A DNA stretch of 64,000 nt, taken from Enterobacteriaceae endosymbiont of Donacia bicoloricornis (GTDB lineage: Bacteria > Pseudomonadota > Gammaproteobacteria > Enterobacterales > Enterobacteriaceae). Positions within the stretch are counted from its first letter, which is position 1, and the number at the start of each line of letters is the position of its first letter. Shown in pieces: positions 1 to 64,000 of this stretch. The translations under genes were made by a program, and so were the position numbers. The notes beneath the pieces are model-generated. The model saw only the letters and a program-made list of their open reading frames with translations, ran no database searches and was not told the origin of the DNA. The DNA lies in the NCBI RefSeq assembly GCF_012567955.1, contig NZ_CP046186.1, positions 239,712 through 303,711 on the forward strand, given 5' to 3'.

Positions 1-621
1 GTTTTTATTACCGATAAAATTAATTTGATGAATTTTTGATAAACCATCTTCTTTTAAAACTATTAAAATGGTTACTTTATTATCTTTTTTTTTTATGATC
101 TTTATTTTTACAAATGAAGAAAACATTGAAGATTTTAAAAAAAATATTTCTATATTTTTTTTAAAAAAAAATAATGAACTATTATCTAATATTGCCCCTT
201 TTTTTATTTTTAATTTACTTAATAAAAAATTAAGAACATCATTATTAATAACTTTATTTCCTTTAATTATTATGTTATCGATAATTGGTTTTTCTTTAAT
301 GTTTATAAAAATAAAATTTTTATATTGGAAAATATTAATATTATTTATTTTATTAGTTATTAATAACATATGCATGATGTTAGATATTTTTTTTAAAGAA
401 ATACAATTTTTCATATTTATATATGAAGGTATTCCCAAATCTTGTAATTTAATATTTTTTAAACCAAAATATATTATATTGTTAATACAAGATTTTTTTT
501 TTAAAATATTTGAATAACAAACATGATTTGTATAAAAAAATAAGAAAAAAATAAGTAAATATTTATAATATTTAAAATTTTTTATAAAATATTTTTTTTT
601 ATTAAAACTGTTTAAAATCAT
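1..621 (-). CDS. bamA: Outer-membrane protein assembly factor BamA (5' part, runs off the window)
   Basis: BamA is the beta-barrel core of the BAM complex that folds outer-membrane proteins. Only the first 207 codons are present; the frame is still open at base 1. Translation on the minus strand gives a basic N-terminus and a hydrophobic stretch at about residues 21-30 (signal peptide). POTRA-type sequence follows, including KEKPIIDNIIIKGNK (residues about 109-123) and GLSKIHQINFIGNKN at the window edge, both lining up with the POTRA region of E. coli BamA. The ATG at 621-619 is the first in-frame start and overlaps the end of rseP by 20 bp, so the two are probably co-translated. The rseP-bamA order is as in E. 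coli. The barrel and later POTRA domains lie outside the window. Confidence 0.9.
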   Translation of the reverse strand, partial: MILNSFNKKKYFIKNFKYYKYLLIFFLFFYTNHVCYSNILKKKSCINNIIYFGLKNIKLQDLGIPSYINMKNCISLKKISNIMHMLLITNKINNINIFQYKNFIFINIKEKPIIDNIIIKGNKVINNDVLNFLLSKLKIKKGAILDNSSLFFFKKNIEIFFLKSSMFSSFVKIKIIKKKDNKVTILIVLKEDGLSKIHQINFIGNKN

Positions 622-1963
622 TTATAAATGTAAACCCCATAATTATGGTTAAAATAATTATACTAATAGTATAAATTAATTGTTTAATTTTATATGGTAT
701 TTTTTTACCAATAATTTTTTCATAAATCAAAAATAATAATTGGCCACCATCTAAAATTGGAATAGGTAATAAATTAATTATACCTAAATTAATATTTATT
801 AAAGAAAAAAACATAAAATAATAAATAAAATTATTACGAATTAATATACTTGCAATATGTCCTATTGAAATAGGACCATTTAATTTATAAAAATTTTTTT
901 TATTTTTTAATAAAAAAAATAAAGAATTTAAAATTAATTTAATTGATTTTAAAGTTTCACTGATAGATTTTTTTAATGATTCAATTAAATTTAATTTATA
1001 TATACTTGTTGAAGTATCCTTAACTCTTATTACTTGTGGTAAAAACCCTAAAAAACCTATTTTTTTGGATTTTCTAACAGAAGTTAATATAACAAAATTC
1101 ATGTTTTTTTGTTTTCTTTTTATTTTAATATGAATAAATCTATTTGGATTATTATATATTAATTTCTGAAAGTTATACCAATAAATAAATTTTTTTCCTT
1201 CTATACTTAGAATTCTATCACCAATATGTAATTTTGATTTATCTGCTGGTGATCCAGGAATTATATATGTAATAACAGGATTAATTTTTAATCCTTTAGG
1301 TATAATTCCTAACATTAATATTAAATTTTTTTCTTTTGAAAATCTTATAAAATTTTTATCAATATTTAATTTTTTATTTTGAATAAAATTAAAATTATTT
1401 TTATTAATTTCTATATTTATTTCATTATTTAAATTAGTAAATTGATTAAGTTTTGAATTTAAAACATTCCAATTATTAATATTTTTATTATTAATTTTTC
1501 TAATTTCTGAATTAGGTTTTAATCCAACTATATTAGCAATTGAAACATAATTAATTTCATTAATAATATTTTTTTTTATCGGTAATCCTATAAAAAAAAT
1601 TATCCAATAAATTAATATCGCTAAAATAATATTTGCAATGGGGCCACCTAAAATAATTAATAATTGTTTAAAAAAATTTATTTTTTTAAAAAATAATAAT
1701 TTAAATTTTTTTGTATATTTTTTATCATTATCATTAATAATACTAGGCATTTTAATATAACCACCTAATGGGATTAATCTTAATACATAATTAGTTCCAT
1801 ATTTATCACGATATTGAAAAATTTTTTTACCAAAACCTATAGAAAAACATTCTATATAAATATTAAATAATCGTGCTATATAAAAATGTCCATATTCATG
1901 TATTATAATTAAACTACTTATAGTTATAATAAATATAATTATATCATATAAAATACTAAACAA
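602..1963 (-). CDS. rseP: RseP site-2 zinc metalloprotease
   Basis: Inner-membrane S2P-family protease. In E. coli it cleaves RseA within the membrane to release sigma-E and clears leftover signal peptides. At 453 aa it is full length (E. coli 450). The zinc motif HEYGH is at residues 22-26 in the first membrane helix. A second helix follows at about 101-125. A PDZ domain with PGSPA is at 236-240, and the conserved NLLPIPILDGG motif supplying the third metal ligand is at 397-407. A second C-terminal helix closes the protein. It lies between uppS and bamA; E. coli has cdsA between uppS and rseP, which is missing here. The first PDZ domain is poorly conserved. Whether sigma-E exists in this organism cannot be seen here, so signal-peptide clearance may be the retained role. 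Confidence 0.95.
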   Translation of the reverse strand: MFSILYDIIIFIITISSLIIIHEYGHFYIARLFNIYIECFSIGFGKKIFQYRDKYGTNYVLRLIPLGGYIKMPSIINDNDKKYTKKFKLLFFKKINFFKQLLIILGGPIANIILAILIYWIIFFIGLPIKKNIINEINYVSIANIVGLKPNSEIRKINNKNINNWNVLNSKLNQFTNLNNEINIEINKNNFNFIQNKKLNIDKNFIRFSKEKNLILMLGIIPKGLKINPVITYIIPGSPADKSKLHIGDRILSIEGKKFIYWYNFQKLIYNNPNRFIHIKIKRKQKNMNFVILTSVRKSKKIGFLGFLPQVIRVKDTSTSIYKLNLIESLKKSISETLKSIKLILNSLFFLLKNKKNFYKLNGPISIGHIASILIRNNFIYYFMFFSLININLGIINLLPIPILDGGQLLFLIYEKIIGKKIPYKIKQLIYTISIIILTIIMGFTFINDFKQF

Positions 1964-2058
1964 AATTGTACTCCTAAAAATTAGGATTCATTATTTATAT
2001 TAATAAAATGTAAACTAAAATTTATTTGTTAAATAAATTTTAATAAAATTAAAATTTA

Positions 2059-2796
2059 TTAATCTCCACCAAAACGACGATTTCTTTTTGTAAAAGAATT
2101 TAGTGCTTTTTTAAAATCTTTTTTATTAAAATCAGGCCATAATTTTTTAGTAAAATATAACTCTGAATATGCAATTTGCCAAATTAAAAAATTACTAATA
2201 CGATATTCACCACCTGTTCTTATCACTAAATCTACGGGAGAAATATCATTTAAGCAAATATAATTATTTACAATATTTTCATTAATATTTTCAGGATCTA
2301 ATAATCCTTTATTAATGTTTACAGCAATTTTTTTTATACTATTTACAATATCCCAACGACCACCATAATTAGCAGCTATATTTAGTAATAATTTACTATT
2401 ATTTTTTGTTAAATTTTCTGCTTTGATGATTGCTTTTTGTAAATCAAAATTAAATTTTTTTTTATTACCAATAATTTTCAAACGTATTTTTTTTTTTTTT
2501 AAATTTCTTGTTTCAAGATCTAATATTTCTTTAAATAAATTCATTAAAAATGACACTTCATCAATAGATCTTTTCCAATTTTCACTACTAAAAGCATATA
2601 AAGTTAATGCTTTTATATCATATTTTAAACATAAACCAATTATTTTTTTTACAGTTTTTACACCTTCTCTATGACCTAAAAAATTTAATTTTTTATTTTT
2701 TTTAGCCCATCTTCTATTACCATCCATAATAATTGCAATATGATTAGGATAAGAAACAATATTATTTTTTTCTTTACTAATTTTATTTATTTTCAT
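2059..2796 (-). CDS. uppS: Undecaprenyl diphosphate synthase (UppS/IspU)
   Basis: Cis-prenyltransferase that extends farnesyl diphosphate with isopentenyl diphosphate to C55-PP, the lipid carrier for peptidoglycan. The family signature IAIIMDGNRRWAKK is at about residues 20-33, with the catalytic Asp at 25. The late RTGGEYRISNFLIWQ motif contains the conserved diphosphate-binding Arg. It is 245 aa (E. coli 253). It follows frr directly, whereas E. coli has dxr between them. A run of 14 T on the plus strand (2487-2500) encodes a Lys cluster (KKKK) and could be a slippage site. Together with uppP at 11.9 kb and mrdA/mrdB at 51 kb it indicates that cell-wall synthesis is kept. Confidence 0.96.
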   Translation of the reverse strand: MKINKISKEKNNIVSYPNHIAIIMDGNRRWAKKNKKLNFLGHREGVKTVKKIIGLCLKYDIKALTLYAFSSENWKRSIDEVSFLMNLFKEILDLETRNLKKKKIRLKIIGNKKKFNFDLQKAIIKAENLTKNNSKLLLNIAANYGGRWDIVNSIKKIAVNINKGLLDPENINENIVNNYICLNDISPVDLVIRTGGEYRISNFLIWQIAYSELYFTKKLWPDFNKKDFKKALNSFTKRNRRFGGD

Positions 2797-2857
2797 TTTT
2801 TTAAAATTAAAATTTTTATATTTAAAAAAAATATAAAATTTTTTTTAATATAAATTA

Positions 2858-3412
2858 TTAATTAAATAATTCTTTTTCTCTTTTTTTTAAAAATATTTTT
2901 ATTTTATCAATATGAAATATAGTTTGTTTCTGAATAAGATTATATAATTTTTTTTCTTGATTTTCATCAATATATTTTTTTTTTAAACAAAATTTAATTT
3001 TATTATTTGTTTTTCTACGTATATTACGAATATTTATTTTATAAAGTTCTGCTTCTATTTTTATATTTTTAAAAATCTTTATTTTTCTAGTTTCAGTCAT
3101 AATAGGAATTTTAACATAAATACTAGAACCTACTACTTTAGTTAGTAAATCTAAATTTGAAAGTACAATACTTTTTTCTATATTTTTAATTATTGTATAA
3201 TCAAATGGAGTTACTTTAAGAGTAGAAGAATTTTCTACAACTATAGAAGAAATATGATGAATTAATGTAAATTTATTATTTAATTTTAAAGAAATATTAT
3301 TTAATAAATTAGAAGATAACCTATTTTGCGATAGATGATTAACTTTATCTATAAATAAATCTAAACATTTCTGCATATTTTTTTTATTATTATTTATAAT
3401 ATTATTATACAT
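2858..3412 (-). CDS. frr: Ribosome recycling factor
   Basis: RRF works with EF-G to split post-termination 70S ribosomes. At 184 aa it matches the family length (185 in E. coli). Conserved stretches include LDLLTKVVGSSIYVKIP and the C-terminal helix KKREKELFN. The usual PxxTxExRK segment appears as PIMTETRKIKIFK. It sits 32 bp after pyrH in the conserved rpsB-tsf-pyrH-frr order and is probably co-transcribed. Confidence 0.95.
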   Translation of the reverse strand: MYNNIINNNKKNMQKCLDLFIDKVNHLSQNRLSSNLLNNISLKLNNKFTLIHHISSIVVENSSTLKVTPFDYTIIKNIEKSIVLSNLDLLTKVVGSSIYVKIPIMTETRKIKIFKNIKIEAELYKINIRNIRRKTNNKIKFCLKKKYIDENQEKKLYNLIQKQTIFHIDKIKIFLKKREKELFN

Positions 3413-3444
3413 ATAATCACCTTAATTTAAATTATATATTTTAT

Positions 3445-4173
3445 TTAATTATTTTTAATTATTGTTCCTTCAATTTTACCAGTTAAAATTCTATAAAGTG
3501 ATCCTGGTTTTTTTATATTAAAAATATGTATAGGAACATTATAATCACGTGCTAAAATGAAAGCTGTATTATCCATAATTTTAATTTTTTTTTTTATTAC
3601 ATAATCATAATCTATTTTATTAAAAAATTTAGCATCAGAATAATTAATAGGATCTTTTGAATATACTCCATTAACTTTTGTTGCTTTTAATATAGCATTA
3701 GCTTCTAATTCAATTCCTCTTAAACATGCTGTAGTATCTGTAGTAAATAAGGGGTTACCAATACCACCTGTTAAAATAATTATATTTTTTTTAATTAAAT
3801 CAATTGCTTTAAAAGTATTATATTCTTTACATATTCCCTGTATTGGAATAGATGACATTAAATACACATTAATTAATTTATTTCTAATTGATTGATATAA
3901 TATTAAACCATTAATAATGGTTGATAACATCCCAATTTGATCACCTAAAACTCTTTTTAAATTATTATTTCCATTACAATATTTACCTCTAAATAAATTC
4001 CCTCCTCCTATCACAATTGCTATTTCAATACCTAAAGGTAAAATACTTTTTATTTCTTTTATGATATAATCTAATAATTTATTATCTATACCAGATAAGT
4101 TTTTACCTTGTAAAAATTCACCACTTATTTTTAATATTATACGATTATAGATTATTTTTGGTTTAATATTCAT
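3445..4173 (-). CDS. pyrH: Uridylate kinase
   Basis: Bacterial UMP kinase of the amino-acid-kinase fold, phosphorylating UMP to UDP. It is 242 aa (E. coli 241). Visible family motifs are LKISGEFLQG near the N-terminus (ATP site), IVIGGGNLFRG, the GGIGNPLFTTDTTA loop that binds UMP, and KATKVNGVYSKDP. It lies 67 bp after tsf and 32 bp before frr, as in E. coli. Confidence 0.96.
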   Translation of the reverse strand: MNIKPKIIYNRIILKISGEFLQGKNLSGIDNKLLDYIIKEIKSILPLGIEIAIVIGGGNLFRGKYCNGNNNLKRVLGDQIGMLSTIINGLILYQSIRNKLINVYLMSSIPIQGICKEYNTFKAIDLIKKNIIILTGGIGNPLFTTDTTACLRGIELEANAILKATKVNGVYSKDPINYSDAKFFNKIDYDYVIKKKIKIMDNTAFILARDYNVPIHIFNIKKPGSLYRILTGKIEGTIIKNN

Positions 4174-4240
4174 ATATTACTTATTCTATTTTTTAGATAG
4201 AATATATTTTATTAAATTATATAAATAAAACAATTAATTT

Positions 4241-5041
4241 TTAGTTATATTTTGAACCTAATTCAAAACATATAAATTCAGAAATTTTCATATTATTTTC
4301 ACTTAAAACATCAAATACTGTTCTCTTATTGTTAAATAAGAATTTTTGATTATATAAAGTAATATTATTTATAAATTTTTTTACACGCCCTTCTATTATT
4401 TTTTTTATAATTATTTTTGATTTATTATTTTTTATCGCAATACTTTTTTGTAAATCATATTCATGATTGATAATATTTTTTGGAATATTTTTTTCACAAA
4501 TATAATTAGGTTTTAACATTACTATGTGCATAGAAATTTGTTTCATTAATAAATTATTATTTATATTAGATTTAATAATTACACCAATACGTTTACTATG
4601 ATGTATATATTTACCTATAAATTCCCCTTTAATATAACCTATACGATGAATATATATATTTTCTTTTAAAATTCCAATTAATTTTATTCTTTCTTGATTA
4701 AATACTTTTCTTATTATAGAAATATTTTCTTGTTTATACTTAAAAACATATGTTAAAATTTTTTTTCCAAAGTTTATTATTTGTATTGATTTTGCTACAA
4801 AATCTGTTTGACAATTTATTTCTAATAATATTCCGAAATCTTTAGTTACATAATCTAAAATTAATCCTTCTTTTGTTTTATTTTTTGATTTTTTAATAGA
4901 TTCTATTTTTGAATATTTTCTTATATGATCTAATGCTTCATTAATATTTCCTTTTGTTATAATTAATGCTTTTTTACATTCTATAATACTAATATTCGTT
5001 ATATCTCTTAATTTTTTAATTTTATTAATATCAATTTTCAA
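4241..5041 (-). CDS. tsf: Elongation factor Ts
   Basis: Guanine-nucleotide exchange factor for EF-Tu. The N-terminal UBA-like segment (KLRDITNISIIECKKAL) and the diagnostic CQTDFVAKS motif, which contacts EF-Tu, are present. It is 266 aa (283 in E. coli) and the central and C-terminal core is divergent and somewhat shortened. The start lies 9 bp after the rpsB stop, with a GGAG-like ribosome site overlapping that gap, so the two are one operon. Confidence 0.94.
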   Translation of the reverse strand: MKIDINKIKKLRDITNISIIECKKALIITKGNINEALDHIRKYSKIESIKKSKNKTKEGLILDYVTKDFGILLEINCQTDFVAKSIQIINFGKKILTYVFKYKQENISIIRKVFNQERIKLIGILKENIYIHRIGYIKGEFIGKYIHHSKRIGVIIKSNINNNLLMKQISMHIVMLKPNYICEKNIPKNIINHEYDLQKSIAIKNNKSKIIIKKIIEGRVKKFINNITLYNQKFLFNNKRTVFDVLSENNMKISEFICFELGSKYN

Positions 5042-5050
5042 TCTTGACTC

Positions 5051-5761
5051 CTAATTAATTTTTAATTCTTTTTTATTAGAAATATTTAAATTATTTTTTA
5101 ATATAGCCTTAGTTACATAATATAAATATAATTTTATTGCACGAATAGCATCATCATTAGCAGGAATAACAAAATTTATTCCTTCAGGATTTGAATTAGT
5201 ATCTACAATAGCAAATATAGGAATATTTAATTTTTTAGCTTCTTTTATAGCAATTTTTTCATAATTTGCATCTATAACAAATATAGCATCGGGTAATCCT
5301 CCCATATTTTTTATACCACCTAAACTTTTTTCTAAATTTAATAATTCTCTATTTCGTGTTAATGCTTCTTTTTTTATTAATTGTTTAAAAATTCCATTTT
5401 TTTTTTGTAATTCTAGTTCTTTTAATTTTTTTATAGATTGTTTTACAGTTCTCCAATTAGTTAACATGCCTCCTAACCAACGATGATTAACAAAGAATTG
5501 ATTACAATTAATTGCTGTTTGTTTTATAAGTTCAGATGCTGCTTTTTTAGTACCAATAAATAAAATTTTACCTCTACGAGAACTTATCTTCTTAAGTTCT
5601 TTTAATGCATTATTAAACATTAAAATAGTTTTATCTAAATTAATAATATGTATTTTATTTTTATATTTAAAAATAAATTTTTTCATTTTAGGATTCCAAT
5701 AACGAGTTTGATGACCAAAATGGGCCCCAACTTTGAACATTTTATTAACAGATATAGACAT
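5051..5761 (-). CDS. rpsB: 30S ribosomal protein S2
   Basis: S2 binds the back of the 30S head-body junction and is needed for S1 docking. It is 236 aa (E. coli 241). Conserved segments are [18 protein letters not shown] at the N-terminus, [13 protein letters not shown] in the middle, and [14 protein letters not shown] followed by [20 protein letters not shown]. It is the first gene of the minus-strand run to bamA and is divergent from map with 163 bp between them, as in E. coli. Confidence 0.97.
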
Positions 5762-5924
5762 TATTATTTATCCTTATTTATTATAATATTAAAATATTAT
5801 TATAAAATTAATATTTATACAAAAAATAATTTAATTGATTAAATTTAATAATATTTAAATTTAATTTAGTTATTATAATATAACATTTATATATATAAAA
5901 TTAAGAAATCTATAAAATAAAATA

Positions 5925-6713
5925 ATGAAAATTTTAATTAAAAATTCTAAAGAAATAAAAAAAATTTACAAATCTTGCCAATTAGCAGCAAAAGTATTAG
6001 AAATGATTAAAGATTATATAATTCCAGGTATTAGTACAGAAGAAATTAATAATATATGTCATAATTATATTACAAATATTCAAAAAGCTATACCTGCAAC
6101 TTTAGGATATAATGGTTTCCCAAAATCTGTATGTATTTCTAAAAATGATATTGTATGTCATGGAATTTCACATAAAAATGATATATTAAAACAAGGTGAT
6201 ATTGTTAATATAGATGTTACTATTTTATATAATAATTATTATGGTGATACATCAAAAATGTTTTTTGTTGGAGAAAAAATCTCAAAACAATCTAAATTAT
6301 TATGTTTAACTGCTCAAAAAAGTTTATATAAAGCTATCAGTATTTTAAAACCAGGAATTAGATTATATAAAATTGGTCAAATAATTCAAAAATATGTAGA
6401 ATCAAAAAAATTTTCTGTTGTAAGAAATTATTGTGGACATGGTATCGGGGAAAATTTTCATGAAGATCCACAAATTTTACATTATAAATCATATGATTAT
6501 GGAATTTTATTAAAACCTGGAATGATATTTACTATTGAACCTATGATAAATGTAGGACATCATAGTGTATATTTAACTAATGATAATTGGACTGTGAAAA
6601 CTAAAGATAGAACTAATTCAGCTCAATATGAGCATACTGTACTTATTACTAATTTGGGGAAAAAAATTTTAACTTTACGTAAAGAAGAGAAAGAGATATT
6701 TAATAATCTATAG
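5925..6713 (+). CDS. map: Methionine aminopeptidase, type I
   Basis: Removes the initiator Met from nascent proteins after deformylation. It is 262 aa (E. coli 264). The five metal ligands of the pita-bread fold can be placed: Asp97 (VNIDVT), Asp108 (YYGDTS), His172 (CGHGIGENFHE), Glu205 (FTIEPM) and Glu236 (YEHTVLIT). It is divergent from rpsB and is followed by a strong hairpin at 6718-6761. The deformylase (def) is at 21.5 kb, so the full N-terminal processing pair is in this window. Confidence 0.97.
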   Translation: MKILIKNSKEIKKIYKSCQLAAKVLEMIKDYIIPGISTEEINNICHNYITNIQKAIPATLGYNGFPKSVCISKNDIVCHGISHKNDILKQGDIVNIDVTILYNNYYGDTSKMFFVGEKISKQSKLLCLTAQKSLYKAISILKPGIRLYKIGQIIQKYVESKKFSVVRNYCGHGIGENFHEDPQILHYKSYDYGILLKPGMIFTIEPMINVGHHSVYLTNDNWTVKTKDRTNSAQYEHTVLITNLGKKILTLRKEEKEIFNNL

Positions 6714-6717
6714 ATTT

Positions 6718-6761
6718 GATATAGTTAAGTAATTATAAGTTTATAGTTGCTTAACTATATC
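6718..6761. terminator. Hairpin between convergent map and rpoD, candidate bidirectional terminator
   Basis: A 12-bp perfect inverted repeat (GATATAGTTAAG at 6718-6729 with CTTAACTATATC at 6750-6761). The stem can be continued inward with a G:U-tolerant AATTATA/TATAGTT pairing. It lies 5 bp past the map stop and 20 bp past the rpoD stop, where both transcripts must end. There is no long uridine run on either side, so Rho-independent function is inferred from position and stem strength only. Confidence 0.6.
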
Positions 6762-6780
6762 AGAATTTATTTTGTAATTT

Positions 6781-8586
6781 TTAATTATCTAAAAAACTTT
6801 TTAATATTTCTGATCTACTAGGATGTCGTAATTTTCTTAATGCTTTTGCTTCTATTTGTCTAATTCTTTCTCTTGTTACATCAAATTGTTTCCCAACTTC
6901 TTCTAATGTATGATCGGAATTCATATCAATACCAAATCTCATTCTTAATACCTTTGCTTCTCTTGGTGTTAAACTAGATAAAATATTATATGTTGCTGTT
7001 TTTAAACTTTCTGAAGTTGCGGAATCTAATGGTAGTTCTAAAGTACTATCTTCAATAAAATCACTTAAATGTGATTCATCATCATCTCCTATAGGTGTCT
7101 CCATTGAAATAGGTTCTTTAGCTATTTTTAATACTTTTCTGATTTTATCTTCTGGAATAAGCATATATGAAGATAATTCTTCAGGAGTAGGTTCTCTACC
7201 TAGTTCTTGTAAAATTTTTCTGGAAACTCTATTAAGTTTATTTATAGTTTCAATCATATGTACAGGAATTCTTATTGTTCTAGCTTGATCAGCAATAGAT
7301 CTTGTTATAGCTTGTCTAATCCACCATGTGGCATATGTAGAAAATTTGTATCCTCTTCTATATTCAAATTTATCTACTGCTTTCATCAAACCTATATTAC
7401 CTTCTTGTATTAAATCAAGAAATTGTAAACCCCTATTGGTGTATTTTTTAGCAATGGAAATAACTAATCTTAAATTAGCTTCAATCATTTCTTTTTTTGC
7501 TTTTTGTGATTTTAATTCACCCATAGAAATTTTTTTGTTGATTTCTCTAATTTCTTTAATTTTTAATCCTGTTTTTTTTTCAATATTAATTAATTTAATA
7601 ATACTTTTGTTAATTTTATTAAAAAAATTGTTTTTTTCATTTAAATAAAATTTTTTTCTCAATTTAGAATTTTTTAATTTTTTTAAAAAAGAATCTGTAT
7701 TTGTTTCATTATTATAGAATATATATAAAAATTTTTTTTTTGATATATTATATCTTTTTAAACATATTTTTAATATATTAAATTCTTCTATACGTATATG
7801 TAACATTATAGAACGTATTTTAGATACTAAATAATTAAATTCTTTTGAAACCAAACGAAATTTCTTAAAAATTTCTGCAAGATTTTTTAATGCAATCAAT
7901 GTTTGACGATGATTTCTACCTTTTTTTTTAATAAAAATTAATGTTCTATAATATTGTTTTTCTAATTCTAAAAAATTTTTTTCTGCTAAATTATAATCTA
8001 TAATATTTTCATTATTTTCTGTTTTAATATTGTGAGATAATTCTTGATGGTTAAAAGAAGATATAATTTTTTCTTTAATATCATAATTAATAAAACCATG
8101 GATTAAATCTGATAAACGAATATCTCCAGATTTAACTTTATTATATTTATCTAATAAATATTTAATTGAATAAGGATATTTTGCTATAGAATATTGTACT
8201 TGATTAATACCTTCTTCTATACGTTTAGCTATATTTATCTCTCCCTCTCTTGTTAAGAGTTCTACAGTCCCCATCTCGCGCATATATATCCGTACTGGAT
8301 CTGTAGTTTTTCCCATTTCCGATTCTACATTAGATAATACTTGTACTGCATCTTCTGATGCTGTTAAATTATTTGTATTATTATTTAATATTAAATCATC
8401 ATTATCAGGAGCTTCTTCCATTACTTGGATACCCATATCATTAATCATTTGAATAATATTTTTTATTTGATGAGAATTAATAATATTATCAGGTAAATGA
8501 TCATTAACTTCAGAATAAGTTAAATAACCTTTTTCTTTTCCAAGTGTTATAAGAATTTTAAGCTGTGATTTTGAGTTATGATCCAT
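6781..8586 (-). CDS. rpoD: RNA polymerase primary sigma factor, sigma-70
   Basis: Housekeeping promoter-recognition subunit. Region 1.1 ([20 protein letters not shown]), region 1.2/2 ([27 protein letters not shown]), region 3 and region 4 ([30 protein letters not shown], the -35-binding helix-turn-helix) are all well conserved. The non-conserved region between 1.2 and 2 is rich in Lys/Asn and diverged. I chose the ATG at 8586 (601 aa) because [10 protein letters not shown] aligns with the E. coli N-terminus and GGAA precedes it; an in-frame ATG at 8598 would add four residues. It is last in the rpsU-dnaG-rpoD operon. Confidence 0.96.
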
Positions 8587-8710
8587 AAATAGTTCCATAC
8601 TTGTATTTACTAATATTTAAATAAATTTAAATTAAATAAAATTAAAAACAAATTATTTATTTAATAAATAAAATTTTATTTATTATTAATAATATTTTAA
8701 ATATATTTTA

Positions 8711-10459
8711 TTAAATTTTTAAAATTATTTTTTTTTTAATTAATTTTTGATTTAAAGACCATAATTCTTTTTTTTTTTTATGATCTAATCCTTTTTTTCT
8801 ATCTAAAGATATTAAATAATCTATTCTATTTTCTAAAATATTTATTTTTAATTTTTTTATTAAATTTATAAAAAATTGTTCTATCTTATGATCAGGAATC
8901 ATATGGTTCCATGTAACTAAAATTTCAAAAATTTTTTTTAATTTTGTCCCTCTAAACTGTTCTAATATATTAACTGTTGTTATATTTTTATTTTTATAAA
9001 AATTTACAAATTTTATTAAAAAAAATAATCCATTAATATTTGAACTTTTAAAAAATTTTAATTGAGGAACGAATTTTATTAATTTGGGATTTTGTATTAA
9101 TAAACTTAATAATATACGAATAGTAGTTTTTTTAAAATTATTATTTATAATTATTTTTTTTTTAACTTTAAATGAATGATATATATCTACAAGATTGATA
9201 ATACCTATTTTTTCTCCTAATTTTTTAATTAAATTTATTTGAAATAAATAATCAGGAATTATTTTAATAAATGACAAAGCTTTATAAATAAAATTTGTTT
9301 TTTGTTCACAAGAAGAAAAAACATTATTTAAAAATAATTGTTTAAAAAAAAATTTGGAAAAAGATAAAGTGTTTTTAATTCTTTTTTTAAAAAGAATTTG
9401 ACCTTCTTTTCTGATTAAACTATCAGGATCTTCTCCATTAGGTAAAATCATAAATTTTATTTTTTTCCCATTAACTAAATAAGGTAAACTAATTTTTAAA
9501 GATTTCCATTGTGCTTTTATCCCGGTTTCATCACCATCAAAACAATAAATAATTTTGTTTGTTATACTAAACAATTTTTTTATATGAATATTAGTAATAG
9601 AAGATCCTAATATAGCTACAGCATATTTTATATTAAATTGAAATAAACTGATAACATCAATATATCCTTCTACTATTAATATTTTTTTTATAATATTATT
9701 TTCTTTTTTAGTTTCATATAATCCATATAATTCTTGACTTTTATGAAAAATATGATTTTCTGCAGAATTTAAATATTTAGGGTTAATATTTTTAAAAACT
9801 CTTCCCCCAAATCCAATAATAATACCATTTATATTCTTTATTGGAAATATTATTCTATTGTAAAAAATATCATAAAAATTATTATTTTTAGTATTTTTTT
9901 TTAAAATACCTAATTTTTTATATAAAATTTTTATAATTTTTTTATTATTTAAAATTTTTTTTTGCCAAAATAAAGGAGAAAATCCAATAGAAAAATACTC
10001 TATAATATATGGATTTAATCCTCTATTTAATAAATATTGATATGCTTCTTTCGCTAAGGGAGTTAGCAAAGAATTTTTATAAAAAAAACTTAAATTAGCA
10101 ATTAGTTTATAATAAATTCTATTTTTTTGAAAAATTTTTTGTGAAAAATTAGATTTATTATTATAAATAATAGGAATATTAAATAAATTTGCTATAGATT
10201 CTATACTTTCAAGAAAAGATAAATTATCATATTTCATAATAAAATCAATAATATTACCATGTATCCCGCATCCAAAACAATGATATAATTGTTTTGAAGA
10301 ACTAACTACAAATGAAGGATTTTTTTCTAAATGAAAAGGACAAATACCAAAAAAATTTTTTCCTTTTTTTTTTAAATTTATTTTATTTTTAATTAAAGAT
10401 ACAATATCAATTTGATCTAATAAATTACTAATAAATAAACGAGATATATATCTAACCAT
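8711..10459 (-). CDS. dnaG: DNA primase
   Basis: Synthesises RNA primers for the replication fork. It is 582 aa (E. coli 581). The N-terminal CHC2 zinc ribbon is visible with Cys40, His43, Cys61 and Cys64 (CPFH...HCFGCG). The catalytic Toprim domain shows IVEGYIDVISLFQ (Glu) and CFDGDETGIKA (Asp-x-Asp). The C-terminal DnaB-binding domain is strongly diverged but of normal length. It sits 44 bp after rpsU in the classical macromolecular synthesis operon. Confidence 0.96.
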   Translation of the reverse strand: MVRYISRLFISNLLDQIDIVSLIKNKINLKKKGKNFFGICPFHLEKNPSFVVSSSKQLYHCFGCGIHGNIIDFIMKYDNLSFLESIESIANLFNIPIIYNNKSNFSQKIFQKNRIYYKLIANLSFFYKNSLLTPLAKEAYQYLLNRGLNPYIIEYFSIGFSPLFWQKKILNNKKIIKILYKKLGILKKNTKNNNFYDIFYNRIIFPIKNINGIIIGFGGRVFKNINPKYLNSAENHIFHKSQELYGLYETKKENNIIKKILIVEGYIDVISLFQFNIKYAVAILGSSITNIHIKKLFSITNKIIYCFDGDETGIKAQWKSLKISLPYLVNGKKIKFMILPNGEDPDSLIRKEGQILFKKRIKNTLSFSKFFFKQLFLNNVFSSCEQKTNFIYKALSFIKIIPDYLFQINLIKKLGEKIGIINLVDIYHSFKVKKKIIINNNFKKTTIRILLSLLIQNPKLIKFVPQLKFFKSSNINGLFFLIKFVNFYKNKNITTVNILEQFRGTKLKKIFEILVTWNHMIPDHKIEQFFINLIKKLKINILENRIDYLISLDRKKGLDHKKKKELWSLNQKLIKKKIILKI

Positions 10460-10503
10460 AAAAATAATTTTTTATAATTTATTATTTTTTAAAAAAAATA
10501 GTT

Positions 10504-10719
10504 TTAATATAAACGTATTCTTTTAGCATTTTCTCTAGATATTTTTTTAGCATGTCTTTTTATTGCAGAAGCTTTAGATCTTTTTCTTTCAGTTGTTGGT
10601 TTTTCATAAAATTCTCTACGTCTTACTTCGGATAAAATCCCTGCTTTTTCACATGCACGTTTAAAACGTCTTAAAGCTAAATCAAATGGTTCATTATCAC
10701 GTACTTTTATAATTGGCAT
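10504..10719 (-). CDS. rpsU: 30S ribosomal protein S21
   Basis: Small basic protein near the anti-Shine-Dalgarno end of 16S rRNA that supports initiation. It is 71 aa, identical to the E. coli length, with the typical [25 protein letters not shown] N-terminus and a C-terminal [18 protein letters not shown] tail. First gene of the rpsU-dnaG-rpoD operon and divergent from tsaD, as in E. coli. Confidence 0.97.
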
Positions 10720-10850
10720 ATATAAACCTAAATTTATTTTATATTTATTTTATTATCGTAATAAATTATTATAATATATAATGAAGAATATATAAATAAT
10801 TTTTTATATTGTTTAAAATAATCGATTAACTAATTAATAGAAGATTAAAT

Positions 10851-11867
10851 ATGCTTTTCATGGGTATAGAAACATCATGTGATGATACAGCAGTAGCGAT
10901 TTATGATAAAAATAAAGGAATATTATGTAATAATATTTATACACAAAAAATTCATTCTAAATATGGAGGTATTGTTCCCGAATTAGCTGCAAGAAATCAT
11001 TTAAAAAAAATGATTCCTTTAATTAAAAAATCACTAATAAAAATAAAAAAGAAATTAAAAGATATTGATGTAATAGCTTATACTTCAGGCCCAGGGCAAA
11101 TAAATTCTTTAATAATAGGAGCAATTATTTCTCATACTTTAGCTTTTTCTTTAAATATTCCTGTTATCCCTATAAATCATATGGAAGGACATTTATTTTC
11201 CATTATGTTACAAAAAAAAAAACCAATTTTTCCTTTTATAGGATTATTAATTTCTGGAGGACATACACAATTAATTTATGCACATAAATTTGAAAAATAT
11301 AAAATATTAGGAACAAATATAGATGACGCAGTAGGAGAAACTTTAGATAAAGTATCTAAATTATTAGGATTAGATTATCCTGGAGGTAAAAATTTATTCA
11401 AATTATCTAAATTTGGAACTTCAAAAAAATTTTTTTTCCCAAGACCTATGGTATCAAAAAAAAATAATTTTAATTTTAGTTTTTCTGGATTAAAAACTTC
11501 TGTAATAAATTTTATAAAAAAACAAAATCTAAATGATTTTAAAATAAAAGCAGATATTGCTTGTGCATTAGAAGATGCAGTTATAGAAACTCTTTATATT
11601 AAAAGTTTGTGGGCTTTAAAAAAATATAATATTAATCAATTAGTAATTGCAGGTGGAGTTAGTTCAAATCAAAAATTAAGAAAATTTTTATATAAAAACT
11701 TAAAAAAAAATAATATTAAATTATTTTATAGTAATAAAAAATTATGTACTGATAATGCAGCAATGATTGCTTATCTCGGATCAAAAAAAAAAATTCTAAA
11801 AAAAAATAAATATATATTGAATACTATTAGTATTAATTCTAAGTTATCTTTAGAAGATAAAATTTAA
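10851..11867 (+). CDS. tsaD: tRNA N6-threonylcarbamoyladenosine (t6A) transferase subunit TsaD
   Basis: Catalytic subunit that moves the threonylcarbamoyl group onto A37 of ANN-decoding tRNAs. It is 338 aa (E. coli 337). The ASKHA fold motifs are clear: GIETSCDDTAVA near the N-terminus, the metal-binding HMEGH at residues 110-114, LLISGGHTQL, GLDYPGG, FSFSGLKT and CTDNAAMIAY. Its substrate-making partner TsaC is at 20862-21422. It is divergent from rpsU, as in E. coli. Confidence 0.97.
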   Translation: MLFMGIETSCDDTAVAIYDKNKGILCNNIYTQKIHSKYGGIVPELAARNHLKKMIPLIKKSLIKIKKKLKDIDVIAYTSGPGQINSLIIGAIISHTLAFSLNIPVIPINHMEGHLFSIMLQKKKPIFPFIGLLISGGHTQLIYAHKFEKYKILGTNIDDAVGETLDKVSKLLGLDYPGGKNLFKLSKFGTSKKFFFPRPMVSKKNNFNFSFSGLKTSVINFIKKQNLNDFKIKADIACALEDAVIETLYIKSLWALKKYNINQLVIAGGVSSNQKLRKFLYKNLKKNNIKLFYSNKKLCTDNAAMIAYLGSKKKILKKNKYILNTISINSKLSLEDKI

Positions 11868-11947
11868 ATTTAAAATTTTATAAAAATTTTTGTAAAAAAC
11901 ATTTTAAACAAAAATATTTTTTATTAATTTAATTGAGAATAATAATA

Positions 11948-12751
11948 ATGTTATTAAATTATTTTTCTTGTATAATACTTAGTATTATACAAGGTTTAAC
12001 CGAATTTTTACCTATATCTTCAAATGCTCATATTATTATTTTTTCTAAAATATTAAATATTATGGAAAATAATAATTTTAAATTTTTTAAAATTATTATC
12101 CAATTAGGATCTTCATTAGCAATATTAATATTTTTTTGGGATAAAATTATTAAAATTATATTTAATAAAATTAAATATAATTCTATTCTTCAAGAAAAAA
12201 TAAATATTTTACATATATTTATATCTATATTCCCAATAATATTGGTTGGATTAACTTTTTATAAAAAAATTAAAATAATAAATAATATTAATTATGTTAT
12301 TTATGGGTTATTTATTGGCAATATATTATTATATATTTCTGAAAAATTTAAACCTATAAAATATAAAATTAACAATATTAATAATATTTTATATATAAAT
12401 ACTTTTTTTATTGGATGTTTTCAATGTTTAGCTTTATTACCGGGTGTTTCAAGGTTAGGCTCAACATTATCAATTAGTTTGTTACTTGGAATAAAACGTA
12501 CTATTGCGATTAAGTTCTGTCTTATTATATCCATACCTATTATTTTTGGAGCTAATTTATTAGAATTATATAAAAATTATACAGTAATCGATTTTTATAA
12601 TATAAAAATATTTTTTATAGGTTTTTTAATTTCATTTTTTATTAGTTTAATTATTATTAAAAAATTAATTTATATGATAAAAAATATTTCTTTAAAATGG
12701 TTTATTTTATATCGTTTATTTTTAATAATAATATTATTAGTTTTAAACTAA
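11948..12751 (+). CDS. uppP: Undecaprenyl-diphosphatase UppP (BacA)
   Basis: Membrane phosphatase that recycles C55-PP to C55-P for cell-wall precursors. Both signature motifs are present: GLTEFLPISSNAH (the E-x3-E/PGVSRSG family motif 1) and ALLPGVSRLGSTLS. Seven to eight hydrophobic segments fit an integral inner-membrane protein. I prefer the ATG at 11948 (267 aa), preceded by TTGAGAA as ribosome site, over the in-frame TTG at 11933; E. coli UppP is 273 aa. It abuts cca end to end (stop at 12751, cca stop from 12752) on the opposite strand. Confidence 0.94.
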   Translation: MLLNYFSCIILSIIQGLTEFLPISSNAHIIIFSKILNIMENNNFKFFKIIIQLGSSLAILIFFWDKIIKIIFNKIKYNSILQEKINILHIFISIFPIILVGLTFYKKIKIINNINYVIYGLFIGNILLYISEKFKPIKYKINNINNILYINTFFIGCFQCLALLPGVSRLGSTLSISLLLGIKRTIAIKFCLIISIPIIFGANLLELYKNYTVIDFYNIKIFFIGFLISFFISLIIIKKLIYMIKNISLKWFILYRLFLIIILLVLN

Positions 12752-14002
12752 TTATTTTTTTATAAAATATTTTTGATTTTTTATTTCAAGAAAACATTTT
12801 ATTAATTTTAGTCTTTCATTTTGAATTTTTTTATTTATATTATCTCCTTTTAAATTATTTTTATTAATAATATTTTTTATATTTAATTTAGAAATATATT
12901 TATACATATTAATAAAATATTTTCCTTGTTTATATTTCATAGATTCTAATGTTAATCTACCCCTAGCATCAGCTTCACTAACTAAAGCAATTTGTTTAAC
13001 TCTTTCAGGTTTTCGCCATGCATCAATTATATTATATATATTTAATATATCTTCTGGTTTTTGATTATATATATCATGAATAATATCATGTATTTTAGCA
13101 ACTAAAATAGACAATTTTTTAAAATTACTAGGAATTTTTAATTTTTTACATAATCCCTTTATTAAAGGGATTCCATTTTCTCCATGTCCAGGATGTCTTG
13201 GCCATAATTTTTTAGGAGTTAATCCTTTACCTAGATCATGACATAATGCTGCAAATCTAGTTGATATATCTTTAGTAAGTTTAGATATTATTTTTAATGT
13301 TAACATGGTATGTATTCCGGTATCTTTTTCTGGATGCCATTTTAATGGTGCCGGAATCCCATATAATGAATTTATTTCTGGGAAAATAATAGGTAGAGCA
13401 TCACATTTTTTTAAAACTTGAAAAAATACTTGAGGATGTGCTGCTTGTAAAGCATTATATGTTTCTTTCCAAATCCTTTCTGGTTTTAAATAAGATAATT
13501 CTCCTGAATGACTCATAATTTTCATTAGTTTTAATGTATTATTATGAATTCTAAATTTTAAATATTTTAATTTTGCAGCAAATCTAGCTACACGTAGAAC
13601 TCTTAATGGATCATCTTGAAAAGATGAGGAAACATGTTTTAATAAACGATTTTTAATATCTTGTAAACCATTATATGGATCATAAAAATTTCCTAATTCA
13701 TCTTTTGCTATAGCATTAATAGTAAGATCTCTACGTAATAAATCTTCTTTAAGAGAAATTTTAGAAGATGCACAATATTTAAAACCTTTATACCCATGTC
13801 CAAATTTATATTCTGTTCTAGCTAATGCATATTCTTCATGAGTTTTAGGATGTAAAAAAACAGGAAAATCTTTGCCGACTAATTTAAAACCTAATTTTAA
13901 CATTGAATCAATATTTGATCCTACAACAACCCAATCTTTATCAGTTACTTTGATATTTAAAAGACTATCACGTATAGCTCCACCAACTAAATAAATTTTC
14001 AA
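12752..14002 (-). CDS. cca: tRNA CCA-adding nucleotidyltransferase
   Basis: Adds or repairs the 3'-CCA of tRNAs. It is 416 aa (E. coli 412). The class II nucleotidyltransferase head shows YLVGGAIRDSLL, the metal-binding DKD at about residues 21-23, and RRDLTINAIA. The C-terminal half carries an HD-type phosphohydrolase domain (ALCHDLGKGLTP, HPGHGENG), as in gammaproteobacterial Cca. Its role is essential here: the tRNA genes in this window do not encode CCA. Confidence 0.97.
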   Translation of the reverse strand: MKIYLVGGAIRDSLLNIKVTDKDWVVVGSNIDSMLKLGFKLVGKDFPVFLHPKTHEEYALARTEYKFGHGYKGFKYCASSKISLKEDLLRRDLTINAIAKDELGNFYDPYNGLQDIKNRLLKHVSSSFQDDPLRVLRVARFAAKLKYLKFRIHNNTLKLMKIMSHSGELSYLKPERIWKETYNALQAAHPQVFFQVLKKCDALPIIFPEINSLYGIPAPLKWHPEKDTGIHTMLTLKIISKLTKDISTRFAALCHDLGKGLTPKKLWPRHPGHGENGIPLIKGLCKKLKIPSNFKKLSILVAKIHDIIHDIYNQKPEDILNIYNIIDAWRKPERVKQIALVSEADARGRLTLESMKYKQGKYFINMYKYISKLNIKNIINKNNLKGDNINKKIQNERLKLIKCFLEIKNQKYFIKK

Positions 14003-14145
14003 TTTTTACTCCTGAAAATAACATTATATTTTTTATTAAAAAATAAATTATTACTACTAGTATAGTATTTGTCTTTCTTAAAGAAAATTTATTTAATAAA
14101 ATTAATATATAATAATATTAAATAATAATAATAAAAATTTTATTT

Positions 14146-14793
14146 ATGAATATACTTGATAAAAAATTTGGTAATTATAAAACACGTGTAGAAAATGCCA
14201 TTTCTTCTTTAAAAAAAGGATCTGGTATTTTAATTCTAGATGATAAAAAAAGAGAGAATGAAAGTGATATAGTATTTGCAGCAGAAAATATATCTATATC
14301 AGATATAGCTTTTTCTATTAGATATGGTAGTGGTATTATTTGTTTATGTATTACAGAATATTTACGGAAAAAATTAAAATTACCTATGATGGTAAAAAAA
14401 AATACCAGTTTTTATAAAACAGGATTTACAGTTACTATTGAAGCAGCAAAAGGAATTTCTACTGGAGTATCTGCAAAAGATAGATTTACAACAATTAAAA
14501 CAGCTATTTCAAATAATGTTATTCCTGAAGATTTAAATCAACCTGGTCATGTTTTTCCATTAAGAGCAGTTAATGGAGGTTTATTAAAAAGAGAGGGACA
14601 TACTGAAGCTACAATAGATTTATTAAAAATTGCTAAAATGAAACCAACTGGAGTATTATGTGAATTAACAAACGAGGATGGTTCCATGGCAAAAATTTTT
14701 GATGCTATATCTTTTGCCAAAAAAAATAAAATGGAATTAATTACTATTAATGATATAAAAAAATATATTATTAAAAATAATATTATTACTTAA
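14146..14793 (+). CDS. ribB: 3,4-dihydroxy-2-butanone 4-phosphate synthase
   Basis: Converts ribulose 5-phosphate to the four-carbon unit of riboflavin. It is 215 aa (E. coli 217). Conserved stretches include ILDDKKRENESDIVFAAE, with the acidic metal site, and GHVFPLRAVNGGLLKREGHT, which supplies the histidine ligand. It is a stand-alone RibB with no RibA domain. I see no FMN riboswitch in the 143 bp upstream. Convergent with the tRNA-Pro gene. Confidence 0.97.
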   Translation: MNILDKKFGNYKTRVENAISSLKKGSGILILDDKKRENESDIVFAAENISISDIAFSIRYGSGIICLCITEYLRKKLKLPMMVKKNTSFYKTGFTVTIEAAKGISTGVSAKDRFTTIKTAISNNVIPEDLNQPGHVFPLRAVNGGLLKREGHTEATIDLLKIAKMKPTGVLCELTNEDGSMAKIFDAISFAKKNKMELITINDIKKYIIKNNIIT

Positions 14794-14812
14794 TTTTAAA
14801 TTATAAAAAACC

Positions 14813-14886
14813 TCGGCGAGAGAGGATTTGAACCTCCGACCCACTGGTCCCAAACCAGTTGCGCTACCAAGCTGCGCTACTCGCCG
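14813..14886 (-). tRNA. tRNA-Pro(TGG)
   Basis: Acceptor arms CGGCGAG/CTCGCCG pair perfectly over 7 bp. The anticodon stem ACTGG/CCAGT encloses the loop TTTGGGA, giving anticodon TGG. The T-loop GTTCAAATC is standard. CCA is not encoded. It is third in a minus-strand Arg-His-Pro tRNA cluster. Confidence 0.96.
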
Positions 14887-14904
14887 TATAAATATTTATT
14901 TTTG

Positions 14905-14978
14905 GGTGGTTAATGGGAATCGAACCCATGACAACTGGAACCACAATCCAGTACTCTACCAACTGAGCTATAACCACC
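14905..14978 (-). tRNA. tRNA-His(GTG)
   Basis: The anticodon loop TTGTGGT sits between CTGGA and TCCAG, giving GTG. The extended 8-bp acceptor stem typical of tRNA-His is present, with an encoded G(-1) opposite C73 (GGTGGTTA/TAACCACC). CCA is not encoded. Confidence 0.96.
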
Positions 14979-15020
14979 ATTACAATTAATTTAAAAATAT
15001 AATAAACAATCTTATAATTT

Positions 15021-15094
15021 TGCACCCGACAGGAATTGAACCTGAGACCTCTGTTTTCGGAAAACAGTACTCTATCCTACTGAGCTACGGGTGC
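15021..15094 (-). tRNA. tRNA-Arg(CCG)
   Basis: Acceptor GCACCCG/CGGGTGC is perfect. The anticodon stem CTGTT/AACAG encloses TTCCGAA, giving anticodon CCG. It is first in the Arg-His-Pro cluster and follows a good sigma-70 promoter. The set resembles E. coli argX-hisR-leuT-proM with the Leu gene missing. Confidence 0.96.
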
Positions 15095-15112
15095 AACAGA
15101 TTATTATATTAT

Positions 15113-15141
15113 ATAATACAAATTCATTTCTTTAATGTCTA
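15113..15141 (-). promoter_or_regulatory. Sigma-70 promoter of the tRNA-Arg/His/Pro cluster
   Basis: On the minus strand TAGACA (15141-15136), 17 bp, then TATTAT (15118-15113): five of six matches in each box with optimal spacing. The predicted start is about 10 bp upstream of tRNA-Arg. Confidence 0.65.
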
Positions 15142-15244
15142 GTTTTTTTATAAAATTTTTAATAATTTTTATATTTAAAAATAATAACTTATATTAAATA
15201 ATATTTAATTAAAAATAATTTTTGATAAAAAAATATAAATAATA

Positions 15245-16504
15245 TTAAGATCTTTTCATCATATCAAAAAAATCATTATTAGTTTTTGTCATTGACAATT
15301 TATTTATTAAAAATTCCATTGCATCTATTTCATTCATAGGATGAATTATTTTTCTTAAAATCCACATTCTTTGTAATTCTTCTTGTGAACTTAATAATTC
15401 TTCTTTTCTAGTTCCAGATCTATTATAATCTATAGCGGGGAAAACTCGTTTTTCTGCAATTTTACGTGATAAATGCAGCTCCATATTACCAGTTCCTTTA
15501 AATTCTTCATAAATAACATCATCCATTTTTGATCCTGTATCAATTAATGCTGTTGCTATAATTGTTAAACTACCTCCTTCTTCAACATTTCTTGCCGCAC
15601 CAAAAAAACGTTTAGGACGATGTAATGCATTTGCATCAACTCCTCCAGTTAAAACTTTCCCAGATGCAGGAGCAACAGTATTATATGCTCTAGCTAAACG
15701 TGTTATAGAATCTAATAAAATAATAACATCTTTTTTATGTTCTACTAATCTTTTAGCTTTTTCAATTACCATTTCTGATACTTGGACATGTCTAGATTGA
15801 GGTTCATCAAAAGTTGAAGTTATAACTTCTCCTTTAACTAATCTTTGCATCTCAGTAACTTCTTCTGGACGTTCATCGATAAGTAAAACTATTAATACAC
15901 AATCAGGATGATTATATGCTATACTTTGTGCAATATTTTGTAATAACATAGTTTTTCCTGCTTTAGGAGGAGCTACTATTAAACCTCTTTGTCCTCTACC
16001 TATTGGTGAAGCTAAATCTAAAACACGTGCTGTTAAATCTTCTGCAGATCCATTACCTCTTTCCATACTTAATCTAGAATTTGCATGTAATGGTGTTAAA
16101 TTCTCAAAAAGAATTTTGCTTCGAGCATTTTCTGGTTTATCAAAATTTACCTGATTTACTTTTAATAATGCAAAATATCTTTCTCCTTCTTTAGGAGGAC
16201 GTATTTTACCAGAAATAGTATCTCCTGTACGTAAATTAAAACGTCTAATTTGACTCGGAGATACATAAATATCATCAGGTCCTGCTAAATAAGAACTATC
16301 AGAAGAACGTAAAAATCCAAATCCATCTTGTAATATTTCTAACACTCCATCACCAAAAATATCTTCTCCACTTTTGGAATGTTGTTTTAATATAGTAAAA
16401 ATAATATCTTGTTTTCTCATTCTAGCTAAATTTTCTAGATAAATATTTTCACCTAAATCTATTAATTCAGATATTGGTTTATTTTTTAATTCGGTAAGAT
16501 TCAT
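15245..16504 (-). CDS. rho: Transcription termination factor Rho
   Basis: Hexameric RNA-dependent ATPase/translocase that ends transcripts. It is 419 aa, exactly the E. coli length, and very strongly conserved. The N-terminal RNA-binding OSB fold ([17 protein letters not shown]) is followed by Walker A ([11 protein letters not shown]), Walker B ([14 protein letters not shown]), the Q-loop and the R-loop ([13 protein letters not shown]). It lies downstream of trxA, as in E. coli. Rho being kept is consistent with the scarcity of GC-rich intrinsic terminators here. Confidence 0.98.
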
Positions 16505-16677
16505 AATGGTGAGGTCTTAAACTTGAATAATTCTTAAATATTTATATAAAATTTATATAATTTAATAACATTTATATTTAATATAATAAAATTTTTAAAT
16601 AATTTTATTAGTTACTAAAACAAATATTAATAATTAATATATTTTTTTGTTATAAGATAAGTAATTATTTAAATAAA

Positions 16678-17010
16678 TTATTTTAAATTTTTATTTAAAA
16701 AATTTTCTAATTGTGTGATATTTATAGATCCAATTATTTTATCAATAATTTTTCCGTTTTTAAATAAAAAAACTGTTGGTATACTACGAATATTATATCG
16801 TTCTGCAATATTTTTATATTTTTCAATATTTAACTTGGTAAAAACTATATTTTCATATTTATGACATACTTTTTCTAAAACCTCAGAAAATATTTTACAT
16901 GGATTACACCATTCTGCCCAAAAATCAACTAAAACCAATTTTTTTTTTTCTATTTCAGATTGAAAATTTTTATCATTTAAATGTATTAAAACGTTATTCT
17001 TATGTTGCAT
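16678..17010 (-). CDS. trxA: Thioredoxin 1
   Basis: General protein-disulfide reductant. It is 110 aa (E. coli 109). The active site reads WAEWCNPCK with Cys35 and Cys38; the usual WCGPC has Asn in place of Gly. The cis-Pro loop RSIPTVFLF and the FKNGK turn are intact. It is followed by rho as in E. coli. A consensus-like promoter lies at 17135-17163. The retrotransposon block begins roughly 40-50 bp beyond that promoter. Confidence 0.96.
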   Translation of the reverse strand: MQHKNNVLIHLNDKNFQSEIEKKKLVLVDFWAEWCNPCKIFSEVLEKVCHKYENIVFTKLNIEKYKNIAERYNIRSIPTVFLFKNGKIIDKIIGSINITQLENFLNKNLK

Positions 17011-17134
17011 GAATTTAATATTCCTGTATAAATATTATATTTAATTATCTTTTATAAGATGAATATAAATATTTTAATTTTGTAATAGATTTTTTGATTA
17101 AATTCTATTTAAAATTAATTAATATTTTATTTTC

Positions 17135-17163
17135 ATTATATATAAATAATAATTGTATTGCAA
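17135..17163 (-). promoter_or_regulatory. Sigma-70 promoter of trxA
   Basis: Minus strand TTGCAA (17163-17158), 17-bp spacer, then a perfect TATAAT (17140-17135). The predicted start is about 120 bp upstream of the trxA ATG. The promoter lies outside the foreign block, so trxA expression need not depend on the insertion. Confidence 0.65.
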
Positions 17164-17204
17164 GATAATAAATAATATTTTAAAAATATAAGAAATTAAT
17201 ATAA

Positions 17205-19001
17205 AAAAGGCTTATTAATTCTTGGACATTTATATGTTGTGGTATTGAACAATTATTTCTGAGCAAATAAAAATTTACAAAGTTCTAATTTAAAGTTTCG
17301 AAGACTTAAAGACTTAATATTTTCCGGTATATTATTGTACTGGAAGGCTGCTGAAAAGGAAAACGAAGATTTATACATTTCCGTTCTATGCCTTGGTGTA
17401 TGCAGTGTTCTATCAACATAACGAAGCTGAGTTTGATGTAAGCTACCTCTAAACACTAATCTTTTATACAGATACAATGGCATACGATTTTGCAGAATTT
17501 TATGCACCAAGCAGATTAACCGATATTTCCATCTTTGGTTCATATTTAGTATGTTATTATTTATATAGAGTGGTGTAACATGCTGGGACCTTTTCGTTAA
17601 TGTCGCAAATCTAAGACATGAGTTTTGTATTTTCTGTAGTCTGTGTGCTTCAGACGTGGTAATACAAGAACCGAAAACTACACTGCCATATTCACAGGTA
17701 GATATAATGAGAGACTCGGTCAGCTTTATTTTTGTATCCGTAGGAAGTACATACCTAAAATTGTATAGCTGTCTAAGTTTCGCGTATGATGACTTTACAA
17801 TATTTGTTATGTGATTTTGGAAGGTTAAGTGTTGATCGAAAGTAATTCCTAAGTTTCTTGATGATTTGACAACTAAAAGATTTTGGCTCCCTATTTTAAC
17901 ATCCTGCCTCTGTGGGGTAAATTTAACATGTTTTGAATGAAAATTTATAACAACCGATTTGGTTGCATTTAGCTGTAAACAATGTGATGTAGAAAAGGAG
18001 AGAATATTTTGCAGATCTATGTTTAAAAGTTCCATTGCGACGTCCATTTCATCAGGGTGATAAGATATATACATTTGACTATCATCAGCATAATAATGAA
18101 TTTTTGTATATTTGACAATGTTAGGTAGATCACAAATGTAAATTGCGAAGAGTAAGGGACCCAAAATTGAACCTTGCGGCACACCAGATTTTATATTTAA
18201 ATACTGTGAAAAAACAACACCATTTTCTCCGCATAGTTTAACTTTTTGCTTACGATCTGTTAAGTAACTATGAAACCAATTTATTGAATCATCATGGACT
18301 CCAAAATAGCGGAGCTTTGCAATTAGTAGTTTATGATTAATAGAGTCAAAGGCTTTTGTGTAGTCCAGTAGAACACTAGTGGTTACTTTTGCTTCATCAA
18401 AGCTCTTCAGAATATCATCAGTTACCTCAAGCAGTGTTGTAATGGTACTGTGTGCTTTTCTGAAACCTGACTGATTTTGCGGTAATAACTGATTTGAATT
18501 TACATGAGTCAATAATTGATTCTGAACAACTCTTTCGAGAATTTTAGACATAACATTTAATAAGCTTATTGGGCGACAGTCGCTATAAGCCTCAGGGTTG
18601 GATTTTTTTGGCAGGGGAACAACAATTGCAGTCTTCCATGAAAGTGGAACGACATTTTTTGTAATTGAATAATTTATAATATGTTTTATGGTAGGAAGGC
18701 TATATGGTAGAAATAATTTCAGAATGTGTGTAGTAAATGTGTCCTCACCCGAGGAGTTCGACTTTATCAAAGATATGGAATCAATAATTTCCTTACTACC
18801 TACAGGACGGAGTCTTAGAGTAAATTTTGTTTTGGAACTGGAGTGGCTATATTTATGCAGTATTTCATTAGATAATGGAATGTTTGGGGCAGAATTCTGG
18901 AAGAATGTATTAAACGCGTCAGGGTTATTTAGTGTGTCAGGTAGAGTTGCACTATCCATCTTATTATATACATTAAGGTTTTTCAAAGTATTCCACCAAT
19001 A
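17205..19001 (-). mobile_element. 5'-truncated non-LTR (LINE) retrotransposon fragment of eukaryotic type
   Basis: The block is set off by base composition. At 18301-18360, 21 of 60 bases are G or C; at 19201-19260 only 5 of 60 are. Its single long frame is a LINE-type reverse transcriptase. Upstream of the RT there is no APE-type endonuclease and no ORF1. Family-like sequence (WWNTLKNLNV) extends to about 18998 and then meets a stop at 19004-19002 in A+T-rich bacterial-type DNA, as expected for a 5' truncation. The 3' end lies somewhere in 17190-17250. I see no clear poly-A tail and no convincing target-site duplication. Edges are estimates. A chimeric assembly with host DNA is an equally open explanation. 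Confidence 0.75.
17253..18986 (-). CDS. Reverse transcriptase of a eukaryotic non-LTR retrotransposon (jockey/CR1-like), partial
   Basis: Copies element RNA into DNA in LINE mobility. Over 577 codons without a stop the RT order is visible: WKTAIVVPLPKK (about 117-128), DCRPISLLNVMSKILE (136-151), NQSGFRKAHSTIT, motif A LLDYTKAFDSINH (206-218), SGVPQGSILGPLLF (267-280) and the catalytic YADD (299-302). The thumb-like NLGITFDQHLTFQNHI and a C-terminal jockey/CR1-like region follow. There is no endonuclease and no RNase H domain. The frame opens with TTG and is open for five more codons upstream, so no genuine start exists; it is the tail of a longer ORF2. Codon choice uses far more G/C than neighbours. 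No group II intron maturase domain is present, so a bacterial retroelement is unlikely. Confidence 0.85.
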   Translation of the reverse strand: MKNLNVYNKMDSATLPDTLNNPDAFNTFFQNSAPNIPLSNEILHKYSHSSSKTKFTLRLRPVGSKEIIDSISLIKSNSSGEDTFTTHILKLFLPYSLPTIKHIINYSITKNVVPLSWKTAIVVPLPKKSNPEAYSDCRPISLLNVMSKILERVVQNQLLTHVNSNQLLPQNQSGFRKAHSTITTLLEVTDDILKSFDEAKVTTSVLLDYTKAFDSINHKLLIAKLRYFGVHDDSINWFHSYLTDRKQKVKLCGENGVVFSQYLNIKSGVPQGSILGPLLFAIYICDLPNIVKYTKIHYYADDSQMYISYHPDEMDVAMELLNIDLQNILSFSTSHCLQLNATKSVVINFHSKHVKFTPQRQDVKIGSQNLLVVKSSRNLGITFDQHLTFQNHITNIVKSSYAKLRQLYNFRYVLPTDTKIKLTESLIISTCEYGSVVFGSCITTSEAHRLQKIQNSCLRFATLTKRSQHVTPLYINNNILNMNQRWKYRLICLVHKILQNRMPLYLYKRLVFRGSLHQTQLRYVDRTLHTPRHRTEMYKSSFSFSAAFQYNNIPENIKSLSLRNFKLELCKFLFAQK

Positions 19002-19391
19002 TTAACAATTTTAAAAATTCTTTTCTTGTAGGAAAGAAAATATTAAAATTATTGTAATTTACAATTAATACTTGCAATAAGTTTATCTAAAGTTAATAAT
19101 TTAAAAGCATTAATTAATACTCTAATTATTATTAAATATTATTTTATCTTTCTCAATAAATTATTAATTTTTTTATTTTCATATTAGATGATATGGATGT
19201 TTTAAATATTTTTTAATTTTTAAATTAGAATTTTTAAAACTTGGTAATTTATTAATACAAATTTTGTATATTATTATATTTATAATGTATAAAAATACAT
19301 AGTATCCCTTACTTAAGGATAATTATCTTATTATATAAATTTTTTAAAAAAATGATGTATTTTATTTCTTTATAAAATACATCATAAATAG
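19002..19391. other. Non-coding A+T-rich stretch between the foreign block and sodA
   Basis: About 390 bp with no credible gene on either strand; all frames are broken by frequent stops. Visible structure: a short hairpin at 19021-19040 (TTTTCTT/AAGAAAA), an imperfect TATCCCTT/AAGGATA hairpin near 19300-19320, and the sodA terminator at 19352-19385. Its composition is like the rest of the bacterial chromosome, so it belongs to the symbiont side of the junction. It could be the decayed remains of a lost gene, but I recognise none. Confidence 0.6.
19352..19385 (-). terminator. Intrinsic terminator of sodA
   Basis: A perfect 14-bp stem (ATGATGTATTTTAT at 19352-19365, ATAAAATACATCAT at 19372-19385) with a 6-base loop, starting 7 bp after the sodA stop. 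On the minus strand it is followed by a run of T, the layout of a Rho-independent terminator. Confidence 0.7.
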
Positions 19392-20006
19392 TTATTTATT
19401 TAAAAATAATTGTGTAACTTTATCCCAATTTAAAACATTCCAAAAAGCATTAAGATATAAATTTTTTTGATTTTGATATTTTAAATAATATGCATGTTCC
19501 CATAAATCTAATCCTATAATAGGTAAACTTGTTGATGTATTATCATCCATTAATGGATTATCTTGATTTATTGTTGTAATTATTTTTAACATATTTTTTT
19601 TTTTTATTAACCAAATCCATCCAGATCCAAAAAAATTTAAAGCTTTTTTTTCAAATTCTTTTTTAAAATTTATTAAATTACCAAATTCATTTTTTAAAAT
19701 ATTTAAAATAATACTATTTGGTTGAATATTTTTTTTTAAAATTTTCCAAAAAAAACTATGATTAGCATGTCCTCCTGCATTATTACGTAAAAATATTCTT
19801 TGTGAAGAAGGAATTGATAATTTATTTAAATTGGAAATTAATTTATTAATTTTAATATTTTCTATATTATTTTCTTGTAGTATTAAATTTGTATTATTAA
19901 TATAATTTTGATGATGTTTTTTATGATGTATTTCCATTGTTTTTGTATCAAAAAATGGTTCTAAATCTGAATATTTATATAACAAATTAGGTAGTTTATA
20001 AGTCAT
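19392..20006 (-). CDS. sodA: Superoxide dismutase, Mn type
   Basis: Converts superoxide to hydrogen peroxide and oxygen. It is 204 aa (E. coli SodA 206). The four metal ligands fall at His27, His83, Asp167 and His171 (DLWEHAYYLKY). The NNAGGHANHSFFW segment and the INQDNPLM segment carry the Gly/Gln pattern of manganese rather than iron enzymes. It lies 28 bp after aroE with an AAGGA ribosome site, so it is probably read from the tsaC-aroE transcript. Its own terminator follows. Confidence 0.95.
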   Translation of the reverse strand: MTYKLPNLLYKYSDLEPFFDTKTMEIHHKKHHQNYINNTNLILQENNIENIKINKLISNLNKLSIPSSQRIFLRNNAGGHANHSFFWKILKKNIQPNSIILNILKNEFGNLINFKKEFEKKALNFFGSGWIWLIKKKNMLKIITTINQDNPLMDDNTSTSLPIIGLDLWEHAYYLKYQNQKNLYLNAFWNVLNWDKVTQLFLNK

Positions 20007-20034
20007 AAAAATCCTTTAAAATAAAATATAATTA

Positions 20035-20859
20035 TTAATCATATTTTTTATATTTTTTAATTATTAATTTAGTATTGGGCATGATACCATGCCATAAATA
20101 AAAAGAATGTGCTGCTTGTTCAATTAACATGCCAATACCATCTGATACTTTTTTAGCTCCATTAATAATACACCATTTTAAAAATGGTGTATTATTAGAA
20201 TTATAAAAAAGATCATAACAAAAAACATCAGGACCAATAATATTAGAAGGTATATTAGGAATATTTCCTTTAATACTACTAGATGTAGCATTAATAATTA
20301 AATTATATCTAAATTTATTATAAAATATAAATAAATCTTCTAATTTTAGATAATTAATATTTTTTATATTTTTAAAAAATTTAACAATTTTTTTAGTATT
20401 TTGATAAGTACGATTAATAATTGTAATATTACAACCAAAATTAATTAACGGATATATAATTCCTTGTGCAGCTCCGCCAGCACCTATTAATAAAATATTA
20501 CTTTTAGAATTAATAAATTTTAAATTTTGTAGATCTTTTAATAAACCAATACCATCAGTATTATCACCTAAAATTTTTTTTGAATTAATAATTTTTATTG
20601 TATTTACTACACCAGAATATTTAGCTCTTTTTGTTACAAAATCACATAACTTATATGCTTTTTTTTTAAATGGAACTGTAATATTTGCTCCTATCCCTCC
20701 ATTTTTAAAAAAATGGAAAAAAGATTTATAAAAATTATTCAATGGAATACAAATTTTTTTATAATTATGTAATATTCCTGTTTGTTTTGCAAATAGTTGA
20801 TGTATAATTGGAGATTTACTATGTTTAACAGGATTACCTAATACCGCAAAAATGTTCAT
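20035..20859 (-). CDS. aroE: Shikimate dehydrogenase
   Basis: NADPH-dependent reduction of 3-dehydroshikimate in chorismate synthesis. It is 274 aa (E. coli 272). Substrate-site motifs NPVKHSKSPIIHQ, ITVPFKKKAY (catalytic Lys) and LGDNTDGIGLL (catalytic Asp) are visible. The Rossmann GAGGAAQG and the NADP-binding NRT follow. It starts 2 bp after tsaC, as the E. coli tsaC-aroE pair does. With aroA at 48-49 kb it argues that the shikimate pathway is retained. Confidence 0.97.
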   Translation of the reverse strand: MNIFAVLGNPVKHSKSPIIHQLFAKQTGILHNYKKICIPLNNFYKSFFHFFKNGGIGANITVPFKKKAYKLCDFVTKRAKYSGVVNTIKIINSKKILGDNTDGIGLLKDLQNLKFINSKSNILLIGAGGAAQGIIYPLINFGCNITIINRTYQNTKKIVKFFKNIKNINYLKLEDLFIFYNKFRYNLIINATSSSIKGNIPNIPSNIIGPDVFCYDLFYNSNNTPFLKWCIINGAKKVSDGIGMLIEQAAHSFYLWHGIMPNTKLIIKKYKKYD

Positions 20860-20861
20860 AT

Positions 20862-21422
20862 TTATCCTTTACGTATAACTAAATTAGTAAAACTATCTCT
20901 GATTTCAGATGGTTTTAAATAACCTCCAGTTTTTCCATTTAGAATTAAAATATGTTCTTTAACATCATAAAAATGATGTAATACATCTTGATGTGTTAAA
21001 CATGGTTTTTTACCTGAAATATTTGCACTGGTAGAAATAATAGGTTTGCCAAAATAATTACATAATTTACTAGTTAAATAGTGATTAGTTACACGAACCG
21101 CTATAGAATTAAAATTTCCAATTAACCAATAAGGAGTATTTATTTTAATAGGCATAACCCATGTAATAATACCAGGCCAAGTAGATAAAATTTTTTTTTT
21201 TTGGCTTTTAAGAATTTTTTTTTCATTTATATATTTTAATAATTGATTATAATTAGATGCTATTAAAATTAATCCTTTTTTTATACTACGTTTTTTTATT
21301 TTTAATAATTTATATACTGCTTTTTTATTATCTGGATCACATCCTAAACTAAAAACAGATTCAGTTGGATAAGCTATAATTTTACCCATTTTTAATGCAT
21401 TAATAAAAATTTTTATATCCAT
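20862..21422 (-). CDS. tsaC: Threonylcarbamoyl-AMP synthase TsaC
   Basis: Makes threonylcarbamoyl-adenylate from Thr, bicarbonate and ATP for t6A on tRNA. It is 186 aa (E. coli 190). The YrdC-fold signatures are seen: IAYPTESVFSLGCDP, KKRSIKKGLILI and IISTSANISGKKP. TsaD, which uses the product, is at 10851-11867. It is divergent from def, with a def promoter in the 122-bp gap. Confidence 0.96.
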   Translation of the reverse strand: MDIKIFINALKMGKIIAYPTESVFSLGCDPDNKKAVYKLLKIKKRSIKKGLILIASNYNQLLKYINEKKILKSQKKKILSTWPGIITWVMPIKINTPYWLIGNFNSIAVRVTNHYLTSKLCNYFGKPIISTSANISGKKPCLTHQDVLHHFYDVKEHILILNGKTGGYLKPSEIRDSFTNLVIRKG

Positions 21423-21440
21423 AATTTTTTTATAAATTAT

Positions 21441-21469
21441 TTGATAAAGTTGTAAATGAATTATATATT
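21441..21469 (+). promoter_or_regulatory. Sigma-70 promoter of def-fmt
   Basis: TTGATA (21441-21446), 17-bp spacer, TATATT (21464-21469), about 70 bp upstream of the def ATG. Five of six matches in each box. Confidence 0.5.
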
Positions 21470-21544
21470 AATAGTATAATTATATTAAAAATTAAAAAAA
21501 TTTTTATTATTTTAGAAAAATCATCTTTAAAAAAGATATTAAAT

Positions 21545-22081
21545 ATGTCTATACTTAAATTACTATATTTTCCTAATAAAAAATTGAGAAATATAGCTAA
21601 ATCAATTAAAAATATTAATAAGGATATTAAATTACTAGGAAGTAGTATGCTTAAAACTATGTATACTTACAATGGTATTGGTTTAGCAGCTACACAAATA
21701 GGAATAAATAAAAGAATTATAGTTATTGATATAACTGAAAAAAAAAATAATCCTATTATTCTTATTAATCCTAAAATAATAAAATTTAATAAATTAAAAA
21801 TTAATAGTAAAGAAGGTTGTTTATCTATACCTATAAAACAAAAATATTTTGTTCCAAGGTTTAATAAAATAAAAATTCAAGCTAAAAATTTAATGAATGA
21901 AATCATTGAAATAGAAGCAAATAATTTATTATCTTTTTGCATACAACATGAAATTGATCATTTAAATGGAATTTTATTCATCGATTATTTATCAAATTTA
22001 AAATATCAAAGAATTTATGATAAAATAAATAAAATTAATCATAAAATAATGTTTTTAAAAAAACAGAATTACATAAAATGA
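21545..22081 (+). CDS. def: Peptide deformylase
   Basis: Removes the formyl group from nascent N-termini. All three motifs are present: GIGLAATQIG (44-53), EGCLSIP with the metal ligand Cys92, and QHEIDH with His135, catalytic Glu136 and His139. It is 178 aa (E. coli 169), with a short Lys/Ile-rich C-terminal extension. It overlaps fmt in an ATGA junction, so the two are translationally coupled. Confidence 0.97.
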   Translation: MSILKLLYFPNKKLRNIAKSIKNINKDIKLLGSSMLKTMYTYNGIGLAATQIGINKRIIVIDITEKKNNPIILINPKIIKFNKLKINSKEGCLSIPIKQKYFVPRFNKIKIQAKNLMNEIIEIEANNLLSFCIQHEIDHLNGILFIDYLSNLKYQRIYDKINKINHKIMFLKKQNYIK

Positions 22082-23052
22082 AAAAAAAAATAAAAATTAT
22101 CTTTATAGGTACTTCAAAATTTGCCGCTTATCATTTAAAAGGATTAATAAATAATATCTACACAATATCTTGTGTTATTACTAAGCCAGATACTTATGCT
22201 AATAGAGGATATAAATTAACTTTTAATTCTGTAAAAAAATTAGCAGTAAAATATAAAATTAATATATTACAACCAGAATCTTTAAATTCTTTAAAATTAA
22301 TTAAAAATCTTATTAATTATAATTGTGATATTATTATAGTTGTAGATTATGGTTTATTAATACCTAGTAAAATATTAAATATACCTAAGTTATTTTGTAT
22401 GAATATACATGCTTCATTATTACCTAGATGGAGAGGAGCTGCCCCAATACAAAGAGCATTATTAGCAAATGATTTAAAAACAGGTATTAGTATAATAAAA
22501 ATGAATAATTTTTTAGATGAAGGCGATATTATTTATCAAATAGAATATAGTATTCTACTTTATGATACATATGGTTCATTATATAAAAAATTAGCTATAT
22601 TAGGATTACAAGGATTATTGTTTATTTTAAAAAAAATTTCCAAAGGAGAACAAATAAAATTTAAATCTCAAAATATAAATATGATAAAACCTACATATGC
22701 AAAAAAAATATCTAAAATGGAATGTAAATTAGATTGGAATTTATCTGCTAAAAAACTTGAATGTATGATTCGTGCCTTTAATCCTAGACCAGGTACTTTT
22801 TTTATGATAAAAAAACAAAGGTTTAAAGTATGGCAAGCAGAAGTTATTAATAGCTTTAACAGTAATTATGTAGATAAAGTACCTGGTACAATATTATTAA
22901 TTAATAGATATGGTATACAAATAAATACTATAAATGGAATTTTAAATATTCAAATTATTCAACCTAGTGGTAAAAAACAAATGAATATTCAAAATTTTTT
23001 AAATTTTAAACATTATAAAAATCTTTTTACAAAAAATACTGTTATTATTTAA
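22078..23052 (+). CDS. fmt: Methionyl-tRNA formyltransferase
   Basis: Formylates initiator Met-tRNA using 10-formyl-THF. It is 324 aa (E. coli 315). The formyl-THF site MNIHASLLPRWRGAAPIQRA, with the conserved Asn and His, and the later FLDEGDI loop with the catalytic Asp are present. A C-terminal tRNA-binding domain follows (WNLSAKKLECMIRAFNPRPG). The start overlaps the def stop by 4 bp. The 3' end overlaps the convergent rplQ by 8 bp. Confidence 0.97.
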   Translation: MKKKIKIIFIGTSKFAAYHLKGLINNIYTISCVITKPDTYANRGYKLTFNSVKKLAVKYKINILQPESLNSLKLIKNLINYNCDIIIVVDYGLLIPSKILNIPKLFCMNIHASLLPRWRGAAPIQRALLANDLKTGISIIKMNNFLDEGDIIYQIEYSILLYDTYGSLYKKLAILGLQGLLFILKKISKGEQIKFKSQNINMIKPTYAKKISKMECKLDWNLSAKKLECMIRAFNPRPGTFFMIKKQRFKVWQAEVINSFNSNYVDKVPGTILLINRYGIQINTINGILNIQIIQPSGKKQMNIQNFLNFKHYKNLFTKNTVII

Positions 23053-23431
23053 GATTTTTATTTTTTAGCATTATTTTTCTTCCTATTAATTCTATATATG
23101 CCATAGGTGCTTTATCTCCATTACGAAAACCACATTTTATTATACGTGTATATCCTCCTAATCTATTTTGAAATTTAGGAGCAATAACATTAAAAAGTTT
23201 AATCATATTGATTTTATTATTTATTTTAGATCTTATTAATCTTTTATTAGAAATAGTATTTTTTTTAGCAATTGTAATTATTGGTTCTATAATTTTTCTA
23301 AGTTCTTTTGCTTTCATTAGAGTAGTTTTAATAATTTCATTATTAATTAATGAATTAACCATATTAAACAACATTGCACTACGATGTGAACTATTTTTAT
23401 TAAAATAACGACCTGTTTTACGATGACGCAT
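23045..23431 (-). CDS. rplQ: 50S ribosomal protein L17
   Basis: Last gene of the alpha operon. It is 128 aa (E. coli 127), with the N-terminal MRHRKTGRYFNKNSSHRSAM motif and the GGYTRIIKCGFRNGDKAPMAYIEL-type C-terminal core. It starts 21 bp after rpoA. Its 3' end overlaps fmt on the other strand by 8 bp, leaving no room for a separate terminator between them. Confidence 0.97.
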   Translation of the reverse strand: MRHRKTGRYFNKNSSHRSAMLFNMVNSLINNEIIKTTLMKAKELRKIIEPIITIAKKNTISNKRLIRSKINNKINMIKLFNVIAPKFQNRLGGYTRIIKCGFRNGDKAPMAYIELIGRKIMLKNKNLK

Positions 23432-23452
23432 ATTTTTACCTAATTAAATTAA

Positions 23453-24460
23453 TTATTTTTGATTATTATTTTTTAAAATTGGAGGCCAATTATCTAGTCT
23501 CATTCCTAATGATAATCCTCTAGACGCTAAAATATCTTTTATTTCTGTTAGAGATTTTTTCCCTAAATTTGGAGTTTTTAATAATTCTACTTCAGTTCTT
23601 TGTACTAAATCGCCAATCAAATGAATTGATTCAGTTTTTAAACAATTTGCCGAACGAACAGTTAATTCTAAATCATCTACAGAATGTAATAAGATAGGAT
23701 CAAAATCTGGTTTTTCTTCTTTTATTTCTTTTTTTTGTTTAATATCTTTTAAATTTACAAATGATTCTAATTGTTCAGCTAAAATAGTTGCTGCTTTTCT
23801 AATAGCTTGTTCTGGATCAATTGTTCCATTTGTTTCCATTTCTATTATTAATTTATCTAAATCTGTTCTTTGTTCTACTCTAGCTGATTCTACATTATAT
23901 ATTATTTTTTTAATAGGGCTATAAGATGCATCTAATAATAATCTTCCTATTTTATGATCTTTTTGAAAATTATTATTAATTTTTGTATGTGCTGCTACAT
24001 ATCCTCGTCCTAATTCTATTTTTATTTTCATATTAATTGATGTATTTATATTAGTAATATGACAAATAATATGATTTTTATTTACAATTTTTATATCATT
24101 TCCATAAGAAATATCAGAAGCTCTTACAATTCCAATTCCTGTTTTTTTTAAAATTAAAACAACTTCCTTTTTATTATTTTCTATTTTTATAGCTAATTTT
24201 TTTAAATTTAAAAGTATTTCAATTATATCTTCTTTAATCCCTTCTTTAATACTATATTCATGTAATATTCCTTCTATTTCTACCTCTGTTACTGCATAAC
24301 CAGGAATTGAAGATAATAAAATACGTCTTAATGCGTTTCCTAAAGTATGACCAAAACCACGTTCTAAAGGTTCTAAAGTAACTTTTATAGAATTATTACC
24401 AATATGTTCTATATCAACTAATTTAGGTTTTAAAAATTCTGTTACAGAATTTTGATCCAT
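23453..24460 (-). CDS. rpoA: RNA polymerase alpha subunit
   Basis: Scaffold of RNA polymerase assembly and contact site for UP elements and activators. The N-terminal dimerisation domain ([36 protein letters not shown]) and the C-terminal domain ([38 protein letters not shown]) are intact. I start at the ATG at 24460 (335 aa, E. coli 329): MDQNSVTEF aligns with the known N-terminus and GAGAGAG precedes it. An upstream in-frame start would add 16 unalignable residues overlapping rpsD. Confidence 0.97.
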
Positions 24461-24488
24461 GTATATACTCTCTCTTTCTTTTAAAAAA

Positions 24489-25109
24489 TTATTTTGAATA
24501 TAATTCAATAATTAAGTGTTCATTAATATCTGCAGGCAAATCAGAACGTTCAGGAAGTCTTTTAAAAATTCCTTCCATTTTTTTATTATTCACTTCTAAC
24601 CAGTTAGGTTTCTCTCTTTGAGAGTATAAATCAATTGAAGCATTAATCCTTAGTTGTTTTTGAGATTTTTTACATACAGAAATTTTATCATTTAAAGATA
24701 CTTGATAGGAAGCTATATTAACAATCTGATTATTAATTTGTATAGATTTATGAGAAATTAATTGTCTAGATTCTGCTCTTGTAACAGCGAAACCCATTCT
24801 ATAAACAATATTATCCAATCTTTTTTCTAACAAACATAATAAATTAAATCCAGTATTTCCTTTTATATGTAAAGCTTTTTTATAATAATTATGAAATTGT
24901 TTTTCTAATATACCATATAATCTACGTATTTTTTGCTTCTCTCTTAATTGGATACCATATTCAGATAATCTAGATTTTTTTATCCCATGTTGCCCTGGAA
25001 TTTGTTCTAATTTACATTTGGTGTCAATAGCACGTACATTAGATTTTAAAAATAAATCAGTACCTTCTCTCCGAGATAATTTTAATTTTGGTCCTAAATA
25101 TCTTGCCAT
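24489..25109 (-). CDS. rpsD: 30S ribosomal protein S4
   Basis: Primary 16S rRNA binder that nucleates the 30S body. It is 206 aa, the E. coli length. The N-terminal [21 protein letters not shown] and the S4 RNA-binding domain ([20 protein letters not shown]) are clear. In E. coli S4 represses this operon at the rpsM leader; I cannot confirm that RNA structure here. Confidence 0.97.
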
Positions 25110-25148
25110 TATATTTTCTCCTAAAATATTTTAATTATTAATAATAAT

Positions 25149-25538
25149 TTATACTCTTCTTTTTTTTGGAGGTCTACATCCATTATGAGGAATAGGAGTA
25201 ATATCTGTAATATTAGTAATTTTAAAACCAGCATTATTTAATGCTCTAATAGTAGATTCCCTACCAGGACCTGGGCCTTTTACCATAATTTCTAAGTTTT
25301 TAATACCATAATGTCTAACAATTTCAGCACATTTTTCTGCAGCTACTTGTGCCGCAAATGGAGTTGATTTTCTTGATCCTCTAAAACCAGAACCTCCGGC
25401 TGTTGCACATCCTAAAGAATTACCTTGTCTATCTGTAATTGTAACAATTGTATTGTTAAAAGAAGCATGTATATGTGCAATACCGTCTACAATTTGTTTT
25501 TTGATTTTTTTTTTAAAATTCAAAGATTTTTTTTTCAT
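25149..25538 (-). CDS. rpsK: 30S ribosomal protein S11
   Basis: Platform protein near the E site and Shine-Dalgarno helix. It is 129 aa (E. coli 129). [19 protein letters not shown] and the C-terminal [20 protein letters not shown] are nearly invariant family sequences. It follows rpsM by 27 bp and precedes rpsD by 39 bp. Confidence 0.98.
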
Positions 25539-25565
25539 TATATATACTCTTCTATAATTAGAAAT

Positions 25566-25922
25566 TTATTTTTTGGAATATTTATATAATTTTTTTCTAG
25601 TATGTGCGTTAGTTTTAGTGCGTTGTCCTCTAACTGGTAATCCTTTTTTATGACGTAAACCTCTATAACAATTAAGGTCAATTAATCTTTTAATATTTAA
25701 ATTAATATTTCTTCTTAAATCACCTTCTACTTTAAATTTTAATATAAAATTTCTTAATAAATCTATTTTTTCTTTAGTAAGTTGATTAATTTTAATATTT
25801 TGAGAAATATTAGCAATTTTACATATACGAATTGCATGTGAATTACCTATACCATAAATATATTGTAATGCTATTATTGTCCGTTTATTATCAGGAATAT
25901 TTACACCAGCTATACGAACCAT
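25566..25922 (-). CDS. rpsM: 30S ribosomal protein S13
   Basis: 30S head protein forming bridges B1a/B1b to the 50S subunit. It is 118 aa, as in E. coli. The N-terminal [17 protein letters not shown] sequence and the C-terminal [20 protein letters not shown] helix that reaches toward the P-site tRNA are conserved. First gene of the alpha operon after rpmJ. Confidence 0.97.
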
Positions 25923-25974
25923 ATTAAATCCTTTATTTAATTTTTATAATTTTTTTAAAAAAAATAGAAAATAA

Positions 25975-26091
25975 TTATCCTTGACGTTGTTTATGTTTGG
26001 GATCTGTTTTGCAAAAAACATATAAAATTCTATTTCTACGAATAATTTTACAATTACGACACATTTTTTTTATCGAAGTTCGAACTTTCAT
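25975..26091 (-). CDS. rpmJ: 50S ribosomal protein L36
   Basis: A 38-aa protein, exactly the usual length. The translation begins [20 protein letters not shown] and carries the zinc ligands Cys11, Cys14, Cys27 and His33, so it is the zinc-binding (C+) paralogue. It sits between secY (33 bp) and rpsM (52 bp), its standard position. Confidence 0.95.
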
Positions 26092-26124
26092 TGTATTACA
26101 TCTCCAAATAATATTATATAAATA

Positions 26125-27453
26125 TTATCCTTTTAAATTAATTTTTTTAAGTATAGACTCATATTGAGTAGACATAATTAATGTTTGGATTTGTGTAATA
26201 AAATCAATAATTACAACTATTACTATAAGTAATGATGTACCACTTAAATAAAATGGAACATTAATTATATTTTTTAAAAATTCTGGTACAAGGCAAATAA
26301 AAGTAATATATAAACTACCAGTAAATGTTAATCTCATAATAATTTTTTTTATATATTTAGCTGTTTGTTCACCTGGTCTAATACCGGAAATATATGCACC
26401 AGATTTTTTTAAATTATCAGCAGTTTCTTGAGGATTAAATACTAAAATAGTATAAAAAAAACAAAAAAATATAATTGCTAAAATATATAAACAAATATAT
26501 AGTGGTTGTCTAGGTTGTAGAAATATAGCAATTTTTTTAAGTAAACTATAATTAGTAATATTACTAAACCATGAAAATATAGTAGAAATAAATAAAATAA
26601 TACTAGAAGAAAATATTGCGGGGATTACTCCAGCCATATTAATTTTTAATGGTAAATGAGTACTTTGTTGTATATTATACATTTGTTTTCCAAAATATCT
26701 TCTAGCATATTGCACATTAATTTTTCTTTGTCCTTTTTCAATAAAAACAATAAATAAAATTATTAAAAATACTAAAAATAATAAAACAAAAACCATAAAA
26801 AATTTTAAATTTCCTTGTTTTATTTGTTCTATAATTTGTCCTATATTTAAAGGTAATGTAGTTATTATACCAATTACTATAATAATAGAAACTCCATTTC
26901 CAATTCCTCTTTTTGTTATTTGTCTTCCTAACCACATTAAAAATATAGTACCTGTAATTAAACTCAAATTAGAAATTATAAAAAAATAAATATTAGGATT
27001 AATAACTAAATTATTCATACCAGGTAATTTAGGTAATGCAGTTGTTATACCTATAGCTTGAATAAACGCTAAAACTAATGTAGTATATTTCGTATATTTA
27101 TTAATTTTTTTTTTCCCTTCTTCTCCTTCTTTTTTTAAAGTTATAAAATATGGATGAACTACTGTTAAAAGTTGCATAATAATAGATGATGATATATAAG
27201 GCATAACTCCTAAAGCAAAAATAGAAGCTCTACTAAGAGCACCTCCAGAAAACATATTAAACATATCAATAATAGTACCATGTTGTTTAACAATTAAAGA
27301 ATGTAAAATACTAATATTAATACCTGGAATTGGTATGAATGAACCTATGCGAAAAATAATTATAGATGTTACTAAAAATATAAATCTTTCTTTTAATTCA
27401 ATAAAACCTTTTTTAGTACTTTGAAAATTTAATTTTTTAAATGATTTAATCAT
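26125..27453 (-). CDS. secY: Protein translocase subunit SecY
   Basis: Channel subunit of the Sec translocon in the inner membrane. It is 442 aa (E. coli 443), with about ten hydrophobic helices. Conserved parts are the plug/TM2 region ([29 protein letters not shown]), the cytoplasmic loop [10 protein letters not shown], and the C-terminal loop [18 protein letters not shown] used by SecA and the ribosome. Substrates in this window include BamA and the porin. Last gene of the spc operon before rpmJ. Confidence 0.97.
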
Positions 27454-27460
27454 TTATTAT

Positions 27461-27889
27461 CTATTCCTCAATTATACCACCTAATTTTTTTATAATTATT
27501 TTAACACTTTTTGTACAATTTAATTTGATAATTTTTTTTGGAGATTTAATATTTCCTTTATTAATAATTTTTACATATTTAATTTTTTTACTAATTATTT
27601 TCGTAGATTTTAAAATATTTAAATCAATATAATTACCATGAATTTTTTCTAAATCTCCTAATCTAATTTCTTTTAAAAAAATATTTTTTTTTGATTTAAA
27701 TCCAAATTTTGGTAATCTCCTATGTAAGGGACTTTGTCCTCCTTCAAATATTTTATTAATATTAAAACCAGATCTAGCTTTTTGTCCTTTATGACCTCTA
27801 CCGCTTGTTTTTCCTTTTCCTGACCCAATTCCTCTTCCTAATCTCTTTTTATTATTTCTAATTTTAGAAGATAAATTATTTAAATTCAT
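27461..27889 (-). CDS. rplO: 50S ribosomal protein L15
   Basis: It is 142 aa (E. coli 144). The Gly/Lys-rich N-terminal extension ([28 protein letters not shown] region) that penetrates 23S rRNA is intact, followed by [16 protein letters not shown]. It lies 7 bp before secY and 1 bp after rpmD, so it is tightly coupled. Confidence 0.97.
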
Positions 27890-27890
27890 A

Positions 27891-28070
27891 TTAATATAAA
27901 ACCTTTAGCATATAAGATATTTTTTTAATCATTCCTAAAATACTAGGTGTATTTTTTTTTACAACAGTATGTCCAATATGTTTTAACCCTAAACTAATTA
28001 AAATTGCTTTATGTTTAGGTAATCTCCCTATAGAACTTTTAATTTGTGTAATTTTAATATTTTTTAACAC
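27891..28070 (-). CDS. rpmD: 50S ribosomal protein L30
   Basis: A 59-aa protein (E. coli 59). The translation includes [19 protein letters not shown] and [10 protein letters not shown], diagnostic of L30. The only in-frame start is a GTG at 28070-28068, because a TGA lies just upstream in frame. The gene therefore overlaps the end of rpsE by 17 bp. Standard spc order rpsE-rpmD-rplO. Confidence 0.93.
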
Positions 28071-28584
28071 TATTCATATTCCTTTTTATTTCTTCTATAG
28101 TTTTATTTCTTTTAGCAGCAATCATCTTTAATGATTGTATATTAGATAAACCTTTAATAGTTGCTTTTACTATATTAATAGGATTAGTAGAACCATAAGC
28201 CTTAGCTAAAATGTTATATATTCCTACTACTTCTAATACAGCTCTCATTGCTCCACCTGCAATAATACCTGTACCTTCATGAGCCGGTTGCATAAATACA
28301 AAAGATCCGGTGTGATATCCTTTAATAGGATATTGGATTGTATTATTATTAAGAATAATATTAATCATTTTTTTTCTAGCTTTTTCCATTGCTTTTTGTA
28401 TTGCATTAGGAACTTCTTTTGCTTTTCCATATCCAAAACCAATTCTTCCATTTCCATTACCTACTACAGTTAAAGCTGTAAAAGAGAAAATTCGACCACC
28501 TTTAACGGTTTTAGATACTCTGTTAACAGAAATTAATTTTTCCTTTAGATCATAATTTTGATTTTTATTTTCATAAATATTCAT
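28054..28584 (-). CDS. rpsE: 30S ribosomal protein S5
   Basis: S5 lines the mRNA entry site and affects decoding accuracy. It is 176 aa (E. coli 167), slightly longer at both ends. Core motifs [27 protein letters not shown], [22 protein letters not shown] and [13 protein letters not shown] are conserved. The 3' end carries the rpmD start in another frame. Confidence 0.97.
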
Positions 28585-28605
28585 ATTTTTTCTTTTAAAA
28601 AATGT

Positions 28606-28959
28606 TTAAAATTTTAAACCTGTTTGACGTGCTGCATTTGCTAATGCTTTAATACGTCCATGATATTTAAATCCCGAACGATCAAATGATATATTTAAAA
28701 TACCATGTTTTATAGCTCTGATAGCTATTGTTTCCCCTATAAAAATAGCAGATTTTATATTTCCAGTATATGTTAATTTCTCTCTAATTTTTTTTTCTAA
28801 AGTTGAAGCAGTAACTAAAACTTTATTATTTAAAGAAATTATTTGTGCATATATATGACGAGAAGTTCGATGTATGGATAAACGTATCATTTTTAACTTT
28901 TTTAAATTTTTACGTAATTTAGTAGCTCTACGTATACGAGCAATTTTTTTTAAATTCAT
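28606..28959 (-). CDS. rplR: 50S ribosomal protein L18
   Basis: Binds 5S rRNA in the central protuberance. It is 117 aa (E. coli 117). The Arg/Lys-rich N-terminus and the C-terminal [20 protein letters not shown] are typical. It sits between rplF (25 bp) and rpsE (21 bp). Confidence 0.97.
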
Positions 28960-28984
28960 TAATTTTAAACCTTCTATCTTTATT

Positions 28985-29518
28985 TTATTTTTTTTTTGTT
29001 TCTTTAATTTTAATTATTTCATTAGTATAACGAATACCTTTACCTTTATATGGTTCAGGAGGACGATAAGATCTTATTTTCGCAGCTACTTGCCCTAAAA
29101 GTTGCTTATTAGCTCCTGTTAAAATTATTTCATTTTGATTTAAACATTTTCCAAAAATACCTTTGGGAAAACTAAAATTTATAGTATGTGAAAAACCTAA
29201 AATTAAATTAAGTATATTATTTTTAATTGAAAATTTATAACCTACACCAAATAATATCAATTTTTTTGAAAATCCTATTGTTACTCCAATAATCATTGAG
29301 TTCATAATAGAACTAGCTGTTCCAGCTTGTGCCCAACTTTTTTTACAATTTTTTTTAGGTTTAAATAATAATTTATCTTTATTAAAGATTATTTTAATTT
29401 TTTTATTAAAAGTATTTTCTAATATCCCATTATTCCCTTTAACATTTATGTTTTGTCCATTAATATTAATTTTAATATTACTAGGAATAATAATAAATTT
29501 TTTAGCTATTCTAGACAT
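28985..29518 (-). CDS. rplF: 50S ribosomal protein L6
   Basis: Sits near the factor-binding site by the sarcin-ricin loop. It is 177 aa (E. coli 177). Most of the protein is diverged, but the C-terminal [21 protein letters not shown] motif is intact, as is the duplicated L6 fold spacing ([18 protein letters not shown]). Operon position is standard. Confidence 0.96.
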
Positions 29519-29538
29519 TATTCATATACCTTTTTTAT

Positions 29539-29931
29539 TTAAGATACATAACATATAATTTCTCCACCTATTCCATAATAACGTGCAGTATGATCTGTTA
29601 TTATTCCTTTAGATGTTGAAATAATAGCGATACCTAAACCGGCCATAATTTTAGGTAAAAACTTTTTTTTTTTATAAATTCTTAATCCAGGACGACTAAC
29701 ACAATGTATTTTTTCTATAACTCCTTTTCCTTTAAAATATTTTAAAGTAATTTCTAATAAAAAATTTTTTTCTTTAATAAAATTAAAATTTTTAATATAT
29801 CCTTCATCTTTTAAAATTTGAGCAATAGACTTCTTTAATTTTGAATATTGCATAAAAATTTTAGATTTATGTGATAATTGTCCGTTACGTATACGTGTTA
29901 ACATATCTGCAATGGGATTTTGTATACTCAT
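29539..29931 (-). CDS. rpsH: 30S ribosomal protein S8
   Basis: Primary binder of 16S helix 21 and, in E. coli, repressor of the spc operon at rplE. It is 130 aa (E. coli 130). The N-terminal [14 protein letters not shown] and the C-terminal [21 protein letters not shown] match the family. I cannot confirm an S8 target in the rplX-rplE gap. Confidence 0.97.
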
Positions 29932-29965
29932 ATTAAAATTGTCCTATACTAATTTATAATAAAAT

Positions 29966-30271
29966 TTACCAACTAGATTTTTTTAATCCTGGAATATCTC
30001 CTTTCATTGCTGCTTCTCTTAATTTAATTCTACTTAGTCCAAATTTTCTTAAAAAAGCATGTGGTCGTCCAGTTATTTTACATCTATTTCTTTGTCTTGA
30101 TAAACTAGAATCTCTTGGTAAGGATTGTAATTTAAATACAGCATTCCAACGATCTTTATCAGTAGTATTTATATTTAAAATAATTTTTTTTAATTTTTTT
30201 CTTTTTAAAAAAAATTTTTTTCCTAGTTTAATTCTTTTTAATTCACGTGCTTTAATAGATTCTTTAGTCAT
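29966..30271 (-). CDS. rpsN: 30S ribosomal protein S14
   Basis: It is 101 aa (E. coli 101), the long form without a zinc CxxC motif. [20 protein letters not shown] and [18 protein letters not shown] are diagnostic. Lies between rplE and rpsH as usual. Confidence 0.97.
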
Positions 30272-30285
30272 TTTATAAACCTTTT

Positions 30286-30825
30286 TTATGATCTAAATGG
30301 GAATTTAAATTCTTTAAATAAAGAATAACTTTCTGCTTTTGAAATATTATTAGTTGTAATTGTAATATTTAATCCACGAATACGATCGATTTTATCGAAA
30401 TTAATTTCTGGAAAAATTATTTGTTCTTTTATTCCTATACTATAATTACCATCTTTATCAAAAGATTTTTTAGATAATCCTCTAAAATCTCTAATTCTAG
30501 GAATAACTATCCATAGTAAACGTTCAAAAAAATTCCACATTTTTTTTTTTCTTAAAGTAACTTTACATCCTATTGGATATCCTTTTCTTATTTTAAAAGC
30601 AGCTATTGATTTATGTGATTTTGTTTTTATTGGTTTTTGTCCACTAATAATAGTTAAATCATTTATTGCATTATCTAAATATTTTTTATCAGATATTACT
30701 TTCCCAACTCCCATATTTAAAGTAATTTTTTTTATACAAGGAACTTGCATAATAGATTTATATTTAAATTTTAGCATCAATTTTTTTCTTACTTTATGTT
30801 TATAATAATTATATAATTTTGACAT
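30286..30825 (-). CDS. rplE: 50S ribosomal protein L5
   Basis: 5S rRNA-binding protein in the central protuberance; contacts P-site tRNA and S13. It is 179 aa (E. coli 179). [38 protein letters not shown] and the [20 protein letters not shown] region are conserved. Confidence 0.97.
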
Positions 30826-30842
30826 TAAATATTATCTCGAAT

Positions 30843-31157
30843 TTATTTTATATTTTTATTATTAGATCTAAAAAATCTTTTTTTTATTCCTTTATTATTT
30901 TTAATTTTAATACGATCAGCTTTACCTGTATTTTTATTAAAAATAGCAATATTAGATATATGAATTCCAGCTTCTTTTTCTAAAATACCTCCTGTATGCG
31001 ATATCGCAGGATTAGGTTTACTATGTTTTTTAACTATATTAATTCCTTTAATTATTACTAATTCTTTTTTTATAAAAAATTTAATTTTTCCTTTTTTTCC
31101 TTTATCCTTACCTGCCAAAATTATTACTTCATCATTACAACGAAATTTGTGTATCAT
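30843..31157 (-). CDS. rplX: 50S ribosomal protein L24
   Basis: Assembly-initiating 23S binder. It is 104 aa (E. coli 104). The KOW motif ([17 protein letters not shown]) and the [13 protein letters not shown] segment are present. Lies 22 bp after rplN. Confidence 0.97.
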
Positions 31158-31179
31158 ATATTTCTATCTCTTTATTTAA

Positions 31180-31551
31180 TTAAATAACTTCAGGAGCTAA
31201 TGAAATAATTTTCATAAATTTTTCATGTCGTAATTCTCTAGTAATAGGACCAAAAATCCTTGTACCAATTAATTGTTCATTAGTATCATTTAATAATACA
31301 CATGAATTATGATCAAATCTTATGATAGAACCATCAGAGCGTCTTATCCCTTTTTTTGTTCTAACAATTACTGCTTTTAATACATCACCTTTTTTAACTT
31401 TTCCTCTAGGAATAGCATCTTTTACAGTGACTTTAATTATATCTCCAATATTTGCATAACGACGTCTTGATCCACCTAAAACTTTTATACACATAACACT
31501 TTTAGCTCCAGAATTATCTGCTATATTTAATATAGTATGTTCTTGTATCAT
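31180..31551 (-). CDS. rplN: 50S ribosomal protein L14
   Basis: Intersubunit-face protein forming bridges B5/B8. It is 123 aa (E. coli 123). [17 protein letters not shown], the [14 protein letters not shown] signature ([14 protein letters not shown]) and [17 protein letters not shown] are nearly invariant. First gene of the spc part; 74 bp after rpsQ, the second-widest gap in the cluster region. Confidence 0.98.
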
Positions 31552-31625
31552 ATATTATCTCTATTTTTGAAAAATAAAAATTGTAATTTTAAATTTTTTG
31601 AAAATTAATGAATATAGATATTTTA

Positions 31626-31880
31626 TTATATTATTGATTTTTTTATAATATTAACTAAAATCCAAGATTTAGTTTTTGATAATGGACGGCATTCTTTAAT
31701 TTCAACAAAATCACCAATATTACATATATTTTTTTCATCATGAACATGTAATTTTGTTGTACGATTAATATATTTACCATATATAGGATGTTTTATTAAT
31801 CTATTAATACTGACAATTATTGATTTTTGCATTTTATTACTTATTACCTTTCCTTTTAAAATTTTTATTTTCTTTTGCAT
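31626..31880 (-). CDS. rpsQ: 30S ribosomal protein S17
   Basis: It is 84 aa, as in E. coli. [19 protein letters not shown] and [14 protein letters not shown] are typical of the OB-fold S17 family. The start overlaps the end of rpmC by 16 bp. Last gene of the S10 part. Confidence 0.97.
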
Positions 31881-32080
31881 AATTTTGTTATTTTTCCTTT
31901 TCTTTGAGATAAGATTGTTTTTATTTTTGCAATATTTCTTCTAGATTTTTTAAGTAAATGAGTTTGTTTTAAATTACCAGATGTTAATTGTATTTTTAAA
32001 TTAAATTGTTCTCTAGACAAACTTAATAACTCATTTTCTAAATCTTTATTATTTTTTTTTAAAATATCATGTATTTTCAT
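31865..32080 (-). CDS. rpmC: 50S ribosomal protein L29
   Basis: Protein near the peptide exit, close to the trigger-factor and SRP docking site. It is 71 aa (E. coli 63), with a Lys-rich C-terminal extension that runs into rpsQ. The two-helix pattern with [16 protein letters not shown] and [11 protein letters not shown] is recognisable. Confidence 0.94.
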
Positions 32081-32092
32081 ATAAAATTTATT

Positions 32093-32494
32093 TTATTTTG
32101 TTAAAAAAATAGTTTTAATAGGTAATTTTGCAGCACCTAATTTAAGTGCTTTACGTGCTATAATTTCAGATATTCCATCAATTTCATATAAAATTCTACC
32201 AGGCTGAATTAAAGCTACCCAATATTCTACATTACCTTTACCTTTCCCCATCCTTACTTCTAAAGGCTTTTCTGTTATAGGTTTATCTGGGAAAATTCTA
32301 ATCCATATTTTTCCTTGTCTTTTCATTGAATGACTAATCGCTCTTCTTGCAGATTCTATTTGTTTAGATGTAATTCTTCCTCTATTTATTGCCTTAATAC
32401 CATAACTTCCAAAATTAATATTCATTCCTATGATGACACCACGATTTCTACCTTTATGCATTTTTCTAAATTTTGTACGTTTTGGTTGTAACAT
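32093..32494 (-). CDS. rplP: 50S ribosomal protein L16
   Basis: Positions the aminoacyl-tRNA at the peptidyl-transferase centre. It is 133 aa (E. coli 136). [39 protein letters not shown] and [21 protein letters not shown] are highly conserved. Confidence 0.97.
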
Positions 32495-32512
32495 TATTTT
32501 AAATCCTCTTTT

Positions 32513-33229
32513 TTATTTACGTCCTTTATTACGTTGTAACCTATAAGGTTGTGGATGATGTGTAATAGATTTTGTAAAAATTAATTTTTTTTTAAAAGTA
32601 TTTTTTAATATCTCTCCTTTAAAAATCCATACTTTTACTCCTATTATTCCATAAGTAGTATTTGCTTCTGATAAGCTAAAATCAATATCTGCTCTTAAAG
32701 TATGTAATGGCACTCTGCCTTCTCTATACCATTCTGTACGTGCAATTTCTGCACCACCTAAGCGTCCACTTACTTCTACTTTTACTCCTTTAGCACCTAA
32801 TCTCATAGCATTTTGTACAGCTCTTTTCATGGCTCTTCTAAACATTATTCTTTTTTCTAATTGTGCTGAAATTATATCAGCTACTAATTTTGCTTCTAAT
32901 TCTGGTTTTCTAACTTCTGTTATATTTACTTGAGCAGGGACTCCTGTAATTTTAGAAATTATTTTTCTAAGTTTTTCTACATCTTCTCCTTTTTTACCAA
33001 TTACAATACCAGGACGTGCAGTATGTATATTAACCCTAATACTTTTTGATGGTCTTTCTATAATAATTTTAGATACAGAAGCCTTTATTAATTTTTTATT
33101 TAAAAATTCTCTGACTTGTAAATCACTGTATAAATAATTTGCATAATTTTTTGTATTTGCAAACCATATAGAATTCCATATTTTTGTAATTCCTAATCTT
33201 AATCCATTAGGATGTGTTTTTTGCCCCAT
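32513..33229 (-). CDS. rpsC: 30S ribosomal protein S3
   Basis: Forms part of the mRNA entry channel and helicase. It is 238 aa (E. coli 233). [20 protein letters not shown], the KH domain ([17 protein letters not shown]) and [20 protein letters not shown] are clear. The start overlaps the rplV stop by 1 bp (TAATG), indicating coupled translation. Confidence 0.98.
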
Positions 33230-33579
33230 TAATTTTTTTCCCCAATTATTTTATCTGATAACACAATAGTAATATGACTTGTATATTTTAAAATTCGGTC
33301 TGAACGACCTTTAGCACGAGGCATAATACGTTTTATATTTGTACCTAAATCTATAAAGATTTTAAATATAAATAAACTATCAATATCTAATCCATAATTA
33401 TGTTCAGCATTAGCTATAGCTGAATTTAATACTTTTTTAATTAAAAAAGCTGATTTTTTATTAGAAAAATTTAATATATCTAAAGCTTTAGAGATATTAT
33501 TACCTCTAATAATATTAGCTACCAATCTTAATTTTTGTGCAGAAGAAGGAGCATATTTATATTTTGCAAGAATTTCCAT
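33229..33579 (-). CDS. rplV: 50S ribosomal protein L22
   Basis: Its beta-hairpin lines the peptide exit tunnel. It is 116 aa (E. coli 110). [21 protein letters not shown] at the N-terminus and [21 protein letters not shown] in the hairpin/C-terminal region fit the family. Overlaps rpsC by one base. Confidence 0.97.
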
Positions 33580-33615
33580 TTTTTACCTTAAGTAAAATAT
33601 ATTTCATATATATAT

Positions 33616-33903
33616 TTATTTTTTTAAAGTTTTTTTAATTTTTTTATCAGCTGTATGTCCTCTATATGTACGTGTTGGTGCAAATTCACCTAACTTATGA
33701 CCAACCATTTCATCTAAAATATATATTGGAACATGTTGTCTACCATTATGTACAGCAATGGTTAATCCAATCATATTAGGAAAAATAGTTGAACGCCTGG
33801 ACCATGTCCGTAATGGTTTTTTATCTTTATTTTTTATTGATTTTTCAACTTTTTTTAATAAATGTTGATCAATAAAAGGACCTTTTTTTAAAGAACGTGG
33901 CAT
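33616..33903 (-). CDS. rpsS: 30S ribosomal protein S19
   Basis: Head protein pairing with S13 and contacting A-site tRNA. It is 95 aa (E. coli 92). [34 protein letters not shown] and [15 protein letters not shown] are diagnostic. Confidence 0.98.
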
Positions 33904-33927
33904 ATTTTTTATTCCCTTTTATTAAAA

Positions 33928-34749
33928 TTATTTGTTACGATTTTTAATAATATATTTATCTGTTCTTTTATTTTTTCTTGTTTTTTTTCCTTTAGTCTGT
34001 ATTCCCCATGGGGTTACGGGATGTTTCCCAAAATTTTTACCTTCTCCTCCACCATGAGGATGATCTATAGGATTCATAGCTGTTCCTCTAACTGTAGGCC
34101 TAATTCCTTTCCATCTTTTTGCTCCTGCCTTACCAAAAGTTTTTAACATATGTTCATTATTCCCTATTTCTCCTAATGTAGCTCTACAATTAGATAAAAT
34201 TTTACGAATTTCTCCTGATTTTAATCTTAAAGTTATGTAAGTTCCTTCTTTTGCAATTAATTGCACATATGTTCCTGCTGCTCTTGCTATTTGTCCACCT
34301 TTTCCTGGTTTCATTTCAACATTATGTAAAATAGTTCCAACAGGAATATTGTTTAAAGGTAATGTATTGCCGATTCTAATATTAACATTTATTCCTGATT
34401 CTACAATATCACCAACTTTAAGATTTTTAGGAGATAAAATATATTTTTTTTCTCCATCTTTATATTTAATTAATGCAATATGAGCTGAACGATTTGGATC
34501 ATATTCAATACGTTCTACTATAGCAGGAATATTATCTTTATTTCTTTTAAAATCTACAATACGATATAATTTTTTATGACCTCCTCCAATATGACGAGTT
34601 GTAATACGACCATTATTATTTCTTCCTCCTGTTTTATTTTTTTTTTCGACTTTAGAAGAAAAAGGTCTTCCTTTATATAAATGACGATTAATAACCTTAA
34701 TCATGTGACGTCTACCAGGAGATGTCGGATTATATTTTTTTACTATCAT
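33928..34749 (-). CDS. rplB: 50S ribosomal protein L2
   Basis: Core 23S binder needed for subunit association and peptidyl transfer. It is 273 aa (E. coli 273). The RNA-binding fold and the catalytic-loop segment [21 protein letters not shown], with its conserved His, are intact. One of the most conserved proteins in the window. Confidence 0.98.
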
Positions 34750-34767
34750 GTTTTATAAATTTAATCC

Positions 34768-35073
34768 TTATAAATTTTTGTTGATATTAAAATCAATTTT
34801 TTGATTTTTTTCTAAAATTATATATGCTTTTTTCCAATTACTACGTTTATAATTATATCTTTTGTTTTTCTTTTTTTTACCTTTAACAATTAAAGTATTA
34901 ACATGTTTAACTTTTATATTAAAAATTTTTTTTATTGCTTTTTTAATATCTATTTTTGTTGCTTTTTTTAAAACTTTTATAATTAAAGTATTTGTTTTTT
35001 CTGTAACAAAAGAAGATTTTTCAGAAATATGTGTTCCTTTTATGATTTTAAAATCATGATCTTTAAAAATCAT
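34768..35073 (-). CDS. rplW: 50S ribosomal protein L23
   Basis: Docking site for trigger factor and SRP at the exit tunnel. It is 101 aa (E. coli 100). KGTHISEKSSFVTEKTNT and the loop GKKKKNKRYNYKRSNWKKAY are typical. The start overlaps the rplD stop by 4 bp. Confidence 0.96.
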   Translation of the reverse strand: MIFKDHDFKIIKGTHISEKSSFVTEKTNTLIIKVLKKATKIDIKKAIKKIFNIKVKHVNTLIVKGKKKKNKRYNYKRSNWKKAYIILEKNQKIDFNINKNL

Positions 35074-35675
35074 TTTAATATCTCTTCTATATGTTTAATA
35101 GCATTAACGGTTATAATAATCTTATTAGCATTTATTAAATAAATAGGATTTATATTGATAGAATTTTTAATTTTGATATTATATAAATTCCTTGATGCCA
35201 AAAATAAATTTTGATCAATAAATGTTGTAATAATCATTATTTTATGAGATAAATATTTTTTTAATTTTTCAATTAATATTTTAGTTTTTGGTTGATTAAT
35301 AGTAAAATTTTTTACTAAAATTAATCTTTTTTCTTTAATTAATTTTGACAAAATGCTTTTTAATGCGTTACGAAACATTTTTTTATTAATTTTTTTATTG
35401 TATATTTTATTTTTTGTTGCAAAAGTAACACCTCCAGAACGCCAAATTGGGCTTTTAAAAGATCCTGCTCTAGCTTTACCTGTACCTTTTTGTTTCCAGG
35501 GTTTTCTACTTGATCCTTTTACTTCTCCTCTTGTTTTTTGTGCTTTAGTACCCTGTCTGCCTATTGTTCTATATGATTCTACTAATTGATGTATTAATGA
35601 TTTGTTATAATTCCTATTAAAAATATTATCTGAAACTATAACTATATCTTTAGTATCTTCTGTTATAATTTCCAT
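35070..35675 (-). CDS. rplD: 50S ribosomal protein L4
   Basis: Exit-tunnel protein and, in E. coli, repressor of the S10 operon. It is 201 aa (E. coli 201). The extended loop RQGTKAQKTRGEVKGSSRKPW and KGTGKARAGSFKSPIWRSGG is intact; the C-terminal domain is diverged. Overlaps rplW by 4 bp. Confidence 0.97.
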   Translation of the reverse strand: MEIITEDTKDIVIVSDNIFNRNYNKSLIHQLVESYRTIGRQGTKAQKTRGEVKGSSRKPWKQKGTGKARAGSFKSPIWRSGGVTFATKNKIYNKKINKKMFRNALKSILSKLIKEKRLILVKNFTINQPKTKILIEKLKKYLSHKIMIITTFIDQNLFLASRNLYNIKIKNSININPIYLINANKIIITVNAIKHIEEILK

Positions 35676-35709
35676 TATAAATGCCTAATTAATTAATGTA
35701 ATAATTTTA

Positions 35710-36351
35710 TTAAATTAAATTTTTTACTGCTGGTTTAACAATAACATTACTCCCAGTATATCCAGGAACAGCTCCTTTTATAAGTAATAAATTTTTTATA
35801 GTGTTTAATTTTATTATATGTAAATTTTGAATAGTAATTTTTTTATTACCTAATTGTCCAGCCATTTTTTTACCTTTAAATACCCTTCCAGGAGTTTGAT
35901 TTTGTCCAATAGATCCAGGAACTCTATGTGAGAGAGAATTTCCATGACTTGCATCTTGAGTTTTAAAATTCCATCTTTTTACAGTTCCTGAAAATCCTTT
36001 TCCTTTAGATATTCCAGTAATATCTACTTTTATTATTTGTTTAAAAATATCAATATTAATTTTTTGTCCTACATAAAATTTTTCAAGATTATTTTTTTTA
36101 AGACGATATTCCCATAAAATATATCCTGCTTCTGTTTGTGCTTTTAAAAAATGTCCCATTTCAGCTTTATTAATACGACTTGTTTTTTTAAATCCTGTAG
36201 TCATTTGAATTGCATTATATCCATCATTTAAAATTGTCTTAATTTGAGTAATACGAATTGTATCAAAATGTATAACAGTTATTGGAATGGATAAACCTTC
36301 TTTAGTAAAAATTCGAGTCATACCCATTTTTTTCCCTATTAATCCAATCAT
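35710..36351 (-). CDS. rplC: 50S ribosomal protein L3
   Basis: Early assembly protein reaching the peptidyl-transferase centre. It is 213 aa (E. coli 209). [40 protein letters not shown] and [20 protein letters not shown] are clear family segments. Follows rpsJ by 49 bp. Confidence 0.98.
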
Positions 36352-36400
36352 ATTGTATATATACTCTATTTATATGTTAAAAAAATTATAATAGATTTTA

Positions 36401-36730
<330 letters not shown>

Positions 36731-36806
36731 TTAAAAATAAAAATAACTCTCTATAAAATATATATTGAGAGACCTATTTGATTTTATAAAAAATAAAAAT
36801 CATATT

Positions 36807-36836
36807 ATTATGACTTATAAAGTATCATTAAAGCAA
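36807..36836 (-). promoter_or_regulatory. Candidate sigma-70 promoter of the S10 cluster
   Basis: Minus strand TTGCTT (36836-36831), 18-bp spacer, CATAAT (36812-36807). It would give a leader of roughly 90 nt before rpsJ. The leader region contains a short CTCTC/GAGAG inverted repeat (about 36748-36771). In such A+T-rich DNA the match is suggestive only. Confidence 0.4.
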
Positions 36837-36931
36837 TATATTTCATTTATAAAATATAAAAAATTATATAATATTACTTATTAAGTATAATGAAAATTAT
36901 TATCTTTTAATATAAAGACTTATTACTTAAA

Positions 36932-37366
36932 ATGAATGAACAACATAATAATAACATAACATTATTAGCCTTTGATTATGGTGTTAGAAATATAGGAGTT
37001 GCAGTAGGACATAGTTTAATTCGTATAGCACATAAATTAAAAGTTATAAAAAATAAAAAAATAGGAAATATTGATTGGATGAAATTTGATGATTTAATTA
37101 ATCAGTGGAAACCTAAAAAAATTATAGTTGGATTACCATTAAAAATGGATGGAAGCCAACAATATACTACTGTTTTAGCTAAAAATTTTGCTTTTAATAT
37201 AAAAAAAAAATTTAATATAGAAATAATTTTTCATGATGAAAGATTAAGTACAGTTGAAGCTAAATATATTTTGTTTTCAAAAGGAGGTTGGAAAAAATTA
37301 AAAACAGATGATATTAATTCATTATCAGCATGTATTATTTTACAAAGTTGGTTTGAAAATAATTAA
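36932..37366 (+). CDS. ruvX: RuvX/YqgF, putative Holliday-junction resolvase / pre-16S rRNA nuclease
   Basis: RNase H-fold nuclease; the E. coli protein is essential and acts in maturation of the 16S rRNA 5' end. It is 144 aa (E. coli 138). AFDYGVRNIGVAVGH carries the first catalytic Asp. GLPLKMDGS, FHDERLSTVEA and DDINSLSACIILQ provide the other acidic positions. A perfect TATAAT lies 40 bp upstream (36886-36891). Followed by yggT and hemW, the E. coli order with yggR, yggS, yggU and rdgB missing. Confidence 0.95.
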   Translation: MNEQHNNNITLLAFDYGVRNIGVAVGHSLIRIAHKLKVIKNKKIGNIDWMKFDDLINQWKPKKIIVGLPLKMDGSQQYTTVLAKNFAFNIKKKFNIEIIFHDERLSTVEAKYILFSKGGWKKLKTDDINSLSACIILQSWFENN

Positions 37367-37411
37367 TTTTTTTTATAAAAAATATTTTATATAATTTGAG
37401 GTTATTATATT

Positions 37412-37975
37412 ATGATAACAATAATATGTTTTTATAAACATCTAATAGAAATTATTCTTTTTATTTTTTTATTAAGATTATGGATATATTTTTCAATTAA
37501 TGATTATTATAATTCTTTTGTAAGATATATTATGTTATTAACAAACTTTATTTTAAAATATTTTAAAATTTTTTTTTTAAAAAAAAAAAAAAATGAATTA
37601 TTACTAATATTAGTAATAATTATATTACTATTATTTTTAAAATATCCAATATTAATTTTAATACAAGATAAAAATTTATTTTTTTATAAATTAAATGCTT
37701 ATCTTTTTGTTAGTATTTTAACTTTATTAAAATTTTTAGGATATTTATTTTTTTGGTTAATTACTATATATTTAATTTCTAACATTTTTAATTTTAAAAA
37801 TAATGATTTAATCGATCTTTTAGAAATATTTATAAATCAAATATATAATTTTAAAAAAAATAATTTTTTTAATACTTATAATATTAATATAATTCTATTA
37901 ATCACTAATATAATTTTATACTTTTTAAGTAATTTATTAATAGATTTATTTCCACAATTTTGGTTTTTAATATAA
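37412..37975 (+). CDS. yggT: YggT family integral membrane protein
   Basis: It is 187 aa (E. coli YggT 188), almost entirely hydrophobic. Two repeats of the YGGT unit are visible, with the partial motif FLLRLWIYFSINDYYN in the first and related helices after residue 90. Function is not established; a role in osmotic or envelope homeostasis has been suggested for relatives. Identification rests on length, hydropathy and position between ruvX and hemW, since sequence identity is low. A T10A15 tract (37569-37593) lies inside the frame and is a likely slippage site. Confidence 0.8.
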   Translation: MITIICFYKHLIEIILFIFLLRLWIYFSINDYYNSFVRYIMLLTNFILKYFKIFFLKKKKNELLLILVIIILLLFLKYPILILIQDKNLFFYKLNAYLFVSILTLLKFLGYLFFWLITIYLISNIFNFKNNDLIDLLEIFINQIYNFKKNNFFNTYNINIILLITNIILYFLSNLLIDLFPQFWFLI

Positions 37976-37982
37976 AAAAAAT

Positions 37983-39131
37983 ATGATAAATTTTAATAAA
38001 TATTACAGTTTATATATTCATATTCCTTGGTGTTTAAAAAAATGTCCTTATTGTGATTTTTACTCAACTATTTTTATAAAAAAAAATAAACAAGTACAAG
38101 AACAATATATAAATAGTTTATTACTAGATTTAAAAAAAACCTTATTTTTAATTAAAAGAACAATTTATATTAAAAGTATTTTTTTAGGAGGAGGCACACC
38201 AAGTTTATTAAATAAAAAACTAATTTCATTACTCTTAAATAAAATAAAAAAAAATGTGAATGTTTTAAAAACAGCAGAAATTACAATTGAAATAAATCCA
38301 TCTTCTATTTCTGAAAAAAAAATTAGAAGTTATATTGATAGTGGTATTAATCGTTTTTCTATTGGTATTCAAAGTTTTAATAATAAAAGTTTAAAAATTT
38401 TAGGAAGAATACATAATTCTGAAGAAGCTATTAATGCTATTAATATTTTAATTCAAAATAATATATCAAACTTTAATTTAGATATCATTTATGGTATACC
38501 AGGTCAATCATTAAAAAATTCTTATGATGATTTATACAAAGCAATTTTATTTCAGCCTAGTCATATTTCATGGTATCAATTAACTATTGAAAAAAATACA
38601 ATATTTGAAAAAATTAAACCTAAAAATTTATTAAATGATGATTTATTATGGAAAATGTTTTTACAGGGTAAAAAAATGCTTTTTAAGCATAAATATTTTC
38701 AATATGAAATTTCTTCTTTTGTAAGAAAAGAAGAATTTGTGTGTAAACATAATTTAAATTATTGGTATTTTGGTAATTATTTGGGTATTGGTTGTAATTC
38801 TCATAGTAAAATTACTCTATTAAATAAAAAAATTATTAGAATTATTAAAAATAAGAATATAAAACAATATATAAACGGTTACTATTTTTATTCTACAAAA
38901 AAAATTTTAGATAAAGAAATAATATTCGAATTTTTCTTAAATCGTTTTAGATTATATAAAAAAATTAATAAAAAAGAATTTTTTAAAATTACTGGAATAA
39001 AAATCACAAAAATTTTACCTTTAATAAAAAAAGCATTAAAATTAAATTATTTAAAAGAAAATAATAATTATTGGTTTATAACTAATAAAGGACATTTATA
39101 TTTAAATGATCTATTAGAAATTTTTATTTAA
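37983..39131 (+). CDS. hemW: HemW, radical SAM heme chaperone
   Basis: Radical SAM protein of the oxygen-independent coproporphyrinogen oxidase family; HemW binds and transfers heme rather than oxidising porphyrin. It is 382 aa (E. coli 378). The cluster cysteines are Cys17, Cys21 and Cys24 (CLKKCPYCDFYS). GGGTPSLL, EINPSSI and RFSIGIQSFN follow. The shorter N-terminus separates it from HemN. The start is 7 bp after yggT; the 3' end overlaps trmB by 8 bp on the other strand. Confidence 0.94.
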   Translation: MINFNKYYSLYIHIPWCLKKCPYCDFYSTIFIKKNKQVQEQYINSLLLDLKKTLFLIKRTIYIKSIFLGGGTPSLLNKKLISLLLNKIKKNVNVLKTAEITIEINPSSISEKKIRSYIDSGINRFSIGIQSFNNKSLKILGRIHNSEEAINAINILIQNNISNFNLDIIYGIPGQSLKNSYDDLYKAILFQPSHISWYQLTIEKNTIFEKIKPKNLLNDDLLWKMFLQGKKMLFKHKYFQYEISSFVRKEEFVCKHNLNYWYFGNYLGIGCNSHSKITLLNKKIIRIIKNKNIKQYINGYYFYSTKKILDKEIIFEFFLNRFRLYKKINKKEFFKITGIKITKILPLIKKALKLNYLKENNNYWFITNKGHLYLNDLLEIFI

Positions 39132-39825
39132 TAAGTAAAATTTTTTTATATTCTATACAATAAATATTTCTTTTCTTTTTTTTTGCTTGATTTAAAAATC
39201 TAGTTTTTAATAAATTTAAGTTAAAGTTTTTATAAATATTTTGATATTGATTAGATTTTAAAATAATAAATTTATTATTAATATTATTAATATTTTTTAT
39301 GTTTGATATAATACTATTTTTATAATCTAAACAATCAGTTATTATATACAACAATCCATTATTTTTTAGTTTAAAAAAAATAATTTTTAAAAAATCTATT
39401 TTTAATAATCTTCTTTTTTTATGTTTTTTTTTTGGCCAAGGATCAGGAAAATATAATTGAATTAATTCAATTGAGTAATTTGGAAACATATTTTTTAATA
39501 CATAAAAAGCATCATAATAAATTAATTTTAGATTCTTAATCTTATTTTTTTTTATTTTTTGTAAACAATTTATAATTCCTGGTATATAAACTTCTATTCC
39601 AATAAAATTATAATTAGTATTATTCATAGCAAAATTAATTATATTATTACCTCTACCAAAACCAATATCAATTATAATTGGTAATTTATTATTAAAAATA
39701 TTTATAAAATTTATTTTTTTTTCTTTATAAGAAATATTAAAAAAATTAAAATATTTATTAAAAATTATTTGTTTTAATTTTTTTAATTTTCTATAACGAC
39801 AAACAAAACTTTTTATATTATTCAT
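39124..39825 (-). CDS. trmB: tRNA (guanine-N7-)-methyltransferase TrmB
   Basis: Methylates G46 in the variable loop of tRNAs. It is 233 aa (E. coli 239). The SAM-binding loop IIDIGFGRGNNIINFA and the substrate motif FPDPWPKKKHKKRRL are clear. In E. coli trmB, mutY and yggX are neighbours; here trmB and yggX remain but mutY has gone. Confidence 0.96.
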   Translation of the reverse strand: MNNIKSFVCRYRKLKKLKQIIFNKYFNFFNISYKEKKINFINIFNNKLPIIIDIGFGRGNNIINFAMNNTNYNFIGIEVYIPGIINCLQKIKKNKIKNLKLIYYDAFYVLKNMFPNYSIELIQLYFPDPWPKKKHKKRRLLKIDFLKIIFFKLKNNGLLYIITDCLDYKNSIISNIKNINNINNKFIILKSNQYQNIYKNFNLNLLKTRFLNQAKKKKRNIYCIEYKKILLIK

Positions 39826-39905
39826 GCTTTAAAATAAATAGACAATGTTGAAAAAAATAGATTATATATTATATTATTTTAATAAAAAAATATAAAAGAA
39901 AATTT

Positions 39906-40148
39906 ATGTCAAAAAAAATTTTTTGTGTATATTTTCAATGTAAAATGCAAAAATTAAATTATAAAGTATATCCCGGTAATATAGGAGAAATAATTTATAA
40001 TCATATTTCTAAAAAAGCGTGGATGCAATGGTTAATATATCAAACTAAATTAATTAATGAAAAAAAATTAAATATGACAAAAGAAAAAGATATTTCCTTT
40101 TTAGAACAGGAAATGATAAATTTTTTATTTAAAAATAATAATTTTTAG
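39906..40148 (+). CDS. yggX: YggX, Fe(II)-trafficking / iron-sulfur oxidative-damage protection protein
   Basis: Small protein that protects Fe-S clusters and is proposed to handle labile iron. The N-terminal SKKIFCVYFQCKM holds the conserved Cys, followed by YPGNIGEIIYNHISKKAWMQW and LINEKKLNM, matching E. coli YggX. It is 80 aa against 91: the C-terminal tail after NFLF is missing, which may be normal for reduced genomes. Plausible clients here are HemW and MiaB, both Fe-S proteins. Confidence 0.93.
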   Translation: MSKKIFCVYFQCKMQKLNYKVYPGNIGEIIYNHISKKAWMQWLIYQTKLINEKKLNMTKEKDISFLEQEMINFLFKNNNF

Positions 40149-40168
40149 TTTTATTAAAATAATAATGT

Positions 40169-40242
40169 TGGAGCTAAGCGGGGTCGAACCGCTGACCCTC
40201 TGCGTGCAAAGCAGATGCTCTACCAAACTGAGCTATAGCCCC
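40169..40242 (-). tRNA. tRNA-Ala(TGC)
   Basis: Acceptor GGGGCTA/TAGCTCC (one G:T pair). The anticodon arm CTGCTTTGCACGCAG gives TGC. T-loop GTTCGACCC is standard. It is 11 bp downstream of tRNA-Ile on the same strand, the pair that normally sits in the 16S-23S spacer, but no rRNA gene flanks it here. Confidence 0.96.
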
Positions 40243-40253
40243 ATTAAATTTTA

Positions 40254-40326
40254 TAGGCTTGAGTGGATTTGAACCACCGACCTCACCCTTATCAGGGGTG
40301 TGCTCTAACCTCTGAGCTACAAGCCT
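40254..40326 (-). tRNA. tRNA-Ile(GAT)
   Basis: Acceptor AGGCTTG/CAAGCCT is perfect. The anticodon arm CCCCTGATAAGGG gives GAT. CCA is not encoded. Upstream partner of tRNA-Ala, with its own promoter at 40351-40379. Confidence 0.96.
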
Positions 40327-40350
40327 ATTTACTATCATAAATAGACTTTA

Positions 40351-40379
40351 ATTAATTCATATTTATCAATAAATGTCAA
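40351..40379 (-). promoter_or_regulatory. Sigma-70 promoter of tRNA-Ile/Ala
   Basis: Minus strand perfect TTGACA (40379-40374), 17-bp spacer, ATTAAT (40356-40351, four of six). The predicted start is about 18 bp upstream of tRNA-Ile, so the pair can be expressed without an rRNA promoter. Confidence 0.6.
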
Positions 40380-40469
40380 TAATAATATAATATTTATTTT
40401 AATAAATAAACTTTATTTTTTTAAAAAAAAAAATAATAATGATATTTTTATATTTAGGTTATAAATTTA

Positions 40470-41813
40470 ATGTTTTTTGATAAAAATTTTATTTATTTTT
40501 TTATACAATTTATATTAATTATTATTATATTTTTTTGTTTTAAAAAACAAAAAAAAATTTCTAAAAATTACTTGATAAAAAAAATAAAAGAAAATAGAGA
40601 ATTAGAGATTAAATTGATTAAAAAAACAGAAAAAATTGAATTTTTACAAAAAATAAAAATAAAAAATAAAAATTTAAATAAGATTATATCTAATCAATTT
40701 GAAACTATTTTAAATTTAAAAATAAAAATTAAAGAACTTCAAACAAAACTCAATGATACTATTATTTTTTTTGATAAAAAAGAAAAATTATTAATTAATA
40801 ATAATCATTTTCTAAATATAGAATTTCAAAATTTAGCTAATAAAATTTTTAAAAATAGTGAAAAAAAAATAAACGAATATAGTACTCAAAATATTAAAAA
40901 TATTATTCATCCTTTAAATATACAGTTAGAATCTTTAAAAGAACAGTTACAAAAAAATTTAAATCAAGAATCATTAGAAAGAAATATATTAACTAATGAA
41001 ATTAAAAATTTAAAAAAATTAAATATACATATATCTCAAGAAGCTATTAATCTTACTAATGCTTTAAAAGGTAATAATAAAATTCAAGGTATTTGGGGAG
41101 AATTAATATTAAATAAAATTTTAGAATCTTCTGGTTTAAGAAAAGGATATGAATATGAAACACAAAAAAAAATTAAATTAGAAAATGAAAAAATAATACA
41201 ACCGGATGTAATTATAAATTTACCATATGATAAAAAAGTAATCATAGATTCAAAAATGACTTTAATAGCATATGAACGTTATTTTAATACTAACGATAAA
41301 AACAAAAAAAAAAAAGCATTAAATGAACATATATTAGCTATTCGTACGCACTTACATTTATTAAGTAATAAAGAATATCAATGTCTATTAAAACTAAAAT
41401 TATTAGATTATATTATAATGTTTATTCCCATAGAATCTGCATTTTCTTTAGCAATTAATTTTAAGCCTAATTTATTATATGAAGCTTTAAAATTAAATAT
41501 TATGTTAGTTAGTCCTACAACTTTAATGATTTCTTTAAGGACAATAGAAAATTTATGGCGTTTTGATAAACAAAATAAAAATTCTTTAATTATTGCAAGT
41601 AAAGCTACAAAATTATATGATAAAATCAGATTGTTTGTAGATGACATACATCTTTTGGAAAAAAATATTAATAAACTACAATTAAATTATAATTTAGTGA
41701 TTAAAAAATTATTTAAAGGTAAAGGTAATATAATTTCTCAAGCAGAAAATTTTCGTAATTTAGGTATTAAAGTAATAAATAAAATTAATAAAAATTTTAT
41801 AGAAAAAAAATAA
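40470..41813 (+). CDS. rmuC: RmuC-family protein (DNA recombination/inversion limiting)
   Basis: In E. coli RmuC limits inversion at short repeats; it has a nuclease-like core. It is 447 aa (E. coli 475). An N-terminal membrane anchor (about residues 9-24) is followed by a long Lys/Asn-rich coiled coil. The conserved core includes GIWGELILNKILESSGL, PDVIINLPYDKKVIIDSKMTL-type sequence and MFIPIESAF. The next E. coli neighbours (ubi and tatABC genes) are missing, bringing tatD next to it. Why so reduced a genome keeps it is unclear. Confidence 0.92.
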   Translation: MFFDKNFIYFFIQFILIIIIFFCFKKQKKISKNYLIKKIKENRELEIKLIKKTEKIEFLQKIKIKNKNLNKIISNQFETILNLKIKIKELQTKLNDTIIFFDKKEKLLINNNHFLNIEFQNLANKIFKNSEKKINEYSTQNIKNIIHPLNIQLESLKEQLQKNLNQESLERNILTNEIKNLKKLNIHISQEAINLTNALKGNNKIQGIWGELILNKILESSGLRKGYEYETQKKIKLENEKIIQPDVIINLPYDKKVIIDSKMTLIAYERYFNTNDKNKKKKALNEHILAIRTHLHLLSNKEYQCLLKLKLLDYIIMFIPIESAFSLAINFKPNLLYEALKLNIMLVSPTTLMISLRTIENLWRFDKQNKNSLIIASKATKLYDKIRLFVDDIHLLEKNINKLQLNYNLVIKKLFKGKGNIISQAENFRNLGIKVINKINKNFIEKK

Positions 41814-41848
41814 AATAGTTTTAAAAAAAATATATAAAGAGTATACTT

Positions 41849-42640
41849 ATGTTCGATATAAGTGTTAATTTAACAAATAAACAATTTAAAAAAGATATAA
41901 GTACTGTTATAAATAGAGCTATTAAAAATAAAGTTAATGGAATGTTAATTATTAGTTGTAATCTAAAAGATAGCTTAAATGCTTATAATATAACTAAAAA
42001 ATATAAAAATTATTGTTGGTCTACAGTAGGAATTCATCCTCATTATGCTAATTTATGGGAAAATAATTCTATTAACAAAATAGAAAAATTATTAAAATAT
42101 AAAAATATTGTAGCAATAGGAGAATGTGGATTAGATTTTTATAGAAATTTTTCATCTCAAAAAAAACAATTATTAGCTTTTAATACACAACTTGAATTAG
42201 CTGCATCTTATTCTGTACCTATATATTTACATTGTCGTAATGCTTTTAGTTTTTTTTTTAAAATATTAAAATTTTGGAATTATAAAATTTCTAAAATTAT
42301 AATACATTGTTTTTCTGGTAATAAATATGAATTAGAAAAATGTTTAGATATGAATATGTCAATAGGTTTAAGTGAATTATTTTTTAATAAAAAATATAGA
42401 ATAGGATCTATAAATGATGTTGAATTAATTCCTAAAGAAAAATTATTAATTGGAACTGATTCTCCATTTTTATTATTTAAAGAAATGTATTTTAAAATAT
42501 ATAAAAAATTTAAAGGGAGAAATGAACCTTCATTATTACCTAATCTTTTAAAAAAAATTGTATCTTTAAGAGAAGAAACATATTCAATTTTAGATATTCA
42601 AACAGAAAAAAATGCTTTTAATATTTTTAATTTAAATTAA
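41849..42640 (+). CDS. tatD: TatD-family metal-dependent DNase
   Basis: TIM-barrel nuclease; the E. coli enzyme is a 3'-5' exonuclease linked to repair of oxidised DNA. It is 263 aa (E. coli 260). The N-terminus FDISVNLTNKQFKKD aligns with TatD itself rather than YcfH or YjjV. Metal-site motifs are GECGLDFYRN, YLHCRNA, IIHCFSGN and GTDSPFLL. The tatABC transport genes are not adjacent, so it serves independently of Tat. Confidence 0.94.
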   Translation: MFDISVNLTNKQFKKDISTVINRAIKNKVNGMLIISCNLKDSLNAYNITKKYKNYCWSTVGIHPHYANLWENNSINKIEKLLKYKNIVAIGECGLDFYRNFSSQKKQLLAFNTQLELAASYSVPIYLHCRNAFSFFFKILKFWNYKISKIIIHCFSGNKYELEKCLDMNMSIGLSELFFNKKYRIGSINDVELIPKEKLLIGTDSPFLLFKEMYFKIYKKFKGRNEPSLLPNLLKKIVSLREETYSILDIQTEKNAFNIFNLN

Positions 42641-42743
42641 ATATAAATATTTTAAATTTTAATTTTTATAGATTTAAATTTATTTAATAGTGAATAATAA
42701 TATTAATTTTTAAATTTAAAATTTTATTCAAGAGAAAACAATA

Positions 42744-44144
42744 ATGTATTTAACTTCTAATATATCTCAATTAATGACTGAAAAAATAAAAATTAATAGT
42801 AAAGTATTTATAGGTGGTTGGGTTCGTAATAAAAGACATTCTAAATTAGGTATTTCTTTTATTAATTTATATGATGGTTCATGTATTAATGATATACAAA
42901 TTATTGCAAATAATAAATTAAATAATTATAAAAAAGAAATTTTAAATATTACTAGTGGATGTTCTTTAACAGTAAAAGGAATATTGAAATATTCTCCTAA
43001 AAATTTACAAAAATATGAAATACATGCATTAAAAATAAAAGTTATAGGTTGGGTTTATAATCCTGGAAAATATCCTATTTCTCCTAAAAAACATAGTTTA
43101 AAATATTTAAGAGAAGTATCTCATCTAAGATCTAGAACAAAAATAATCAGTTGTATTACAAGAATAAAACATAACATAGCTTTGTATATACATAATTTTT
43201 TAAATAAAAAAAATTTTTTTTGGGTAAATACTCCTTTAATTACCACATTAGATACTGAAGGTTCGGGAAAAATGTTTAGAGTATCTACTCTAGACTTATC
43301 TAATATTAAATATAAAAAAAATAAAAATATTTTTAAAAAAGATTTTTTTGGGAAAGAAGCATTTTTAACTGTTTCAGGACAATTAAATTTAGAAACATAT
43401 GCTTGTTCTATGTCTAAAGTTTATACATTTGGTCCTACTTTTAGAGCTGAAAATTCAAATACTAAACGTCATTTAGCCGAATTTTGGATGCTAGAAATAG
43501 AAATAGCATTTTCTAATTTAGAATATATTATTAATTTTATAGAAAAAATGTTAAAAAGTATTTTTAAATACTTTTTAAATTTTCATGAAAGTGAAATTTC
43601 TTTTTTATCTCAACGAGAAGATAATAATTTATTTAATAAAATAAATAAAATATTATTAAATAAATTTAATATTATTGAATATAATGAAGTAATAAATATA
43701 CTTACAAAATGTAAAGAAAATTTTTCTCATTTAATTACCTGGGGGGAAGATCTTTTAATAGAACATGAAAAATATTTAACAAATAAATATTTTAAGAATA
43801 TAGTAATAATATATAATTATCCTAAAAATATTAAAGCATTTTATATGTATTTAAATAATGATAAAAAAACTGTAGCATCTATAGATGTTTTATTTCCTGA
43901 TATTGGAGAAATTATAGGAGGTTCTCAACGTGAAAGTAGAATAAATATTCTAGATGAAAGATTAGAAGAATTAAAACTTAATAAAAATAATTATTGGTGG
44001 TATCGTGATTTAAGAAAATATGGCACTATACCTCATTCTGGATTTGGTTTAGGTTTTGAAAGACTGATATCGTATATTACTGGAATATATAATATTAGAG
44101 ATATAATACCTTTTCCAAGAACTCCTTATAATGCAAAATTTTAA
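42744..44144 (+). CDS. asnS: Asparaginyl-tRNA synthetase
   Basis: Class IIb aminoacyl-tRNA synthetase. It is 466 aa, the E. coli length. The N-terminal OB-fold anticodon domain (FIGGWVRNKRHSK) precedes motif 2 (TFGPTFRAENSNTKRHLAEFWM region) and motif 3 (GFGLGFERLISYITG). It lies 38 bp before the porin gene; asnS and ompF are also neighbours in E. coli. Its presence means Asn-tRNA does not depend on an amidotransferase route. Confidence 0.97.
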   Translation: MYLTSNISQLMTEKIKINSKVFIGGWVRNKRHSKLGISFINLYDGSCINDIQIIANNKLNNYKKEILNITSGCSLTVKGILKYSPKNLQKYEIHALKIKVIGWVYNPGKYPISPKKHSLKYLREVSHLRSRTKIISCITRIKHNIALYIHNFLNKKNFFWVNTPLITTLDTEGSGKMFRVSTLDLSNIKYKKNKNIFKKDFFGKEAFLTVSGQLNLETYACSMSKVYTFGPTFRAENSNTKRHLAEFWMLEIEIAFSNLEYIINFIEKMLKSIFKYFLNFHESEISFLSQREDNNLFNKINKILLNKFNIIEYNEVINILTKCKENFSHLITWGEDLLIEHEKYLTNKYFKNIVIIYNYPKNIKAFYMYLNNDKKTVASIDVLFPDIGEIIGGSQRESRINILDERLEELKLNKNNYWWYRDLRKYGTIPHSGFGLGFERLISYITGIYNIRDIIPFPRTPYNAKF

Positions 44145-44182
44145 AAAATTTATAAAAATTTTTATTATTAATAAGGATAAAA

Positions 44183-45391
44183 ATGATGAAATGTAATATA
44201 TTAAAAATTTTAATATCTTTTTTATTAACAATTAGTAGTATTACTACTGTTAATGCAAGTGAAATTTATAATAAAAATGGACAAAAAATAGATTTATATG
44301 GATTTTTAGATATTAAAAAAGCTTCTTCTAATAAAGATAGAGAAGATATACCAAAAAAATATGAAAATATTATCTCAAATATGATTCTGGGTTTTAAAAG
44401 TAACACAAATATTTTTAATAATATTGATGGTTATGCACAATTTGAATATAGCTTACCAATAAATCAAACTGAAATGGATAAAAACATTTTTCCCTCAATA
44501 CGGTTAGGATTTATAGGTTTTAACTTTAATAATGGAAATAGTTCTATTGATTTTGGAAGGAATTATGGAATTTTGTATGATACAACTTCTTTAATTAAAA
44601 AAGAATCTTTTTTTATAAGTGACTTAATGTATAATTACAATGATAAGTTTATGTTTGGAAGAGCAAATAATCTTCTAACATATAGAAATAAAAATTTTTT
44701 TGGTCTAATTAAAGGATTAGATATTGCTTTACAATATAAAAGTCCTTTATTGTATACTGAAAATGATGTTTTTCATAATGAAAATGATAATAAAAACCGT
44801 AATATTTTTATAGAGAAGGAAAAAAATAAGAAAGGATGGGGAGCATCATTTAAATATAAAATAGGAGATTCTGGAGTTAGTATTACTGGATCTTATTTTA
44901 ACTCTTCCAAAATAATTGATAAAAATGATGAATTAAAAAAAATTTTTTTCATAAAAAATAATAATAAAAATGATGATATAAGTGCTTTTTCAATTGGTGC
45001 TAAATATGAAAAAAATAATATTTATTTAGCTACTGTTTTTAGTAAAGCAAAAAATTCATTAACATATTTAGATAGAAATAATTATTATTTTGCTAACAAA
45101 ATGACAAATTTAGAAATTATTGGACAATATAAATTTAATAATAATTTAAAAGCTACTATTTCATATATTCAGTCAGAAGGAAGTAATATTCCTGCTGGAT
45201 ATCATTATGATGGAGGAAATATAAATTTTCTAAAATATGTAACAATTAATACAATTTATAAATTTAATAAAAATTTATCCGCTTATTTTGATTACCGTAT
45301 TAATTTATTAAATAAAAATAATAGATATATAAAATCAAATCATATTTTTACAAATAATCTTTTTGGTGTTGGTTTAATTTATCATTTTTAA
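44183..45391 (+). CDS. ompF: General porin, OmpF/OmpC type
   Basis: Outer-membrane trimeric diffusion pore. A signal peptide (MMKCNILKILISFLLTIS...) ends at about Ala25 (TVNA-SEIYN). The mature start SEIYNKNGQKIDLYGFLDI and the L3-region SIDFGRNYGILYD match enterobacterial OmpF, and the C-terminus ends in aromatic YHF, the BAM recognition signal. It is 402 aa (E. coli 362), longer through Asn/Lys-rich extracellular loops. BamA at the window start would assemble it. OmpF versus OmpC cannot be distinguished firmly; the neighbour asnS favours OmpF. A hairpin follows. Confidence 0.9.
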   Translation: MMKCNILKILISFLLTISSITTVNASEIYNKNGQKIDLYGFLDIKKASSNKDREDIPKKYENIISNMILGFKSNTNIFNNIDGYAQFEYSLPINQTEMDKNIFPSIRLGFIGFNFNNGNSSIDFGRNYGILYDTTSLIKKESFFISDLMYNYNDKFMFGRANNLLTYRNKNFFGLIKGLDIALQYKSPLLYTENDVFHNENDNKNRNIFIEKEKNKKGWGASFKYKIGDSGVSITGSYFNSSKIIDKNDELKKIFFIKNNNKNDDISAFSIGAKYEKNNIYLATVFSKAKNSLTYLDRNNYYFANKMTNLEIIGQYKFNNNLKATISYIQSEGSNIPAGYHYDGGNINFLKYVTINTIYKFNKNLSAYFDYRINLLNKNNRYIKSNHIFTNNLFGVGLIYHF

Positions 45392-45420
45392 AAAATGATA
45401 AAATAAAATATTTATTAATT

Positions 45421-45479
45421 ACTAGCTATTTCTTAAATTTAATAATTTTATTAAAAAATAAATTTTAGAAGTAGTTAGT
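45421..45479. terminator. Hairpin between convergent porin and gloC genes, candidate terminator
   Basis: Arms ACTAGCTATTTCTTAAATT (45421-45439) and AATTTTAGAAGTAGTTAGT (45461-45479) pair over 19 positions with two G:U pairs and one mismatch. The right arm overlaps the gloC stop codon. It sits 29 bp past the porin stop. Function as terminator is inferred from position. Confidence 0.45.
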
Positions 45480-46112
45480 TTTATAATTTTTTAACCAAGG
45501 ATTATTCATTAATTCATAATAAATATATGTTTTTTCTCCATGTCCTGGAAGGATTAATGTATCCATTCCTAATGATAGGATTTTTTGTTTTATAGAATTA
45601 ATTAAAATATTAAAATTACTTTTTGGTAAATCTGTTCGACCTATACTATTTTTTAAAATAGTATCTCCTGATACTAAAATATTATTTAATTTATTGAAAA
45701 AAATAACATGTCCTGGGGTATGCCCTGGACAATGATATGTTTGGAAAATGATTTTTCCTATATAAATTTTTTGATAATTTTTTAGCCATATATTTTTTTT
45801 AAAAATACAAGATGGAAGTTGAAAAAGTTTATTCTGTAATTTTAGATTTTTTATCCAAAAAATATCTTTTTTATGTGGGCCTAATATAGGTATATTTAAA
45901 ATTTCTGATAAAACATAAGCCGCCCCAATATGATCTAAATGACAATGAGTTATTAAAATTTTAACTATATTTAGTTTATATTTATTCAAAATTTTTAAAA
46001 TTTTTAAATATTCTCCTCCTGGGTCAATAAGAGCTGCGCTTAATGTTTTTTTACACCATATTATATAACAATTTTGATTAAAATTTGTAACTGGGATAAC
46101 TAAATAATTCAT
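45465..46112 (-). CDS. gloC: GloC/YcbL, type II glyoxalase-like metallo-hydrolase
   Basis: Metallo-beta-lactamase-fold hydrolase; E. coli YcbL (GloC) hydrolyses S-lactoylglutathione. It is 215 aa, exactly the E. coli length. The metal motif THCHLDHIG has His56, His58, Asp60 and His61; further ligands are in CPGHTPGH, VSGDTIL and ILPGHGEKT. The compact C-terminus separates it from GloB. The ycbL-ompF-asnS neighbourhood is as in E. coli, with aspC missing. Confidence 0.93.
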   Translation of the reverse strand: MNYLVIPVTNFNQNCYIIWCKKTLSAALIDPGGEYLKILKILNKYKLNIVKILITHCHLDHIGAAYVLSEILNIPILGPHKKDIFWIKNLKLQNKLFQLPSCIFKKNIWLKNYQKIYIGKIIFQTYHCPGHTPGHVIFFNKLNNILVSGDTILKNSIGRTDLPKSNFNILINSIKQKILSLGMDTLILPGHGEKTYIYYELMNNPWLKNYKTNYF

Positions 46113-46190
46113 AATTATTACAATTAATTTACTTACTTTAATTTTTTTTAAAATTATTCTTAATATATTAATTAAAATTAATAATATTAA

Positions 46191-47849
46191 TTACTCATAT
46201 TTTTTAGCAGCTTTAAAAGCTTCTGTCATTATATTAGAAAAATTATTTTTTTTATTTTTTTTAAAAATTTTACTTTCTATATTTTTTAAATCAATAATTA
46301 TATTAACAATTCTAGTTTTACGATCAACGTTATTTATTTTTCCTTCTATATTTTGACCTACTTTAAAATATTTTATAATATTTTCAATTTTACTATTTTT
46401 ATATTCAGATAATTTAACATTACCTAATATTTCATCATTAAATTTTAATTTAATATTTTTATTATCTATGTTAGATATAATTCCTTTTACTGTTTTATTT
46501 TTTTTTTGTTCTATTAAATATTTATTTAAAGGATCTTCCTGTAATTGTTTAATTCCTAAAGAAATTCTTTCTCTTTCTGAATCTACTTGTAAAACTATAG
46601 TTGTAATACTATTACCTTTTTTATATTTATGAACTTCATCTTCACCATTATTTATCCATGATAAATCGGATAAATGAACTAATCCATCTATACCACCATT
46701 TAATCCAATAAAAATACCAAAATCTGTTATTGACTTTATTTTTCCTTTTACATGATCTCCTTTTTGATAATTTTTAGAAAATTCTAACCAAGGATTATTT
46801 GTACATTGTTTAATTCCTAAAGAAATTCTTCTTCTTTCTTCATCAATATCTAATACCATAACTTCAATTTTATCATTAACATTTACTATTTTAGTAGGAT
46901 GTATATTTTTATTTGTCCAATCCATTTCTGATATATGAACTAATCCTTCTACTCCTTCTTCAATTTCTACAAAACAGCCATAATCTGTTAAATTTGTAAC
47001 ACGTCCTAATAATTTACTATTCTCAGGATAACGTTTAGAAATAGACTTCCATGGATCTTCTCCTAATTGTTTTAATCCTAACGAAACACGAGTTTTATCT
47101 TTGTCAAATTTTAATATTTTAATTTTAATTTCATCACCAATATTAACAATTTCACTTGGATGTTTTACTCTTTTCCATGCCATATCTGTAATATGTAATA
47201 ATCCATCAATTCCTCCTAAATCAACAAATGCTCCATAATCAGTAAGATTTTTTACTAAACCTTTAATTTCCATACCTTCATATATAGTATTTAATAAATG
47301 ATTTCTTTCTGCACTATTTTCTAATTCTATTACTGCTTTTCTAGAGACAACTACATTATTTCTTTTTTGATCTAATTTAATAACTTTAAAATCTAATTCT
47401 TTACCTTCTAAATGAGAAGTATCTCTAATTGGTCTAATATCTACTAAAGAACCAGGTAAAAAAGCCCTGATGCTGTTAAGTTCAACAGTGAAACCTCCTT
47501 TTACCTTACCAGTAATTATCCCTTTTATGTTACTATTATCTATATTAGCTTTTTCTAAAATTAACCAAGATTCATGTCTTTTAGCTTTCTCTCTAGATAA
47601 AATAGTTTCACCAAAACCATCTTCTATTAAATCTAGTGATACATCTACAATATCTCCTACTTTTACTTCTAACTCTCCTTGGGAGTTTTTAAATTGTGAA
47701 ATAGGAATACAAGATTCTGATTTTAATCCAGCATCTACTAAAACAATATCTTTTTCAATAGAAACAATAGTTCCAGAAATTATTGATCCTAAATTAATAA
47801 TTTTATTTTTTAATGATTTCTCAAATAACTCTGCAAAACACTCATTCAT
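46191..47849 (-). CDS. rpsA: 30S ribosomal protein S1
   Basis: Binds mRNA leaders and melts structure for initiation. It is 552 aa (E. coli 557) with six S1 OB-fold repeats: repeats 1-2 bind the ribosome (through S2, also in this window) and 3-6 bind RNA. Repeats 1-5 are well conserved ([56 protein letters not shown]); the sixth is strongly diverged. No Shine-Dalgarno sequence precedes the ATG, and two hairpins lie upstream (47885-47902, 47919-47939). E. coli has cmk just upstream; it is missing here. Confidence 0.97.
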
Positions 47850-47884
47850 ATTAGTAACTTTTAAATGTTTTATAATAAATATCC

Positions 47885-47939
47885 ACTTAAATCATATTAA
47901 GTCTTATTTTTTAAAAAACTCATATGTTCCTTTTATGAG
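47885..47939 (-). promoter_or_regulatory. Candidate structured rpsA leader (two hairpins, no Shine-Dalgarno)
   Basis: Hairpin ACTTAA/TTAAGT with a 6-base loop (47885-47902) and hairpin CTCATA/TATGAG with a 9-base loop (47919-47939) lie 36-90 bp upstream of the rpsA ATG in A/U-rich DNA. Gammaproteobacterial rpsA leaders are known to fold into successive hairpins without a Shine-Dalgarno site and to be autoregulated by S1. Resemblance is by eye. Confidence 0.4.
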
Positions 47940-48105
47940 AGATAATTAAATATAATTTAATACTATAAATTTTATATAAATAGTATTTATATATATAAAG
48001 TTAACATTAAAAATTTTTTTCTGCAACTGTATATCTTTATATACATATACTTTTTTTAAATTATTAAATTTATAAATTTTAATTATTTAATTACATATTT
48101 ATAAT

Positions 48106-49398
48106 TTAATTATAAAAACTTATTTTTTTAAATTCTTTAAAAAAATTTGGATATGTTTTACTAGTACAACCAGGATTAATAATTTTTACTGAATTATTAG
48201 ATAATGATAATAGTGCAAAACACATAGCAATACGATGGTCATTATATGTTTCAATTATAACTTTATTAATATATTTAGGAGGAAAAATAGTAATATAGTC
48301 ATTACCTGTAATAATTTTTGCACCAGTTTTTTTTAATTCAGTAGACATTGCTTGTAAACGATCCGTTTCTTTAACTTTCCAATTATATATGTTTTTTATA
48401 GTAGTAGTTCCTTTGGCAAATAAACTAGTAACAGCTAGAGTCATAGCTACATCTGGAATATCATTTAAATCCATATTTATGGACTTTAGAGTATTTTTTG
48501 TACAACTAATATAATTTTTTCCATAATTTATTATTGCTCCCATTTTTTTTAAAATATTAATATATCTAATATCTCCTTGAATACTGTTTTTATTTAGATT
48601 TTCTAATCTTACTGTTCCTCCTTTAATAGCTGCAGCAGATAAAAAATATGAAGCAGAAGAAGCATCACCTTCTATAATATATTCTCCAGGAGAAATATAA
48701 TTTTGTTGTCCATAAATTTTAAATTGTTTATAATTATTATTTTTTACATGTATACCAAAAATTTTCATTAATTTAATAGTTATATCAATATATGGTTTAG
48801 ATACTAAATTATTATATATATTAATTATTGTATCTCCTTTTATTAAGGGACTAATAATTAGTAATGATGTTAAAAATTGACTAGAAATAGAACCATTTAT
48901 TTTAATAACTTTATTACCTTTAAATCCACCTTTTATATGTATTGGAGGAAAATTTTTTTTTTCTAAATATTCAATAACAGCTCCACCTTTTATTAAAGAA
49001 TCTACAAGATGTTTTATAGGTCTTTCTTTCATTCTTGGTTCACCTGTTAAAATAACATCACATTTATTATTTAATGATAATAAAGCTGTTAATGGTCTAA
49101 TTACAGTTCCTGCATTTCCAAGAAATAATTTTAGATTTTTTTGAGGTTTAAAAATTCCATTATTTCCCATAATTAAACATTCTTTTTTATTAGTAGATAA
49201 AAAAAAGTTAATACCTAAATTTTTTAATGCATTTAACATATGATTAATATCATCACTATTAAGTAAATTAATTAATTTAGTAGTACCCTTAGCTAGGGCT
49301 GATAGTAATAATACTCTATTAGAAATACTTTTAGAACCAGGTAAAAATATAGAACCTTGAACTTTATTAATAGGTTGAAGTGTTAAAATATTTTTCAT
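48106..49398 (-). CDS. aroA: 3-phosphoshikimate 1-carboxyvinyltransferase (EPSP synthase)
   Basis: Joins shikimate 3-phosphate with PEP, the sixth step to chorismate. It is 430 aa (E. coli 427). The class I signatures LPGSKSISNRVLLLSALAKG, LGNAGTVIRPLTALL (with the conserved Gly) and GEPRMKERPI are clear; the second domain carries DIPDVAMTLAV and KVKETDRLQAMSTEL-type sequence. It follows serC by 41 bp (the E. coli serC-aroA operon). AroE is at 20 kb. Confidence 0.97.
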   Translation of the reverse strand: MKNILTLQPINKVQGSIFLPGSKSISNRVLLLSALAKGTTKLINLLNSDDINHMLNALKNLGINFFLSTNKKECLIMGNNGIFKPQKNLKLFLGNAGTVIRPLTALLSLNNKCDVILTGEPRMKERPIKHLVDSLIKGGAVIEYLEKKNFPPIHIKGGFKGNKVIKINGSISSQFLTSLLIISPLIKGDTIINIYNNLVSKPYIDITIKLMKIFGIHVKNNNYKQFKIYGQQNYISPGEYIIEGDASSASYFLSAAAIKGGTVRLENLNKNSIQGDIRYINILKKMGAIINYGKNYISCTKNTLKSINMDLNDIPDVAMTLAVTSLFAKGTTTIKNIYNWKVKETDRLQAMSTELKKTGAKIITGNDYITIFPPKYINKVIIETYNDHRIAMCFALLSLSNNSVKIINPGCTSKTYPNFFKEFKKISFYN

Positions 49399-49439
49399 AT
49401 TGTTAATAATCTAATTAAATTTTAAAATAATCATATCAT

Positions 49440-50531
49440 TTATATATATTTTGTTTCAAAATCATTCATAAAATTTATTAATTTTTTAATTCCTTCTATA
49501 GGCATAGCATTATATATTGAAGCTCTTATACCTCCTATTTTTTTATGTCCTTTAAGATAAAATAATCCATTTTCTTGTGATTTTTTTAAGAATAAATTTT
49601 CTTTTTCTGGATCTTGTAAATGAAAAACAACATTTGTTATTGATCTATTACGATATTTAATTTTATTTATATAAAATTTACTTCTATCTATAGTAGAATA
49701 AAGTAGTTTTGCTTTTTTTTTATTTATTTTACTAATAAATTTTATTCCTCCTTTTTTTTTTAACCATTTTAAAACTAATCCTGATAAATATAAAGAAAAA
49801 GTAGCAGGTGTGTTAAACATTGAATTATGTTGAGACATAATTTTATAATCTAATACTGAAGGTAATTCTTTTCTTTTTTTGTTATTCAAAATTAATTTTT
49901 TTTTTATAATTATAATAGTTAAACCAGCAGGACCAATATTTTTTTGTGCACTTGCATAAATCATACCATAATTTTTAATATTAATTTCTTGAGCAAGAAT
50001 AATAGATGATAAATCTGCTATAACAGTTTTATTTTCAAATTTAGGTTCTTCATTAATTGCAATACCTTCTATTGTTTCATTAGGACAATAATGTATATAT
50101 TTTGAATTATTATTTAAACTCCAGTATTTCATTTTTTCGATATAATATAATCCATTTTTTTTTTTTAATGGATTAATAATATGTGGTTTACAATATTTTG
50201 TAGCTTCTTTTATTGCTTCATTTGACCAATGTCCAATATTTGCATAATCAGCTGTTTCATCATAATATAATAAATTCATTGGTATAGCTGAAAATTGTGT
50301 TCTAGCACCTCCTTGACAAAATAATATTTCATATTCTGATGGGATATCAATCAGTTCTCTTAAATCTTTTTTTATATTTTTAATTAAATTCATGAAATCA
50401 TGAGTACGATGACTAATTTCCATAACAGAAACATTTAAATTATTCCAATTTATTAATTCATTTTGTGCTTTTTTTAAAACTTCATAAGGTAATAAAGCTG
50501 GTCCAGGACTAAAATTAAATATTTTTTGCAT
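49440..50531 (-). CDS. serC: Phosphoserine aminotransferase
   Basis: PLP enzyme making 3-phosphoserine, and in the DXP-dependent vitamin B6 route 4-phosphohydroxy-threonine. MQKIFNFSPGPALLP at the N-terminus and the PLP-lysine segment YASAQKNIGPAGLTI identify it. I start at the ATG at 50531 (363 aa, E. coli 362) because an AGGAT site precedes it and the 11 residues before it (from 50564) do not align. In tandem with aroA. serA and serB are not in the window, so serine versus B6 role is open. Confidence 0.96.
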   Translation of the reverse strand: MQKIFNFSPGPALLPYEVLKKAQNELINWNNLNVSVMEISHRTHDFMNLIKNIKKDLRELIDIPSEYEILFCQGGARTQFSAIPMNLLYYDETADYANIGHWSNEAIKEATKYCKPHIINPLKKKNGLYYIEKMKYWSLNNNSKYIHYCPNETIEGIAINEEPKFENKTVIADLSSIILAQEINIKNYGMIYASAQKNIGPAGLTIIIIKKKLILNNKKRKELPSVLDYKIMSQHNSMFNTPATFSLYLSGLVLKWLKKKGGIKFISKINKKKAKLLYSTIDRSKFYINKIKYRNRSITNVVFHLQDPEKENLFLKKSQENGLFYLKGHKKIGGIRASIYNAMPIEGIKKLINFMNDFETKYI

Positions 50532-50586
50532 AGTAATAATCCTATTAAACATATTATAAGTCATAAAATAATTTTTTTTTAAAATA

Positions 50587-51693
50587 TTAAGTTATAATAC
50601 TATTATGTGTATACATAGACATTATAATTCCAAAACTAGCCATAATAACTACAAGAGATGTCCCCCCATAACTTAATATAGGTAATGGTATACCTACAAC
50701 AGGTAATAAACCACTTACCATACTTATATTAACAAATATACATAAAAAAAATATTAATATTATTCCATTAATAATTAATTGATTATAAATATCACGACAC
50801 TTTAATGATAAGAATAAAATTCTTACTATTATTAATAAATATAAAAAAATTAATAATAATACTCCTATAAAACCAAATTCTTCTGCAAATACAGAAAATA
50901 TAAAATCAGTATGTTTTTCTGGTAAAAAATTTAATTGTGCTTGTGTTCCCATTTTCCATCCTTTTCCAAATAATCCTCCAGAACTAATTGCTATTTTAGA
51001 TTGAAAAATATGGTATCCTTTTCCTAATAAATCATAATTCATTTGTAATAACATTAACATTCTCTCTCTTTGATAATCATGTAGTAAAAAGATCCATGCA
51101 AAGGGAAGAAATATTATAAATAAAATAATACTGTTTAAAATTCTTTTCCAAGATAATCCAGCTAAAAATAATATAATAGCCCCGGATAAACTAATTAATA
51201 TAGCAGTACCTAAATCAGGTTGTTTAGCTACTAATATAGTAGGGATTAATATTAAAATTATTATTTGAAAGAATGTTTTTTGAAGAATATGATAATTATG
51301 TTTATCAAGAATATAAGATACAATTAAAGGAACTGATATTTTGGCTATTTCAGATGGTTGGAATGTAATAAAATTAATATGTAACCACCTTTGTGCTCCT
51401 TTTATAGTAGAACCAAAACATTTTACTGCAATTAATAAACATATAGTTAAAAAATAAAATAAAAAAGAATATTTTTTATAAATATGTGGAGGAATTTGCG
51501 CAGCTATTAACATAGTTATAAAACCGATACAAATTTGTATTATTTTATGTTTTAAATAAATATGATTTTTAGAACCTATTGAACTCCATGTTATAAATAA
51601 ACTAATTGTTAAAAGTATTATAATTAATAACAATAATATTGTATCTGTATGTAATACATAATGAATAAATTTATTCAAGTTTTTTTTTTTCAT
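50587..51693 (-). CDS. mrdB: RodA, SEDS-family peptidoglycan glycosyltransferase
   Basis: Membrane polymerase of the rod-elongation complex. It is 368 aa (E. coli 370), with about ten hydrophobic helices. Conserved SEDS stretches: GAQRWLHINFITFQPSEIAKI, AKQPDLGTAILI (catalytic Asp loop), LPEKHTDFIFSVFAEEFG and GIPLPILSYGGTS. It starts 25 bp after mrdA, its transpeptidase partner, as in E. coli. Confidence 0.97.
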   Translation of the reverse strand: MKKKNLNKFIHYVLHTDTILLLLIIILLTISLFITWSSIGSKNHIYLKHKIIQICIGFITMLIAAQIPPHIYKKYSFLFYFLTICLLIAVKCFGSTIKGAQRWLHINFITFQPSEIAKISVPLIVSYILDKHNYHILQKTFFQIIILILIPTILVAKQPDLGTAILISLSGAIILFLAGLSWKRILNSIILFIIFLPFAWIFLLHDYQRERMLMLLQMNYDLLGKGYHIFQSKIAISSGGLFGKGWKMGTQAQLNFLPEKHTDFIFSVFAEEFGFIGVLLLIFLYLLIIVRILFLSLKCRDIYNQLIINGIILIFFLCIFVNISMVSGLLPVVGIPLPILSYGGTSLVVIMASFGIIMSMYTHNSIIT

Positions 51694-51718
51694 AATAAAA
51701 TTACGTAATTAAATTTTT

Positions 51719-53602
51719 TTATATTAACAAATCTTTTTTATTTTCAAAAATATAATCGAAAATTTTTCTTGCAATATTGCCAATAAATATATCTTTATTA
51801 CTATTCTCTATAATAATAGTCATAGCTATTTTAGGATGTTTAAAAGGAGCAAAAGCTATTATAAGCTTATGATCTCTTAATTTTTCTTTTATTTTATTAA
51901 TATTATGTTTTTTTAAATTATTTAAATTAAAAACTTGTGCAGTTCCCGTTTTTGCAGCTATACTATAATTTTTTATATTAAGAAAATATTTATATAAAGT
52001 TCCATTTTTTTTATTTACTACATTAAACATACCGTTTTTAACAATATTCCAATATTGGATGGGAAAATTTACTACTTTTTTATATTTCTTATGTATATAA
52101 TAACTAAAAATATTATTTAATTTTTCTTTTTTATAAAGATGTAGAGGTTTACTAATACCATTATTAACTAAAATAGTTAATGCATTATGAATTTGTATAG
52201 GAGTAGCATTCCAATAACTTTGCCCTATACCAACAGAAATAGTATCTCCAATATACCAAGGAGTATCTGTACTGTTCAATTTCCATTGTCTTGTTGGTAA
52301 ATTACCTAATTTTTCGTTAAAAAGATCAATATTTGTTAATTTACCATAACCAAATTTATCCATCCATGTATGTATTTTATTAATACCTATATTATAGGCT
52401 AATTTATAAAAAAAAAAATCAGATGATTCTTGTATTGCTTTATTAACATTTAAATAACCATGACCATTTTTTTTCCAATCTTTATATTTTTGGTTAAATT
52501 TAGGAATTTTCCACCATCCTGGATCAAATAATATTGTATGTTCATTTATTAAATTTAATTTTAATGCTAATAAAGTCATATATGGCTTAACAGTAGAAGC
52601 TGGAGGATAAATACCTTGAATAGCACGATTAATTAAAGGATGATTAGCAATCATTTTATTTTTTAATAAAAAATGTAAACTTTTTTCTTTTTTATTATTA
52701 AGAAATAAATTAGGATCAAAACTAGGAGTTGATATCATAGCTAAAATTTCTCCATTTCTTGTATCGCTAATAATGACAGCTCCTTTTTTATCTTTCATTA
52801 ATGAATAGATATATTTTTGTAATTTATAATCAATAGTTAGAAAAATATCTTTTCCTGTATATGATTCTTCTTTACATATTGTATATTTATAAAAACCTTT
52901 ATTATTTATGGCGATTTTTTGATAACCATTAGTTCCATACATTTTTTTTTGGTAATATTTTTCAATACCATTTATTCCTACTGAAGAATTATCAGTATAA
53001 TTTTTTATTGTTTTTTTTTTCTTAAAAATATTTTTTTTTTTATTAGCATCAGAATGTATGTAACCTACTACATGTGCAAATAATTTTTTTTGTGGATAAA
53101 AACGTTTTTGATAAATTTTCAGAGGTATTTCAGGAAATAAATATTTATTTACTAAAAATTTTGATGCTTGACGATTATTTAAGTCTATTTTAAAAATTAT
53201 TTTTTTTAATGATTTTTTTTCTTTTTTTGATTTTGTTACTTTTGCAATATCAGATTTATTAATCTTTAATTTTAAAAATTTTTGTAAAAAAATAATTTTT
53301 TGTAAAAAATCATTAATATTATTAGTTTGTATTTTAATTTGATAAAAACTTTTATTTTTTGCTAAAACTATACCATTTCTATCATAAATTAAACCTCTAT
53401 TAGGCTTTAAAAAAAAAAAACCAACATAATTTTGTTCGGCTTGTAATTTATATTTTTTATAAGATCTAATTTGTAAATAATATAAATTAAATATTAGAAT
53501 ACTGAATAATATTAAGAAAGTTTTAATTAAAAATTTTGTTCTTTGGAAAAAGATTTTTGATTTTATTTTATAATTTTGTGAAAAATTATATTTTATATAC
53601 AT
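51719..53602 (-). CDS. mrdA: Penicillin-binding protein 2 (peptidoglycan transpeptidase)
   Basis: Class B PBP that crosslinks wall in elongation with RodA. It is 627 aa (E. coli 633). One N-terminal membrane anchor (about residues 26-45), a dimerisation/pedestal domain, then the transpeptidase domain with the SxxK motif in YPPASTVKPYM, SSD in QESSDFFFYKLAY and KTGTAQ near the C-terminus. All catalytic motifs are intact, so an active enzyme is expected. Confidence 0.97.
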   Translation of the reverse strand: MYIKYNFSQNYKIKSKIFFQRTKFLIKTFLILFSILIFNLYYLQIRSYKKYKLQAEQNYVGFFFLKPNRGLIYDRNGIVLAKNKSFYQIKIQTNNINDFLQKIIFLQKFLKLKINKSDIAKVTKSKKEKKSLKKIIFKIDLNNRQASKFLVNKYLFPEIPLKIYQKRFYPQKKLFAHVVGYIHSDANKKKNIFKKKKTIKNYTDNSSVGINGIEKYYQKKMYGTNGYQKIAINNKGFYKYTICKEESYTGKDIFLTIDYKLQKYIYSLMKDKKGAVIISDTRNGEILAMISTPSFDPNLFLNNKKEKSLHFLLKNKMIANHPLINRAIQGIYPPASTVKPYMTLLALKLNLINEHTILFDPGWWKIPKFNQKYKDWKKNGHGYLNVNKAIQESSDFFFYKLAYNIGINKIHTWMDKFGYGKLTNIDLFNEKLGNLPTRQWKLNSTDTPWYIGDTISVGIGQSYWNATPIQIHNALTILVNNGISKPLHLYKKEKLNNIFSYYIHKKYKKVVNFPIQYWNIVKNGMFNVVNKKNGTLYKYFLNIKNYSIAAKTGTAQVFNLNNLKKHNINKIKEKLRDHKLIIAFAPFKHPKIAMTIIIENSNKDIFIGNIARKIFDYIFENKKDLLI

Positions 53603-53633
53603 TATTATTTTAACCTATATTATTTAATATTTT

Positions 53634-54626
53634 TTATGAAAAAAATAAAATTAATCTCTCTAAATCAATCCAGAAATATTTTTCTACATAATTATTTATT
53701 ATAAAACTTTTAATATTTATTTCAATTTCTAACAATAATTTAATTATTAAATATATTTTTTTATTATTAATTTTTTTTAAAATTTTTATAAAAAAATTTT
53801 GTTTTTTTGGTAATATTGAAAATTTTCTGAAAATTATGTTTAAAGGATATTTTTTTAAACTTCTATATATTTTTAAAATTAAAAAAATATTTTTTTGTAA
53901 TTTATTAAAAATAATAAAAATATTTTCTTTATTGTTTTTCATTTTTTGAATTATTTTAAAACTATTTTCTATTTGATTTTCTAAAATAGAATTAGTTAAA
54001 TTATTATTTTTTTTAAAAACAAAATTTTTTAAATAACCAAGATCTTTTTTTTGTATATAAATATTTTTTATAACTTGATTTAATATCATTAAATTTTTTG
54101 AATACAAGTTATATAATGTAATACAAACATTTTTATCTATAAATAAATTTAATTGTTTAAACCGAAAATAGATCCAATTAAGAAGTTGACTATTATTTAA
54201 TTTATTAAATTCATAAAGTATTATACACTGATTATTTATAATGTTTTTAAAATTTTTTTCAATATATAAATTAATATAGTCATGAATTTCTAAAATTAGA
54301 ATATTATTAATACTTATATATTTAATTAATATATTAATGTTTTTTTTTGATTTTATAAAATCTTTTTTATTTAAAAAAATTAGATGTATTATCTGTTTTT
54401 TACAAAAAAAATCTCTAATTATAAATCTGGAAAAAATATTATCCCAAATAATATTATTATCTATAATAATTATATTATTTTTTATATAACTTAATTCTAA
54501 TAATTTTTTTAATAATATATTAATATTTTTTTTAATAAAAAATAATTCATCTCCCATTATGATGTAACAATGGTGTTTTTCACTATATATTTTTTTATAA
54601 AAATTTTTTAAAAATATCTGATTCAT
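53634..54626 (-). CDS. holA: DNA polymerase III delta subunit
   Basis: Wrench subunit of the clamp loader that opens the beta ring. It is 330 aa (E. coli 343). Similarity is low but follows HolA through the chain: YIIMGDELFFIKKNI near the start, LLNWIYFRFKQLNLFIDKN in the middle and LLEIEINIKSFI-type helices at the end. Position between leuS and mrdA (E. coli leuS-lptE-holA-nadD...mrdA) supports it. Very Lys/Ile/Asn-rich, as are poorly constrained genes here. Confidence 0.85.
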   Translation of the reverse strand: MNQIFLKNFYKKIYSEKHHCYIIMGDELFFIKKNINILLKKLLELSYIKNNIIIIDNNIIWDNIFSRFIIRDFFCKKQIIHLIFLNKKDFIKSKKNINILIKYISINNILILEIHDYINLYIEKNFKNIINNQCIILYEFNKLNNSQLLNWIYFRFKQLNLFIDKNVCITLYNLYSKNLMILNQVIKNIYIQKKDLGYLKNFVFKKNNNLTNSILENQIENSFKIIQKMKNNKENIFIIFNKLQKNIFLILKIYRSLKKYPLNIIFRKFSILPKKQNFFIKILKKINNKKIYLIIKLLLEIEINIKSFIINNYVEKYFWIDLERLILFFS

Positions 54627-54684
54627 TTTTATTAAAATGTATATTGTTGATTTATATTTAATTTTAATAATATTTTAAATATTA

Positions 54685-57243
54685 TTATTTTTTTTTTGTT
54701 ACTATATTTAGTATTTTTTGTGGAATATATATTATCTTTATAATTTTAATATTTACTAAAAATTTCGATATATTATTATTCGATAATACATAATTTTTAA
54801 TATTAGTTTCTTGATATTTAATTTTTTCTGGTATAGAAAGATTATATTTTTTTTTACCATCTATTTGAATTACAAGATCAAATGTATCTTTTATTTTTTT
54901 AGTATTAATTTTTATAATTATAGGCCATGATGCTTGATCAATATCATTTTTTTTTCCCATATGTTTCCATAATACAAAACAAAAATGAGGGGTAAAAGGA
55001 TAAAGCATTTTTAATATAATTAGTAAACTATCAAAAATTATAGTATAATCAACATTATTGTGTATTTTATATTTTTTAATTTTATTAAAAAAAATCATAA
55101 TTGAAGAAATCACTGTATTAAAAGATTGATTTTTTTCAAAATTGTTTGTTACTTTGATAATAGTTTTATTTGCATAATCTTGCATTATTAGTTGTTCTTT
55201 ATTATATAAAGAACACAATTTATCTTTTTTTATTTTTTCATAATTAAAAGATAATTTTTTATATTCATAAATAAATTTCCATATTTTTTTTAAAAATTTA
55301 TGCATTCCTTTAATTCCAGTTTCTTGCCATTCTAAATCTATAGTAGGAGGAGCAGCAAACATAATAAACAAACGTAAAGAATCTGCTCCATATTTTTCAA
55401 TAATATGTTGGGGATTAACTCCATTATTTTTAGATTTAGACATTTTAATCATACCATGATTAATTAATCTTCTTCCTTTTTTATCTAAAAAAATATTATT
55501 TTTTTTATCAAAAATAATATTTTTTTCTTTTACCCAATGATACTTTTTTTCTTTATCAAGATAATAATAAGAATTTGCTAATACCATTCCTTGACATAAT
55601 AATTTTTTTACTGGTTCATCAGTATTTAATAATCCAATATCTCGCATTAATTTATGAAAAAAACGAAAATATATTAAATGCATGGTTGCATGTTCTATAC
55701 CACCAATGTATTGGTCTACTGGTAACCAATAGTTAGCATATTTTTTATTTATCATTTTATTATTTTCTTTATTAGAAGTATACCTCGCATAATACCATGA
55801 AGATTCAATAAAAGTATCAAATGTATCTGTTTCTAATTGACCTATTATACCATTACGATTATATTGAAACCAATCTAAATTATTTTTAATTTTTTTATTG
55901 TAATTTTCTTTGATATTTTCATTTAAAATTTTTTTTGGAAAAATTAAAGGCAATTCATTTTTTTGTAGTGGTACAAATTTTTTATTTTTTTTGATAATTA
56001 TTGGAATTGGTGTTCCCCATATTCTTTGTCTTGAAATACTCCAATCTTTTAAATTATAATATTTTTTATAAAATGCTTTTTTTTTAAAAATTAGTTTTTT
56101 AATAAGTAAATTGTTATTACCTTTAGTATATTTATCTAGATTAGATATTTTATTTTGTGACAAAAATAATGCTTTATATTTTTGTACAAAAGAAAAATCT
56201 TTTTTATTACATTGTGGTATACCAATAGTTGCATTAATTTTATTAGAATTAGATAAATAATTTACAATTATTATTTGTATTTTTTTTTTAATAATAATAT
56301 TATTTTGTGCAAATAATTTACTGTTAATATAATTAACTTGATTGAATAAAAACTTATTTTCTTTATCATTAGGATATAAAGATGAATATCTTTTAATAAA
56401 ATCTTTAATTTTTTTATTTTTTATAAATTTTTTACATATTGGATGATTATACAAAATTTTAATAAAAAAAATGTTTTTAAGAGCAAAAAAATATTTTTTT
56501 TTAATAAATACGTTAAATTTATAATTAGTGTTATAAAGTTGAAAAATAATGTTTATTCCTTCTATTTTACCAATCCAATTTTTTTGCATATTTTTTACTT
56601 TTTGAGGCCAATAATTTAATTTATTTAAATCACTAAGTAGTTCCTCAGCATAGTTAGTAATTTTTAAAAACCATTGTTCAACTAATTTTTTTTTGACAAG
56701 ACTATGGCATCTCCAACAACATTTATCAATTACTTGTTCATTAGCTAATATAGTTTTATCTATAGGACACCAATTAACTATATCTTTTTTTTTATATGCT
56801 AAACCTAAATTATATAATTTTAAAAAAAACCATTGTTCCCAACGATAATAATTAGGATCACATGTTGTTATTTCTCTATCCCAATCAAAACTAAACCCTA
56901 ATAATTTTAGTTGTTTTTTCATGTATTTAATATTTTTTTTAGTCCATATATTAGGAGCAATACCATGATTATGAGCTGCGATCTCTGCAGGCAAACCAAA
57001 AGCATCCCATCCAATTGGATGTAAAACATTTTTACCTAACATTCGTTGATATCTTGCAATAACATCTCCTATTGTATAATTACGTACATGTCCCATATGT
57101 AATTTACCTGAAGGATAAGGTAACATTGAAAGACAATAAAATTTTTTTTTATTATAATTTATGTTTACTTTAAAAGTTTTTTTAGATTCCCATTCTTTTT
57201 GTACATAAAATTCTATTTCTTTAGGAAAGTACTCTTTTTTCAT
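54685..57243 (-). CDS. leuS: Leucyl-tRNA synthetase
   Basis: Class Ia synthetase charging tRNA-Leu. It is 852 aa (E. coli 860). The catalytic motifs are intact: PYPSGKLHMGH (42-52) and KMSKSKNNG in the C-terminal half, with WSISRQRIWGTPIP and the ESSWYYARYT segment. The CP1 editing domain (about 225-395) is present in length but has lost the threonine-rich TTRPDT motif, reading FIKKKYFFALKN there; the AVPGHDQRD loop reads GIPQCNKKD. Hydrolytic editing is therefore probably lost. It lies 62 bp after ybeY; lptE, which follows in E. coli, is missing. Confidence 0.97.
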   Translation of the reverse strand: MKKEYFPKEIEFYVQKEWESKKTFKVNINYNKKKFYCLSMLPYPSGKLHMGHVRNYTIGDVIARYQRMLGKNVLHPIGWDAFGLPAEIAAHNHGIAPNIWTKKNIKYMKKQLKLLGFSFDWDREITTCDPNYYRWEQWFFLKLYNLGLAYKKKDIVNWCPIDKTILANEQVIDKCCWRCHSLVKKKLVEQWFLKITNYAEELLSDLNKLNYWPQKVKNMQKNWIGKIEGINIIFQLYNTNYKFNVFIKKKYFFALKNIFFIKILYNHPICKKFIKNKKIKDFIKRYSSLYPNDKENKFLFNQVNYINSKLFAQNNIIIKKKIQIIIVNYLSNSNKINATIGIPQCNKKDFSFVQKYKALFLSQNKISNLDKYTKGNNNLLIKKLIFKKKAFYKKYYNLKDWSISRQRIWGTPIPIIIKKNKKFVPLQKNELPLIFPKKILNENIKENYNKKIKNNLDWFQYNRNGIIGQLETDTFDTFIESSWYYARYTSNKENNKMINKKYANYWLPVDQYIGGIEHATMHLIYFRFFHKLMRDIGLLNTDEPVKKLLCQGMVLANSYYYLDKEKKYHWVKEKNIIFDKKNNIFLDKKGRRLINHGMIKMSKSKNNGVNPQHIIEKYGADSLRLFIMFAAPPTIDLEWQETGIKGMHKFLKKIWKFIYEYKKLSFNYEKIKKDKLCSLYNKEQLIMQDYANKTIIKVTNNFEKNQSFNTVISSIMIFFNKIKKYKIHNNVDYTIIFDSLLIILKMLYPFTPHFCFVLWKHMGKKNDIDQASWPIIIKINTKKIKDTFDLVIQIDGKKKYNLSIPEKIKYQETNIKNYVLSNNNISKFLVNIKIIKIIYIPQKILNIVTKKK

Positions 57244-57305
57244 ATAAAAAATTCCTAAATATACTATTGAAATTTATTAATTTAATATTAATAAAATATA
57301 TTTTA

Positions 57306-57764
57306 TTAAAAGTATGGATTTTTATATCCAAATAAATTCAGCATTTTTATCTCTCTTAATTGCATTATACACGTTTCTTTAATATCTTTATGATTAAAAT
57401 TTAAGAGATGTAAACATGAATGTATAATAATATGTGCCCAATGAGATTTTAACAATTTTTCCTGTAAAAAAGCTTCATATTCAATAATTTCTTTACACAA
57501 AATAAGTTCACCTAATAATGTTTTTTTTAAAAAATTTTTTTCTAATAAAAAAGATAAAACATTAGTTGGTTTAGAAATTTTTAAATATTTTTTATTAATT
57601 TTTAATATAGAATTTTTTTCTACAATAGAAATATTAAGAGTAATTTTTTTTATATTTTTTTTTGAAAAAATTTTATATAACCAAAATAAAATATCATTTT
57701 TTAAAGGAAGGTTATTATCATTTTTACAAAAATTATAATAATTTAAAATAATATTTAATCCCAT
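57306..57764 (-). CDS. ybeY: YbeY endoribonuclease
   Basis: Zinc-dependent RNase in 16S 3'-end maturation and ribosome quality control. It is 152 aa (E. coli 155). The metal triad His115, His119 and His125 is in HSCLHLLNFNH, corresponding to the family HGxLHLxGYDH; the two Gly positions are altered. TNVLSFLLE and GELILC are also family-like. It starts 18 bp after miaB; ybeZ, normally between, is gone. Confidence 0.94.
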   Translation of the reverse strand: MGLNIILNYYNFCKNDNNLPLKNDILFWLYKIFSKKNIKKITLNISIVEKNSILKINKKYLKISKPTNVLSFLLEKNFLKKTLLGELILCKEIIEYEAFLQEKLLKSHWAHIIIHSCLHLLNFNHKDIKETCIMQLREIKMLNLFGYKNPYF

Positions 57765-57782
57765 ATAATCCTAAAATAAAAA

Positions 57783-59123
57783 TTAGTTCTTGCAAACAGA
57801 TATAAATTTTCCATATAAAGAATATATATAAGTATCAAGAATTTTAATATAAACAAGTTTACCAATATAGTTTTTTTTATAAGTAAAAAAAACTATTCTA
57901 TTATTTTCAGTTTTTCCAAAATATTTATTTTGTTGAATTGATATACCTTCTACTAAAATAATTTGTATTGTATTTAACATTTTTAAACTAAATTTCTTAG
58001 TTTGTTCTTTAATATGATATTGTAATAAATATAATCTCTTTTTTTTTTCCAAAATACTTATATTATCTTTCATTTTACTGGCTGGAGTTCCAGGTCTAGG
58101 AGAATAAATAAAACTAAAACTCATATCTAAATCCAAATCTAAAATTAGAGAGATAGTATTTTCAAAATCTTTTTTGGTTTCTCCAGGAAAACCAACTATA
58201 AAATCAGAACCAATTTGAATATTAGGTCTAATATTTTTAATTTTATTAATAATTTGAATATATTCAGAGATATTATATCTTCTCTTCATTAAAGATAAAA
58301 TTTTATCAGAACCACTTTGTACTGGTAAATGTACAAAATTAACTAATTTAGGTAATTTTTTATATGTTTCGATTAATTCAGTAGTAAAATTTTTAGGATG
58401 ACTAGTAGTAAATCTAATTCTTTTTATATTTTTTATTTTTGAAATTTTTATTAATAATTTTGAAAAAGTATAATATTTATTGATTTTTTTATCAAAATAA
58501 AAATAAGCATTAACATTTTGACCTAATAAATGAATTTCTTTTGCCCCTTGAGTCGATAAATTTTGAATTTCTAAAATTATATCTTTATAAGGTCTACTTA
58601 TTTCTTTTCCTCTAGTGTATGGTACTATGCAATAAGTACAATATTTACTACAACCTTCTATAATTGAAACAAAAGCACTTACATTTTTTGTTTTTGTTGT
58701 GGGAAAAAATTTAAATTTTTCAATTTTAGGAAAACTAATATCAATCAAATATTTTTTAAATTTACGTACTTTATATATCATTTGGGGTAATTTATGAAAA
58801 GTTTGAGGACCAAAAATAATATCAACATAATATGCTCTATTTAATATTTTTTTACCTTCTTGAGAAGCAACACAACCTCCAACTCCTATAATAATTTCAG
58901 GATTATATTTTTTTAAAATTTTCCATCTTCCTAATTGATGAAATAATTTTTCTTGTGCTTTTTCTCTTACAGAACATGTATTTAATATTAAAATATTTGC
59001 ATCTTTAACAGATTTAGTAATTTGACAATTTAACTTGTATTTCATAATATCTGCTATCTTTGAAGAATCATATTCATTCATTTGACAGCCCCAAGTTTTG
59101 ATATATAATTTATTATTTAGCAT
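57783..59123 (-). CDS. miaB: MiaB, tRNA-2-methylthio-N6-dimethylallyladenosine synthase
   Basis: Radical SAM methylthiotransferase acting on i6A37 of tRNAs. It is 446 aa (E. coli 474). The auxiliary-cluster cysteines are Cys13, Cys50 and Cys84; the radical SAM cluster is Cys158, Cys162 and Cys165 (CSKYCTYC). PYTRGKEISR, SGSDKILSLMKRRY and GFPGETKKDFE follow, then a short C-terminal TRAM domain. Flavodoxin (61.5 kb) is a known reductant for such enzymes. First protein gene downstream of the Met-Leu-Gln tRNAs, as in E. coli. Confidence 0.96.
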   Translation of the reverse strand: MLNNKLYIKTWGCQMNEYDSSKIADIMKYKLNCQITKSVKDANILILNTCSVREKAQEKLFHQLGRWKILKKYNPEIIIGVGGCVASQEGKKILNRAYYVDIIFGPQTFHKLPQMIYKVRKFKKYLIDISFPKIEKFKFFPTTKTKNVSAFVSIIEGCSKYCTYCIVPYTRGKEISRPYKDIILEIQNLSTQGAKEIHLLGQNVNAYFYFDKKINKYYTFSKLLIKISKIKNIKRIRFTTSHPKNFTTELIETYKKLPKLVNFVHLPVQSGSDKILSLMKRRYNISEYIQIINKIKNIRPNIQIGSDFIVGFPGETKKDFENTISLILDLDLDMSFSFIYSPRPGTPASKMKDNISILEKKKRLYLLQYHIKEQTKKFSLKMLNTIQIILVEGISIQQNKYFGKTENNRIVFFTYKKNYIGKLVYIKILDTYIYSLYGKFISVCKN

Positions 59124-59177
59124 AATTAATAATTAAAGATTAATTTTTGTTAAATTTTATAAAAAAAACACACAGAT

Positions 59178-59249
59178 CTGGGGTACCTGGATTTGAACCA
59201 GGGATGCCGGTATCAAAAACCGGTGCCTTAACCACTTGGCTATACCCCA
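59178..59249 (-). tRNA. tRNA-Gln(TTG)
   Basis: Acceptor TGGGGTA/TACCCCA and discriminator G. The anticodon stem CCGGT/ACCGG encloses TTTTGAT, giving TTG. Third of the Met-Leu-Gln cluster, upstream of miaB as in E. coli, where seven tRNA genes stand. Confidence 0.96.
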
Positions 59250-59266
59250 AATATTTATTTATTATT

Positions 59267-59355
59267 TGCGGGGGACGAGAGTTGAACTCGTATTATATTA
59301 AAATTAATAACCAGAACCTAAATCTGGTGCGTCTACCAAATTCCGCCACCCCCGC
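59267..59355 (-). tRNA. tRNA-Leu(TAG)
   Basis: A class II tRNA of 89 nt with a long, A+T-rich variable arm. Acceptor GCGGGGG/CCCCCGC is perfect. The anticodon arm CCAGATTTAGGTTCTGG gives TAG. Confidence 0.95.
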
Positions 59356-59369
59356 ATTATTTTTTATTT

Positions 59370-59444
59370 TAGCTACGATGGGGATTGAACCCATGACCTC
59401 AGCGTTATGAATGCTGTGCTCTATTCCAACTGAGCTACGTAGCC
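59370..59444 (-). tRNA. tRNA-Met(CAT), elongator type
   Basis: Acceptor GGCTACG/CGTAGCT closes with a G:T pair. The anticodon loop TTCATAA gives CAT. The last anticodon-stem pair (31-39) is A:C rather than a Watson-Crick pair. The overall sequence follows E. coli elongator tRNA-Met, not the initiator, which has an unpaired 1-72 and three stem G:C pairs. Confidence 0.94.
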
Positions 59445-59458
59445 AAACACTCTTCTAT

Positions 59459-59487
59459 ATTATGTAAATAATAAATTATAACGTCAA
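59459..59487 (-). promoter_or_regulatory. Sigma-70 promoter of tRNA-Met/Leu/Gln
   Basis: Minus strand TTGACG (59487-59482), 17-bp spacer, CATAAT (59464-59459). Five of six matches in each box. The predicted start is about 8 bp upstream of tRNA-Met. Confidence 0.65.
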
Positions 59488-59503
59488 CTAATTTATTTAT
59501 TTA

Positions 59504-59520
59504 AACGTAAATTTTACGTT
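59504..59520. repeat. Interrupted palindrome upstream of glnS and the tRNA promoter
   Basis: AACGTAAATTTTACGTT: two 8-base arms (AACGTAAA, TTTACGTT) around one base. It lies 16 bp upstream of the tRNA -35 box and 25 bp before the glnS start, a position suited to an operator. No known regulator is recognised. Confidence 0.4.
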
Positions 59521-59545
59521 GAATTTGTGAAAAGAGTAAAAAAAT

Positions 59546-61210
59546 ATGTATAAATATAATAATTTTTACAAAAAAAATTTTATTTTTAAAATTATAGAAA
59601 ATGATATAAAAAATAAAAAATATAATTTAATTTGTACAAGATTTCCACCTGAACCTAATGGTCATTTACATATAGGACATATAAAATCTGTTTGTTTAAA
59701 TTTTTCAATAGCTAAATTTTATAAAGGTAAGTTTTTTTTAAGAATTGATGATACTAATCCTTCAACTGAAAATATCAAATATATTAAATCTATAAAAAAA
59801 GATTTAATATGGTTAGGATTTAAATGGGATGAAAATATTAAATATACATCAAATTATTTTAATTTAATATATAAATATGCTGTAGAATTAATCAAAAAAG
59901 ATTTAGCTTATGTCGATGAATTAAATATACAAGATATTAAAAATTATAGAGGTACATTATTAACACCTGGAAAAAATAGTCCATATAGAAACAGATCAGT
60001 AAAAGAAAATTTAAAATTATTTGAAAAAATGTATTTAGGTGATTTTCCTGAAGGTAGTGTATGTTTACGCGCTAAAATAGATATGAAATCAAAAATTATT
60101 GTTATGAGAGATCCTGTATTGTATAGAATTAAATTTCAAAATCATCATCAAACTAAAAGAAAATGGTGTATATATCCAACTTATGATTTTAGTCATTGTA
60201 TATCTGATGCTATTGAAGGCATTACTCATTCTTTATGTACATTAGAATTTCAAGATAATAAAATATTATATAATTGGATACTTAATAATATTAATATTAA
60301 AAAAAATCATCCTAAACAATATGAATTTTCAAAATTAAATATAGAATATGGAATAACTTCAAAAAGAAATATTAATATTTTAATAAAAAATAAAATAGTT
60401 AGTGGATGGGATGATCCTCGTTTATTAACTATTTCTGGATTACGTAGAAAAGGATATACACCTTCATCTTTAAAAAATTTTTGTTATAGTATAGGTGTAA
60501 CTAAGCAAAATAATATTATAGAAATGTCTTTTTTAGAATCTTGTATAAAATCCGAATTGAATGAATTAGCTCCTAGATCAATGGCAATATTAAGACCTTT
60601 AAAAATTATTATTGATAATTTTCCTTTTAAAAAAAAAATAAAATTATTAATTCCTAATCATCCTAATAAAAAAAATATGGGATATAGAAATATTTATTTT
60701 ACTAAAGAAATATATATCGATATTTTAGATTTTTCCGAAATAGAAAAAAAAAATTATAAAAGACTTATTTTAGGATATAAAGTAAAATTAAGATATTCTT
60801 TTATTATTAAAGCAAGGAAAATTGTAAAAGATAAAAATAATAATATTATTTATGTTCATTGTAAATATTATAAAGATTCTTTAGGAAAGAAAATAAATAG
60901 AAAAAAACAAAATGTAAAAGGAATAATTCATTGGATATCTTGTTATTATGTTAAACCAGCAAAATTTTATTTATATAAAAATTTATTTATAAAAAAAGAT
61001 ATTCATATTAATGATAATATTTTAAATTTTTTAAATAAAAAATCATTATTAATATATAATGGATTTATAGAGAAAAATTTATTAGAAAATAATAGCAATA
61101 GACATTTTCAATTTGAAAGAGAAGGTTATTTTTTTTTTGATAAAAAATATTCAAATAAAAATAAGATAATTTTTAATAGAATTTTATCATTAAGAATGAA
61201 TGATAAATAA
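59546..61210 (+). CDS. glnS: Glutaminyl-tRNA synthetase
   Basis: Class Ib synthetase charging tRNA-Gln, whose gene is 300 bp away on the other strand. It is 554 aa, the E. coli length. The HIGH-type motif is PPEPNGHLHIGH; FRIDDTNPSTE-like sequence (LRIDDTNPSTEN) follows. The second signature, MSKRK in E. coli, reads ITSKRN here. GWDDPRLLTISGLRRKGYTP and the two C-terminal beta-barrel anticodon domains are recognisable. An AAGAG ribosome site precedes the ATG. A hairpin terminator follows. Confidence 0.97.
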   Translation: MYKYNNFYKKNFIFKIIENDIKNKKYNLICTRFPPEPNGHLHIGHIKSVCLNFSIAKFYKGKFFLRIDDTNPSTENIKYIKSIKKDLIWLGFKWDENIKYTSNYFNLIYKYAVELIKKDLAYVDELNIQDIKNYRGTLLTPGKNSPYRNRSVKENLKLFEKMYLGDFPEGSVCLRAKIDMKSKIIVMRDPVLYRIKFQNHHQTKRKWCIYPTYDFSHCISDAIEGITHSLCTLEFQDNKILYNWILNNINIKKNHPKQYEFSKLNIEYGITSKRNINILIKNKIVSGWDDPRLLTISGLRRKGYTPSSLKNFCYSIGVTKQNNIIEMSFLESCIKSELNELAPRSMAILRPLKIIIDNFPFKKKIKLLIPNHPNKKNMGYRNIYFTKEIYIDILDFSEIEKKNYKRLILGYKVKLRYSFIIKARKIVKDKNNNIIYVHCKYYKDSLGKKINRKKQNVKGIIHWISCYYVKPAKFYLYKNLFIKKDIHINDNILNFLNKKSLLIYNGFIEKNLLENNSNRHFQFEREGYFFFDKKYSNKNKIIFNRILSLRMNDK

Positions 61211-61214
61211 AATA

Positions 61215-61251
61215 TATAAAATCAATTATATTTAATATAATTGATTTTATA
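61215..61251. terminator. Bidirectional hairpin terminator between glnS and fldA
   Basis: A perfect 16-bp stem (61215-61230 with 61236-61251) and a 5-base loop, with almost no G:C pairs. It begins 5 bp past the glnS stop and ends 11 bp before the fldA stop. T-rich sequence follows on both strands. Confidence 0.65.
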
Positions 61252-61261
61252 ATTATTATTA

Positions 61262-61774
61262 TTAAATGTTTAATTCTTTAGATATTTGTTGTACCCATGT
61301 TTTAATACGTAAATCAGTTAGTTCTGGTTGTCTATCTTCATCTATAGTTAATCCTAAAAAATAATTTTTATTTTTTAAACTTTTAGTATCATTAAAATGA
61401 TAGCCTTTAGTAGGCCAATAACCAATGATTTTAGCTCTATTTTTTTTTACTATATCATAAATAATTTTTATAGCATCACAAAAATATTCTCCATAATCTT
61501 CCTGATCACCACAACCAAATAAACCTACGTATTTATTTTTAAAATTAATTTTTTGTAAAATAGGTATAAAATCTTCCCAATCACATTGTAATTCTCCATA
61601 ATACCATGTAGGAATACCTAATAAAAGAATATTATATTTTTCAATATCTTTTTGATTTATATTAGAAATGTTAAATACTGAAGAATTTTTTTTATTTAAT
61701 TGTTTTTGTATTTTAAAAGCAACATTTTCAGTATTACCAGTATCACTACCAAAAAATATACCAATCTTAGACAT
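61262..61774 (-). CDS. fldA: Flavodoxin 1
   Basis: FMN electron carrier. It is 170 aa (E. coli 176). The phosphate loop [11 protein letters not shown] is at about residues 9-19. The FMN-ring loops are seen in [17 protein letters not shown] (Trp) and [16 protein letters not shown] (Tyr). The [14 protein letters not shown] segment is typical of long-chain flavodoxins. Possible clients here are the radical SAM proteins MiaB and HemW. It follows ybfF by 26 bp; fur, next in E. coli, is missing. Confidence 0.96.
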
Positions 61775-61800
61775 TTTTATATTATTTTTCTTTAAAAATA

Positions 61801-62580
61801 TTATTTATAACATAATTTTTGTATTAAATTAAATACTAATTTTGTATTTTCAATATGTAATAAATGTCCAGTATTAGGAATATTATATATTTTAGCATTA
61901 GGAAATTGAAAAAAAATATCTTTATAATAAATTTTACTTATATAAGTAGATTGTTCTCCTTTTAAAAAAAAAATTTTGCCCTTCCATTTTGGAATTAATT
62001 TCCAATCTAATATTTTTTTATATTCATTTTTTAAAATTGGAAAGTTAAATTCCCATTTACCATCTATAAATGTTTTTAATAACATATTTATTATATATTG
62101 ATTTTTAATCAGTGATTTTATTAAATAAAATACATCTTTTCTTTTTTCAATTTTTTTTTTATATACTTGTTCTAATGCAAAAAATATATTTTTATTATAA
62201 AATTTATATTTTACAGGAGCTATATCTAAAATAATAATAATTTTGATATTATCAAATGATATAAATTGACTAATGTTCATTGCTATTTTTCCTCCCATGG
62301 AATGTCCAATAAAAATGATATTTTTTTTTATATTTAAAAAATTAAGTGTTTCTAATACATCCTTAGATAAGGATAAATAATTCATTTTTTTATGGGAAGG
62401 AGATGAACCATGATTTCTAATATCTAATAATATTATATTATATTTTAAATTTTTAAATAAAAATTTTCCCATTGTATATAAACTTTTTTTATTACCAAAT
62501 AATCCATGTAATAATACAATCGTATTCTTTTTTTTTAAAAAAAAATTATTTTTTTGAATAATTAAATAATTAAGAATCAT
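61801..62580 (-). CDS. ybfF: YbfF, alpha/beta-hydrolase esterase
   Basis: Serine esterase of unknown physiological substrate (E. coli YbfF cleaves acyl-CoA and palmitoyl esters in vitro). It is 259 aa (E. coli 254). [13 protein letters not shown] forms the oxyanion region, GHSMGGK the nucleophile elbow, and NTGHLLHIE the catalytic His. [21 protein letters not shown] aligns closely with E. coli. Adjacent to fldA as in E. coli, and divergent from pgi. Confidence 0.93.
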
Positions 62581-62663
62581 ATATAAAATAAATATTTATT
62601 TAAATACGATATTTTATCATATTTATGTAATAAATTGAATTTTTTTCATAAATTTTAAAATTA

Positions 62664-62672
62664 TGATATAAT
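62664..62672 (+). promoter_or_regulatory. Extended -10 promoter of pgi
   Basis: TGATATAAT: a perfect TATAAT with the extended TGN element, about 62 bp upstream of the pgi ATG. No good -35 box at 16-18 bp, which an extended -10 does not require. Confidence 0.45.
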
Positions 62673-62734
62673 TAATTTAATTATAAATAATATTTTTAAA
62701 AAAATTTTTAAAAATATAAAATATACAATTTTAT

Positions 62735-64000
62735 ATGAAAAATATTGATCCTACAAAAACTTTTTCTTGGAAATATTTAAAAAAACATTTTCAAGAAATT
62801 AAGAAAATAACTATTAATGATTTATTTATACAAGATCCTAATAGATTTAATAATTTTTCTATTAATTTTGAGAATAAAATTCTTTTTGATTATTCAAAAA
62901 ATATTATTAATCAAAAAACTTTAAGTTATTTAATAAATTTAGCAAAAGAAACTAAATGTTTTAGTTCGATCTATTCAATGTTTTACGGTAAAAAAATTAA
63001 TGTTACTGAAAAAAAATCTGTTTTACATACAGCATTAAGATATAATCATAATATTTTATTTTTAAAAAATAAAGAAATCTATAATATGATAGATAATATT
63101 TTAAAAAAAATTAAAAATATTTCTAATGACATAATTTTAGGAAGATGGAAAGGTTATACAAATAAAAAAATAAAAAATATAATAAATATAGGAATAGGAG
63201 GTTCTCAATTAGGTCCTTTAATGGTTACAGAAACATTAAAAGAATATAAAAATAAATTAAATTTATTTTTTTTAGCTAATATTGATCCTATTCAAATAAT
63301 AAATCTTATTAATCAAATTAATCCAGAAGAAAGTGTTTTTATTATTGCTTCAAAAACTTTTAATACACAAGAAACAATTACTAATGCTTTAAGTATAAAA
63401 AAATGGTTTATAAACCATATAAATGGAGATTTAAATAAAAACATTTTTTCTAAACATTTTATTGCCGTTACAAATAATATTGATGCAGCAATTGATTTTG
63501 GAATAAATAAAAAAAATATTTTACCATTATTATCTGAAATAGGAGGTCGTTTTTCTTTATGGTCTTCTATTGGATTAATAATATCTTTATCTATTGGTTT
63601 TAATAATTTTGAAAAATTATTACAAGGAGCAAGTGAAATGGATTATCATTTTTTTTCTACTCCATTAGATAAAAATATTCCTATTATTATGGCTTTAATT
63701 AGTATTTGGTATAGTAATTTTTGGAATACAGAAACAGAAGCAATTATTCCTTATTGTGATAATATGCGTTTTTTACCATCATATTTACAGCAATTAAATA
63801 TGGAATCTAATGGGAAATCAATAGATAGAAATGGTAATAAAATATTATATCAAACTAGTCCTATTATATGGGGAGATGTAGGTACAAATGGACAACATTC
63901 TTTTTTTCAAATGTTGCATCAAGGTACTAAAATAATTCCATGTGATTTTATAGCTGCAGCGATACCTTATAATAATAAATATAAAGATCATCATCTTAAG
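62735..64000 (+). CDS. pgi: Glucose-6-phosphate isomerase (5' part, runs off the window)
   Basis: Interconverts glucose 6-phosphate and fructose 6-phosphate. The frame starts at ATG 62735 and is open to the last base: 422 codons of about 549. MKNIDPTKTFSWKYLKKHF matches the E. coli N-terminus. Active-site and signature segments are present: GIGGSQLGPLMVTE, ASKTFNTQETITNA, GGRFSLWSSIGL, NMESNGKSIDRNG and GTNGQHSFFQMLHQGTK with the catalytic His. The last quarter lies beyond the window. Confidence 0.96.
   Translation, partial: MKNIDPTKTFSWKYLKKHFQEIKKITINDLFIQDPNRFNNFSINFENKILFDYSKNIINQKTLSYLINLAKETKCFSSIYSMFYGKKINVTEKKSVLHTALRYNHNILFLKNKEIYNMIDNILKKIKNISNDIILGRWKGYTNKKIKNIINIGIGGSQLGPLMVTETLKEYKNKLNLFFLANIDPIQIINLINQINPEESVFIIASKTFNTQETITNALSIKKWFINHINGDLNKNIFSKHFIAVTNNIDAAIDFGINKKNILPLLSEIGGRFSLWSSIGLIISLSIGFNNFEKLLQGASEMDYHFFSTPLDKNIPIIMALISIWYSNFWNTETEAIIPYCDNMRFLPSYLQQLNMESNGKSIDRNGNKILYQTSPIIWGDVGTNGQHSFFQMLHQGTKIIPCDFIAAAIPYNNKYKDHHLK

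Follow-up and report, generated by a model that had tools for sequence, protein, structure and literature searches.

A LINE-type reverse transcriptase frame in a reed-beetle symbiont chromosome, probably host DNA misjoined in assembly

The window analysed here is a stretch of 64,000 nucleotides from the chromosome of the Enterobacteriaceae endosymbiont of Donacia bicoloricornis. Between trxA and a sodA-type superoxide dismutase gene it carries a block of foreign DNA, most of which is taken up by one long open frame (Table 1). The initial annotation had placed symbiont sequence and symbiont genes on both sides of this block, and the trxA and sodA flanks confirm it.

Table 1. Features of the trxA–sodA region (positions are those of the window)
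Feature	Position	Strand	Remark
trxA, left neighbour	16678..17010	-	
Symbiont spacer adjoining trxA	17011..17205	+	73-80% identity to the spacer of six near relatives (L112-L117)
Interval that holds dksA (plus strand) in 18 relatives; dksA missing here	17205..19040	.	
Foreign block	17206..19003	-	Frame, about 47 bp past its stop, and open frame to the right edge
LINE-type reverse transcriptase frame, 577 codons from TTG	17253..18986	-	C-terminal part of ORF2
Decayed ABC-transporter gene remnant and conserved inverted repeat adjoining sodA	19040..19391	-	Read by eye
sodA-type superoxide dismutase, right neighbour	19392..20006	-	Mn-SOD model PRK10925 242 bits, under the cut-off of 363

The frame of 577 codons without a stop is present as first described, and measured from stop to stop it comprises 582 codons, reaching approximately 19003; in 300 mononucleotide shuffles of 17205–19004 the longest open frame was 149 codons. 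The ordered reverse transcriptase (RT) motifs reported for it were likewise found: LLDYTKAFDSINH at 18371–18333, SGVPQGSILGPLLF at 18188–18147 and YADD at 18092–18081. Pfam returned RVT_1 alone (E 1.4e-31), so that the APE endonuclease, which the initial annotation names as lying upstream in animal LINEs with this type of RT, is absent from the block. Eight sequences of solved structures match the frame, namely 8c8j (RNA-directed DNA polymerase), two LINE-1 ORF2 proteins, three entries named R2 or R2Tg and two named reverse transcriptase-like protein.

To define the affinity of the frame by protein search, the 8,000 candidates with most common words were scored, of which at least 5,415 matched at E≤0.001; counts on LINE relatives refer to the best 119 of these 5,415 matches, the window's own protein being left out. 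Among the matches listed, the nearest three proteins are 50–52% identical to the frame; the nearest to bear a species name is from the seed beetle Callosobruchus analis (52% identity), and another of the three is 51% identical over 72%. Most of the best 119 of the 5,415 carry no species name; the five that do come from insects, three from C. analis and one each from C. chinensis and Plutella xylostella. Taken together, RVT_1, the LINE-like nearest proteins and the insect names among the matches listed bear out the assignment to a eukaryotic LINE type, which we take to be of the jockey/CR1-like clade.

An APE-type endonuclease domain (PF03372 or PF14529) accompanies RVT_1 in 86 of these 119 relatives, and in 107 the alignment begins no later than residue 5 of the 582-residue frame. 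In the 80 full-length relatives listed, the match to the frame starts at residue 332–387. The block thus shares its RT domain and motifs with insect APE-type LINEs, but is without the N-terminal 331–386 residues in which, in those 80 relatives, the endonuclease sits. The abrupt start inside ORF2 together with the lack of an endonuclease shows that the block is a fragment of an APE-type LINE rather than a complete element.

The left edge of the block lies at approximately 17205/17206, and alignments of the trxA-side spacer to the six near relatives stop at 17202–17208. The right edge falls between 19003, where LINE homology ends, and approximately 19040, where the remains of a symbiont gene (read by eye, and presumably yadG) begin. 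The block contains no N and is joined cleanly to both flanks. Common bases between the two edges were considered as a cause of the joining and rejected: the longest stretch common to 17151–17260 and 18951–19090 is 11 bases at most. A megablast of 17000–19300 against plasmids gave no match.

The base counts first given for the block and its surroundings are exact (21/60 G+C at 18301–18360 and 5/60 at 19201–19260). The broader claim, that the G+C-content of the block is clearly higher, holds against its edges (0.32–0.35 in 500-bp windows inside the block versus 0.14–0.24 across the edges). Such values are high for a spacer without being unique: the window also contains rho, which attains 0.318, and three other places on the chromosome, rRNA operons aside, exceed 0.33 (near 7251, 179001 and 315751). 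The contrast is sharper in third-position GC, which is 0.287 in the LINE frame, compared to 0.058–0.099 in seven neighboring genes.

In order to establish what normally occupies this position, the trxA–sodA spacer was compared in 18 relatives of the same genus, where it measures 1,483 to 4,225 bp; in near relatives a spacer with dksA can be 1.5–2.7 kb long, compared to 2.4 kb for the spacer with the LINE. In every one of the 18 it contains a frame on the plus strand, 148–183 codons long from stop to stop. In the nearest relative, G013, this frame is DksA (TIGR02420, 154.3 bits, cut-off 115.5), although with the stricter PRK10778 model it scores 239.6 bits, under the cut-off of 289. Across the genus, 23 of the 24 genomes have dksA; the D. 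bicoloricornis symbiont alone is without a match. DksA is listed among the four to five transcription factors of reed-beetle symbionts (PMC12508126).

The BLAST alignment to G013 breaks at window position 17206 and resumes at 19340, the interval up to 19339 standing against 1,246 bp in G013. Subtracting approximately 300 bp of yadG remains, as we assume them to be, leaves approximately 0.9–1.2 kb of symbiont DNA, including dksA, that has been replaced. Relative to its nearest relative, the block is therefore a replacement of the dksA stretch and not a simple insertion. In none of the 18 relatives are the flanks directly adjacent: all have DNA of their own there, with dksA, and 11 of the 18 also have both frames of an ABC transporter pair. 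A simple insertion into an intact spacer was rejected on these grounds.

The assembly itself provides some information as to how such a replacement may have arisen. It consists of two contigs of 458,627 bp and 5,086 bp, as in Table 1 of PMC7289800. As described there, the symbiont genomes other than that of Macroplea mutica were obtained from 150-bp Illumina pairs, from DNA of symbiotic organs (larval internal organs in one species), and assembled with SPAdes. Contigs of approximately 20% G+C, classed as Gammaproteobacteria and matching the Macroplea reference were kept; they were merged in Geneious or along the reference, with Ns inserted wherever parts were missing (PMC7289800). A text search of the main text of PMC7289800 found no mention of retrotransposons, transposable elements, reverse transcriptase or chimeras.

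The chromosome contains 21 N runs, comprising 8,952 N (examples are 206234–207218, 308491–309452 and 440670–441622). Collinear matches to G013 (E≤1e-10, on average 91.2% identical) cover 97.6% of it. Alignment breaks of at least 200 bp relative to G013 number 19: 18 have N on the side of the D. bicoloricornis symbiont, the one remaining being the LINE block (with a threshold of 250 bp, 14 of 15 have N). In G013, the stretches that correspond to these 14 N gaps extend into frames of at least 70 codons in 12 cases (one by just 18 bp), and four of them lie wholly inside G013 frames of 326, 769, 830 and 1,180 codons. Judged from these alignments, coding DNA is missing at the N gaps, without sign of gene loss. 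The gaps swallow coding DNA, and it is accordingly unsafe to read the absence of a gene from this assembly.

The breaks coincide with A+T-rich DNA. The 15 counterparts of breaks of at least 250 bp have a G+C-content of 3.7–14.2% in G013. With the LINE site excluded, 42% of the 109 G013 windows (150 bp) at 2–4% G+C fall in gaps, compared to 0.2% of the 19,320 windows at 20–30%. The G013 counterpart of the block is of the same kind, with 12.8% G+C overall and 2% over the initial 100 bp. Windows of 100 bp as poor as this occur in 12.5% of 1,246-bp segments of G013, and the low G+C-content of the site is by itself weak evidence. Among the 18 relatives, L118 has 192 N within this same spacer; the other 17 were assembled through it without N.

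Some N runs may be masking rather than assembly gaps. Three of the 21 in the D. bicoloricornis symbiont are 97–100 bases long, and G013 has eight of 95–99; such runs of approximately 100 bases may be masks or gaps of fixed size. The other 18 are irregular (51–985 bases), and in 11 of the 18 both 50-bp flanks have at most 20% G+C. The irregular runs fit the description in PMC7289800 of missing parts filled with Ns. Should every N run be a mask, the gap-based argument would no longer hold, while that from dksA and from the uniqueness of the block would be unaffected. Completeness (97.2) and contamination (0.02) flag no problem, although a single block of 1.8 kb is hardly detectable in this way.

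On the basis of these comparisons we consider it very probable that the block is LINE DNA of the beetle host, joined by mistake into the symbiont chromosome during assembly. This was one of two readings offered in the initial annotation, and it is favored by the fact that dksA is replaced only here, while 18 of the 19 breaks contain N and the site, with its G+C-poor counterpart, behaves like these other gaps. Furthermore, RVT_1 is found in just one of the 24 genomes of the genus (the control search matched in three of 14 known genomes). From the insect affinity of the frame and the tissue sequenced we infer the beetle as source, which would have supplied a 5'-truncated copy, or a collapsed contig, of one of its LINEs. 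Symbiont reads would have been lacking across the A+T-rich spacer that surrounds dksA, in the same way as at the 18 other places, and a host LINE contig would have bridged the gap in place of N. Where a LINE is present in many copies, these may be merged into a single contig whose high depth could let it through a coverage filter, and such a contig would be likely to display an intact frame. A host contig bridging a gap would explain in one step the replacement, the loss of dksA, the uniqueness within the genus, the undecayed composition and the intact frame.

Host contamination and chimeric joins are a known kind of error in endosymbiont assemblies. The present case shares with known chimeras the host-type DNA, the host tissue as source of DNA and the break-prone spot; it differs from known host contamination in that the block lies inside the main chromosome contig and not on a contig of its own. 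A counterpoint is that a pure LINE contig should fail the authors' filters unless it was already fused: given what was kept (approximately 20% G+C, Gammaproteobacteria, matching Macroplea; PMC7289800), a contig of LINE DNA alone would be expected to be dropped. If the block is an artefact, its predicted protein is a eukaryotic RT entered under a bacterial genome, and gene content taken from the assembly wrongly scores the D. bicoloricornis symbiont as being without dksA.

The other reading in the initial annotation, transfer from animal to bacterium, finds no support in a block that replaces, at a gap-like site, a gene which 23 of the 24 genomes retain, and we regard it as improbable. It would have a fragment of host LINE RNA or DNA integrate in the lineage of the D. 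bicoloricornis symbiont, with the loss of approximately 0.9–1.2 kb including dksA, either by target-primed reverse transcription or by capture at a break. Several points speak for it: the junctions are without N, and truncation at the 5' end is normal in LINE insertions. Anderson and Seifert reportedly found, in 2011, a human L1 fragment in Neisseria gonorrhoeae. That transfer is cited in PMC5135761, and is alike in that a fragment of a host LINE is claimed in a bacterial chromosome; here, by contrast, the fragment stands where a conserved gene is expected, and the assembly contains 21 N runs. Opportunity would exist, in that the symbionts are described as living in cells and in the lumen of the Malpighian tubules (PMC7289800), and LINE-1 is described as functional in Escherichia coli (PMC8654924).

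Against a genuine transfer stands, above all, the loss of dksA that it requires, a gene which all 23 other genomes retain. There is no other N-free break of at least 200 bp relative to G013, although real deletions could hide under N. LINE-1 is described as doing better in E. coli with added end-joining enzymes (PMC8654924), while a search for the Ku family alone, which matched in its Bacillus subtilis control, found Ku in none of the 24 genomes. Neither a 3' tail repeat nor a target-site duplication was seen by eye at the edges of the block, which are themselves uncertain, and these count for little: poly(A) payloads are described as inserting poorly in E. coli (PMC8654924), so that a missing tail is no argument, and the deletion would have removed a duplication, which makes its absence a weak one. 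Among the titles and abstract openings listed in literature searches, none described a LINE within the chromosome of an endosymbiont, which is no proof of absence. If the transfer were nonetheless true it would be remarkable: a host LINE in an obligate insect endosymbiont, with an intact animal RT frame in a 0.46-Mb genome, and thus intact animal mobile DNA in a bacterial chromosome, in a type of cell where two genomes meet. The deletion of dksA would then have cost one of the four to five transcription factors kept by these symbionts.

A third path would run through a copy of symbiont DNA in the beetle nucleus that had met a LINE, the assembler having preferred the nuclear copy. This would explain the clean junctions on both sides as well as the loss of dksA; however, the depth of such a copy should be far below that of the symbiont, so that it would compete poorly in assembly, and the two flanks of the block give no evident sign of a different, decayed copy. 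We consider it highly improbable. That the frame belongs to a bacterial retroelement (group II intron, retron, DGR or Abi type) is almost certainly wrong and was rejected: LINE-like proteins are the nearest among the matches listed; the match to the group II intron RT model TIGR04416, the one point in favor, is weak (49.4 bits, cut-off 300); most of the best 119 of 5,415 relatives have the endonuclease beside RVT_1, and the five that bear a species name are from insects; and in 394 genomes sampled from the order there are just 13 other matches, weak and partial (at most 24.2 bits), while two of 72,556 plasmid records match (22.6% and 28.3% identity) and none of 50,697 phage records.

Some further variation was seen in the same region of the relatives. 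The ABC transporter pair beside dksA (yadG and yadH, as we take them to be) retains its two long frames in 11 of the 18 relatives. In the other seven (L112, L118, L119, L120, L122, L125 and L128), which are symbionts of Donacia and Plateumaris, it is disrupted or missing; the pair has apparently been lost more than once. A match to the adenylate cyclase family (PF01295, covering the first 146–171 of 601 positions) occurs in four of the 24 genomes, two of the four matches having an internal stop, and 20 genomes are without a match. In the Plateumaris symbionts L125, L127 and L129 these matches lie near dksA in the spacer; a CRP regulator is reported for reed-beetle symbionts (PMC12508126). In the relative G017 (L121, 190–1623) rho is in two pieces approximately 100 bp apart, the product of an assembly gap or a broken frame. 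Finally, in G006 (L123, 421–843) an additional open stretch of 141 codons, presumably rhodanese-like, lies on the plus strand between trxA and dksA.
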